Position numbers and translations under genes: made by a program | Shown here: one piece after another, positions 1 to 64,000 of the stretch | How positions within the stretch are numbered: the first letter of the stretch is position 1 | Layout of the letters: each line of letters starts with the position of its first letter | The notes under the pieces: model-generated | Database searches by the model: none | The model's input: only the letters and a program-made list of their open reading frames with translations | Told to the model about the DNA's origin: nothing | From: Rhizophagus irregularis | Lineage: Eukaryota > Glomeromycota > Glomeromycetes > Glomerales > Glomeraceae | DNA length: 64,000 bases | Reading direction: 5' to 3' | NCBI RefSeq assembly: GCF_026210795.1 | Contig: NC_089436.1 | Span: 620,001 to 684,000, forward strand

Positions 1-1167
1 TTACAACTAGTTGCTATAAATATTAAAGAAGAGGTAAGTCATTTCCTTACTGGATGAGTTTTTTTTTAAAAAAAAAAATCTGATAAGTATTAGCTATAGA
101 GTTACTTGGAGAAAGAGCAGAGAATCGGAAATTTTATACGAAACGTTCCTACTACCTTACAGGTATGGCCTAAAAATTATGCCGTATTTTAAGAGAATAT
201 CACATTAAATTTTTGTATGATATTCCAGAGAAATGAAAAAAAAGGAAGAGAAAAAAAAGGAACCTTGGATTCTAAGTTGGAGACCGAATTGTTTGAGAAT
301 GGAAATAGACGGAGTGATGATCCCAATTGCCACTCCATGGGATGTTCTTACCCTCCTTTATACAATCAACATTGGCGAACCTCCAATGCAGACTTTATTC
401 GATTATCAGATAGAATGGCTGTATCGACATTTAAAACAGTTAGCGAAGTGGATAATGATTTTAGAGCCAATGCACATGAAGATACAACTATGGCCGACAG
501 TAATAAATGTGGCGTGGAAATCAAACGACAAGGAAATCATGAAGGTCTCGTTCAGAGCGTCGCTAGTAGAAAACAGGAGTTCCAGAAAACAAATAGTAAA
601 GTTTCGACAGGAAGTCGATTTAGAGAATCACCATCTCTTTCCTCGGGACAATCATGGGAATTTGGTAAAGAATCAAAAGCCCTGGCTGTTCGGAAATTGT
701 GTTGAAGTGAATACATGGTTCCATCTAGCGTCCCAGATACCCGAGCTACCAATCAGAACTTTTGCAATAATAACAGAAATACAAAAAACGAAACCATGTT
801 GCAGGAATTGCAAAACGGTGATGGCATGCAGAACACCAATGATCTTGCATCACTCATTAGATTATTGAAGGATAAAGAACAATATCGTGAAGAGACAAAC
901 AAAGATGTCTTTACTAAAGGCGAGATCTACCTCTTCACCAAAATGTATGGCATTACTGATTTCAAACTCGTGTTTGCATACGATGATTCAGTCTTTTGGC
1001 TAGAAGACCATGATATTATTTATTTTTGGTCTCGCATAGATGATAGCATGATACGCGGAGGAAGAAATCTGAAAGAAGCTTTAACAAATTATCTTTTTAA
1101 TCAAAAAAATCTTTGTTATGTCGATGAGATTACTCGCGAATTGATATCAATAGATGCATATGATTAA
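1..1167 (+). pseudogene. Unidentified gene with one in-frame TGA, 5' end outside the window
   Basis: I do not recognise the family. One frame reads openly from 217 to 1167 except for a TGA at 703-705. The polar part (217-702) and the C-terminal part (715-1167, ending in ELISIDAYD) are therefore one reading frame with a single stop. The competing frame at 233-868 is more hydrophobic and has poorer purine-first codon pattern. At the left edge 1-33 is open and ends in a GTAAGT donor at 34. An acceptor at 227-228 would join it in phase to the main frame; another acceptor at 161-162 would instead give a nine-codon end stopping at 192. The TGA could be a CGA-to-TGA change, making this a recent pseudogene, or a sequencing error. 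The C-terminal 110 residues look like a folded domain rich in aromatic and acidic residues. Confidence 0.4.
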
Positions 1168-3540
1168 AATCACCCGAAGCTATATTAATATTGATGTAAC
1201 TAAAACATAAATAGAAAATGAGCGGAAAAAAGAATCAACAAAAAAAAGAAAAAGAATAAAAATAAGCATTGACATGAAAATAGCTTGATTTTAACTACCA
1301 ATATGTCTTATTATTTGTAGAATACTTTATTTGCTAATTTGTATATAAATGCTGTACAAAGATGTATTTAAAAAATAATAAAAGCATATGCAAAATTAAC
1401 TGCAAATTTAAATGCAGAGATGCCTTTACAATTAAGAAAGAATAAGCGAAATGTATGATGCTATCAAAGAGGGAGGGAATTGATGGAAAAATACTATCTG
1501 CTATATTAGAAAATTAAAAAAGAGGCAACTCTTAATAGAATTAAACTTAAATTGAGAATACTATTTCGATTAAGCGTAAAAAATTTAAAAAAATAAGTAA
1601 AATTTTGTAACTTTTTAACGTAAATTACCGCCTTATTGGACTTCTTTCTTATGGACTGAATTGTAAGTATTTTCACTTTTCGAATTTTGTATTATTTGTA
1701 TTTATTTTATACAGAAAAGAAATTCCTTCTTGATGCGTGGATTTTCAGGTATCCACGATATATTTGAGTGCAGATAACGCATTTGTAAAAATTTAATTCA
1801 ACCGGCAAGATTGATTTTTTATATTCATGACATAATAATCATATTTTAGTACCATACCAAATTCAATTAAAATATGGAATTTACATTTTCTCAGAATCCT
1901 TACATGGCATAAATTAATGGATATAGAAGCAGCATTATTAATAATAACATAACGTGACCAAGTAGCTACCCTATAAAAAATTTTTCAGAAAAATGATCAC
2001 GTGTCTGAGTTTCTTCGGAATAATAACTAGAAAAATGATCATTTATCAGAGTTTTTTAGTTTTTTCCAGAATTTTTTTTATAGGGTTATTTGCACCGTAA
2101 TTTATGCTCGCATTAGTTAATTCTTAAATAGCCATTTAATTAAATTAACGTCAGTATTATCACGCAGAAAGGAATAAGTTGTATCATTATTATAAATTTT
2201 TTTTCACGTTCGTTCTTAACTGCGAAGTTTGTCATAACAGAATTCATTAGCTACAATAAAAAATTTATTTAAAATTGCTTATATTATTGTTAAATAAGTT
2301 GCAATTGATTATTAAATAAGATTAATTTAATAAATATTAATTTGACAAAATATATTAGTATTGTTACCAAAATTTTTGCTCAAGATAGAATTAATCAAAG
2401 ATTATTGTTAGGGTTACGCATAAAAATAGTTGAAGATCGAACAAGTCACATGATGAAGTATGCAGAAATCCTATGATTATGGCTGAGTTTATTACAATAT
2501 GAAACATTTCTTTATAATATATTTTAGTTTTATTAGTTATTTACATTAATTAACTACTTTTAGTATTATTATTATTTTTGACTCATAAGTATTCAATTAT
2601 AAGTATCAGTTTAATTATTTTAGCCATAGAAAATTGCTTTATTAGTTTAGCTAGAAAAGTTTCTTGAACTTTACATAGTTGATGAATCATATAGACACAT
2701 AGAACTTATACGAAATAGTAATAGAAAGGTTTTTGCAGATAATTGCAATGAAAAAAGGACAATTGATTGATTAATCATATTAGTATAATAGGATAATATT
2801 AATAAGTTCAAACTGTTATGTGAAAATGTAAACATATATAGAGTAATATTTTCTTTTGAATAAAAGCTGTTAACATCTGGGTAAATCTAACAGTGAGTTT
2901 AAATTGTGTTATCTGAAGTATTGTGTTTTGTATGATTTGTTTGTTAGTTTTTCTTTGTAGTAAACTTTTTGCGTGTTTTATTTGTTTTACCTTTGTGTTT
3001 GTTATTATTTGTTTGATAGATTTCTATCTTTAAAAAACTCTTACATTGTTTACCATCATTATTAATTTTCTACTGAGAATTATTAGTGATACTCTTATAT
3101 TTCATTACAATATTATCAAAACACTTATCATTTTATTACTTGGCCTTTTTGTCATGATTGTTCAATTTAACATCTCTGACGTTAGTTATCATTCCAAACC
3201 AAATCAGTGATAATTTTTATTTTTATTTTATTTTATTTTTATTTTTAAGATATAGATATGACTGGAGTATAACATTACATAAGAATAGTTATAAACTAAT
3301 AGTCTACTAAATTCTAAGCTAATGATAAAACCCAACCTCTCAGGAGAAGCCTGAAGAAGTCGTCCTACCTGATGAGATTTAGGGACTCACATATAGCGTG
3401 GACCTCCTAAATCTGCTTTCATACCAGTACCCACCACACGTCAAATGACCAAAAACAAGCAAAAAAAATAGCTAGAATTGCATAAACTATTCGCAAATTT
3501 ATATAAACTATTTACAAATAGTATAGGTTAATTCGCAAAT

Positions 3541-3586
3541 AGCCAAAAACAGCCAAGAATAGCCAAGAATAGCCAAGAATAGCCAC
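3541..3586. repeat. 10-bp tandem repeat
   Basis: About four and a half copies of the unit AGCCAAGAAT occur head to tail, the first slightly diverged (AGCCAAAAAC). Related AGCC-containing sequence flanks both sides. It lies in non-coding DNA. Confidence 0.8.
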
Positions 3587-4102
3587 TGCTTTTTGTGCCA
3601 TTTTTTTTGCTGATTTTTAGCATTTTGACCTGTGCATCTTATGGCAGGCGTAGTGCAATATTAGTTCATTTCTATTCAAAGTTCCTTGGAATCCACCGCC
3701 CATGTACACTACACTAGGTATGAGCTGACTGTAATGTATCTAAGGCTCACGCAAATTGGTAGATCACCATAGGTAGTTAGTACTCTCACCTGTACTATTA
3801 TATCCCCATAGGGACCTATATTGGGTATCAAGATGCTTTTAACAGAGCCATAGGACCATCTGGCATATCGGATATATATACTGGTATTGCAATACAGAAT
3901 CACTATTCCTTGGTTATCTGAAGTCAAATGACCATTTCTAGGACTTGCCATACCAGTCTACCAATGATCATATCTACCATCTCACCATTCGATAGGCATC
4001 ATTTCAGCTCCCTAAGGGTACGGGATCTTTAACGCAGTTGGTGGCTGCACACGCAGTAATATTCGTAGCAATGATCGTTAGCTGAATGATCTGAACCTGT
4101 GT

Positions 4103-4127
4103 CCTATTGATTAGTCAGATCAATAGG
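4103..4127. other. Perfect 9-bp hairpin
   Basis: CCTATTGAT (4103-4111) and ATCAATAGG (4119-4127) are exact reverse complements separated by 7 nt. It sits at the right edge of the less AT-rich patch and could be part of a repeat end. No function can be assigned. Confidence 0.5.
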
Positions 4128-4595
4128 GATTGATGATAACAGTATCAAGAATCATCTATATATTAAAAAACACTGCAATCACGTAGACGTTATGTTTAGA
4201 TTAACCATATAAATAAATCATTTAAATTGTGTAACCCTACTCCTATTCGTGCAACCAATTACACAAGACCAAAAAAGGAAATTTTTTTTAAACGGTTGAA
4301 AAACTGAAATTTTGGGTTATACAGATTTCCATAAAAGAAAATTGACAATTACACGAATTCCAAAAAAAGGAAATTTATTTTCTGTTACTTTTCAGAGAAA
4401 TTAAAAAATTGTGTTCCTTAAATTTCCAAAAAAGGGAATTCATTTAATTCTGGCCAGAATTATGATATTATTTTACATTTTTTTAATACATATTAACCGT
4501 TGATATAGTCAATGGGTGAATACTAGTTATAATTAGTAATTATTAAGACTTATTCATTCAACTTTTTATGCCAAAGAATTAGATATTATTTCCCT

Positions 4596-5607
4596 TTATT
4601 CATATAATGATTCAAAACTTTTTTGTGCATTAGTAACCTTAGTAGTTTCAGCAGCTATCTTGTATAAATCAAATGCTTTCCCTTTATCAATATTAGTTCC
4701 AATTCCATGCTCGTAACAGTATTTAAGTTTACATTAAGCTACTATTAATTTTTGGTTAGCTGACTTCTCATAAAAATGAAATACTCTATAATCATTTTTT
4801 TGAATTCCCCTTCCTAATTCATATATTTCACCTAGTTTATATAATGTGACTTTATTATCATTTTCTGATGCTTTACAATACCAATAATGAACTATATCTA
4901 AATCATTATTTATTGGTCTATCATCATCACTTTTATAAAAGAAGTCGTCATTTTTATTAAAATATCCAAGTTGAAAATTTGCTTTTACATATCCATTTTC
5001 AATTGATTTATTATAAAAGTAAAATGCTCTATGGTAATTCTTTTCAATACCAATCCTGTACTTAAAGCACTCACCTAAGTTGTATTATACAACTTCGTTT
5101 CCATTTTCTGCTACTTTTGTAAACCAATAAATAGCTTTCTCTAAATCTTTTTTGGTTCCTTTACCTTTCAAATATAATATTCCAAGATTATTTTGAGCAA
5201 AACTATGTTCTTTATCAGCTGCTATTTGGTATAATATAAATGCTTTTTCTTTATTAACATTAGTTCCAATTCCTTTATCAAAACAATATGTAGCTTTATA
5301 TTGTGCATTTACATACCCTTGTTTGGCCTATTCTTTATAAAATTTAAATGCTTTAACTCATTTTTTTCAGCAATTGTCCCATATTCATAAGAATCACCTA
5401 AGTTATATTATGCTACTTTGCTCTCATTCTCTGCTGCTTTTGTATACCAAATAAATGGCTTTCTTTAAATCTTTTTTGGTTCCTTTACCTTTTAAATATA
5501 ATACTCCAAGATTATTTTAAGTAAAACTATGTTCTTTATCAACTGCCATTTGGTATAATATAAATGCTTTTTCTTTATTAATATTAGTTCCAATTCCTTT
5601 ATCTAAC
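4596..5607 (-). pseudogene. Sel1-repeat (SLR) protein pseudogene
   Basis: On the minus strand the DNA translates as a string of Sel1-like repeats. The units have the pattern K-G-x-G-T-x-x-(D/N)-x-x-K-A-(F/I)-x-(L/W), then A-x-x-x-x-x-x-A-Q-x-x-L-G, and run until a terminal TAA at 4598-4596. About six units can be followed, with well-kept copies at 5270-5170 and 5160-4990. In life such proteins are helical-repeat adaptors, usually cytosolic and often attached to kinase domains in this fungal group; no kinase domain is visible here. The gene is dead. There are in-frame stops at 4734-4736, 5085-5087, 5328-5330, 5408-5410 and 5517-5519, and at least two single-base frameshifts near 5350-5370 and 5435-5445. 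Four of the five stops fall on the glutamine, or equivalent position, of the repeat consensus. The upstream (N-terminal) part is lost beyond about 5607. Confidence 0.88.
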
Positions 5608-6551
5608 TAATTTTTAAAAATAATTCCATTTATTTTATTTACTAGAAGATAATTTACTGGATTTATTTTATTTATGTTCAGTAAAATATTTTATAAAAAT
5701 ATTAAGAAATCCAAATTTGTATTTGGTTAAATAAATTATGTTTTTATATAATATAAGTAATTTAGCCAATTAATGCAAAATTTGATTAAAATTAAGTTAA
5801 AATAAATATATATTTAAAGTAAAAAGATTATATAACTTTAAATAGATTATAGTATTTTTGTATAATTATTGATATATTCTTTAGTTAAAGTAATTAAGGA
5901 TTATTATTCATTATATTTTTATTTTAGAAATGAAATATTTTGGTTTAAAATATTTATAAAGTAATAAATAATAAAATAATTAATTAAAAAGATAATTATT
6001 TACCAATTTTTATGAATACTATTTAGTGATACCTGGCTAAACTCTTTTTACCAAAAATTTTGGTTTCGTCACCAACTAGTTTTGGTTTCATCATTGACTA
6101 AACTATATAGTAATAATTTTTAAGTTTAAATATTAATTATATAAAATTATGGTTTTATTATAAAAATATATGAAATTATATTATACATATAATAGTTTTA
6201 TAAATTCCTTTAAAAAATATTATATTTTAATATGAATTTATTATTTTTTTTTTTATAAGTAATTATTATAATTAAAAATCCATGGAAATCTATAAAAAAT
6301 TCATGGAAATACTATGGAATATTGAATTTCGGCATTTCGTCTTTTAATTTTAAATGTCTAAACTATTTCGATTTAGTCAAATGACTAAATATTTCAGTTT
6401 CGCCCAGGATCTCTAATACTATTGAAATAAAAATTGTAAAAACATTAGATTTTGTATTCAAAATGAATTAAAAATAATCTAATCAATATACATTAAAGTT
6501 ATCCATCCATTAAGGAACATTAAAAGCTTACTATATACCAGTAAGAATTTG
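5608..6551. other. AT-rich non-coding stretch with a MITE-like element
   Basis: Almost pure A/T sequence with no reading frame that resembles a protein. Its only structure is the candidate inverted-repeat element at about 6024-6417. Confidence 0.5.
6024..6417. mobile_element. Candidate MITE with about 20-bp imperfect terminal inverted repeats
   Basis: The left end near 6024 reads TAGTGATACCTGGCTAAACT. The right end near 6417, read on the minus strand, is TAGAGATCCTGGGCGAAACT. About 17 positions agree if one small gap is allowed in each. The interior is AT-rich and holds several motifs of the type TTTGGTTTCGTC and TTTAGTCA in both orientations, with no coding potential. A non-autonomous DNA transposon would look like this, but target duplications are not obvious. 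Confidence 0.35.
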
Positions 6552-7441
6552 TTAATAATTATTAAATCCAAATAAAATTAAAAGAGCTGCACCACCAACA
6601 TTAACTACAACATAAGTTAGGTTTACTAATTTACAGATATTGTCATATTTGCTCAAATATAAATCAAAGATAGGACTGATTATATCAAAAGCATAAGTTC
6701 TATCATGAATTACCTAACATGACCTGTTCTACCAATATTAAGGTCATCTGGCAAGAAGCTAAAATAGACATAAGATTATTGTCATTCCAATGATCAGAAG
6801 ATAACTTGCTTACCGATTTTAAAAGAAGTTTGTATTAAATACTCTATATGGCAATATAATAATTAAAGATAAAAGAGCGTACCTTTGGGAGATTCTGGAT
6901 TTGAATTTTACTATATTCATTATACTTTGACATTAAGATACTGTATATCTTACTTTTTCCAAAATTCCAAATGATTTAATTTGTTCTGTAAAAATATATA
7001 GCCACATCAATGATTCGACAGAAGATAAACCTATTGTAAAACAATTATGTAGCTTAAATAAAAAAGAGAATTTGAGACTCTTTCTAACAAAATAACATTA
7101 CCATGAGTTTTTACTATATTGATCCAAAAACCAATCTACCATCATTATACTTGAAAGAAACCCCTTAGCAAAAACTTATCCTAATAGTCTCTTTACGGCA
7201 CGTTTGGCAAGTGATCCAAATGATTAGCATATACAATTTAGTTTTTACAAAACATGATTCTTCTCATAGATATACATATCAACTGGTCCACAAATATTAA
7301 CAAAGTTACTTGAATCATCATCCGATGCAGTCTTTAAAACACAATCCCAAAACAAAAATCAATGTGTTATATTGATGTTCGTGGATGGCAATTTCTTGAC
7401 TCCGGAGAGACTAAAAACTACCGTTGACTCTTATCATTCAC
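6552..7441 (-). pseudogene. Degraded coding remnants, possibly a leucine-rich F-box-type gene
   Basis: Minus-strand translation gives several coherent, protein-like stretches broken by stops and frame changes. One, at about 7100-6936, reads with leucines and aromatics in a leucine-rich-repeat-like rhythm and contains SVESLMWLYIFTEQIKS. Another, at about 6709-6552, contains YDNICKLVNLTYVVVNVGG and ends in TAA. A third, at about 7350-7250, contains NFVNICGPVDMYIYEKN. No F-box start is visible. The resemblance to the leucine-rich half of this lineage's F-box proteins is an impression, not a motif match; an unrelated gene is equally possible. Confidence 0.3.
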
Positions 7442-8094
7442 AAGTAATTTACCTAAATTTAATATGAAAATTGAAAATAAAAATAGACAAAGAACAAAGA
7501 TGAATGTAGAAAAAGACCATTATTTTTAATCAAATATTTGTGGAGTTGGTGATAAATTGCGATATAGAATACTATACCTGGCATTACGAAATTGTCTTAT
7601 TTTAATGGCCAGTTGATGGTCAATTTACTGTATTCAAGCTCAGGCCATCCGTATACTCCAAGTCTCAACTGTCAATATTCTCCAACTGACATCCCAAAGT
7701 TAATTAAGAACTTTTGTACGAGTCAACTTCTACAATAAAAATTAATAAATTTTGATATCGAGCAGCAAAGATCTAATCAGTAAATTATAAGTTATCATAT
7801 GACGATTGATTGACGGATCGGGAATAAGATAATCAAATCATGGCTTATGATTTTTAGAAAATAGTAAAAGCCTTATAACCGAAAAAGCTCCTAGTTCGTG
7901 ATCGTTCACTCTAGAAGAGATTCTTCGATCTTACATTTTAGATTTCTCTTTTATCGGGATCTTGCTGTTACAACCCACTGTACAAAAAAATAATTTAGTT
8001 TTTCTTAATATAAACTTATTGTCAGTTATGTATTTATACACAAAAATGGATAATAACAACGTTTTTACTTGTAATAAACGACCTATATCCCTTG
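7442..8094. other. No gene recognised
   Basis: Mixed AT-rich sequence between two sets of coding remnants. It may belong to the same decayed locus, for example as former introns, but no frame reads convincingly. Confidence 0.4.
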
Positions 8095-8310
8095 GATTTA
8101 ATCTATAACGCTTTTCATTAGAATTCAAATTATGAGAATATGACTGATATCTCCATAATTCGCCAGGAGAGAATATTTGTGTAGCATGTGTCTTCCACCA
8201 TAGAAAGGATAATTATAACTGCGATGGAGCAATTTAGCATTTGCTTTATGTTCAAACTCATGATAATTTAATTCAAAAGGATTTGCGAAAAATCCGTATG
8301 CGAGAAAAAA
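8095..8310 (-). pseudogene. Fragment of an unidentified gene, split by a frameshift
   Basis: The minus strand carries about 50 codons of strongly protein-like sequence from about 8310 to 8140, including AYGFFANPFELNYHEFEHKA. The reading then shifts frame near 8150 and continues through PGELWRYQSYSHNL to RDIGRLLQ at about 8097, followed by a GTAAAA that could be a splice donor. Upstream DNA has an in-frame TAA just before the coherent part. I cannot name the family. The quality of the peptide in two adjoining frames argues for a real, recently broken gene. Confidence 0.4.
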
Positions 8311-10465
8311 TTACTCGAGATGAGATTGTGAAATAATGTATATGATATATCTCGTAGTAATAGTAATTTCGAAGAAAGATGCTGTGGTATATCTCGGCAA
8401 GCGCGACCATTAAGTTGACGCGTATCATTTCCTACTCTTTTTATACTATCTTCGGTATGTACACAAGCACTAATATAATTAAAGACATGCTATTTTTTAT
8501 ATTAACTATTTTCTTCCTTCAAAGCTGAAACAAAAAAAAATACAGTACGTGTTGTTAATGCTGTATTGATGTGTGATTTTTGAATTACACATCAAGCTGA
8601 CATAGTAATATTATTATCATTGTCAGAACGAACTTCATCACATCGAGTTTCATACACAAGCACTTATTCCGCCATAACTGGCCACCAACAATTGGGCTAA
8701 AGGTCATTTCTCCAATAACTTGGCCAAAGCGATTGCGCGTTTTTCTCATCCGAAAAAATCGATCCCTCCTTGTGGTAATTGGGCAAAAAGGTATTATTGG
8801 CTTTTAAACATATAGTTCCGCTGGAAATAATTGAGCAAAGGTTATTATAGGGTTTAAACAAATTACTTTATATTTTTAATGCAATATAAGGCATACTTTA
8901 TAATTGTATGATAATATGATAGAATTATTTCAAATTTACCTCATATAGAATGCTTATACAACTGTAAGTCTATAATAAAATATTGTTATATTACACCAGA
9001 TACATATTATTTATGTTATTTATTGAAGAATTCCAAAGTCTCTTGCTATCAACAACTTCATTATGAGCGATTAATATGAATGGATTATTATTTAATTATC
9101 AGAATAAATTTTTACCGGGGATGGGTTAATCTGTGTAAGGGCTCTTGTAGCTTAAATAAGTTGTAGTATGATCAGGTTTGGGTTATAGGATCGTTCTAAG
9201 TTGGATTTGGAACGTAGTTTAGTTTTGGGTCATTAACAAGGTCGTATCAAATTATATCAACTTGTCTAGCATAACCTTTGATTTTCCACGAACGATCATC
9301 ACGTGACTTAAATGAAATTTTATATTACATTATTACATAAAGGTTTTATAGTATAATCACCTTACAGCTTGTGCTTTTATATGTTTCACTTCAACTTAAA
9401 AAAATGTTTTTATATTACTAATATCACATTAAAATTTTTCTATGATACTTATTCTGCGTTGGCAAATAAATAAATTTATTATTAAAATTATAGTGTTTAA
9501 AATTTCTTCGATATATTTATTGTACAATTTTTAAATATGGTTGGTACATTTAACCAACGAATTATTAAATACGTTGAAGATTTATATACATTTATTATAA
9601 TAAAGGCATGTTGTAAAGGTTATGTTGATGAAGGGATGAATGATAAGCGAAATTATCTTACTATCTTGGAGAAAGATCCAACAAATTAGTTCTTAATAGT
9701 CTAATACTAATGTTTTTTGGGGGGCAATTAATATCCCAGTTAGTATATCCAGAATAATACTAATCAAAAATCGTTGGCCATGTACGCCAATTCATTAATT
9801 CAGAAAATCAAAATTTACCGAGTTTGGATTTTCAGATTTGAAGGATTACCGTAAACAGAAATATAGAATTAAGATCGAATTCATTCAGTATAATAACTTA
9901 AAAAGAGTTTAGTGATTAATTAGAATCGTAATTACTATTTACCATATTTAAATCTTTAGTTATATAGTTGAGCGGTCCGAATTTTTGAATTTCCTTTTTT
10001 TAAAAAGAAGGTTTCAAAAATAAAAAAAATAAAAAATAAAAAATTATATTAATAATATAAAAACAAATCGAAGAAACAATATCTATGTATAACTGCGGAC
10101 TGTCGTGCAATTAATATAATGGGATAATAAGAAATTATATTATAAACAATATCGGTTAATGCTCACATTATATAAATATCAGATAAAATAGATTTCATTG
10201 AGTAATAAAAAGATACTTGATTACTTGATTGATAACATTTATTAAATGATATTTAAAAAAAGTAATTGTCCGTTTTCCGAGTTTCCAAATATTTAATCAG
10301 TTGATCACAAATAAAAATTAATCACAATCCCTTACAACTCTAAAAAAAGATTTATGTACACATTTCCGGGATTCTTACTCCGATTATGATGTTAAGTATA
10401 TAAAGTTGAAAAAAAATTCTTGATGGAATCGTTTAATCTATCCCAAAATTTTAATTTTATCAAAG
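8311..10465. other. Mostly non-coding, with short degenerate repeats and hairpins
   Basis: Contains a 9-bp perfect stem (8566-8574 with 8587-8595). Three diverged copies of a phrase like AATTGGGCAAAAAGGTATTA occur between about 8690 and 8865. One small ORF (9537-9689) is listed separately. The last 400 bases form the likely promoter of the hydrolase gene. Confidence 0.4.
9537..9689 (+). CDS. Small ORF of 50 codons, doubtful
   Basis: Starts with MVGTFNQRIIKYVEDLYTF and ends at a TAG. Its amino-acid composition is less biased than most chance frames in this AT-rich DNA. It could be a small protein, the first exon of something larger, or chance. No domain, signal peptide or homology is recognised. 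Confidence 0.15.
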   Translation: MVGTFNQRIIKYVEDLYTFIIIKACCKGYVDEGMNDKRNYLTILEKDPTN

Positions 10466-11479
10466 ATGGCAAATTCGAATTCTTTTAATTCATCTTTGAG
10501 AAACCTTTGGCCCTTGTCTAATAATAGACCTCGAGTTTGGAACCCCTGGAAGTTAATGAAAGATGATATTTATTGGGTCCTTTCTCATCCGTATGACGTC
10601 ATTGTCGAGTTCTTGTATCGCAATTCAATCGGTGCAATGCGCTTTGAAAAAGTTCATAATGATGAGGCAACATGCGAAATTAATCTTTCGTATTGGAAAA
10701 ATTGGATCAGTATAATACAACTAGCTGTATGGACTCTTGCCACGATTCCACTTGTTATTTTCTACCCTCTTTTGATGTTATCAGCTTTTGAACAAGAGAA
10801 AATTCGTCCACCAAAAGAACAAACTAAGGATGATGAGAAATGGTTTTTTATTAATGGAGTAACAGTAAACGAAGAATGGTTAGATCAGAATTGCAAATAT
10901 TTAGAGGAACGTTTCGGGATAGGAGTTACAGGTATTCTTAATAGAAGTTACGGTATTTTTTGGGACTTTGTAGAAGCGGTTCTCGAGAGAAGTTTTAATT
11001 TTGAAACCATACCGGTACATTGGGCTACATGTAACATTCTTAGAGAACTTAGGAATGAAAATGTTAAAGTTGTTCGGTTAGTTGCACATTCTCAAGGAAC
11101 TATTATTGCATATTTAACTGTAAGGAAACTTTTTACGGAGTTAAGTTATACGAATGAACAAAATTATCTTAATAAACTTGAAGTATATACATTCGCAAAT
11201 GTATGTAGAGATTTCATAAATCCAAATGGCTTGGTTGGTCACATTGAACATTACGTAAATAAAAGAGATCCAGTTGCGATGTTGGGTGTTCTTAATGAAA
11301 CAGCTGGTAATCGTATTGAAGGAAATGTTTTTATTAACGACACGTTGAACGAGGGTAAGGGTCATCTATTTAATTCATTCTATAGTCTTAATTCTGAAGA
11401 TTACATATCACCTGAAGGAGCCGAATGCAAGTTGCTCAATAGATCTGGAAATGTAGATAATCTGCCCATTAATATTTAA
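10466..11479 (+). CDS. Membrane-anchored alpha/beta-hydrolase (lipase/esterase-like)
   Basis: An intronless 337-residue protein. The core has a serine-hydrolase nucleophile elbow, VAHSQGT, with Ser209; this is the A-H-S-Q-G variant of GxSxG, typical of lipase-like folds. Asp268 in the NKRDPVAML segment and His300 in GKGHLF are well placed to complete a catalytic triad. A hydrophobic stretch at about 84-108 is likely one membrane helix, so the enzyme is probably bound to an internal membrane. The N-terminal 60 residues (NPWKLMKDDIYWVLSHPYD) resemble the conserved head of a fungal hydrolase family of unknown substrate. An ester or lipid substrate is an inference from the fold. The ATG follows AAAG and is the first in an open frame with stops upstream. 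Confidence 0.85.
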   Translation: MANSNSFNSSLRNLWPLSNNRPRVWNPWKLMKDDIYWVLSHPYDVIVEFLYRNSIGAMRFEKVHNDEATCEINLSYWKNWISIIQLAVWTLATIPLVIFYPLLMLSAFEQEKIRPPKEQTKDDEKWFFINGVTVNEEWLDQNCKYLEERFGIGVTGILNRSYGIFWDFVEAVLERSFNFETIPVHWATCNILRELRNENVKVVRLVAHSQGTIIAYLTVRKLFTELSYTNEQNYLNKLEVYTFANVCRDFINPNGLVGHIEHYVNKRDPVAMLGVLNETAGNRIEGNVFINDTLNEGKGHLFNSFYSLNSEDYISPEGAECKLLNRSGNVDNLPINI

Positions 11480-13967
11480 TTTTGAAATTTGTTGGAATTT
11501 AAAAATGATAGGAAATTAGGAATGATAGGTTATAATAAATTGCTAAATATGTTTAGTTTTTATAGTCAAATTTTATAATTTATAATTACTTTTGTAATAT
11601 TGTTATTGAACATTTTAATTAATAAAAAATGATAATCTATGATAATACCGTATAACGGAAGGATTGCCCAAAATTTTTTTTGCTATAGGCTGGGTGATAT
11701 CAACTTTGAAACATTGAAAAGATTTTGATTTTTATTGTAAGTTTATTAAAGGATTATAATAAGGTAAAGCGTATTACTACTATAAAATATAGAATATAGA
11801 CGAGTCACAGCTTAAAAAAAGTACGCCAAAAAAAACTCTACGTGGCGCAGTGATTCCGTGATTTTCTTTTTTAAAAAAAAATTACAGGTATGATTTATGT
11901 TTCATATTATGTGACAGTCTGCTTTTTAAATCTAAAAATTAATTGTCCTTTTATATATAATTTATTTCAAATATTAATATTCTATTTACAGAATCAACTT
12001 ACGATAATTGCAAGATGACCAAATCTCTCAACATAAGAATTAACTTTTTATGTCATTTAATGAAATATACAATTTTATCGTTATAAATTGATATTATAAT
12101 AATATTACAAAAATATGTAATCTATTTTTAGATTGAACAATCAATAATCGGGTTTAAAAACTTGAAATTTGAATATTTATCCAATCGATTTCCGGTCTAA
12201 ACTCATAGAAATCATTAAAATGAATTATTAAAGACATAAACACACGTTTACAGATGATATAATGCATCAACATTTGACACATTAATGAAAGAAAGAAAGA
12301 CAAAAAGAAAAAAAAAAGAAATCCCCAAATTTCTCACACTTCATTTGTAGATCAAAGAAATTTACGAAAATAGATATTTTTCATTGTTCGAATCCGCGTC
12401 TAAACAACGTAAATTTCAACATTTAAATGATGTAAAGTTGCAGAAAACTATACTGGAAAGAAATCATCATAATAATTTATGGGATTTATCGGATCATTTT
12501 ATATACAGCATAATAAATCATCTTTTTTAAATAGCATTTATTTATCATTTTTGTATAAACAGTGCAGTAATAAATTAAAATTAATACTTTAAATACTTTA
12601 TAATGATCTTTGTTTATAAATAATAAATAAACAAAATTACAAAACGAGATTATATAATATAAAAGCTCCACGATCAGTTTTTACAAAGAAGGAAGTTACA
12701 CGAAGAATTTACATTTAGAAAATTGCGAAACATTATAAATAACAACACAAAAAGTTTTATTTTTCAAAAAAAAAAAAATTATGCACATTGGAAAGAAAAA
12801 AAAATGTAAGGCAAAATAAGGTGATAACGCCTAAATGCGCAGTTAATTATACGAAACTTTAAAATTTTTTTTTAAACAATTTCATATGATTAAAAACCAA
12901 ATAAGTATTAAAAAAAAACTTGTTATGGTGTTATTAAATGTTTTTAATTTAACCTGTAAATAACATAAATAAATAAAAAATAAAATAAATATAAATTATT
13001 TATTTTAAAGCCAATCCAAATTACCGAATTTAGTAATGATACGACTGTTTGTCAAAAATTGGAATAATGGCGATCCCGGATTTGGGTTGATTTTGATTAT
13101 GTGTTTCGGAAATACAAACGCGGTGCTACGTATTTCTTTTTTTATTGAATTGAGACCTATTTTTCGAATTATTAATTTTTTTTTTTCAATGAAAGCAACT
13201 TTTGAAAAAAAAAAAATTCTATGACTTATATGACGTAACTTATATTTATATATATGGATTATTTGACATCAGTATACTTTCTGCTTACGAATAATGTTTT
13301 GTTTATACCCCCGCATTATTTCCTTGTTTAAATATTCTTTCTCAACCTATCATTTATTCAAACTGTCAAAAAGTAATTGACAGTTGACAAAGAATTTTTT
13401 CTTTTATGGTTGGAAAATTTCTGCAGGGGCTAATTTTTTCTTATCTATTTTTTTTTTTGCATATTATTTTTATTATAATATAATAATTATTTTATATTTC
13501 TTTCATTCATTACTTTTTACATGTAATTTGGTAAGACTATCAGTTTTGACATTTTTTTTTAAAAAAAGAATAATACAATAAACTAATTTGATGAATTTGT
13601 TCAACGCCCATTATCAATTATTATTGATTCTGCATTAATATGTTATATTTACAATGACCACCTGACTTTTTCTTTTCCCCGCATAAAATTGTGCGCGGGC
13701 TGGGGATCTAATTCTCATTTAGGTGTCTTTGTTTAAAATAGGTATATGCGTTGATGATCCACTATTCTTTGATATGTAATATTTTATAAAAAAAAAAAAA
13801 AATTTTTTTCCTCTTTTCTCGGATTATAGATAAGGCGTTAATAATAAACCTAATAAATGAATTTTCCTACAATTATATTCCGAAAACAATCCAAATTTTT
13901 TATATCACCACTCCTCAGTTTATCTTATTCTTCCTCAAATATTGTAAATAAAGAAAAATATTATTAA
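11480..13967. other. AT-rich intergenic stretch
   Basis: No gene is supported. Short frames at 12486-12671, 13036-13224 and 13384-13581 are Phe/Ile/Lys-rich and look like chance reading of A/T runs. The last 150 bases are the probable promoter of the following F-box gene. Confidence 0.5.
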
Positions 13968-15128
13968 ATGTTGATACCAGACGTACTTTGTGAAATTTTT
14001 AAATACCTTGATGACCGAGACGAGATAGTTGGTTCAAGAACATTTCGTAGTTTACATGCTTGTCTTTTAGTTAATAGACGTTGGTGTGAAAGCGCCGTTT
14101 CTATTTTATGGAGTAATCCTTTTCATCGTTGTCATAAAAGAGGTGGAAAGGCTCTTGTTCAAATTTTACTTAATTGTCTCAATAATGAAGAACGGCAAGA
14201 TCTTCTTGAAGATGGAATTTATTTACCTTTTAATAAATCGGATACTCCAATCTTTGATTATCCCAACTTTTTAAAAAATTTAGACTATTATCAGATGATT
14301 TTGTTCGTAAGGTCATGGTGTAGCCTTTTGGATGATACAAGTGATCAATATGTTGTCGCTATTTTAAGGTCACTTTTGAGACTTTTTGCTGACCGGTCAG
14401 CATCTCTTTCGTCTCTCACTATTCGTAGTGCAGGATTAGATGACGATAAATTCATGTTATTAGCAAGTCCAGAAGTTTCCACTTTAATTAGACCTGTTAA
14501 ACACCTTACAATTAGTTGTTACTTTCCTAAGGATAATCTTCTAACTGTATTAGCAAAAAATTGTAGAAATCTCGTAAGTTAATGAAAAAAAAAAGTTAAC
14601 ATATATATATGCATATTTTAAAATAATTAAATATTTAACTAATTATATAATCTTTATTCTTTTTTTTTATTTATTTTATAGCATTCACTCAGAATTAACA
14701 ATTTAAGCGCCTATGATGATACATCAATTCATAATGCAAAAAAATTAAGTATACTCATAGAATCTCAAAGAGGATTAAAACAAATAGTATTTTCTCGTTG
14801 TAAAGCATTCATTGGCGTTATAATTCCTTCATTAGCAAAACAAAAACGTACTTTAAAACATATTAAATTTCGTGGTGTCGATTTTGATGAATGCTGTAAA
14901 TGGGACGCTTTAAAATCTTGTACAAAATTAGAAAAATTAGAAATTTCGGAATGTTATAATTTAGATTTTAATATGGTATCTCCACTATTTAAATCTCATC
15001 AACGTAATTTAAAAGATGTGGGGATTCATTCTTGCGAACCTTTTGAGGTTAATGATGAACTGGAGGCTTGGGCTTATATGATTAATTCTCGAAGACGTCG
15101 TAGAAATTCTTCATCATCATCTACCTAA
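13968..15128 (+). CDS. F-box/leucine-rich protein, two exons
   Basis: Exons are 13968-14573 and 14682-15128, split by a 108-nt intron (GTAAGT...ATAG) in phase 0, giving 350 residues. The N-terminus is the F-box: IPDVLCEIFKYLDD, then the ACLLVNRRWCESAVSILW signature at about residues 31-48. This segment binds Skp1, making the protein a substrate receptor of an SCF ubiquitin ligase. The rest has leucine-rich repeat rhythm and is expected to bind the target. A stop codon lies directly upstream of the ATG in frame, so this start is well supported. The C-terminus is basic then Ser-rich (RRRRNSSSSST). It belongs to the same family as the three F-box genes between 19.7 and 34.9 kb. Confidence 0.9.
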
Positions 15129-17376
15129 CCTCTTGTTTTTTTTTTTAAAAAAAAAAGAAAGAAAGAAAGAAAAAAAGAAAAAAGAAAAAAAGAAAAAAGA
15201 AAAAAAATATTACGATAAAGGAAATTCAAGAAAAAAAAACGCACTCACCGTAACATTAAGAACTTTTAATTTTTTTTTACCTTTTTTTTTCTAAAAAAAA
15301 AAGGAATTTTAAAAAAAAAATTATAGAGAATTTTTTTTGTCTTTGCCGGGAAGTTAAAAAAAAATCAAAAAAAAAAAAATACTTAGAAAATTTTGTCGGG
15401 AGCAAAAAAAAATTTAAAACTACAACAATTACAAAATTCACAACAATTATTACAATTATACAATTACTACCAAAAAAAAAAAATTTTATTATTCCTATGA
15501 TTGTTTGTTTATATTTTTTACACCATAATTAAGAATTTTTTTTTATATAGAAACAAAAAAAAAAAACTTAAGTGTATATAAAAAAAAAAAAAAGATATGT
15601 AATTAACTGTATAGATTAGTTATAAAGTAAGATATAAATAAAATAAATTAAAAATAAAAAATAAAATAAAAAAAAAAAAGATTAGATTTTTATAAGTAAA
15701 ATTAAATAAAGTAATTTAAATTATTTAATGAATTAAAAATGTCAATTGTCGTCAATTGTGCAATGGCCTCTTCATTACTATTGTTTTCTTTTTTCACAAA
15801 GAAAAGTAATATATGATTGTGACAGGATGGACTAACCAAAAATTACATCTATAATTTAGGATCGATCTATCGATCTTTTGATGTCACCACATAATGTTGA
15901 GGTAGACTACGGTACTGCGCCTCAAAAATCATGAATGAACCAATCATTTATTACCTACTGACCAGTTCATTATCCAATCAAAAATTTGAAGTGTTTAAAA
16001 ATTTCTCTTTTTTAATAAATAATCAAAGCTGTTATGTGCAAAAGTACGCCACAATCAAATTAGCGTGTAAAAATTATGATAATGCATTAGAATCTCATGT
16101 TTAATGACACAGACCATATAATTTCGCGTGTTTTACTTCGTGTGGCAATGTGGCTACACAAATTTCATAATTTTTCCTGTCAGGTTGTCACTTTTAAAAG
16201 ACAATATCAACGATCTTTCTTTAAAAAGCCGTATTTCTTTGTTAAGTATGTTATATTAATAGATTTAATTAAAAAAAACTCGTTTTTTTAGAAAAACACG
16301 TTTTCTATAACGCTAGAAGAAGGAAAGAACACGTTTTTCTATAATGCTAGAAGAAGAAAAGAACACGTTTTATTCTTGTTAATGATTCGCGTGAAAAATA
16401 TATTTGTGCTGCATTGTGACTATAAACTTAACAATTGTGTGACTAAACTTACTAATTCACTTATTTACACAAACTGCGCACAATTTATACAAATTATGCA
16501 TTATATAATTACCTAAAATGTATAAAATATAATAATATTTACGGATAATGTAAAAAGATAGAAGGATTTTCTTGATTTTTTATCCCGGTAATTTACTGAT
16601 ATGATTTTTGAATATCCTTTTTTATTCTTATTCTTTATTCATAATTGAACTGTGAAATATAATTTTTTGCATAAATTGAACTTTAATAACTAAAATAGAT
16701 TACTTTTCTCTTAATTTAGGTGTTATTGAAAAATCCGGAATAAACCTGAAATAAATGAGCCTAGTTTAGAAAAAATTTTTTTGTATTAACTGATTTAACT
16801 TAAATTGTATAATCGATATTTAAAATTTGGGGTATGATGAATTATGCAGTGTTATATATAAAAAAAATTTTTTTGCTTTTTTGTGTAATATCTTCCGTTC
16901 ATTGTTTTATAATAAGAAAATTTTTTATTGTATTGTATTAAAAAAAAAATTTTTTTTTTTTTTCCTTCCTTCTTTCATTCTCTCCCTCTCCTTCTCTCCC
17001 TCTCCCTCTTTCTCTTTTTTTTAAAAAAAATAGTATAGCTAGAAATTATTGAATATTACACAATTGTATGTACTTAACCATTAATGGCTTTACTTCGGAA
17101 AAACTATTTAAACGAACTTGATCTTTCTTTCGAACAAAAATATTTACTAGGCAACTATTAATAGAGAAAACGTTACAAAAAATTTAGTATGACGCACTAA
17201 ATAAGGTAAATTAAGTCACGTAATCCCTGATTTTCCTATTGAAATTCCATAATTAGGAATTTTTTGATGAACGTATTAAAAAACTGCGTTTTTTCTCCGT
17301 TCTTTCCTATTTTTTCTTTTCTCATTTTTTTTTTTTTAAAAAAAAAGATATACAGATTTACGTACGACATTATAAG
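15129..17376. other. Intergenic, homopolymer-rich
   Basis: Dominated by A and T runs after the F-box stop (15130-15720). A duplicated phrase, GAAAAACACGTTTT...CTATAA(C/T)GCTAGAAGAAG, occurs at about 16290-16365. A pyrimidine tract at 16950-17020 produces spurious frames. No gene is seen. The final 200 bases are the likely promoter of the acyl-CoA synthetase gene. Confidence 0.5.
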
Positions 17377-19613
17377 ATGAGCAGTTCATCACAAAAACAT
17401 CAATATTCAGTAGAGGTAGCTGGAGCACCAGATATTCCTGGAGAAGGAAAACCTCGTCGAAATGCACTTTCTCCTGATAAATTAATTTTTCATCCTGATG
17501 GAGTTACTACTTTATATGAAAATTTTATGTTTGGTGTTAAAAAAGCAGGTAAAATTGATTTATATTGATTTAAATTGATTTAACATTGGTATAAAATAGT
17601 TTTAAAATTGATTTAAAATTGATTTAAAATATATTTTTATTATATCATCATCATTATATTAATATTTAATTAATAGGTGATGGAAACTTTTTGGGTCATC
17701 GAGAAATTAAAGATGGAGTTGCGGGTCCCTATATATGGGAATCTTATAATACGGTTCAAGCCCGGGTTGCTAATATTGGTTCCGGATTAAGAAAATTGGG
17801 ATTAAATCCTAAAGAACCCTTAGGATTTTTCTCAATTAATACTCCTGAATATGTAATTGCTCTACTTGCCTGTTATCAATATAATTTCATCCCTGTTCCA
17901 TTATATGATACATTAGGTACTGACGCTATTGAATATATTATAAACCAAACTGAGATGAAATATTGTTTTACCACTTCTAACAAAGGTCGAGCTCTTCTTG
18001 AAATGAAAGGATCATTACCATCTCTTCAAACTATTATTATTTCTGATAATTGTGATCCAGGATCAGAAAATCTTGCAAATGTTAGAATTTCAAATTTTTC
18101 CGATATTGAAAAAGATGGATCAGTTCAACCTGTTGAAGCAGAAAATCCTAAACCTGATGATATTGCTTCTATTTGTTATACTTCCGGTACAACTGGTACA
18201 CCTAAAGGTGTTGTCTTGACTCATAATAATTTTATGGCAGTAGTTGGCGGTATCCAGTGGCTTGCAAATGAAGGAAAGATGTTTAATGGAACGCCTAATG
18301 ATGTACACATTTCTTATCTACCTTTAGCTCATGTGTTTGAACTAGCAAATATGGCTTATATGACTTATGGAGGTGTTTCGATTGGATTTTATCAAGGTGA
18401 TACCTTGAAATTATTAGATGATATTGCTGAATTGAAACCTACCGTATTTATTTCTGTACCACGTTTACTTAATCGTGTTTATGATAAAGTAATGGCTGGA
18501 GTTAAAGTGAAAGGTGGTATTGCGCAATGGATGTTTAATGCAGCTTTTAATTCAAAGAAAGATGGCTTAAGTCATGGAAGTGTTGATCATTGGGGGTGGG
18601 ATAAAGTAGTTTTTGCTCCAATTAGAGCTCGACTTGGAGGTAGAGTTAAATATATGTTATCTGCTTCTGCTCCAATTGCACCGGATGTTATGGATTTTTT
18701 GAGAATCGCTTTTTCAGCTAATGTATTTGAAGGATATGGTCAAACAGAAAATGCTGGCGGTTTAACTATAGTAAGTATATAAATATACACCAATATTTTT
18801 TTTTCTTTCATTATTTTAATTTATGAATTTTTTTTTTAAAAAAAGTCCTTGGTTGGTGATACTGAATCCGGTCATGTTGGACCACCACAAGTTAGTTGTG
18901 AGGTTAAATTGGTTGATGTACCAGAAATGAATTATACATCTCAGGATAAACCTTATCCTCGAGGTGAAGTTTGTGTTCGAGGTCCTGTAGTCTTTCGAGA
19001 ATATTATAAACTTCCTGATAAAACTGCAGAAACCATTGATAAAGATGGATGGTGTCATACTGGTGATATTGGACTTTGGGATGATCAAGGTCGTTTAGTT
19101 ATTATTGATCGACTTAAAAATATCTTTAAATTGGCTCAGGGAGAATATATAGCTCCTGAAAAGGTATGAATTTTTAATTTCCTCTATCGTAAATGTGAAT
19201 AATTAGATTAATTTTATAATTTTTTTTAGATTGAAAGCATATATTGTAAACATGAACTTGTCCTTCAAGCATTTGTTCACGGTGAATCTTTACAAGCTTC
19301 ATTAGTAGGTATTATCGTTCCTGATGAAGAGATTCTTATGAAATGGACAGGACAAAATGGTCTTGAAGGCAAAACTTTTGAAGAAGTTTGTAAAAATGCA
19401 GACGTTAAAAATCATATTCTTCAAACTCTTATTAAATTTGGTAAAACAAATGATTTAAAAGGGTTTGAATGTGTAAAAAACATTTATTTGACGCATGAAC
19501 AATTTTCTACAGAAAATGATTTGCTTACTCCAACTTTTAAATTGAAAAGACATCAAGCAAAAATTAGATTTCAAAAAGAAATCCAAGCAATGTATGCTGA
19601 AATTTCTCAATGA
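17377..19613 (+). CDS. Long-chain fatty-acid CoA ligase (acyl-CoA synthetase)
   Basis: Four exons (17377-17548, 17677-18770, 18846-19163, 19230-19613) join without frame error to give 655 residues, a usual length for the family. The enzyme activates long-chain fatty acids in two steps: acyl-AMP formation with ATP, then transfer to CoA. Visible signatures are the AMP-binding P-loop [11 protein letters not shown] (about 225-235), YGQTE (about 411-415), the HTGDIG motif near 490, and the [19 protein letters not shown] fatty-acyl-CoA synthetase signature from about 510 across the last exon junction. There is no strong signal peptide and the C-terminus (EISQ) is not a peroxisomal tripeptide, so cytosolic or ER/lipid-droplet association is more likely. 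It pairs functionally with the acyl-CoA oxidase 6 kb downstream. Glomeromycotina depend on host-derived fatty acids, so such enzymes are central to their metabolism (known for the group). Confidence 0.95.
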
Positions 19614-19754
19614 GAATAAGGAAGAATATATTTGATGTAATAAAAAATTTCATGCATGTTAGTTATTATTCAATATATTTTGTAATTTATTTTCAATATT
19701 CACAATTTAAATAAATAATATTTCTGTACAAATGATATTTACATTACTGTTACT

Positions 19755-20378
19755 TTATTTACAACATTTAATACATTTAATATTATTAACAGGATCAAAT
19801 AATCTTCCACTTTCCAAAAGTCCACAATCATTTAAACCTTTTTTACATCTACTAATTACCCAAAAATTCAATTCATCATTAATATCAATAGATTGATTCT
19901 TTTCTATTATAATTAAATTTAATTTCTTAAAATTATTAACGTTATTAAAATTATAATTATTATTATTAATAATATTATTATAAAAAGGTAAGATAAGATC
20001 ATAATTTAATCCAACACAATTAATTATTTTAAAATTTTCCAAATTAAAAGAATTTTTTAAAATTTTCCATAAAGGATCAATTTCATCAATTTTTGTATTT
20101 AATAATATTAAATTTTTAAGATAATCATTTGATGATAATGATGAAATGAATAATGATGTATATTTTATAGAATTAATTAATTTAAATTCTTTTAATTTTT
20201 TTTGTGATCTTATTAATGTACATAAATTTTTTGTCATGATATCTTCCATATTATTTGGAAATCTCATTAAACCCAATAACGGAGTTCTCAAATGTAAGAT
20301 TTCCTAAAAAAAAAAAAGTAGGGTTAATCATCATATTCACGTTCATATAATTCACGTTCATATAAAAATAAATATGAA

Positions 20379-20414
<36 letters not shown>

Positions 20415-21594
20415 GATGATAACTTACCAAATTATTTACCATTAAAGAAAATTTTTGTAAAAATTTAATAGATGGATAATGAGAATAAACTTCCAAGTAA
20501 AGAAATTTCAAATTTTTAAAGAAATCATTAAATTCAGGATCAATCAATTCCATATATCTATTTAAATTATAATTATTATTCCAACAAACATGATTTGATA
20601 AAATGAAAAGACTATTTAATTTAACCGATTTTTTTATAAATAATCTTAATAAAAATTTCATAATTAAAGAAATATTATTAAGAGAATTATTATTATTAAC
20701 AATTTTAAAATTTTCATTGTTGTTTTTAAAAGAAAAAGAATTGTTATGATTATGATTTTTAAAGGAGGAATCATTAGAATTATTGTTATTATTATTATAA
20801 GAATTGTTGTTATTGTTTTTAAAGGAATCATTAGAATAATTATAAGAATTGTTATCGTTATTGTTTTTAAAAGAATTGTTATTATTATGTTTAAAGGAAT
20901 GTTTATTGGAATTTTTAAAGGAATTGTCAAAGGAATTGTTATTATTATTTTTAAAAGAATCGAAACTGTAATTGTTGTTATTTTTAAAAAGTTTTATATT
21001 ATTTTTAAAGAAATTGGTATTATCTTTATACCATTTTTCAATAGAAATTATCATGAAATCATAATGTAAATGTTTTATCATTGAAATATAATCAAAAGTC
21101 ATTCTATTACGACGAATTGAATTATTCTTTCTTCTATTATCATCATCATCCTCATCACCATCATCGTTGTCGTCATCATTATCATTATTTAAATTTGAAA
21201 ATGATAATATTGTTGAAATTAATTTTGAATTGCCTTTTTGTGCATAATAAAAAGGATGTTTCCATAATATTGGAATAACTAATTGACACCATTGACGATT
21301 TAATAATAAACATGAATATAATGTTTTTATATCATCTATTTGAATGAAAAATAATATTTCTTCAATTATATCAGATGAAATATTAAAAGGAACTTTTGGT
21401 TTTATCATTGTTAAAGAAAAAAATATTTTTTTTTTAATAAAATTAAAGAATTCGAAATTTTTTGTGATATTTATAAGATTCATTTTCTCAAGAATTTTTT
21501 TAAAAAAAATCCAATTGTTCAATTTTAACGTTGTACGATTGAATGAAAAAAGAAAATGGTTCGATTTTATCATATTAATCATTTTCAGTTTCAC
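19755..21594 (-). CDS. F-box/leucine-rich protein with Asn/Ser-rich insert, two exons
   Basis: Minus-strand exons 21594-20428 and 20303-19755 join in phase 0 across a 124-nt intron (GTAAGT...TTTAG), giving up to 571 residues. The F-box is at about residues 68-112 (ISSDIIEEILFFIQ, then CLLLNRQWCQLVIPILW). The first 60 residues are unusual for the family. An internal Met at residue 63 (MIKPKV), just ahead of the F-box, may be the true start. Between the F-box and the leucine-rich part is a long low-complexity segment made of NNNN and SFKNNNN units (about residues 135-310). The equivalent DNA is a microsatellite-like mix of ATT/TTA triplets. The role would be SCF substrate recognition. Its 3' end lies 141 bp from the acyl-CoA synthetase stop, in convergent orientation. 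Confidence 0.85.
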
Positions 21595-22329
21595 AAATGT
21601 CGGATGATTCGCACAAATAGTTAATTTATAGTATTTATGGTTTTTTTTTTGTGAATCTTTAAGGTGATTTCATATTTGCTAATGAGTTATTAATAATTAT
21701 TATGTCATAAGGTCATAAATCATCTTAAAATGGAATCAATATGGAAAAATATGAACAACCGAATGATTTCGGTGATTCGATAACCCTAAAACTTTATTTT
21801 TTTTTTTTTTATAACCTTGCGGATCAGTCATGAACCGCAGAAATATTTCAAAACGCGTATTTTAACCAATTGAGATATTGATTGAATCCTTTTTTAAATC
21901 CTTCTTTTAAATATTTTTTTTTTTTTTGAAAAAAATCCACTTCATTAATATTCAAATTTTCTTTTTGAAAAAAAAAATTTTTTTATAATTTATAAATTTA
22001 TAATTTTTTTTAAAAAAAATTTTTTTTTTTTCCTTCAAACCTAGATTCTCCAAATTCCTAAATCATATATTCCTAAATCCTAAATAAATGAAAAGTATGC
22101 TAAATGCTAAAAAAAAAAAAAGTAAGAAATATATATATATATATTTATTTATACAAAAATGTTTTTTTTCTTTTTGTGTGTAGAGATTTTTTGAATTTTT
22201 TTTTCTTTATGTATATATATAAAATCTATTTTTTTTTTTTAAGATGAATTATTAATAATTTTGTGTAAAAAAAAAATTATATATTATCATTAATTTTTTA
22301 TATACCATGAGTCCAAAAAAATAAAATGT
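21595..22329. other. Intergenic between two F-box genes
   Basis: Long T and A runs and a short AT dinucleotide tract near 22133-22150. No coding or RNA gene is seen. Confidence 0.5.
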
Positions 22330-23606
22330 TTATGAATCAGAATCATCATCTGAATCTTCTAAATTATCTTCTTTAATAGTGGTCCCATTCATATTATTTA
22401 TCCAAATTTTAAATTCTTCACAACCTTTTCCATATTGTAACATTTTAACTTCATCCAATTCGGGGAAAGTGGCATTGATTAAAGGGTTAAACATTTTTTG
22501 AGTTATTCCTTTACATAACCAAAATTCTAAATTCGTTAACCTATGACAAGTTGCCAAACCATCCCATGGTCCACAATCTTTAAAATCAACCAAACGAAAT
22601 TTCACTTTTCTTAAAGAGATTGATTGCGTATCTAAAGCTGATATTATATGACCAAGGTACGCTTTACAATCAATCATATCTAAAGATAATAAAGATTTTT
22701 GTGCTTTTATTAAACGACGTAAAGATATTGCAGCAGCATCTTTTTGTAATGTTGTAGTTGTAATATTATTGTTAGTTGTTGTTGTTGAATTTATCGTTGT
22801 TGTTGTATTTGTTGTTGTTGTTGTTGTAGTTGTATCTTCGTTTTGTTGATTTCCATACCAACCACGAAGTTGTAAATATTCTACATTTTTACATAAATCT
22901 GGTAATCTAACTAATAAACCGTGTTGATTATAATCAAATCCATCAAGAGAAAGGGTTCTAACTGATGTAATTAAACCTCTAATTTCAGGTTCAGCTAAAA
23001 TCATTACTTTTTCATCATGATAATCTTCTCCAAGAGATGAAAGTTTTAATGATGATAAAGGACCAGAATTATGTAAAAATAATCTTAATAATACTCTCAT
23101 AACAGATAAAACACTATTTGGTCTTCTTTTTGGTAAAGTTGCACACCAAGATTCTACAGCAAATAACATTTCACCATAATCAAGATGACGTATGAAAGAA
23201 GGATAATTAAACATCGGTATAGGAGAAACTGTAGGTAATTTTATTCTTTTAAGTTTTAAATCTCTTCTTTCTTCAACATCTAATCCTCTTAAATAAGTTG
23301 TAATTAATTTATGACCTCCATTATGAAAAGGTCCAAAAGGTCTTCTCCATAAAATTCTTACTGCGCTTGTACACCATTGACGATTTACTAAAGCGCAAGC
23401 GTATAAATTTTTTAAAGCATCATGATCATAATAATAAAAAACTGATGAATGAGTATCTATTTCTACAACCAAAGAAAATATTTCTTCAAGAACATCCGAA
23501 ACTAAAGATGGTTGTTGGGAAGGTTCAATATTTAACCTAAAAATGAACGAAAACAAAAAAAAAATGGGTTTAACGTTAGTATACTTTCTTTAATTTATAC
23601 TTCAAA

Positions 23607-23637
<31 letters not shown>

Positions 23638-24000
23638 GAAAGAAAGAAAAAAATTAAAGAAAAAAAATTAAAAGGGATTGTAAAAAAAAGTTTTAAACAC
23701 ATCATCATTTTTAAACGTCCAATAATATTTCAGAAAAAACAAACAATATAGAAATAAGAAAAATTTCTTTTTAGGGTTAAATACGCACTGAGGCAAAAAG
23801 TGAGAAAACTCCTTGATTCTTTTTTTCCTGAGCATTTTTTACCCGCATTAAGATTTTTGCTATATATAGTAAAGAAAAACCATGTGGAAATAATGTTAAT
23901 AAAAAAATGCTTAGAAATATAAAGAAATAACCACCAACTTGATGAAATTTTGCGACAAGCTGTTAACCTCTGTTGTAGTCGTAACGGGGGGAATATCCAT
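22330..24000 (-). CDS. F-box/leucine-rich protein with Thr-rich insert; first exon tentative
   Basis: The main exon runs from an acceptor (TTTTTAG) at 23538-23537 down to the stop at 22330, about 402 residues, and enters in phase 2. It carries an F-box (VSDVLEEIFSLVVEI, then CALVNRQWCTSAVRILW), leucine-rich sequence, a Thr/Asn insert (about 28 residues) encoded by a trinucleotide repeat at 22755-22840, and a very acidic C-terminus (EDSDDDSDS). The exon has no ATG of its own before the F-box. A fitting first exon is 24000-23939 on the minus strand: ATG, 20 codons beginning MDIPPVTTTTEV, then a GTTGGT donor in the required phase. That gives a 401-nt intron, long for this window, so the 5' end stays uncertain. 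Function: presumed SCF substrate receptor. Confidence 0.78.
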
Positions 24001-25605
24001 CCTATAAAGAAAAATTCAAAGAAATTTTATATAAAGAAAAAAAACAAAATAATAATAATAATAATAATAATAAAGAACTTCAAAAAAGTGAGAAGAAGAA
24101 AAAAAAATTTCCAAAAAGAAATGAAATGAGGAAGAGAAAAAAGAGGAAATTAAAAAGTAGAAAAAAACTTGAAATCGACTTATTTAAGGAGTATAATGCG
24201 AAATGTTTATCGAATTAAGTTGATTTGTACGGTATAAATTATTTTATTTTTTCAACTTTATATATCCGTAACCGATAATGAAGAGTTTATAAAAAAATGG
24301 TTGAAAAAATTAACCATTAATGGTGATTTGATGATTTTTCAGGCGCAGTAAAAGATAAAAAATAATTTACTACAAAAGTTGTGAATCATGTTCACGACAG
24401 AATTTAGTCGCCGATTTTTAACGTTGTCGGTGTTTAAGGTGTATATATAATAAAGGGGTTAAATAAAGTCTATTTACTTTCAAGTTTTATGAGGCGTTAA
24501 TCTTTATTCGGTTTGTTTTTATTTATTCTTTTCTCATTAAAAAAAAAAAAATTATCGTTTTAGTCGGTGAAGTTCACACCGATGGGGGAAATGTGGTATT
24601 GGTGTCTCGAATTAAAATAATTGGTAAGACAGAGATCACAAAATGTGAATCATTCAAACATGTAATAAACATATATATATATATGTATTATAATTTATTT
24701 TACGTACATTTCAAATGTAAATTTTTTTTTTTTTTTATTATTATTTTATTTTATTTTCCTTTTTTCTTTTATAAATTTGATCATACATATGATTTATATA
24801 TAATTAAAGAGGATCGTTATTCCGAATCAAACAATAATATTTGCTGTTCGGATTTCGGAAAACTTGTCCGCGGCGAAGTAAAAATGACGTAAGACAATGA
24901 CGCAGTAAAGTAACTATCAAATTAATTGGTTCAATTTGTTTATTTTTTTTTTTTTAAAAAAATACCCTTCAAAGGATTTGTTATAAATTAAACGTGTTAC
25001 TGAATTTAAATAGTATCACGATAACTTTTTCATTGTAAAATACTACTACATTTAAATGATAAATGAGTAGAATTTCTTCAAGTAAAAATAAATAATTAAA
25101 CACAAAATTAAAAATTGTTCACATGTTATACCTTTTTATCGTTTAGGTTTATTCTATTAAAGAACCCGGCTGTGTATAAAATTCCGGATAATTAACCGGA
25201 AATTTTGAGGCTGCGCATTATTTATATGTTTTTCAAACAAGAATTTGTTAAGAAAAAGGTAATTTACAATGCATCAAATTTTACTATTTTTATTAATTAT
25301 TTATTCTTTTATAGAAATCTTGAATTACTTCACGCGATATTTTACTTATTATTTTTTATTCCACGCGCCAAAACATTTGATTATAAATTATAAAATAAAT
25401 TATTTTTTTATCAACAAAAATACAATTTAAGTAGTTTAGCATAAATTGACTTTCCAATCTGGAAATCTGGAAATCTTTTTTTTTTTTTGGTGTTACATGA
25501 TAAAAAATCACGTTAGGTTTTCAAACCGATTTTTTGAATAATTGATTATTATTTATTTATTATTTATTTATTTATTATATTCATTAAATTTCATTACTGA
25601 ATACT
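24001..25605. other. Intergenic
   Basis: AT-rich with an ATT/AAT microsatellite at 24048-24072, AT tracts and T runs. A 99-codon frame at 24593-24892 is mostly homopolymer-derived and unsupported. No RNA gene was recognised. Confidence 0.5.
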
Positions 25606-28293
25606 TTAAAGTTTGGCTTTTTCTAGTATTGTATTATTATTATTGGGATCAATATTCAAGATTATTCCATTTAATGGTTCTTTAGAAGCCCAATCGATCA
25701 TCGTTTCATAAACTTTTCCATCATATCTTCCAAGTGCTGAACTTAATAAAGCATCAGGAATAAGAAATGCATCAACTAAACTAACAGCATTTGGTCTGAT
25801 TTCTTTTAATAAATTATAAACTTGAGTTCTTAATAATCTTGCTTGTGATGAAGTTAAATATTCACTTTCTAAAAATTCTCCTACATCTTTTTCCATCGTA
25901 TGTAATACGAATAAATTACATAGTGATGTCATAACTTTTTTCAATGACGTACTATTATGTAATATATTTAAACTTTCATCATTAATTTGTTGTTGTGAAT
26001 TATATTGAAGTGCTGTTATAAAATTTTGTACCAAAAGATATTGACAATGTGCATGTGAAATTCGATTGATTTCTACCAACATTGAATTCCAAGATTTTTT
26101 TTGATTATCTATTTGATCAACTGCATTTGCAAGTAAATATGCTATACGATGTCTAAATGCTTTCAATTGAAATTCTTGATTATTAAAATTTAAAGGTGTT
26201 GTTGCCATACATTTTTGATTAGGTTCATTAAGATATTGTAAAATATAAGTAATTGTTGGATTGGTACCAATTTGTGACGCGTATTTTTTGGGATTTTTTG
26301 TTACTTTTCGAAAAGTTTTCATGAGCTAAAAGAAAAAAAAAAGAATTGTTAACTATATATATATATATATATTGATTCTTTTATATATACAGTACTGTAT
26401 ATATGATTTACTTACATAACGAGCAGTTTGTTGAGTTAAAACATAATTATCACCTTCCCAAGTAGTATTCGGTAAATAATCTTGATAAAATTTAACAAAT
26501 CCACTAAAACTTGAATATCCATGACCTCCACATGCTCTTCTACAATCTTCAATTGATTCTACTGCCATAGTAGTAGTTAAAGATTTTAATCCTGAACTTG
26601 AAGCATGTATATCTGCTAATAAAGAATAATTTCCATCAGAACTTTGTTCCATATATTTTGTATATAAATTATTCATAGCTTTTGATGTAAAAAAACACGC
26701 GTATGATTGGGCAATTATAGGAAATAATCTATATTGTTGCATAGTATAATCCAATACTGAAGTTTCAACTATACGACTAAACGATAAAAAAAAAATTTTT
26801 AAACATATTTAACAGAGTATCTCAAAACATTATAAACATTATTAACTTTTTTAACTTACCCATCTTTCAACTTTTTTGGTTCATCTTTATCAATAAATTG
26901 TCTACGTATGGCAGAATAACGAATTGCAATTGTAGCAGCACGCGCAAGTGTAACACGTACACCTGTAACAATTAAAGAACGAATCAAAACCATGATACCA
27001 TAATTTATCTTATCATTTGGTGGACTTATATATTTTCCAGTAGCTTTCTCAATTTGACAGTATTTAGAAAGCATATTAAACCGTGGAATTCGTACATGTT
27101 CAAATAACATAAATCCATTATCAGTAGCATTAAAACTAAAAAAGAAAGAAGTATATACATACATATATATATTTATTTATATATATTTTTTTAAAAAAAA
27201 TATCAAAGTAATAACTTTATATTTACCCAAATTTAGGACCAATGTCTCCAATCGTAATACCAGGTAAAGGTAAATGGGTTTCCAAATCTCGAATTTGAAC
27301 GATAAATGGATGAGGACCATAATCTTTTCCATTACTTTTCAATTGAGCCATAACAATAGCATGGGTACTGTAATAAATTTAGTCACATTAAAAAATTTGA
27401 AAACTATGTCAGAATATCAGAAATATAATATTAATACTAACGCGGTTCTTCCTAAACCTCCAATCCACCATTTAGAAGAAGTCAAAAAAGGAGAATGTAT
27501 TTCAAATTCATCAGTTTCTGGAATATAAGTGGAGGTAGTTTCTAATCCTTGAACATTGGAACCATGACCTAATTCTGTTTGTGCGTAACATCCAATGATT
27601 TGATAATTTTTAGCCGGAATAAGAAATTTTTTCTTTTGTTCTTCCGTTCCATGACCGATTAAAGTTGGTATAAACATCCCTCGATGAGCACCAAACTAGT
27701 CGGCATTAGTTGGAATAAGTTGGAATTAATTGGAATTAGTTGGAATTAGTTGGAATTAGTTGAAATTAATTGGAATTAAAGTCGAAATTCAAATAAATAA
27801 AATAATATCACGTACAGGTCCTGGCATATCAAGGAACCATTCTGCATATTGAAGTTCTTCTACATTCCATTTGTTTTCCCTGTAAAAATATCAGATTTTT
27901 AAAACAAGTAAGTAAATATATATATATGTAGACTATTTTTCGTTGAAATGTCCTTTCGGCGAAATGGCTTTCGGCGAAATGTCGCGTAACCGTAGATTAT
28001 ATAATAAATAAATTTACATACTTAATTAATTGTACCAATCTTTTTTCTTTTTTTATAGTATATTCAAATAATTTATCCCTTCCCATAAAATATATATTGG
28101 TTTTATCGAATACGGGATCATTTTCAATTATATTCAAAATTTTATGATAACGTTCCAAATCTTTAATACCATATAAAAGTAATGTAAGTTCTTTAACATC
28201 GAATGATGCGGATTCTCTCTCTTGTGTTAATAAATCTGGACCTTGTGGATCAGATGGTCTAAGATGCGAAGGAATTTTTACGTAAGATGTCAT
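25606..28293 (-). CDS. Peroxisomal acyl-CoA oxidase, seven exons
   Basis: Minus-strand exons 28293-28022, 27879-27816, 27695-27442, 27367-27227, 27135-26860, 26776-26416 and 26325-25606 join cleanly into 695 residues, the normal size of the family. The enzyme oxidises fatty acyl-CoA to trans-2-enoyl-CoA with FAD and passes electrons to oxygen, making hydrogen peroxide. This is the first step of peroxisomal beta-oxidation. Family landmarks include [37 protein letters not shown] and [13 protein letters not shown]. The protein ends in AKL, a plausible PTS1 peroxisome signal. Introns are 67-143 nt with GT-AG ends. Intron 2 holds a 10-bp tandem repeat. With the acyl-CoA synthetase nearby it forms two successive steps of fatty-acid use. 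Confidence 0.95.
27696..27779. repeat. 10-bp tandem repeat within intron 2 of the acyl-CoA oxidase gene
   Basis: About seven imperfect copies of TTGGAATTAG (variants TTGGAATTAA, TTGAAATTAA) fill the 3' half of the intron up to the acceptor. Copy number may vary between strains. Intron 1 carries a separate short duplication of TTTCGGCGAAATG. Confidence 0.75.
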
Positions 28294-30675
28294 AATTTTT
28301 CTTTTAAAAACAAAAAATAATAATAAAAATAGATTAAACAGATTCCCGACGAAAAATTATTACCGACGAAAATTATTTATATATATATACACATCATCTT
28401 GCGGACCATCTTGATACGGTAGTTAATTATAAAATGGTTAAAATTCCTGAAATCTTACGAAAAACAACGCAATCCTTTTTCTTTAATGAATATGCTTATT
28501 TCGTGGAAATATTAAAGGAATGATTACATAACAAATGTAGATCACCACCTATGAAAGTAACTTAATTAGTTTTTCTTTTTAATAAAATCAATAAAAATTA
28601 CTACGAAATACCTAATTTGTAAATGACATATTAAATCGTTGTAAGTTGTAACCCTTATACGGAAAATCAAATATATCACGTGAATAAAATTCTATTCCAG
28701 AAATAATATTAGACAACGGAGTGTTAACGGGATGTTGTATATACCAAATACCATAAAATTCAGGTCGGTATTATATAAATGTGCACATGATTATAAATTC
28801 AAACACAAAAAATATTTTTTTTTAAAAAATATTCATTAGAAATTCTACAAGAATCATTTGTTTATGCATCTTATAAAGTTTATGTAATTATTGATTGAAC
28901 TAAATTTAACTAAACTTTAAAAAAAGGCGTACATAAGTTTTCATTATAAATTACATTTTATAACGAACAATGGACTAATTTATTTACAGTTTGATTCAAA
29001 TCTTTTATTATTATTATTATATATTAAAAAAGAAAAATATTTTAGCCGTATACCCGTTCTTTATTTTTCATGCAAGGTTTACAATCAATCGGTGTACTTA
29101 TTACTATTTCGTTAAAAAATACTTCTTTTTAATAAAAACAAAGCATTTTGGTCATTTTATCATTAAGGTAATTATAATCGTTGATCCCTTTTTTTTTTTT
29201 TTTTTTGGCGGTAATCTTTTATTTATTAAATTCATTAAACATGAGGGGAAAAGGAAAATAAATTTTTGGAGAATGTGAAAAAAAAGAGTTATATTTAATA
29301 ATAAATAAATAATTTATTTATTTATTTATTTTATTTTTCTTTTTATACAGTATTACAGTACTACACACAACAAATTATTATTATATTACAATCAATTATA
29401 TTTTTGCATGATAATACTAAACTAAGTCTTATTTTATCCTATTTAGCTATCGGACAAAAATTCCCGATTAAAATAGTATAATAAAGATTGTCTTATCTTC
29501 AGCCAATCATGATATTCAACTTTATATCTGTATAGTATCTGACACTAAAATAAATATATATTTAATTGATGCAAGAGAAAAAAAAAATTTTTTTTTTTTC
29601 TTTTTTTTCTTTTTTTTTTATTATTAGTATTATTTTGATCAAATAAAATAAATGTTTTTTTACCTTTTAATCAGTTCGCATAGCATACCGCACCATTCAT
29701 GGTTCAGTACCATAGCGCCATATCATAAGATTTTTTTTGAGGAGAATTGATATACATTCGAAATTACTTTATTTTTCAAAGTAGATTAGGTAGATTGTTT
29801 TCTTTCTCCTTTCTCCTTAAAGAAAAGGTTCTGACTTCTGACATGTACAGGGTGGCTGAAGGTGTTCAATAATCTTGCATTGAGTTCTCTGATTTATACA
29901 TTATTATGCAATGACCCCGCACCTTGTCAATCACCAATAGTGTCAACTTTTATGTTAAACCTAAAAAGGTAACTTGAGGAAAATCATTCGTGCGTAGATT
30001 GTGTAGATTGTGTAGACATCGCTTGAACATCTTCAGATGAAAACCGCTGACCATTACATTAAACTGTTCCACAAAAAACTAAAAATTTTGAAGAGTGAGA
30101 AAGGGGAAGAAGAGGAGATTTAATAATCTAATATCGATATCTGGGTTTTTTTTGATGTATGCTGTACATGCAAGTTAAAATTTTTAGGAATTTATTAAAC
30201 ATGGATGATTGATTAAAGTTGGACTCCTTTAGTAATCGACTGGCAGGTTGTATTGTTCATTTATGGTTCGTGTTCGTTGAACTTACAACCTGCATCCTAA
30301 ACGCCTATGTGCAATCCTGTTGATAAGTATAACCAAAGGCATGCTTGAATACCTTTTTAGTCATTCAATGAAAAAAAAAAAATTTTTTTTACAATCCAAT
30401 TTTCTCATGACCCACTGTACTTTCAGATGTTGGTCTCAGCATAGATTCGCCAATAGAGAATGCAATCAAATTTGAAAGATCAATTTAAGCACAGTAACAT
30501 ACATTACCTTGTTTGAGATTTAATGACATGTTAAACAAAATACAGCCTTATTAATATTTAATTATTGAAAGAAATTTATAAATGATTCTGGGAGAAAAAA
30601 AAGCGTATTCAAACATCATAAACATCATTTATCTCCCTTTGTTTCAATATCATTGACTTTGCAGGGTTAGTATTT

Positions 30676-30950
30676 ATTTATCACAAACTAAATATGTAAC
30701 GCCCTGCAAATCACATCATTCCATTTATCAAGCACGCACGATACCGTGCAATACGGGACATGCCGGGACAAGTTTCAGGTTTCGATATACTACTAATTAT
30801 TTTATCACAAACTTTATATGTAACACGAAACCTCCTGCAAAAAAAGGTCGACCCAAATTCACAGGCTTTTACAGAAAATATGATGATGATATGACGGAAT
30901 TATTCGGATAAAATTTTTTTTTTTTTGCAAAAGTTTCAGGTTTCGAGTAT
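30676..30950 (+). repeat. Diverged direct duplication
   Basis: TTATCACAAACT...ATATGTAAC...CCTGCAAA at about 30677-30715 recurs at about 30801-30842. Each copy is followed further on by AGTTTCAGGTTTCGA (about 30771 and 30933). The two halves are about 125-160 bp apart, consistent with an old tandem duplication that has since diverged and taken indels. Confidence 0.5.
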
Positions 30951-31788
30951 TATCCCTCTAACTGTAAAATTATTAATAAATTCCAGGTAAATAAATCCAG
31001 AATACAGTTAAAGAGATACTTTTATAATAATTACGTACAGTATTTTAAAAAGTTTGAAAATTTTTGGATTTTATTTACCGATAATAGACAGTATTCATAA
31101 AGATTTCAATAAATGTATATTTAATCAGCAAATGATCCATCAAGTTCAATTTTATTCAGTATATTACAATATTTTGTTTACCATATAATTTTTAAATTAA
31201 ATAAATTTCTTTTATTGATTAATATATGGCAGTAATAATTTAAATAGTACAATTCGGATCGGAAAATTTAGGTACTGTAAGCGTAAACAAACGAAGTTAC
31301 ATCCATTCCGAATAGGTTCTGCCCAATTTACTAACAATCTTTCCCTGATCAACAGATCGAATTACTATATAAATTTTCTAACAATTTTGAAGAATGAATG
31401 AATTACTTAATTCATTATATTCTTTAAATTCTTTTTGATTTAGAAATTAAAATGTTTTAGGGATAATCGATTTAGGGATAATCGATTTAGGGATTTGACA
31501 AATGAATTACTTAATTCATTATATTCGTTTAATTTATTAAAAAGATAAGTTCGTTTTATTTAATCAAAACTTAATACATTATAATCATTATAAATTATTA
31601 ATATGAATTATTCATTTATATCGTTTAATTTATTTATTTAAATTTATTATATTCATTTTAAATCCGTATTTAATTAATTAATTAATTATTATATTCTTTT
31701 TAAATCAATCCGTATTTCGATATGTTAAATATAGCCAATATATTTTATAATTAAATGAATGAAAATTATCAAATCCTTTATATTCATT

Positions 31789-32025
31789 AAATTTGTTTAA
31801 ATTCGTTTTATATAATTCATTATATTCATTACATTTGTTTAAATTCGTTTTATATAATTCATTATGTTCATTAAATTTGTTTAAATTCGCTTTATATAAT
31901 TCATTATGTTCATTAAATTTGTTTAAATTCGCTTTATATAATTCATTATGCTCATTACATTTGTTTAAATTCGCTTTATATAATCCATTATATTCATTAA
32001 ATTTGTTAAATTCGCTTTATATCAT
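31789..32025 (+). repeat. 42-bp minisatellite, about 5.6 copies
   Basis: Units begin AAATTTGTTTAAATTCG and end TTCATT, differing by one to three substitutions (for example CGTTTT versus CGCTTT, ATATTC versus ATGTTC). Because 42 is a multiple of three, the array keeps a frame open from 31793 to 32050 that repeats every 14 residues. I read this as a by-product, not a gene. Older, more diverged pieces of similar sequence extend upstream to about 31390. Confidence 0.85.
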
Positions 32026-33163
32026 TTCTAAATTAATTATTTATTTATGATAATTAATTATACACAAAAATGTTTTGATAACACAAATAAATAATAAATG
32101 AAATATGATAATTTACATTACTAAATTAAAATATCACACATAAATTTTGTTATTATTATGCAAAATAATAATAATCGGAACTATACACTTTAGCTTAATA
32201 GTGTACTTTGTTTATAGTACCCAGGTTGTACGACATGGACATTCACAACCGTAATGGCATTTCGGGGTTGCAACCTCGTATAATCAAGCAGGTGGTACCA
32301 CATAGGTTGTAAATGGTGACGGCAGGCCAGTATTGGTATTTTCTGGAATCTGGATCTGGAAACATGTATTCCAGATTGATTCCAGTGGTTTTTAAAGTAC
32401 TGGAATCAAATTTCCAGATTCCAGAGGCCATTGGAATCAATTTGGAATCAAAATTCCAATATTCCAAATTCCAGTAAAATTGTCATTGGAAACCGGAATT
32501 TCCCATCACTGCGGCGGGCCACACTAACCTACACACATGCCCATTGTTCATCACTACCTGTATATAGAGGAAGGACTTCTACCCAGGAGTTTTCCTTTAG
32601 CTTAATATTTTTTTGTCAATAAAGTCAATAAATCTGAAATTTTCCATTGTCATATATTTGGGCAAGTATTCTTTTGAATAGGTAATATATATATTAAAAA
32701 ATTATTACTGAAAATTATTACTGAAAATTATTAGTTATTACTGAAAAATTATTAGACCAAAAAGATTGAAAGCGTAAAATAATAGGATTTTCACGCATTA
32801 TTATATTTAATTTGTACCTGAATAATACCTTACATAATACGTAGATGACCGTAAATTATCTTCCCCAACGTCGCCAACAAAATTTCACGTTCACGTGATC
32901 ATTTTATAAATAATTGTCAGTTTTTCACCTCTCGTCACACCTTTCCGCTGCGTGAAATCCTATCTGTCACCGATTTATTTGTCACATAATACGCCACTCT
33001 TTATATGTTAATGCCATAATTTCGGCCAAGTCACGTAAACGTAAATTACCCCGATATAAATTACCGAAGTCATATGGACACTAAAGATTTACATAAACAT
33101 GAAGAAATAATTATCGAGGATCTTTAGTTATAAGTTTCATATAATAATAACTTTATTATCTTA

Positions 33164-34858
33164 TTATCTTTTATATAGATAATCAAAATACAAAGGGGAA
33201 GATTCAAATTTGATTTCATCTTGATCAACAATCTTTACATTTGTTTCTTCTTTTAATATTTTTAAAAAAGAAGATTCATCATCTTCAGCAAGATAACCAT
33301 CTATACCCAATAAATTGAATTCATCATTAATTTTTGCATAATCAATAATGAATTTTAAATAATCATCATTAAACATTATCATAATTAACCCTCTTAATTT
33401 ACATTTACAATTTTTCAATAACATATATAAAGCCTCATAATCAAAAAAACATGATAATTCTAAATATTTTAATGAAATAGGTAAATAATTTCCTAAATCA
33501 GAAATCAATTCATTTGTCCAACCAAAACTTCTTATACCAAAATATTTAAGATTTAAATTAGAAATTATTGATTGAACAGATTGAAAGAAACTTATAGAAT
33601 CAAGAGTTAATATTAAATGAGTAATATTAGGACAATGAATTGAAAGAGGTTTTGATAATATAATATAAGAAGTAGTTCTATCCAAACATAAAGTAGTTAA
33701 ATTAATTCCTGATAATTGAATTAAATTTGATATTGTTAAAGGAAGAAAATGATTATTTTTTAAATGAAGTGTATCTATTTTACATTTTATATTCTTTGGA
33801 GAGGGTGATGATGATGATGAAGATGATGATGATAAGGAAGTAATAGTATGAGATGAAGGAATAGTATGTGATGATAGTGATGTATTATTACTATTATTAC
33901 TATTATTGTTATTAATAGTATTGTTATTATGTTCAAGTTCATGACAATTTACAATTAAAAGAAATTTTAAATTATTACAATTTAATAAAATTTCAAAAGG
34001 AAATAAATTATTAAATTTAGTATCTATAAAATGTAATAAAACAAGAGAAGATTGATTAATTAATAAATTTAAAATTGATTTTGGTATATTACCATGAGAA
34101 TTAATTATAAATTTTTTAATATTTCTTTGAGATTTAATTATATTAAAAAATATTTCTTCTTTACCATCATCATTATTATTAAAATAAGAATCAATAAATA
34201 TATGAGATAAAGTATTACAAGATTGGGATAAAGATTTTAAAAAAGAATAAGTATTTGGTAAATTATATAAAGGTTGTGAATCAACACTAAATTGAAAAAT
34301 TTTAAGATTTGAAAATGAAGTAGAAAATGAATCTTTAGGTAAATAAGGAAAATCAGGATTATTTTCAAATGATTTAATATTTAAAAGATAAACTTTAGCA
34401 TTATTTCTCAAAAACATTTTAAATAAACTTTGAGATAATCTATGAGATATTTTGTTGATATAATTAGAATTATATTGATTATCAAATTGTGATGATGTTA
34501 TTGTTATAGTTGTTTTAACCCAAAGTTTTATACTTGAAAACATTGTTTCATAATAAAATTCTTTTAAAAAACTTGGATAATTAAATAAAACTTTTTTAAA
34601 AATTGGATAAAGTTCAGGATGATATTTACGAAGTTGTTTTTCTTCTTCATTAAGAAATAAAAGATATATTTCTATTAAACTAAGAGAAAATTTAATCGAA
34701 CGTTGCATTAAAGAAAATGGTTTACGCCAAAGTATAGGTATAATTGTTCTACACCATAATCTATTTACTAATAAACATGAATGTAAAGATGTTGTATCAT
34801 TTTCAAAATGTTTGAAAATTTCATTTATACATTCGATAGGAAAAGTTGACTTTGCCAT
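33164..34858 (-). CDS. F-box/leucine-rich protein, single exon, 564 residues
   Basis: The N-terminus is a clear F-box: FPIECINEIFKHFEND, then SCLLVNRLWCRTIIPILWRKPF at about residues 27-48. The rest is leucine-rich with repeated NL-x-x-L patterns, as expected for substrate-binding repeats of an SCF receptor. A low-complexity Asn/Ser segment (NNNNSNNSNN, then a run of Ser) at about residues 308-352 splits the leucine-rich region. It corresponds to a GAT/ATC and ATT triplet-rich tract at 33805-33925. No intron is needed, unlike the other F-box genes in the window. The ATG lies directly after the homopolymer-rich promoter. Confidence 0.9.
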   Translation of the reverse strand: MAKSTFPIECINEIFKHFENDTTSLHSCLLVNRLWCRTIIPILWRKPFSLMQRSIKFSLSLIEIYLLFLNEEEKQLRKYHPELYPIFKKVLFNYPSFLKEFYYETMFSSIKLWVKTTITITSSQFDNQYNSNYINKISHRLSQSLFKMFLRNNAKVYLLNIKSFENNPDFPYLPKDSFSTSFSNLKIFQFSVDSQPLYNLPNTYSFLKSLSQSCNTLSHIFIDSYFNNNDDGKEEIFFNIIKSQRNIKKFIINSHGNIPKSILNLLINQSSLVLLHFIDTKFNNLFPFEILLNCNNLKFLLIVNCHELEHNNNTINNNNSNNSNNTSLSSHTIPSSHTITSLSSSSSSSSSPSPKNIKCKIDTLHLKNNHFLPLTISNLIQLSGINLTTLCLDRTTSYIILSKPLSIHCPNITHLILTLDSISFFQSVQSIISNLNLKYFGIRSFGWTNELISDLGNYLPISLKYLELSCFFDYEALYMLLKNCKCKLRGLIMIMFNDDYLKFIIDYAKINDEFNLLGIDGYLAEDDESSFLKILKEETNVKIVDQDEIKFESSPLYFDYLYKR

Positions 34859-35136
34859 TTTTTTTTTGAGGTATTTTTTTTATTTTTTTTTATTATTTTT
34901 TTTAAAACAGAAAAAAAAAGGGGGGGAAATCATATAAAAAAGGGTTGTGTTCAAAAAAATTAACCGCATTTATATAATTTCGAAAATCGCATTTAATAGT
35001 GTAACCGGTGTGTGTAATTATGATTACCGATACCTAATATTCTAACTATTTAAATTAAAATATTTTTTTTTTTAGTGTACAATCCCCGTCTTTTTTTTCC
35101 TTCTTCTTTTCTTTTTTTTATTCAAATTTTTAAATA

Positions 35137-36153
35137 ATGGAGGGTGAAGATAAAATTACTATTGAAGTATTAAATATTTTATTCAAAATTCTTCAAAATC
35201 ATAAATTTGAAAATTCAATTCCTGAGGATATTATTGAAATTATAAAAGAATATATTGATTCAAAAAGAATAAATGTTCAATTAAGAGAGATTAAAATTCC
35301 AAATAAACAAAAACATTTTGAAATTGGTTGGGATCAAGATAATTTATTAAAAGATCTTTTATCATTATCATTAAAATTATATGAACCTCATAAAAAAGAT
35401 TTTGAAAGGATACATATTGGAACAAAAAATAAATGGTTTCTTGATAATATGAAATTTGAAGGAATAAATACAGAATTAGAAATTATAACAGAAATTGTTT
35501 TAAATCAAGAAAAAAATTTACCAGGATTTGAATATTTTTATGAATTTAATAATGAAGGAGGAAATCATCATTCTGGTAATTTACTCTTTGTATCTGAAGT
35601 TGGTATTTTAGCTATAATTGGGGTTAATAATAAATTTAATTATATAGAAAATAAAAAATTTATTAAAAATCAAATTAGAGAATATAAAACATTTGCTAAT
35701 AATAGATTTGGTAATAAGTTTGTTACAATAATTGGGTTATACGCATCTTATAATAGAAATGGTAAAATTACATTAAATCCTGTTGATTCTTTTGATAAAA
35801 TGATTATGAAAAAAGTCAAAGAATTTACGAAGGAAAAACAAGAAATGTTACAAGAAAAAACTTCAAGTAATAATTTTTTTTTTTTACATACTTTTAAGAT
35901 ATATATTCATTTCAATAGACTGACAAATTTTAAAATTCTATTTTTTTTATTAGATAAGGATTCGGATTCAAGTTATTCTGATTCTGATTCAAAAGAAGAA
36001 GAATCTGATTCTGATGATGATGTCGTTATAGATGATAATTCATCACAAAATAGCTTTTTTGATTTTTTGAAATCTGTTATTAAATTCATAATTTTCATTT
36101 TACTCTTAGATTTTATCTTTAAAAATTATTTCAAAAAGGAGGGTATAGAATAA
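35137..36153 (+). CDS. Unidentified acidic protein with C-terminal membrane anchor; possible dead nuclease-like core
   Basis: Open for 338 codons. A probable 87-nt intron (donor GTAATA at 35867, acceptor TTATTAG ending 35953) would leave the frame intact and shorten it to 309 residues. The retained sequence is a T-rich tract encoding an odd Phe-rich segment, which favours splicing. The N-terminal third is helical and charged. Residues about 145-215 (GNLLFVSEVGILAIIGV, then FVTIIGLYA) have the strand-turn-strand rhythm of restriction-endonuclease-like folds, but the expected Asp and Glu-x-Lys positions read Asn and Gly, so any nuclease would be inactive. That is a weak, by-eye comparison. Next come a Ser/Asp/Glu-rich linker and a terminal hydrophobic helix (about 30 residues from the end), suggesting tail anchoring. 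Transcribed divergently from the neighbouring F-box gene with 278 bp between starts. Confidence 0.7.
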   Translation: MEGEDKITIEVLNILFKILQNHKFENSIPEDIIEIIKEYIDSKRINVQLREIKIPNKQKHFEIGWDQDNLLKDLLSLSLKLYEPHKKDFERIHIGTKNKWFLDNMKFEGINTELEIITEIVLNQEKNLPGFEYFYEFNNEGGNHHSGNLLFVSEVGILAIIGVNNKFNYIENKKFIKNQIREYKTFANNRFGNKFVTIIGLYASYNRNGKITLNPVDSFDKMIMKKVKEFTKEKQEMLQEKTSSNNFFFLHTFKIYIHFNRLTNFKILFFLLDKDSDSSYSDSDSKEEESDSDDDVVIDDNSSQNSFFDFLKSVIKFIIFILLLDFIFKNYFKKEGIE

Positions 36154-37149
36154 TGTTTTATATTTGATGAAAAAAATTTTAATAATAAATGCATATACCT
36201 TACTTAAATATGTCATAGTGTTGATCTACATGGTCATCAATAATGTTGCGAACGAAAATAGTTTGTGATTGGCGATTCTAAACTCATCCGTATGGATCTC
36301 AATTATCGAAATATTTTAATCTTAAACTCTAAAGTTCCAAACTCCGTATGATACTCATATTTAATGTCACGTAAACTTTATAAAATGCTAAAATCTGGGG
36401 AAAGCGTTATTTGGGATTCTCGGAGATTGTTAGTGTAATGCGCACGTTATATCAGGTTATATCAATTCCATTTTTAGTCAGAGATTTCGGATTTCACGAA
36501 AATAGTTTCGTCTGACTTCGGAAGTTTCTTCCACAAATAGGATATTTCTCCCGCATAATGGAAAACTTAACAATGAAATTTTTCCTATTGGTGTAATTTA
36601 TATTATTTGAAAGCGGGGTAAGAAACCTATCCATAACAATGCTATCAAGCTCGTCAGTCAAAAACTTATATGCATATATATATATATATATATATGAGCA
36701 AATGATCCTCGTACGCGGGCAGGTAATAAAATATTCGTGCACAAATCTTCAAATCTGGTAAATCTAGTTTAAAATCTTTTCATTAGTGAGGCATGATTGA
36801 CGATAATGATCAGGTAAATATGACAAGGTAGCAAAAGAAAAAAAAACAAGAGATAACTTATTCTTTAGATCCAAGCGTTTGTACATTTCAAATAAAATAT
36901 TCAACTATCCGGAGATAAAATGCTTTTGAGATCGCAGCATAAATAACAATACAGCGTGTTGAGCAGGGCCTGCATTAATATTATTTGGATCTAAATATAG
37001 TTAGTATTCTTCCTCTTGGAGGAAACAATAAACATGATGTATATTTATTAGTCGAGTCAATTATTATCCTTGACTAACCTTTTTAATTCTATTTAGAAAT
37101 CATATTACATATCAATATTTAATATTAGTTAAAATCAAACATTGATGTA
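36154..37149. other. Intergenic left of the transposon
   Basis: No gene recognised. It contains an AT dinucleotide tract at 36674-36696. A minus-strand frame at 36494-36742 has no features of a protein. Confidence 0.5.
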
Positions 37150-37181
37150 CAGTGCCTGGAAAAAAGTCAGTAAGCACGTGA
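37150..37181 (+). repeat. Left terminal inverted repeat
   Basis: 32 bp, starting CAGTGCCTGGAAA and ending GCACGTGA. Pairs with 38430-38461 with one mismatch. Includes a CACGTG palindrome at 37175-37180. Confidence 0.95.
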
Positions 37182-37287
37182 TGTCGATCAATTTTAATGC
37201 GAATTTTTAAAATTAAATAATTCATAAATTACTACGCCAAATTTAATATCTTTTTTTTATTTGAAAGACAAAGCCTTCAACTTTTTA

Positions 37288-38320
37288 TTAATACTTTGTT
37301 GGGTAACCTTTACTATTTATAACAGCAGAGATACGACGAGGCATGCTACTAATAAGATTTTGATATTTATCAGCTTCAATATTTGACCATTCCTCTTGAA
37401 GTATTTCCCATAAATTCTCCCTGTTTTTTGGTAATGGCTTATGTGCCCGCACCTGCCTTTCCAATTCATCCCATAAATGCTCTATAGGATTCAAATCTGG
37501 GCTCTGTGCGGGCCAAGGAAGGCTGTTTACTTCATTTTCTTCTTCCCAACTCTTAACCACCCTTGCAGTATGTATAGGGGCATTATCATCCTGAAAAATA
37601 AAATTTTCCTGATCGTCTAGATTATTAATAAATGGTAATAAATAATTTTCCAGTACATTCATATATACTGTGGCTGTTATTTTACCTTCTAATTTAACTA
37701 ATGGACCAAGATTGTTTTTTGAAAAACATCTCCAAACCATCACTCCTTGTTGACCTGACTTTACTGTAGGTATTAAACACTCAATATCATATTTTTCATG
37801 TGGCCTTCTCCAAACCAATCTCCTACCATTTCCTCTGAATAATTCAAATTTGGATTCGTCGCTCCAAATAACACTGTCCCACTCATTTATCCATAATTTT
37901 CGTTCTTTGGCCCAGTTGAGTCTTTTAATTCTATTTGTTTCAGTAACAAGAGGTTTTCTTACTCCTACTCGACTATAAAAACCTTGTTCATGAAGATAAT
38001 TAAGTAAAGTTTTTTTGCATACATGTGTGGAAGTAGAATCAACGAAATTCTCATGTAACTCCTGAAGGGTCATTTTCCTATCTTTTTTAAGAATTCTTAT
38101 TAAATGTCGGCCATCCCTTTCTGTCATTTTAGGCGGTCTTCCAGTCCTAGGAGGGAGTGTTTCATCACCACGTATCTTGTAAGTAGAAATAACCTTATGA
38201 ATGGTACAACTGGGACAATTTAATGCTTCAGCTATCTTTCGTTCACTTACTCCACATTTTCCAAGCTCCAATGACTTCTCCACGTTCAAAAATTGTAAGT
38301 TCTCTTCGTTTGCAAGACAT
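37288..38320 (-). pseudogene. Tc1 transposase (DD34E) with an N-terminal frameshift
   Basis: The open frame from 38289 encodes 333 residues. It has the helix-turn-helix DNA-binding part (SERKIAEALNC, then TGRPPK) and a full catalytic core: Asp144 in WSDESKF, Asp235 in FQDDNAPIHTA and Glu270 in SPDLNPIEHLW. Exactly 34 residues separate the last two, as in Tc1. The apparent first 10 residues are out of register. A different frame starting at ATG 38320 gives the family-like head MSCKRRELTIFERGEVIG, and an extra A in the A-run at 38257-38260 breaks the two apart. A start at 38289 could still produce a protein lacking the first part of the DNA-binding domain, so the copy is probably inactive or impaired. 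The enzyme would cut and paste the element at TA sites. Confidence 0.9.
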
Positions 38321-38429
38321 AGTAGTTAAAGAAGGTTCTAAACAACGCATGGGAAAAAATTGGAGACAAATTTATAATAAAATGATCGACAAAACTGGTT
38401 TTAAAGTTAAACAAATAAATGATCTACAG

Positions 38430-38461
38430 TCACGTGCTTACTGACTTATTTCCAGGCACTG
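38430..38461 (-). repeat. Right terminal inverted repeat
   Basis: Reverse complement of the left end with one mismatch (A versus T at position 14 of the repeat). Followed by the TA duplication at 38462-38463. Confidence 0.95.
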
Positions 38462-39049
38462 TACACTGCGTAACTGCGCACTGTGACTATTATTTAAAAA
38501 TTCCATATATGTAATTATTCGGAAATTGGTAGATCATTAGAAAATTTTTTAATACTGTCTATTATGTCGGGATGATCTTTAATAAAAAATGAGATTTTCG
38601 TTGACATTTTTGATATACGAAATACACGCGGTTACTATTTATTAAATTTCTGAATTTTACTATGAAGATCATCACATATACAAAATTTATAGCTTTTATA
38701 ATATAACAAAAAACAGCCATAAAGTTGGTTTATCCCGAATTTTACCCCAAATACCCCACCATTTTAAACCAAGCTTATATTAGAAAAATCTTCATAAAAC
38801 TCCGGAATTTTACATTAAATCTTATTAATTTCCTAATTCATTTTCATAATGAATTTCTTTCGATTGTTTGATGAACCATTTTTTATGACAAATAATATTT
38901 AAATTCTAAAAGCTTAAGGGAACGGATGGTCTAAAAATAGCGGAGATTTTCTTAACATACGGTATAAGAATCCCAAAGGGTAGGAGTTAATGACAACTTT
39001 TTTTACACAATACCATTACAAAATTTTAACTTGAAAATTTTAACAACAG
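38462..39049. other. Intergenic between transposon and membrane-protein gene
   Basis: No gene recognised. The last 100 bases are the presumed promoter of the following gene. Confidence 0.5.
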
Positions 39050-40305
39050 ATGATTTCACGGAAAATAAAAATAAAAAAATCACATATAAAAATGAAAAAT
39101 TATTCAATCTGGAGCATAATTTTTATAATTATTTCAATAATTAATATTATATCAGTATTACTTCTTATGATAGTAATAATAAAATCACCATCATATTTAA
39201 CAAAATGGACATTATTTCAATTATGTATAGCAGCATTAGGTTATAGCATATCAACATTACCTTCGATATTAATATATGGTGATAATTTATTGGAGAAAGC
39301 ATTTACATCAAATTTATGTATGATTCAATTTAGAGTTGCATCTTTTTTCTTTTATCCTTTAAATTTATTACCTATTGAATTATCATTTTATTTTTACGGA
39401 CTTTTAAAACCAAAGTTAGATTTAAATATAGAAAAAAAATGGTTTTGGACTTTAACTTCAATAACTTGGATTCTTTCTTTATTTTATAATTCTTTAATAT
39501 TAATTATTACTCGTAATGATGAGAATGGAGGTATTATAGCAACAAGATTTTATTGTGAAGCTTACAAGGTAACAAATAATTGGAATCATTTTTGGGTTTA
39601 TCAATTTATTGTATCTATTTTTTTAGTTGCCACAATAATTTCACGTGAGTTTTTCAAATATATATAAATATTTTTTTTTTTCGCGAATTCTTCTTTGAAT
39701 CTTTCTTTATTAATTTTATAAATCTTCATTATTAGTCTTTTCGATAATTATATTATATCGAAAATGGAAAATATTTAATAATAATCAAAATAGAAGGACG
39801 GCTATTAAATTGGGTTATGCAGTACGTTTATTTATTTATATAATTATATATACTGCATTATTAGGATGTTATATTATTTCGGATATAATAAAACAATTAA
39901 GAATTGGTAATAAAGAATTAACTAATTACGCTGAAGATAGTTATTGTTTTGGTGATTTTACATCTGCAATTGCGTGAGTATTACATGTATAATAAACCTT
40001 TCCTCTTTTATTTAGATTGGGACTGAATTACTTAATTTGTACTTTTTCTTTTCTTTTCTAGTGGAATAATTTTATTACTAATATTTGGAGGAAATCGTAC
40101 GGCGGCAATATGTTTACCGTGTTGTTATTATGTTCCACCACATAAAGCTTATCAACCTTTTGTTCCTCCGTCATTTACTCCTCCACAAACTGATATGTTC
40201 GAAATTATTGTAAATGATAATAATAATAATGTTAATGTTAATGTTAATGAATATATTGAAAATTCTGAAATTACATTAGATTTAGATTTTCCCAGAGAAA
40301 ATTGA
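39050..40305 (+). CDS. Seven-transmembrane (GPCR-like) protein, three exons
   Basis: Exons 39050-39644, 39736-39973 and 40062-40305 join in frame to 358 residues. Hydrophobic segments fall at about 20-45, 55-77, 92-118, 132-153, 178-199, 223-245 and near 277-290, that is seven helices. The C-terminal tail is short and polar. Landmarks shared with the gene at 54.9 kb are KWTLFQLCI, IYGD, QNRRTAI-x-LGYAVRL and a final AAI-x-LPCCYY-x-PP. Both intron positions and phases are identical in the two genes, so they are paralogues. Topology suggests a receptor, but no family signature for a known GPCR class is evident, and a transporter or other membrane role is not excluded. A second Met at residue 15 (MKNYSIW) is an alternative start. 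Confidence 0.85.
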
Positions 40306-40812
40306 AAATCTATTACTAATGCTTATAACCGCAGTGCATGCAGTGGAGGGAAGATGAAAATTTGGCGCAAATGGCGCAGAACGCGTATTAATAATGAGTA
40401 ATAGTTTGTACAACTACAAAAAATTTAAGTTTTTTCCATATATGTTCTATACAAGATTGATCTATGATATCATTCGTCATTTATTGGTGACAAAGTTTTT
40501 TCTATTTATCCGTTTCCGTTCGAATTTCTCGGTTAAAAATTCATTGTTTATAAGAAAAAATTGATTCTTATATTCTCATAAAATGTATTGTTGTATTGTT
40601 TTGCATGTATTTTGAAAATCAAATACAATTAAAATTGGTTAAATACGCGTGATTATAAAAAAAATTTGATTTTATATTTGAATGTAATTTTTTAAAAAAA
40701 AAATTGAAATATATATATAAAGGGAACCGAATTTTGGTTTTTTTTTTTTAAAAAAAAAAAAGAAAAGAAAACAAAAACAAAAAAAAAAGCAAAAAAAAAG
40801 CATCATTTTACA
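40306..40812. other. Intergenic, promoter of the arrestin gene
   Basis: AT-rich with purine runs just before the arrestin ATG. No gene seen. Confidence 0.5.
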
Positions 40813-42225
40813 ATGATCTCTTCAAACCCTAATCGTATCTATGATTCAAATTTACAAGATAAATCATCCCACGATTGTATCATTGATAAATCTAATCCTA
40901 TTAATAATATATCAAATGATATTATACAAATAAATTTATTTGATCCAGTTGTAATAATTCGTGGAAATGTAAATGAATCAGTTGGATCATTATTAAGAGG
41001 TGAAATCATATTAACTTTAAATAAACCAATGAAAATTGGTTCTATTGAATTGAAATTTATTGGAAGAACTAAAATTGTTCGTCCAAATGGTGGTAAGTAT
41101 CATTATTATTATTATCTTTTTTTTTTTACCCTACAAATTTTTTTTTAATAAAATTATATTCTCGAATTTTCTTTGTTTCTTTTAGCATTCGGAACAATAG
41201 ACAAATATAAAGAAGAGATTATTTCACAAAATATAAATTTATTGAGTCATTCAACATCTAATACTACTATTACATCAACATCCTCTTCTTCATCTACCTT
41301 TCCGATTAAAATCTTTTCCAAACCATTATTCTCATCCCCAAGCGTTAAGGAACGTTATTATACATTCTCATCGGGAACACATAAATTATCATTCGAAATT
41401 CATTTACCAGGATCATTACCGGGGTCGGTTAAATCAGATTCAGGATCAGTAAAATATAAATTAAAATTTAAGATTGATTATATAACAACATTATATTTGA
41501 AAACTCTTTCATCGACTCGTGAAGTTGAAATAATAAGAATGTTAACAGATTATATTAATTATAGTGGTATAGAAATATCCAGAAGTTATGATAAAATTAT
41601 AGATTATCAATTATCAATACCAAAAAAATCCTACACTCTTGATGATATTATTCCTATTAATATTAAAATAATACCTTTAATTAAACAATTTAGATTACAT
41701 TCAATAGAATGTTTCTTATTACAGAAAATTACTTATATGAAAGATGATGATCATACTGAAACTATTAAGAATTCAAATTATAATAATATTATTCGTTTTA
41801 ATGAACATTATGATAAAATTTATGAAACAAATATGAATTTTGAATTAAATAAATGTAGGGATATTATTATACATCATAGTGTAGATACTCCATTAATTAG
41901 AATTAAGCATGAATTAAGATTTTGTTTATTAGTAAGTATTACAAAAAGTGATTATGGTATTAAAAGTAAATTATATTTTAATATAGGAATTAATTTATTA
42001 AGTCGTTTGGTTAGAAATGATGATGTTTTATTACCGAATTATGATGATGTTAGTTTTTATTGTCCTTGTCATCCTGAATATCAAAGAATCGCTGAATTGA
42101 TTCTTGGGAATTCTTATAATAATAATAATAATATAGATGATGAGAGGTCATGTGATGGGTTAACATGTAATTTTTGTAATCTTTCAAATAATAACAAACC
42201 ACCACGATATAGTAAGACGATATAG
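40813..42225 (+). CDS. Alpha-arrestin-like protein with a C-terminal PPxY motif, two exons
   Basis: Exons 40813-41092 and 41186-42225 (93-nt intron, GTAAGT...TTTTAG) give 439 residues. The N-half matches an arrestin N domain: FDPVVIIRGNVNESVGSLLRGEIILTL at about 43-69 and the KIGSIELKFIGRTK strand at about 76-89. The second half follows the arrestin C pattern (YDKIIDYQLSIPKKSYTLDDIIPI). The tail ends KPPRYSKTI, with a PPxY motif at 432-435. In fungi such proteins are adaptors that bind the WW domains of the Rsp5/Nedd4 ubiquitin ligase and direct endocytosis of plasma-membrane transporters or receptors. The PPRY is what supports this role here. The adjacent seven-helix protein is a possible client only by proximity. 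Confidence 0.85.
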
Positions 42226-42605
42226 TAAATATTTTTATAAAAGAAAAAAAAAACACTTATTTTATTTTTATTTTTTATAATATTTTAATTGTATATAAAT
42301 TGGTTTACATTATCATTAATTATATATTTTTTTTTCGGCTAAATCTAGTGTTTTTTTTATCTTTTTTTTAAAAACCCATTAATAATCTAATCCTGCTATC
42401 GAACCAAAAAAATTTTAAAGATACATTATTAAAAAAATTTGTGTAAATAGAAAAAGTAAAAAAAAATAAATAATAAATTAAAAATATAAAAAAGAAAAGA
42501 CAGTTTTAAATAACAATATTATAATATTATATATATTTTTTTTTCCTTAAGCATTTTAATTGGAACTTAGATTATCATTATTAAAATTTAGATATGATGG
42601 TAGAT
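42226..42605. other. Intergenic between convergent genes
   Basis: AT-rich 3' flanks of the arrestin and the large surface-protein gene. No gene seen. Confidence 0.5.
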
Positions 42606-45600
42606 TTATTTTTTTTCCTTTTTCAATTTCTCTAATCCTTGTTGATAAATGGAAGGTCCAATTATAGAACTAACTTTCGATGAAGTTTTGGTTACTTCCG
42701 GTTCAGTAAAACTTTCTTTCGTTTCAGTATTGCTTTCTATTACATTTCCTTTTGTGTCTTTCTTGGTAGTTGTCACTTTAGTAATTGTTTTTCCATTTTC
42801 ATCGGTTTCTATTTCTGTTGTAGTTTCTGTTACAATTCCATTCACATCCGTCTGGCTCATAGTGTTAGTTCTTGTTTGTTTTCTCTTTGGCGTTTTTGAA
42901 CTACTAGTTTTAGCATCACCGCTAGTTGTGACAATTGTTTCTCCCGGATTTGATCTTGACGTTTGAGTATTGGATTCTAATTCATTACCCTTTTGATCTT
43001 TTTTGGTGGTTACAACTGTAGTAGTTGTTGATCCATCATCTTCGATTACTTCTGTCGTTGTAGTTACAGTCATAATTCCATGCTCATCTGTTTCATTTTT
43101 GGTGAAAGTTCTTGTTTGTTTCCTCCTTGGATCATTATTGTAAGAAACTGTTCTTGTTGTTGTTTCATCACCTGTGATATATGTTTCTTCCGGTTCAGTA
43201 ACAAATTCGGTAACACCATACATTGTTTCAGTATTGGTTTCTAACACTTTACCACTTGAATCTTTTTTGGTGGTGGTCACTTTAGTAATTGTATTGCCAT
43301 TTTCATCGGTCTCTGTTTCTGTTACAGTCACTGTTACAATTCCATTCTCATCCGTCTCAGTACTAGTTTCAGTATTTACTTGTTTTCCCTTTTGCGTTTT
43401 TGAACTACCAGTTTTAACATCTCTTGTTTTTTCTGTATATGTCTTTGTATCGGTATCAATTACTTTACCGTTTGGATCTTTTTTGGTGATGATCACTTTA
43501 ACTGTTGTTATTCCATTTATTCCATTTCCATCGGGCGTTCTTTCTGTTACAGTTTCTGTTACAATTCCATTCTTATCTGTATCAGTCATAGTTTCAATAG
43601 TAGTTTGTATTTCTATTTGCCTTGTTGAACTACCAGTTTTAACATCACTTGTTTTTTCTGTATATGTCTCTGTATTGGTATCTATTACTTTACCGCTTGG
43701 ATCTTTTTTGGTGGTGATCACTTTAACAGTTGTTATTCCATTTATTCCATTTCCATCGGGCGTTCTTTCTGTTACAGTTTCTGTTACAATTCCATTCTCA
43801 TCTGTCTCAATCATAGTTTCAATAGTAGTTTGTATTTCTATATTCCTTGTTGAACTACCAGTTTTAACATCACTTGTTTTTTCTGTATATGTCCTTGTAT
43901 CGGTATCTATTACTTTACCGCTTGGATCTTTTTTGGTGGTGGTCACTTTAACAGTTGTTATTCCATTTATTCCATTTCCATCGGGCGTTCTTTCTGTTAC
44001 AGTTTCTGTTATGATTCCATTCTCATCTGTCTCAATCATAGTTTCAATAGTAGTTTGTATTTCCCTTTGCGTTGTTGGACTACCAGTTTTAACATCGCTT
44101 GTTTTTTCTGTATATGTCCTTGTATCGGTATCTATTACTTTACCGCTTGGATCTTTTTTGGTGGTGGTCACTTTAACAGTTGTTATTCCATTTATTCCAT
44201 TTCCATCGGGCGTTCTTTCTGTTACAGTTTCTGTTATGATTCCATTCTCATCTGTCTCAATCATAGTTTCAATAGTAGTTTGTATTTCAGTAATATTTTC
44301 TATTTCCTCAACGGTAGTACTTGGTGATGATGTAATAACAATATAATCAACTTGACTTTTGCCTTTACTACCAGTAGTAGATTTGGTGGTAATGTATTGT
44401 TTATCATCACTTGTTGTTGTAGTATTAGGTGCGGTGGTAGTTTTAGTCGTTACAGTTCTAACTATTGTGATATATTCTTCACCATTAATTTTAGTAATGT
44501 ATTCTTCATCATTAGTTGCTCTGGTAACATATTCTTCATTACCAATTTTAGTAATATATTTTCCATCAATATAAATGGTAATATATTCTTTACCAGTATC
44601 TGTTTTAGTAATATGTTTATCTCCATCAGGTGTTGATGTTTTTGTGGTGGTAGTTTTAATAGTATCAACTGGTTTATCTTTTTCTTTATCATCATCTAAA
44701 TAGATAATACTATATCTTACTGTTGGTCCATCTGCAGCTGTAACTCCAGAAATTGCTGCTCCGGTAGCAATATTTATTTTATCAGTTTTGTTGTTGTTCT
44801 TTGGAGCGGGGCCAAGACCATAATATACTGGAATACCTGCTCCATATGAATATCCACCTCCACCACCTGTTGATGTATTTGGTGTATCATCATCATCTTT
44901 CTTTGTTGCTTCAAGGTACTTTCGAGCATTATCATAATTTTCTACTGTACTATCTCTAATTGTACTATCAATATTGTTTCTAGGTTTAGTCTTCGTTCCT
45001 GTAGTTTCTTTTTCTTCTGTTGTTTCTATTGGTTCCTTGATTTCTTCGGTTACTTCGGTTTCTTTAGTTTTTTTATCGGGTTTTCCAACATCAGATAGAA
45101 CAGTAGGATCTTTTGGTTTCTTACCAAAATTAAGTATTCCGGGAAGTCCCGGTTTCTTAGGACTCTTACTATCATCTTTATCAGTTGGTGATGGTTTTGT
45201 TGGTTTTTCTGATGTAGAATCAGCTGGTTTAGGTTTATCTTTACCAGTGGGAATATTTCCAAAAGTATTTGGATTATCTCTATCATGAGGTTCACCATCT
45301 TGAGGTCCACCATCTTGAGGTCCATCTTGAGTTCTTGGTAAATTATGTGTAGTAGTTGTTTTATTAGCATCAGGAGCAAAACCATCATCTTTCTCATCAC
45401 TTGAATCATCATCACTACTACTACTGCTAGTGCTAATAGCATCAAGAGGTTTTTCACCTTGAGATCCTGTTGGTCCTTTACCATAACAACATGAGGAACA
45501 TAATATAGAAATGGATTTCAATACTATAACCATTAAACATGATGATAATACGAGAATTGGTACAATAGCTGGTTTAACATGAGAACCTATATATACAGAA

Positions 45601-48600
45601 TAAATAATTAATTGAGGTAAATCTTCAAAGAATACTACAGCTCCTGTTGCAAATAGAATTGATTTTCTTCCTTCTTCTGAAACTGGTGCACTCAAACTTT
45701 CTACACCACCAACTCCTGATGATACAACTTGTAATGCATCCGTATCAAGGTATGATGCTGTTTTAAATGTATTTGCTATTCCACGATGATTTTTCCACCA
45801 ATTATTAAATTCTTTACGATTTCTAGCATTTTCTCTTTTAATTAAATTTCTTGTTAACATGAAATTTAGAACTATTGGTAATACAAAAAATAAAACACTA
45901 TAAATAAAAGAACAAATGATTATATCGTTAGAAAAGGTTATGATGTAAAAGAAATATATATATATATATATATAATTTTTCTTACGTTGTTGGGAGAACC
46001 CATTTGAAATCTCTTCCGTGAAGTGACATGAATGCAATATCAAAAGCTATATCAATTGGGATCAAAGCAGATAAGAAAATTGGCAAAAAGTTATTTGCTC
46101 CTTTTTTACATCTCAAACGAGCAAAAATAAATAATAAAGTCAATATAAGGAATAAGAGAAGGGCTGCAAGAAGGAATCCCCAATATTTTCTCCAAAGTTT
46201 TTCAGTTCGAGGAGCTCCATTTGATGCGTCAAGAAGACTGGCACTATTACCATTTGCTAATGAATTAATACCTCTATTTTTAACATCATCATCTAAATCT
46301 TGTACAAGTTTTTCTGAACTAACTTGATTAGCTTCTGTTGTTTTCTTAATATCAACTCTCATTATAACTTGATCTTCTTTTGTATGACCATCATATTGAT
46401 AACCTACAGTTGATAAACGGGTTCGTTCACATGAAATTGCACTAGCTAATTCATCACTCATTGTATCTGCAAACGCTTCTCTATCTTTTGAAGAAAGTTT
46501 TGTATAATAAGACGTTCCTTCGGTTGATAATCGGATAATTGCACTTTCGTCTTCTGTTGAAGAAGAAAAAAAAAATCTTTAATATTTGACAAGAAAAAAA
46601 AATATCTCGAATTTCGTATTATAAATTCAAAAAAACTTGCCTCCTTCTTGATATGTAAAAGGTGTTGCTGATTCTGAAAAAAAAAAAAAAATTTTTTTTT
46701 TGTTGTTAATATATTATGTTGACGACGTAAAAAAAAATCATATAACATTTTATAATATATATTACTTACTTGTAGTAAAATTCCAAATTTGTGGTCTAAT
46801 ACCAATAACATTTTGTCCATTTGATTGTTCCTTTACAAAATCATTATCAACTTGAACATAATAAGGTGCATTGAAAGCATCTATAGCACCATATAATACA
46901 CTAAATGTAACGGCAGTACCATTTTCGAATGTAACAAATTCTCCATTTGTTGATGAAACAGATTGTTTTAAAACTACACTATTTCCATTAACTTGATAAA
47001 CGCTAACGTTTCCTGTTGAACTAGCTATAGGTACCGTATATAAAATGGTAAATTTTTGTTCTGATGCTGTGTCCAAAGAAATTTCAGCACCTTTTGATGG
47101 AGTTGTGTTAGATATTTTTGAACTTCCATATCCTCCTGGTCCTCCTGGTGATTTAGAAGTTCCACCTTCAACTATAAAAATAAAAGGTAAAGGAAAAAAA
47201 AAAATTTTTTTTTTAATATATCTTACATATTTATATATAAAAATATATATAATTTTTTTTAAAAAAAAAATTACTTACTTGAAGAGAAACTCGTAAATGA
47301 ATCAGATGATTCAATTGTAATGGCTCCACCATTATTTTCATTAGTTCCAACATTTGAAGCATCTTTTGGAATAGCGACAATAGTGTTATTAGGAAGTACG
47401 ATTCCAGAAGTGTAAAATCCTAGAGGAAGATCCCAAGTTCCACCATAATTTCCTTTATTATCAATAATATATGTAATTACGTCCCCACTAGTTCTATCTG
47501 TTGTAAAAATAGCATAGCCACCATAATTTAATGGTTTGATATCCGTAATAACCTTATTATTCGTATATGAAGAAAGATCTAATACTGTTGTAGTAGCATT
47601 TCCATTACTTAAGAAATCAATTTCGGTATATGTTGCTTGATTTGCATTATTTGTTGTTTGAATAACACAACTGTAGCCAGATGATTGATATGCTATATTA
47701 CATACGAGTATTTGTATACTAGTTGCCGTATTATCTTGATAAATTGTAAAAGGTCCTCTAACTGATTGTGAATAATCTTTTTGTATAAATGTAGTAAATA
47801 CTGATCCACCATTGCTTGTTGTTACACAATATCCACCATCTTCCGTTGAGAACCCGTTTACAAGTTCCGTGTTAAATGTTTCTACAGTAGTTATTGTTTT
47901 AGATGAAATTACTGATACTGCACCATTTCTATCTCTAAAAAAAAAAAGTTAAATTATATTATATTAATTAAACGAGTTAAATAAAAAGAAATGATACATT
48001 TATATTATTAATTCAACTTACGGAGATCCATAAATAACCCCAAAGACTTCTTTACTTGCGTATTTATTACACATGTATAAAAATCCTTTACCATAAGAGT
48101 TTTCAACAATTTGACCATCATTACATGAACTCTCGAACGTAACAGTACTGTATTAAATAAATAAATATATATATATATATTAAATAAAATAAGAACGTGT
48201 GATGGAATAATTATTTACATACCTTCTTTCAAAACCTTTCCAATCAATCACACTACCACAAGTATCACCATTTGATGAAGGGTTACAAAGATATGTAACC
48301 AAAATAAATCCTTCCGTGATCGCATGAATTTTGATTTTATCCGTCATAAGTAAACTACATTCTGGTACATCAGGATAACTAGTACAAAAACCAGTTAAAC
48401 ATCTTGCAGCTTGTGGATTTTGATTGCATACATCACATCCTGAAGCGTTTTTATTATAAGTACAATCATTACATCCAGGTAAAAATGGATTACTAGCACA
48501 ATTCGGTATACACTCGGGAGCTCTTGGATATATGGTACAATCAAATTTTTTACCATTACATCCTACCGTTTTTGCAGTAGCACCAGCACAATTGGGAAGA

Positions 48601-49523
48601 TTTGCACAACCTGCGGCAGAAGGATTTTTACCACAATCTGGAGCATTTACACAATTTGGACCATATGGATTTGTTGTTGTACAATCAAGTGGTGCACTTG
48701 ATGGATTAGCCGAAGGAGAAGTTGAAGGAGTAGCAGGAGTAGGAGTAACTGGAGGAGGAACACCACCACATTCGGGACTTGTTGGATAAGTTTGACAATT
48801 TAATTTCCCATTATCACATCCGTCAGCACCGGGAGTCTTTCCGCAATTTGGAACATTAGCACATCCCGGAGGTGGATTTGCAGATCCACAATCAACTTTA
48901 CAACCGGGACCATAAGGATTATCATCGCAAGGAGATTTTGGAACAGCTTTACAACCACCAGCTTTTTCACAAATATCTTTACAACCTTCAAGATTAGGAT
49001 TTTGACTACAAGAATTTTCAGCAGATTTTGGATCTTTACATTTATCAGGATATTTAGAACAACATTCAAAAGTAGTTGCTTTAGCACCATCACATTCAGG
49101 ATGTCTTTTAACAAGATGAATATTTGCTGACATTGAAAAAGTTTGATGCCTTTTAGTCAAAGTTGATTTTGAAATTGAACAAAAATTATCAGCAGGAATA
49201 GAATGTTTTTCAACATTCAAAGATTTTGAAGTTCCATCAGGTTCGATTACATTAAACCATAAATTTTGTACATTACAATTTATGTTAGGTTCTTGTTTTG
49301 TTAATCTTAATAATATAGTACCATCCAGATAACTAGTACTTTGAATTACTTTAAGATCACTTTCAGTATTAAGAGTTAAAGGTTGTTGAGCAAAAGTGAA
49401 CTGAGGTAAAAAAATTGTAATAAAACAAATATAAAATAATATCATTATAATAGGTCTATTTTCATTTAAAAAAAGTCCAAAAGAAACTCGTTCTTCTATC
49501 CTAAACTTATTTCGTTTCAACAT
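42606..49523 (-). CDS. Large mosaic surface protein, seven exons, about 2,125 residues
   Basis: I reconstruct exons 49523-48223, 48147-48022, 47934-47279, 47171-46770, 46673-46641, 46553-45986 and 45897-42606; phases agree at every junction. Exon 1 has a signal sequence (about 25-46, ending TFAQQ) and a Cys-rich region of short C-x-x-NP-x-x-x-GC modules (about 145-400) with a Pro/Thr/Ser linker. Exons 2-4 encode a beta-rich ectodomain (for example GTWDLPLGFYTSGIVLPNNT); exon 3 contains no ATG. Exon 5 is a 33-nt microexon with a GC donor. Exons 6-7 carry about five membrane helices (near 964-985, 994-1015, 1030-1045, 1108-1132, 1139-1162), including FFEDLPQLIIYS. The last 900 residues are acidic/Thr-rich with 75-residue tandem repeats. 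Function is unknown; a cell-surface sensor or wall-linked protein is my inference. Confidence 0.8.
43370..44290 (-). repeat. 225-bp tandem repeats (75 codons), four near-identical copies
   Basis: A marker word (GTTTCAATAG on the + strand) recurs at 43591, 43816, 44041 and 44266, exactly 225 bp apart. Each unit encodes a segment such as TVTERTPDGNGINGITTVKV followed by TTKKDPSGKVIDTDT and YTEKTSDVKTGS. Two middle copies are almost identical in DNA. Three more diverged units follow toward the C-terminus of the protein (43370 down to about 42690). The array lies wholly in exon 7 and keeps frame. Confidence 0.95.
46641..46673 (-). other. 33-nt microexon with a GC-AG intron downstream
   Basis: The acceptor CAG ends at 46674. 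The exon encodes ten whole codons (SATPFTYQEG) plus partial codons and is followed by GCAAGT at 46640 rather than GT. No nearby GT donor keeps the frame with the next exon (acceptor CAACAG ending 46554). It is a minor but known donor class in fungi. Confidence 0.7.
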
Positions 49524-49770
49524 ATTTTTTTAATAATATTTTTCTCAAAAAAGAAAAAAAATATTATTATTATTTAAATATTTAGGGTAAAAATGAACAA
49601 GAGGAGGAAAAAAAAAAATTAGAAAAAAAGAGTAACTTAATGGACTTAGAGAAAATCCAAAAATTTTTTTTTGCTAATGAATAAATAAATGTGAAAAAAA
49701 AAAAAAAGTTATGCACAAAAATGGACACAAAGGAGCTGGTTAGATACAAAAAACTCCAAAACGTATAAAA

Positions 49771-49773
<3 letters not shown>

Positions 49774-49820
<47 letters not shown>

Positions 49821-49836
49821 CTTTTTTTTTTTTTTC
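49774..49836 (+). repeat. Long poly-T tract
   Basis: 47 uninterrupted T, one C, 14 T, one C. It lies about 250 bp upstream of the start of the large surface-protein gene. Such length is prone to slippage and assembly error. Confidence 0.9.
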
Positions 49837-51604
49837 TTAACTCTTGAATAAGAGTTACCATAACAACAAAAAAAGATGTGCTTTTTATTTATAACTTACA
49901 TGCTACATGCTTCCCCGTATAATTAATTATTCAAAAAAAAAAAATGGCGGATACAAACGCAACCGAAGAGATAACAATTGAATCGCACAGATTATTGAAT
50001 TTAGAAATGAATAGCCAACGAACTTTATTTGACATTAAAGTCGTGTCACATTATACTCGCTTTTTGGAAATTCGGCCGCATATATCGAACGTACAATGAT
50101 TGTACAATAGTACAAAGGGATAAATTTAATCATTTTAATAAGACGACATGAAAAAAACAATTTAACACGTTAAACTCTTTTAGTAATAAAAATCCTTTTA
50201 ACTCCCATCGGCACAAAACGACCGAGATTTTTTTTTATTATTATTAAAATTGACTTTATAATTATAATTAAAAATATTATTATTAACAATATGATAAAAA
50301 ATGGGTTAAAATAAAGATAAAAAAGAACAATGAAATGGTAATTTTATAGACGAATAATGCAAGGCAAAAAAAAACATCAGCCCAATTTGATTACACAATG
50401 ATAACATTTTTTTCATTTAAACAAAATCAATATTAGAGGGAAATTTTCTCATATCACATAATCGAACAACTTTTTTAAAAATATACATTTATATATTAAC
50501 GTCAAAGACGCCATTTTACTCTCATGGATAAAAATAATTGTTTTTTTTTAGATCTTATTCTTTTTTTGTCTAACCTGTTGGGATAAAAGTTTTAGCGCGA
50601 AAGTTTTGTTGGTTAATAATCAAATATCATTGATATTGAGAAAATCACGTGATCCCGCCAAAAAAATTTTGCTTCGCCTCACTTCCTATAAAATGTACAT
50701 TTCATTGTTGATATATATATATTTATTTATTTATAAAAAAAAATGTCAAAAAAAAATATTGGTAATATTTATTATTTATCGGTTTTTTCCCTCTTTGAAA
50801 TGAATTAATATAAAACTATAAAAACAATATAAATTTTAATGAATAACACGACATTAAAAAATTCGAACGAAAGAATATTAGATTTTCCGAAATTTCTTTT
50901 CATGGAATTCTAATTTGAAAGAATGTTACGCAAATTTCCCATACACTGATATTTTTTTTCTCATCTAAGAACTAACAAGTTTTATTTTCTTTTCTCCTTA
51001 AAATTAATAGATATTTTTGTAAATAAGGTTTATCTCTTACAAATAATAAATTGTTATATTTGGTTTTTTTATTTAAAATCTCCTTTTTTGAAACATTAGA
51101 AATATTTGTATCACTTAATATTATTAAATCTGGAGTATTGCCGCGTGACTCATAATGGTTTTATTATCTAAGGATCTACAGATCTAATATAGACTTCAAT
51201 TTTTCCATCTCTGAGTTTTCTCTCTCTCTTTTTTTTACGACTTTTGGTAAGGCTTTGGATAATAGTTACGCTAAAACAGTAAAATAATTGATAAATTTTA
51301 TCCCATTGTTCATTTAATCAATTTTTTTTCTAGAATTTTAAAGATTCTAGATGTCGATTTTAGTCCCAGATGATATGAAAAAAAAAACCCCGTTTTAAAA
51401 TCGATTAAAAATCGATTTTAAACGATTCGATTTATCCAAATGGAAAAGAAATAAAATAAGATTTTCCCACCATTACATTATTTATTAAAAGTTGGGAGCA
51501 TGTGAAACGAATAAAAATCTATCCCAAAACTATATCACGTTAGTTTAAATGCATTCAATATAAAAATTCGAGTTAACCGGCCCGACGAAAATGGCGTGTA
51601 ATAC

Positions 51605-51630
51605 TTCACATGATTGTAAAATCATGTGAA
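51605..51630. other. Perfect 11-bp hairpin with a GTAA loop
   Basis: TTCACATGATT (51605-51615) and AATCATGTGAA (51620-51630) are exact complements around four bases. It lies in non-coding DNA with no T run directly after it, so it is not a typical terminator. It could be a decayed inverted-repeat end or chance. Confidence 0.5.
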
Positions 51631-54267
51631 TTGCTTACTTTTTTTAGAGGTTTTTTCTGCATATTGTGCATATTCGGGCTGAAATATTTTGTTACACAGT
51701 ATATTATATGGTTAGCTTTATATAGTCTTATTCCTCTTATTAAGTTTAACGTATGGAACTATTAGTACAATGAATACTGATAAAGATTTTTTTATTATTA
51801 TCACAAATTCTTGGCCCTAATCAATTATCACTATCACATATTAAACCAGTTAGTCTCGTAATTTTCACAATAATAGCGAAAAAGAAACTGTATATGGTAT
51901 TGGGATCGCTGCAGGTCCTTAATTAGAATGTATCCTAAATTCATTTGCATTTGTTAATCGAAATTTTAGGGTTCATTCTATTCGGAAATAAAAAAGTATT
52001 TTTACCATATTTGTTAAAAAAAAATTTCAAAATATATTTCTTTTTTTTTTTTTTAATTTGACAAAATATTTGAAATCACGTGATAGATTTGATTTTTTAT
52101 TTTTAATCCCGGCCGAAGAATTCATGATAATTTAGCCTGACATTTCTTTTACTATGTCATTATCACAGGAGATCAGGAGATGTCATACATAACCTGTTCA
52201 ACGCATAAAAATAAACATAAATATTTTCAACATTAGATCTTTACTATGGTCATTTTATTGATGTTATTGATGCAAAAACCGGTAATATTGCATTATGCAT
52301 GACTATGAAAGTGACTCTTTTCATTTCAACATTTCGGCCGATTTTTATTTAATTTAATTAGAAACTTCTTTCGAAATGTTATGATGTAAATAATGTAACA
52401 AAATTTTTTTAGATATTATACTAAGTCCATATAATTAAAAGAATTCTAACAATAGATCACTTTCAAAATTTTTTTTCTTTTTATGATCTAAAAATAAAAA
52501 TCCTCATCTTTATCCGAATACTTCGCTATCTCAAAATCTAAAACAACCCGAATAATTTACCATATGATAGATAGTACACGGATCAACTTTTTTTTTTTTA
52601 TGAGTGTGACGCGACTATGCATTAATTGTGATACTTTCCAAGGGTAAAATTCTAAGTTAATAGAAAATTTTCGTGCAGATTGCTTGAAACAAGAACCCCT
52701 TGTTATGCATACATTAAAAAAAAAGGCCATCATGTATATCTTTCTTTTTTTAAATAATGTCAGCCAGAATTTTATAATTTTGGCCCTGAAAAGAATGAAT
52801 ACATGCACACCCTCCCCTAGATCTATTATTTATTTATATAATGACTGTTATAACTCGGCAGCTTGAGACCCTAAAATAAATGTAATTAGGCAAAGAATTT
52901 TTATATACCATAACATTACCACCATAACTAACGATTGTTTAGGAAAAGATTAAGATTCTAATATTTAATTTCATTATTTGAATTAACTTTAATTTCACCT
53001 TATTTAGAATTATATTGATTATCCTCAGGAAATACAAGTTATCTACAACGAAAACTTAAATAGAAGTTCATTGGAGCAATGAAATAGTTCATATTGTACA
53101 ATTCATTGAGAAAACAAAATTTAAATAAATAGGATAAAATAATTTAATATAAAAAGTATATCTCTCTCTTCAAATGGTATTAGAAGATATTACTAATATT
53201 ACACATATAATTTTGTTACGCGTACAAATGTTTGAATCACAAATGTTGACACAAAAAAAAAGAAAAATTTTTGCAAATTAAAAATAAAGTTAATTAAAAA
53301 CTATGAAACGCTTCAGATTAATTAACGATAAGTGTTTTATATAATGATATATATATTGGCTTTTTTTATACAGTATATATTTTACAGTATACTAGGAAAA
53401 AAAAAACTCTTGTTTTTCGATTTTATAACGGTTCATCTTTTTTTTAAAAAATATAATATGTACTGTATATATATATTATATATTATTATTCAACGGCAAA
53501 ATAAAAAAAAAGCCTCTCCCCCCAATCTGATAGCCAACGAATTTGACGTTATCTATTTAATTTTAATTTTGAAACCCGTCCTAGCGTCCCGTGTAATGTT
53601 TGTTGTCAAATTTGTTCAAATATAATATAAATATATTTTTAATTATATTATAATTGTGTGGCGCAGTTTACATTTTAATTGACCGAAATTAAATTGTAAC
53701 ATCAATCGATTCTATTGGATATATATAAAACATTTTGACATCATTTATAAATTAAATGCATTTGAGAAACAATATAATCACGAAAATAATTTGAATGAAT
53801 TAATTGAATAAAATTCTTTAATGGAACGATTTTTTGTTTATCTTATTTATGTGTGATAATTTCCGATACACATAATAATTAATAAATAAAATTTTGTCTT
53901 ATAACACGGATGATAAATAGAATTTTTTCGATCTTTTTCAATCTCGTAATTATTTTACGCATAATGTTTGTAGTATAATCATTAAAGTCTTTAATCAAAT
54001 AGAATTCATCTTTTTTTTAAAAAAAAAATGTTTCATAAAGTAACCATAAATGATTTAGTCCAACTGCAAAAGCTAAATGTAACTGTATTAAAATTTTTTA
54101 AAAAATTGGAAAATATTTTCTCTTTATAATGTTTTATCTGTGGGGTAAAATGGTAAAATAAATATACAATAAATAATTATAATACATATTATATATATAT
54201 TATTTATGAAAAAAAATGAATTGCACAGATTTTATTATTTATTTCAATAAAAGTTTTCTCCGGATGA

Positions 54268-54269
54268 TT

Positions 54270-54301
<32 letters not shown>

Positions 54302-54355
54302 TAATAATAATAATAATAATAATTATAATTAATTATAATTAATTATAATTATAAT
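54268..54355 (+). repeat. AAT microsatellite followed by TTATAATTAA-type repeats
   Basis: About 17 AAT/ATA triplets with one interruption, then four copies of an AATTATAATT-like word. Confidence 0.85.
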
Positions 54356-54932
54356 TTGTACTGTTACTGCTGTATATTATTTTAGTTGAAGAAAACTTAT
54401 ACCACGTTTTAAAACCGTCCATGTTTCACTCATGTAAGGACTTACATGTGTCGATTTTTTGATAGGTTATGTCGACTGTTGCTCGTAGCTTATAATTCCT
54501 GTCTACCAACCAGTTTTAATACCGAAATGCAACTTAAATACCTTTTTTTTTTTAAGCTTACGGCTAAGATCCTCAGGCTAAACAAACAAAAAACAAGGTC
54601 GCGAGTGCTTTTTTTAGACCCCTAATAATTCTAAATTAAAATATTACTCAAATTCGACCCATGTTTCATCATCCTTCTTCTTCTCGGTTTCTCCCATTTC
54701 CTCTTCCACTTACTTCCTTTACTTATCCAGTACTCATTACTTCCAATTAAAAGTGGAATGTACGATTCACTCCTTCTTTCGTTTCGATATCAAATTTCTA
54801 ACTATAGATAATTATAAATCTTTTAAAAAAAAAAAAAAATTACATACATATATATTTATTGAATTTTTTCTTTCTTACTTTCTTTATTTATTTCTAATAT
54901 TATATATATATATATTTTTTTTTTGTTGAGTT

Positions 54933-56170
54933 ATGCCTGAATATTCACCCTTGGTCGTTCTTTATATTACTACACACTTGATAAGCCTAATTTTATTATC
55001 TATTCTCGTTTTTCTCATTTTAAAGACCGGATCTTTTATTTCGAAGTGGACTTTATTTCAACTATGCATATGCTTATTTGTCTTGGGTTTATCGAGTTTA
55101 CTTACCGTAATAATATACGGAGATAGTATGAAAGATAAAGCTCTCGACACTCCTTTGTGTATAATTCAAAATAAAATTATATTATTAATTTATTGTCCTT
55201 TAAAATTATTTCCGGGAGCTTTATGTATATATTTATGGTTCGCGGTAGCACGTTCTAATTATTCTATAGAACAAAATTATTTTTGGTATTTTAGCGGTGT
55301 AATTTGGGTCACAACAATATGTGTAAATATAGTTGGTTTTAGGGAAAATAGAAAGGAAAAAAATTGGGGCGTTATACCGGGTGAATTTTTTTGTAAATCG
55401 ACTCCTTCTAATACAGTATGGTTGTTTTATCTTATTCCAACAACTGTATATGCCTTTTCTTCGCTATTAGTTTCAGGTAAAATACATGATCTTCGATCCA
55501 CAAATGGTATTTTCATGTGTCACCATTTTTTATAGTTTGCAACACGAATTAATTTTTTTTTTTTTTACCAAAAAAAACACAGCACATTCTAGTTATATTC
55601 TATGGGGTCGATGGCGTAATTTTAATCAAAAACAGAATCGGCGAACAGCGATAGATCTTGGTTATGCTGTCAGATTAACCGTTTTAAGTGGTTTTTATTC
55701 GATTTTACTTTTAGCTTCATTGATACCTTCAGTTACTGAGAAAATTGATAATGATATGACAGCCAACAATCAAACCATTACATTTCTTGATTTTGCCCCT
55801 GCATTTTTGTACGTATGATTAATTAAATTCCTTTTATATATATATTTCATAAATTCATTTATATATATATATTTCTTTTTTTTTTAGTGGTACAATGCTC
55901 TTTATGATTTTTGGAACAACAAAATCAGCAGCAATCTTTCTTCCATGTTGTTATTATATTCCTCCAAGTGAACGTAAAAGACAAAGATCAATGATAAGTC
56001 AACAATATGAAAATTCTTCAATAAGATCTCGTATAAATGATTCTATTGAATTAGATGTAATAATTAAACAAGATAGTTCTGGAATTAAACAAGAAATTTC
56101 TGGAACCGAATCAATATTTGAATCAAATTTTGCAACGGTTTCAACTAGGAATTCAATACTTGAAGATTAA
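54933..56170 (+). CDS. Seven-transmembrane (GPCR-like) protein, paralogue of the 39-kb gene
   Basis: Exons 54933-55476, 55583-55808 and 55888-56170 join in frame to 350 residues. The acceptor at 55581-55582 was chosen because it gives an alignment with the 39-kb paralogue without gaps (HSSYILWGRWRNFN against FSIIILYRKWKIFN, then QNRRTAI in both). Seven hydrophobic segments, the IYGD and LGYAVRL motifs and the final LPCCYYIPP are shared. The C-terminal tail is longer, Ser/Ile-rich and polar (IRSRINDSIELDVIIKQDSSG), and looks like a cytoplasmic regulatory tail that could be phosphorylated. A receptor role is inferred from topology alone. The start is the first ATG after a long T run and directly precedes helix 1. 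Confidence 0.85.
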
Positions 56171-56519
56171 TAATAATGATGATAAACAAAAAAACAAACA
56201 TCGTAAATTTGTAAAAAGAAAAAAAGTAAATCTGTAAATTAGCAAAAATTTAGATAAAAAAAAAAAATATTGAATTTTTATATTATTATATTATTATATT
56301 AATTTTTATATATCGTAGAAAGAAGAAAAACTTTTTTAATTTGAAATTAAAAAAATTTATTTTTTCTTTAAAATGAGAGATTGGAGATATGATATGGGAG
56401 ATATGATATGGGATGATATGTAAGATAACAAACAAAAAAATAACAAGTACAAGAACAAGAAATTAATTAATTACGTGGATCAAAATGGAAAGTTTATTAT
56501 TATTATAATTATAATTAAT

Positions 56520-56790
56520 TATTAGCCAAGATTACTATTAACTGAGATTACTATTAGTCAAGATAAAATTATTATTTAACCGAGATTATTATTAGTCAAG
56601 TTAATTATTATTAAACGAGATTATTATTAGTCAAGTTAATTATTATTAACCGAGATTACTATTAATCAAGTTAATTATTTTTAACAAAGATTACTATTAG
56701 TCAAGTTAATTATTTTTAATCGAGATTACTAGTTAACTATTTTTAATCGAGATTACTATTAACCGAGATTATTATTAACTGAGAAGGAAA
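56520..56790 (+). repeat. About 35-bp degenerate minisatellite
   Basis: Six to seven imperfect copies of a unit reading CGAGATTATTATTAG then TCAAGTTAATTATTATTAA, with shortened units at the right end. Pure A/T apart from the CGAG and TCAAG marks. Confidence 0.8.
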
Positions 56791-57399
56791 AAATAATTAC
56801 AAAAAAAAACAGCTGTAACTTTTTTTTTTAATTATTAATATTTAATATTTATTTGCATGTCTTTTTTTCTTTTTTTTTTTTAATTCTTTTTATTTAATTT
56901 CTTGGGAGTATAATTAGTATAATTTTCTTTAATATATCTTCCACCTACAAAAAAAAAAAAAAAAAAATTTAAATAGAATTAAAAAAAAAAAAGAATAATA
57001 AAAAAAAAAGTCCCCGATCTCGGGAATTTTTGTATTGCATAAAAAAAAATATGACATGTGAGGCCAAGAAATTTTTCAATCAGTTCTTTTTTTTCCCTGC
57101 TTTCCTTGCTTTCCCTGATTTCCCTGCATGTTCACATGTTAAATGATAATCACTTGCTTTACCCTTAAATATTTGTTAATTATTACTATAATGGATTTCA
57201 TTTTTTGGACGAAAAAGAATATACTTTTAACTATAAAAAGAAGTTATTGTTATTGTATATGAAATTTTTTTCTCACTCTAATTGGTTTATAATACATTTA
57301 TATAATATATCCATAACCATGGTTTATCCGTTAATGGGATTTGAATGATAGAAGCTCATCATATTTATTATACGTACACCCTCTTGGGGAGATTGAACA

Positions 57400-57512
57400 A
57401 GAGGGAGCATTTATGAAGGGTATACATAATGGCCACATTTATGGAGGGTACATTTTATGGAGGGTGCATTTATAGAGGGTGCATTTAAGGGGGGTACATT
57501 TTATAGAGAGCT
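57400..57512 (+). repeat. Short G-rich tandem repeat
   Basis: Five to six imperfect copies of a 16-20-bp unit around GGAGGGTGCATTTAT (variants GGAGGGTACATTTTAT, GGGGGGTACATTTTAT). It stands out from the surrounding AT-rich DNA by its GGG runs on one strand. Confidence 0.7.
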
Positions 57513-58050
57513 GATGGTTTAGTGGGCAGGCAATAGTACCCGAGTATCTTCCAAATTTAGTGGTAACTTTATATTACATGAATTTTATTGCAAAATTATA
57601 TATAATCGGATAAATTGTAATATATAATGTCGCATATATAATGTAATTTATATTATGGGTATGGGAACTTGGGGGCTGCATTAAATATGGTAGTTTAGAT
57701 CAACTTTTAAAACATTCCATTTATTCCATTTATTCATGCCTTTTTTTATAATTCTTGAATGACTTCTTGAGCATGAGGCATGTAATCGAAATTTTTTTGT
57801 TACACATTCGATAGGATGAAGTCGGGAAACCCGCCCACGTACTCACGTATCCTAAGGTTCATAGTTCATACATAATTTTGGAGGTGCCAAAATAATAATA
57901 AATCCCCTTTTCGGGATAACCCTAATTAATACAATGATTATTATTTATTATCATTTCCCGAAATCCCCGAATACATGCATTATTGACACGCGTGTATAAA
58001 ATTAATTATTAAGATAAAATATTAATAAATTAAAAAAATGTCTTCTGTTA

Positions 58051-58166
58051 GTTACGGCCATACACAGTGAAAAGCACCGGAACCCGTCCGATCTCCGAAG
58101 TTAAGCCACTGATGGCCCAGTCAGTACTACGGTTGGGGACAACGTGGGAATACTGGGTGCTGTAAC
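58051..58166 (+). rRNA. 5S ribosomal RNA
   Basis: The sequence starts GTTACGGCCATAC, then contains AAAGCACCGG, CCCGTCCGATCTCCGAAG, TTAAGCC and GTACTACGG, and ends GGGTGCTGTAAC. This is the fungal 5S consensus over about 116 nt. The 5' GTTACGGC and 3' GCTGTAAC ends pair (one G-U) to form helix I, and a T run directly after (58167 onward) is a normal RNA polymerase III stop. The internal box A and C elements are intact. It lies alone, away from any rDNA unit, as is usual where fungal 5S genes are dispersed. Confidence 0.97.
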
Positions 58167-58646
58167 TTTTAATTTTTTTTTTTTTTTTTTGATATAAAAA
58201 GGGTTTTGTAATACAATTTAATCAAAAATATCGAATTTCAGAATTGGGTATCATTTAGAACGTTCAACAACTTTTTTTTTTTATGACATATTTTTTTTCT
58301 TGAAGTTATCAAAAGATAAAGATACTGCGGCAACTGCGTTACTAATTTATACAAAAATGTAATAAACCTGAAATTTATATAATTTATCCAAATAAAGGGT
58401 TGATGAGTTAATTCGAATCTATTTTTAACAAAAAGGTTCCTAGATTTTTTTTTTTATAAAGTGATTTTCTTTTTTTCCTTTTCTTTTCTTTTTATTATTA
58501 TTATTATTATTATTGATTATTGATTTTATCTTTTTTTTTTTTATATATTATTTTTAAATTTATTTAATTTATTTTTATTTTTATTTTTTTTTATTTTATT
58601 TTTTATTTTTATTTTTTATTTTTATTTTTAAATAATTTTTTAAAGA
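58167..58646. other. Intergenic, promoter of the tandem kinase-like gene
   Basis: Mostly T runs and ATT repeats between the 5S gene and the next ATG. No gene seen. Confidence 0.5.
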
Positions 58647-61030
58647 ATGACATCACCGTCTAAAGAATGTGTTACTTGTGGAAAAAATAATTCGGTAGGA
58701 TTTTGGTGTACTAATTGCGAACATCAAAGATTTCGTGATAACTTTCAAAATTGGACGAGCGAAAATGATTTAATTGATGATTTAATTAGAAATGTACAAC
58801 TTTCATCATCTTGTTCGGAAGAATATATTGAATGGATACCATTTTCAGATCTTGAATTTGTAAAATATCATGGTAGAGGTAGACATAGTACAATATATAC
58901 AGCATCATGGCTTCGTGGACCATTACGTACATTTGATGAATTAAGTGAAGATTATGTAAGATCTGGACCTCGAAAGGTTGTCCTAAAATCTCTTGATAAT
59001 TCTAGGAATATTAATCCACAATATTGTTATATGGTACGTTATTTATAAAAAAAAAAATTTAATTATTTTAAATTTATTATTAATTATTTACTTACGGTAA
59101 TTACAATTTTTTAGTTAAGGGAATGTATTTGTCAAAAATATGAAAATGATTACGAATTATGTTATGGATTAACTCGTGATCCTATATATAAAGATTATAT
59201 GTTAGTAATGGATTATTCTGAGAATGGAAATCTTTATGATTATATTAAAGAGAAAGATAGGTTTGTTTTGGATTGGATAAAAATAATTGAAGATTGTTGT
59301 GAATTATCAAGAATTTTAGACTCGTTACATTCTCGTAATTTAGTTCATGGAAATCTCCATGGAGGGAACGTTTTAAGTACGGTCGAAGGATTTACAATTT
59401 CGGATATGGGACTTGGTCATCCAGCAGATGAAATTCCATTCATGAAAATTTATGGTGTTTTACCTTTCGTTGCACCTGAAGTTATTCGTGGTGAAAGATA
59501 TACACCTTCAGCTGATATTTATAGTTTTGGAATCATAATGTGGATGTTATCATCAATTCAATTACCTTTCGCTGATAGATCTCATGATTTAGAACTTGCA
59601 AAAGATATTATTAATGGTCTTCGTCCAACTATTGAAATTTGTATGCCAGAATTATTTTTGGATTTGATGACAAGATGTTGGAATGAAAATATTGAAGTTC
59701 GACCTACTTCTAATGAATTAGTAAAATTATTAACGGAATGGAAATATGCATTACAAAATTTTGATTATTATACTATGGAAGATTATAATCATTTAATTAT
59801 TTCTCAAGTTGATGAAGTTGATGATGTTTATATGGATACGAATATTATTAGATCTCATAATATACATGAGAATGCTATTTATACTAGTCAACTTATCGAT
59901 TTTTGTTCATTACGTCGAATCAATCATCTTAACGAATCTCCTATCGATGCTTTACTTAAAAGTAAGCCACGTTCAACAAATATATACATATATATATATT
60001 TTTTTTATACTATACTTATTATACTTTTTTTAAAAAACTAATTTTTTTTTTTATTATTATTATTACAGGACATCTCATAGATATTATACCATATGAACAA
60101 TTTAGTGAAATTCAATTGATTTCTCATGGAGGGTATAGTTCAATGTATTCGGCATTTTGGAAGGAAAGAGGAATTAAAGTTGCCATGAAAATGTTTCGTG
60201 ATGTTTTTAACTTAGATTTTGGATTTCTTTCATCATTAAATTCATGTTTGAATTTAAGAAATTATGAAATAGGGTCAGAATATTATGGAATAACTAAAGA
60301 TCCTATAAGTCATAATTACGTTATTTTAATGCAATATTTTGAAGCAGGAAATTTATATAATCAAACATTTTTAAATTGGAGAGGGAAAATACTTTCATTA
60401 TTAAAAATATCATTAAAATTAAAAGAAATTCATGGTTTAGGATTAATTCATAAAAATCTTCATGGAGGAAATTTATTACCAATTTATAATAATAATGGTA
60501 ATGAATATGAATGGTTTATAACAGATACTGGAATAACAAAATCAAATTGTTATAAATTATATGGTGTATTACCATTTATGGCACCAGAAGTATTAATACA
60601 TAATAATTTTACACAATCTTCAGATATTTATAGTTTATCAATGATAATGTATATTATATTAACTGGGTTTAAACCATTTAATAATAAGGTACATAATATA
60701 AAATTGGCCACAAATATTGTTTTAAATCAAAAAAGACCCGATATTTTTTCAATTTCATTGGATAATATTCCAAATGATTATTTAAAATTATTAAAACAAT
60801 GTTGGTCTCATAATCCTATTAATAGACCAAATATTAATCAAATTATAGATATACTTGAAGATTGGATTACACAATTGGATCATAGATCTTGTACTAGAAT
60901 TACTGAACAATTTGTAAAATGTGAAAAATCCGGTTTTACGGATCCAGCTAATTTTTATATTTGTGAAGATGATGATAGTTATTATAGTAGAAATTTTACC
61001 GATTGGAAAAAAGATCTTTGTTTTTATTAG
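58647..61030 (+). CDS. Tandem pseudokinase with N-terminal Cys4 knuckle
   Basis: Exons 58647-59033, 59115-59961 and 60069-61030 give 731 residues. The N-terminus has a zinc-knuckle pattern C8-x2-C11-x9-C21-x2-C24, followed by the linker EYIEWIPFSDLEFV that precedes kinase domains in this fungal group. Kinase domain 1 (about 70-345) has the beta-3 Lys114, a DMG triad (Asp226) and APE, but the HRD site reads H207-G-N209. Domain 2 (about 420-685) has Lys452, DTG (Asp564) and APE, and its HRD site reads H539-K-N541. Both thus lack the catalytic aspartate while keeping ATP-site residues. This suggests a scaffold or regulatory pair rather than an active TKL kinase. The domains are similar (shared HGGN and LYGVLPF(M/V)APEV), consistent with internal duplication. 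Residual activity cannot be excluded. Confidence 0.88.
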
Positions 61031-62009
61031 ATAATTTATATAATTTTTTTTTTTTTGAATAACGTAATTAACGTATTTTAAAATTATTTTATCTTCCAAA
61101 TTTTCACGTATTCACTCACTACTTTGGATTTTTTTATAAAAATTTAATATTTATATATATTTATATCCACGCACCCAAAATTCTCGATCACAACCATTCC
61201 ACTTAATCATTCGCTCATTCACTAATTCACTCATTCACCCATTTTGCTCATTCGTTCGTATTTAAAAAATTATTTATTTTCAAATTTTCACTATTTTGTA
61301 TTTTTTAATAAAAATTTTATTATTTACACTCACACGCACACAGAATTCCACTTAATCATTCGTTCATTCACTCAATTCACTCATCCGCTCTTTGGATTTT
61401 TTAAATTTTTATATTTAACACTCACACAAAATTCTCGATCACGACATTCCTCTTAATCATTCGCTCATTCGCTCGTATTTAGAATTAATTATCTTCAAAT
61501 TTTTCACATGTCAAATTCACTACTTTGATCAAATTTTATATTTACGCTCACGCACACAAAATTCTTGATCATAACATTCCACTTAATCATTCACTCATTC
61601 ACTTGTATTTAGAATTATCTATCTCCAAATATTCATGTGTCAAATTCACTACTTTTTGATTTTTTTTAATAAAATTTTATAATTATTTATTTATTTATTC
61701 ACTCACACAAGAAATTCTCGTCACAAGATTTTAATCTCCGTCACGTTGCGCACAAAAAAAAAAAATTCTCGACCACAAAATTATATTCATTCTCACACAC
61801 AAATTACAATTCTCGTCATAAAATTCCACTTAATCATTTACTCTCAAATCTCACTCTCAAATTTCACTCTCAAATTTCAACTCTCAAATTTCAATTCTCA
61901 ATTTCAATTCTCAAATTTCAACTCTCAAATTTCAATTCTCAAATTTCAACTCTCAAATTTCAACTCTTAGATTTCACTTTCAAATTTCATTCTCAAATTT
62001 CACACTCTC
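61031..62009. repeat. Tandem-repeat block between two kinase-like genes
   Basis: At 61080-61830 about five degenerate units of roughly 130 bp each hold the words TTCTCGATCACAA, ATTCCACTTAATCATTCGCTCATTC, CAAATTCACTACTTT and ACTCACACAC. At about 61848-62000 a 14-bp unit, CTCTCAAATTTCAA (variants TTCTC...), repeats about eleven times. The block ends in CATTCATTCATTTCACTT, which overlaps the stop codon region of the SAM-kinase gene. Frames at 61244 and 61746 are by-products. No gene is seen. Confidence 0.8.
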
Positions 62010-64000
62010 TCATTCATTCATTTCACTTAACCATTCATGTCTTAATGCCATTTCCGCGGTGAAATTATTATCTTTTGCAGATTCAAGTAATAGATTTTTA
62101 AATTGAATAAAACTATTAGAATAATTATTATTAAAACATTGATCTGTACCTTTTAATTCATCCATAAGTCTTCCAACTTGATAAATATCATAACAAGCGA
62201 AATATGGTTTACCAATAACAGCTTGTTCAGGCCATCTATTCCAAAGAGAAAATTGTAAAATTTCATTAACAGGACCTCCTAATTCTAAATCAATTATTAA
62301 CCAATCACCATTATCTTGTCTTAAAATATTTCCCCAATAAATATCTCTATGAGTCCAATTAACTTGATGCATATCTTTAAGAACTTGTAAAATAGTTTTG
62401 ATCATTGATTTAACTTCCAATTCATTCTTTGGATAATAATAATATCCTACAGGATGTAAAAAAATTTTACAAGAACCATCTTTAGTTAAAATTGGATAAC
62501 TAAGATTACCTTCTAAATCAATACAATGAACTAAATTTTTAATATGAGAAGTTTCCAAATAAATTTTTCTTATAGTATCATAATTAAAAGTTTCTTTCAT
62601 TTTTTGTGTTGATAAAGATTTTTTTACGAAATTTCCCATAAATTCTATACTAGTTCCACCATCACGATTTATTGTTAAATATAAAGGATGAGTGGATTTG
62701 TTTATCTTAAATTGTACCCAATTACGTCTTATTGAATCCAAAACATTATAAATATTAATAACAGTACGAATCATTCTTAATCTATCCAAGATCCTATCCA
62801 AATCAAAATCTTGAGATATTAATATAATCTTATATCTTAATGGATCAAAAACATACCATCTTAAAATTGGACCTTTTGATATATAAACAAATTTAAAAGG
62901 TAAATTTGAATAATAAATATCTTTCCAATGAGTTTTCTCAATAATATTTTGAATACCAACATCCCATTCAATATTTTCGGGTAATTCAACACCATGAATT
63001 ATCAAATGATCATTAATCCAACACATCCAATCAGGTCTTAAAAGATCTTCCTTTGATTGAATAAAATTACGTGCCATATAAATCCATTGTGATTTTTGAG
63101 ATTGTAAACAACTTAAAGTTCCTTGAATTAATGCATCAATAATTAAATTATAACAAATTAAATTATTTTCTTGACAAGATGAATTGGAAGTATATGGATA
63201 TGTCAAAGCATTAATAAATGGCAATGAAATAGATGAAGATGGAATAATATTTCCAAATTCTCTAAAACATTGTTCTTGAGGTGTGACATATGAATATATA
63301 TTAGAATTTTCTTGATTATTTAAAAGACAAAATGATGGAACCAATACTCTTATTGGTAATGGAGTCAAAAGGAATCTTTTTAATTCATATATAGAAGGAA
63401 CTTTGGATAATTTTCTTGTAATAAGTTGTTGAAATAAATCCATTTTGTTGAAGAAATTTTCCTAATTATAATAATACATTACATATGAAATCATATAAAA
63501 AATATATATATAGTATTTTATATATAATTAATATAAATATATAATTTATATAATATATAAGTGAATTATTTTTTTAACTTACTTTTGATATATTATTATT
63601 TCTTAATAAATATGGTTTTTGTTCCAAATCATTAAATTTTAATAATAATTCTAAAAAATAAAAAATAAAATCATCAAAATAATTATATTTATAATTATTA
63701 TACAAAAATTTTGATCAAGTAATTTAATGAGTAATTACCTTCAGGTTCATAATAATTCTCATTATTATAATATCCTAAGAATATCAAAATTCAAAAGTTT
63801 GTAAATAAAAAAAAATTTCAATTTTTTTTTAATTAATAAATTAAATTGTAACATTTTCTTACCATGTAAACGTAAAATTTCAGCTTCTAAATGTAAAATT
63901 AATAATCCTGAAATACCCATTTTAAAGAAATCATTTCTTGTCATTTTCAAAAAAGTTTTCCCATCAATTTGTTTCAATCTAAATTTATATTCAGATTCTT
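62010..64000 (-). CDS. SAM-domain kinase-like protein, 5' end outside the window
   Basis: Minus-strand exons: from beyond 64000 to 63863, then 63774-63739, 63650-63583 and 63461-62010, joined in frame. The first visible exon encodes the C-terminal half of a SAM domain (KQIDGKTFLKMTRNDFFKM, then GISGLLILHLEAEILRLHG), a protein-interaction module. A short linker follows, then about 480 residues. These comprise a long N-lobe region with no obvious motifs and a C-lobe with HRDIYWGNIL and DLELGG. HRD and the Asn are intact, but the DFG position reads DLE, as in fungal kinase-like families related to FunK1 and Crinkler-type kinases. The final residues repeat into the satellite block downstream. Likely a signalling kinase; substrate unknown. 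The Met at 63443 is internal, not the start. Confidence 0.85.

Follow-up and report, generated by a model that had tools for sequence, protein, structure and literature searches.

A seven-exon gene of Rhizophagus irregularis as an enlarged member of a predicted family of receptor-like membrane proteins

The window is a 64,000-nucleotide stretch from the genome of the arbuscular mycorrhizal fungus Rhizophagus irregularis. Its gene at positions 42606-49523 (minus strand) belongs to a multigene family and is enlarged within it, carrying a Cys-rich insert and a Thr-rich repeat tail in addition to the common core. The signal peptide, a beta-rich ectodomain, an immunoglobulin (Ig)-like domain of the Big_5 type, a membrane-proximal domain, and a block of about five helices make up one conserved architecture. 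There is about an even chance that the members are cell-surface, receptor-like membrane proteins with a ligand-binding ectodomain and a cytosolic tail.

Seven minus-strand exons (49523-48223, 48147-48022, 47934-47279, 47171-46770, 46673-46641, 46553-45986, and 45897-42606) join in frame to 6,378 nt, encoding 2,125 amino acids and a stop codon without any internal stop. The six introns have clean splice sites and are 75-107 nt long, with a GC content of 0.08-0.21 versus 0.32-0.36 in the exons. Five of them have GT-AG borders, while intron 5 (46640-46554), which adjoins the 33-nt microexon (exon 5), is of the GC-AG type. The GC content by codon position (0.41/0.45/0.14) is strongly biased. Exon 3 was previously described as lacking an ATG; it indeed has no in-frame Met when its frame is read by eye, and the chance of 218 open codons is about 1e-8 given the base composition of the exon. 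The description of one gene whose seven exons agree in frame and phase is also borne out, both by the uninterrupted frame and by introns shared with paralogs (see below), and the predicted seven-exon, 2,125-residue gene model is confirmed to the base. That separate genes, or a pseudogene, were wrongly joined into one model is very improbable: although the six introns are inferred and include a GC-AG intron beside a 33-nt microexon, the conserved introns of the paralogs, a paralog with a single frame, the frame open throughout, and the codon-position bias all argue against it. On the plus strand, a 400-codon open frame (43144-44346) lies opposite the tail repeats and is probably a by-product of the repeat.

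All parts of the protein are encoded on the minus strand. The signal peptide region (residues 1-45; 49389..49523) has its hydrophobic stretch at residues 25-43 and a possible start at Met1 or Met27, as judged from the sequence and from the N-termini of paralogs. The N-terminal beta-type segment (residues 46-135; 49119..49388) is recognised by tblastn matches in some of the 20 paralog loci that were modelled, and by blastp (E 9e-5) in one of six paralog frames, that of the L024 paralog. It is followed by the Cys-rich insert (residues ~140-394; 48342..49106), which has 32 Cys within residues 140-396. The beta-rich ectodomain (residues 395-703; 47146..48341) extends from the end of exon 1 to the start of exon 4. 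Next come the Ig-like (Big_5-type) domain (residues 704-839; 46641..47145, including the microexon), assigned through Pfam matches of paralogs, and, after intron 5, the membrane-proximal domain (residues 840-964; 46180..46553), which has matches in paralogs and none to a described family. The first part of the membrane block (45986..46179) contains TM1 and TM2 with the conserved D..LDI motif, and intron 6 (45898..45985) separates it from the second part (45486..45897), which holds TM3, a weakly hydrophobic segment (D.EALN.LSS in the family consensus), the EDLPQLII helix, and the last helix. The C-terminal tail beyond the last helix (42609..45485) has ~960 residues, of which 22% are Thr. A repeat search placed in it tandem 225-nt (75-residue) repeats at 43292-44288 (4.4 copies, 93% matches), and degenerate copies are also present closer to the C-terminus.

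Several other open frames surround the gene. An arrestin-like gene (40708-42225, plus strand) converges on its 3' end; in Pfam, frame 41152-42225 matches Arrestin_C (E 4e-15) and Arrestin_N (E 5e-7), and frame 40708-41148 gave no match. Two plus-strand frames, 39044-39667 and 54930-55535, are similar to each other, have several hydrophobic stretches, and look receptor-like by eye, with no Pfam match at E <= 0.01. Further frames encode a Tc1/mariner-type transposase (37288-38325, minus strand; HTH_Tnp_Tc3_2 E 2e-16, DDE_3 E 1e-12) and an AMP-binding enzyme (17670-18782, plus strand; E 9e-71), and two more, both under the Pfam cut-off, resemble an F-box protein (33164-34879, minus strand; E 0.0013) and a protein kinase (62010-63461, minus strand; E 2.5e-6).

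The genome searched comprises 146.7 Mb in 32 contigs, and the gene sits on contig 8. The exon carrying the membrane-proximal domain and the first two helices has at least 58 matches in this genome at E <= 1e-3, and the membrane block of one paralog (L015), taken as a second query, has at least 110. Merging these 168 matches by position gave at least 87 places, the window gene included, of which 43 were found with both queries, 13 with the first only, and 31 with the second only; this number is a lower bound and, conversely, some places may be fragments. Among the 87 places, sequence was read in 22 stretches, beside loci of the first query. The places are spread over 23 of the 32 contigs, and 32 of the 87 lie within 50 kb of another, compared with 4.9 on average, and 17 at most, when places were drawn at random 500 times along one line of the genome's length. 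On contig 16, two pairs of places stand in opposite orientation, one at 382189-382713 (minus strand) and 407505-408029 (plus strand), the other at 3965915-3966379 (plus strand) and 3987368-3987832 (minus strand). The equal match lengths and (nearly) identical scores within these pairs suggest recent inverted duplications.

The order of the parts recurs across the family. Exon 3 matches 34 places including the window gene, and in 32 of these it lies upstream of a membrane-side match on the same strand. The two exceptions are neighbouring ectodomain matches on contig 12 at 5.10 Mb (5102405-5102812 and 5104912-5105337, both plus strand), for which no membrane-side match follows within 3.5 kb; they are possibly soluble or strongly diverged members. 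Models of 20 paralog loci were made with tblastn and a homology-guided protein-to-DNA splicing script that was blind to the introns of the window gene. An intron was counted as shared when it lay within 3 residues and had the same phase, and some models stop short of the upstream positions. The intron after residue 1028 (intron 6, phase 2) is shared by 19 of the 20 models, the L017 paralog having no intron there. The others are shared by fewer models: 11 for the intron after residue 828, seven after 433, six after 475, three after 694, and two after 839, the last being the GC-AG intron on the 3' side of the microexon. Three more paralog introns fall at intron places of the window gene but differ in phase. 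Introns of more than ~400 nt produced by the script look artefactual and were kept before counting; the counts quoted are those of introns at the positions of the window gene.

In the L017 paralog (contig 14), one uninterrupted frame of 941 residues holds the core, which recurs in a model of 828 residues on contig 3. Since the order and the introns recur and the core is contained in one paralog frame, the seven exons are not unrelated pieces joined by chance. The preliminary description had regarded the protein as a mosaic of parts that look like unrelated pieces. This idea is only partly right; for the core it is not supported, as the same order recurs at 32 of the 34 places. The Cys-rich stretch is present at no fewer than three loci of the genome, the window gene among them, and the 75-residue tail repeat in the window gene only, among the matches listed. 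Counted from a point within the last helix, the frames of the 20 modelled paralogs continue for 2-313 residues, and for more than 140 in four of them; an additional intron may have truncated some of the short values. Of the four long-tailed paralogs, L013 and L022 likewise have Thr/Glu-rich tails. The nearest paralogs, on contig 26 at 2.06 Mb and on contig 28 at 3.22 Mb, have the module order, the intron positions, and the Cys-rich stretch in common with the window gene. Their identity to it in the membrane-side exon is 52% for contig 26 and, over part of the query, 55% for contig 28; for the membrane block the figures are 49% and 45%. However, their frames end 29-30 residues past the point inside the last helix, whereas the tail of the window gene has 960 residues.

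When residues 1-1581 of the protein were scanned against Pfam, that is, all but the last 544 residues, no match was obtained at E <= 1, and when each core module was scanned in family members, only scattered weak matches besides Big_5 appeared. Counterparts of residues 704-839 match Big_5 (PF13205) in five of 17 members, with a best E of 1e-5, and two of nine paralog segments scanned singly exceed the Pfam cut-off (24.3 and 26.6 bits versus 23.6); the Ig-like copy of the window gene itself has no Big_5 match in the Pfam scans. In the PDB, the family profile of this part found YcnJ, a copper transport protein (E 2.9e-4). Therefore, through its paralogs, the Ig-like part is recognisable as a putative Big_5-like domain. 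Matches of the same part in NCBIfam came from one member each (best E 0.0066) and were taken as chance. Big_5, a bacterial Ig-like domain, covers only one of the modules of the family, and no other convincing match to the core was seen in Pfam or the PDB, which agrees with the earlier statement that no named family with this order of parts is known.

The beta-rich ectodomain contains a Cys pair that is invariant in all 10 aligned members. By eye and by pattern alone, it looks propeller-like. Its weak matches were to two beta-propeller proteins, GH43 (E 0.012, one member, Pfam) and a Tako8 chain (E 0.28, PDB), but a larger profile of the domain found neither of them in the PDB, only an unrelated chain at 0.06, and a comparison of the domain with itself (0.5%) indicated no clear repeat. 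AlphaFold predictions reached a pLDDT of 38.7 for exon 3 alone, from the single sequence, and of 55.3 for exon 6 alone, on the membrane side, values too low for a fold search. A SEA domain was considered for residues 840-964 and rejected, as it is absent among the 16 Pfam families matched at E <= 10 by the 15 members scanned; neither Pfam nor PDB profile searches gave a convincing match for this membrane-proximal domain. Matches to 7TMR-DISM_7TM (E 0.0045), DUF4420 (E 0.0051), ProRS-C_2 (E 0.0055), and Jagunal (E 0.0076), like that to GH43, each involved one or two members and were taken as chance. Outside the fungus, short patterns, one for each collection, gave nine matches in bacterial and archaeal genomes and 19 in IMG/VR, none of which was confirmed as a relative. 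A search of titles and abstracts, with a partial coverage that excluded subscription papers and preprints, found no publication on the family.

The membrane block consists of three strong helices, a weak acidic segment, the EDxPQ helix, and the last helix, and the alignment shows that the motifs D..LDI, P....N, and EDxPQ are conserved across the family. In the 16-member alignment, the mean number of Lys and Arg residues is 3.1 in the TM1-TM2 loop and 1.2 in the TM2-TM3 loop, while the flanks of the weak fourth segment have 3.9 and 3.2. These loop charges favour five transmembrane passes, an extracellular N-terminus, and a cytosolic tail. The earlier view of a surface protein with about five helices is supported. 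The weak segment may count as a sixth helix, which would put the tail on the outside of the cell.

The side on which the tail lies bears on another, unlikely, explanation, in which the protein would serve structurally, as an adhesin or as a link to the wall. Its ectodomain, its Cys-rich insert, and, if outside, its repeats would hold hyphae to surfaces or to wall polymers without any signalling. A tail of 22% Thr with tandem 75-residue repeats and an insert with 32 Cys are in keeping with such a role, and bacterial surface proteins often contain Big_5-like Ig domains. However, adhesins seldom have a multi-pass anchor, and the loop charges place the tail in the cytosol. Furthermore, beyond the three or more loci with the insert and the window gene with its tail repeat, neither was found at other family places among the matches listed, and just four of the 20 models have a frame reaching more than 140 residues past the last-helix point.

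The membrane block itself may alternatively be the working part, as a lipid scramblase or channel of the XK-related (XKR) type that is regulated by the ectodomain, which is improbable. By eye, the acidic pair conserved in the second helix (D..LD) and the EDxPQ motif are reminiscent of XKR helices. The motif order of the family (D..LDI / P....N / EDIPQ.II) can be compared with D..TD and ETAPQL/ESAPQL in XKR8 and XKR4, and the hydrophobic helices of XKR8, XKR9, and XKR4 likewise contain, in a similar order, acidic residues and a PQ motif. Yet these three proteins have no detectable profile similarity to the family. The 16-member profile had no match of any kind in the PDB at E <= 10, XKRs included; PF09815 was absent among the 18 Pfam families matched by 16 members at E <= 10; and hhalign against an alignment of XKR8, XKR4, and XKR9 gave a probability of 0.2%, below the 0.7% of a reversed-sequence control. 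A six-frame search of the genome with PF09815 was also empty, but control genomes were equally silent and the exons are short. With the PDB profile, Pfam, and hhalign all against it, assignment to the XK-related family is unsupported by sequence, and XKRs are not known to have an ectodomain of this kind. The XKR type is retained as an alternative for the mechanism alone. Neither the sequence of the block nor its profile has a significant match to any solved structure. An ion-channel or TRP-type block was rejected as well, with no ion-transport family among the Pfam families matched by 16 members at E <= 10. Manley et al. (2023; PMC10234402) describe a TRPV-like group of 32 genes in R. irregularis, likewise a set of related membrane-protein genes; the 16 members of the present family that were scanned have no ion-channel match in Pfam within this threshold.

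Omega was estimated for four closely related paralogs of contigs 17 and 26 with our own counting script of the Nei-Gojobori type on realigned open frames (L024 has two frames, of which one was used). All six pairs gave an omega of 0.99-1.33 over 559-658 codons, none significantly greater than 1, while against a more distant paralog the same four genes gave 0.63-0.71 in four of four pairs, below 1 at p <= 0.0013. Between L014 and L015 there are 348 changes, and ~7% of single changes would create a stop; some 24 stops would thus be expected without constraint, and none is observed in these frames, which were preselected as having at least 500 residues. The proteins of this young group change fast under some constraint. 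Their omega stays near 1 without significantly exceeding it, which gives no significant sign of diversifying or positive selection. The ectodomain of one pair seemed hypervariable (47% identity, versus 94-96% in the Ig-like and membrane parts), but this stemmed from spurious long introns in the L016 model and was discarded.

These rates, together with the size and clustering of the family, could be expected of a self/non-self recognition repertoire for hyphal fusion or strain recognition, in which the receptor would meet a partner protein on another hypha. There is a precedent in another fungus, as DOC-1 and DOC-2 of Neurospora crassa are kind-discrimination proteins (PMC4831770). Such a repertoire is nevertheless improbable, because omega does not significantly exceed 1 in the pairs of the young group (Fisher p 0.26-1) and because DOC-1 and DOC-2 are predicted to have one or two helices and differ in make-up, with no Big_5-like domain mentioned in the part consulted (PMC4831770). 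They are fungal recognition proteins and would be analogues in role only, and only if recognition of this kind applies.

Overall, from the anatomy of the protein, a surface-sensor function would be the most likely one. Several features favour such a receptor: the order conserved at 32 of 34 places, the conserved introns, the Big_5 matches of paralogs, the charges that put the N-terminus outside, the clustering, and the fast change. Against it stands the want of a convincing profile match in Pfam or the PDB for the beta-rich, membrane-proximal, and membrane domains. A possible mechanism for the surface sensor can be described as follows. The signal peptide would export the protein, and the folded ectodomain, made up of the beta-rich, Ig-like, and membrane-proximal domains, would face outwards and bind a ligand or a partner protein. 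Binding may then be passed via the membrane-proximal domain to the bundle of about five helices with its conserved acidic residues, and the cytosolic tail would recruit signalling partners. In the window gene, the Cys-rich insert may lengthen the stalk or add a binding surface, and the Thr-rich repeats would lengthen the tail.

The family is apparently expanded and uncharacterised, and it has no name in the libraries used. More tentatively, R. irregularis may possess about a hundred multi-pass sensors with an undescribed fold, which arose partly by local duplication and perceive the host, neighbours, or the environment; the window gene would be an outlier among them, with an amplified signalling tail and a Cys-rich binding part. 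A large receptor-like family whose core mostly has no named domain would provide concrete candidates for tests of expression, binding, and silencing, and its membrane block may be a new target for structural work.
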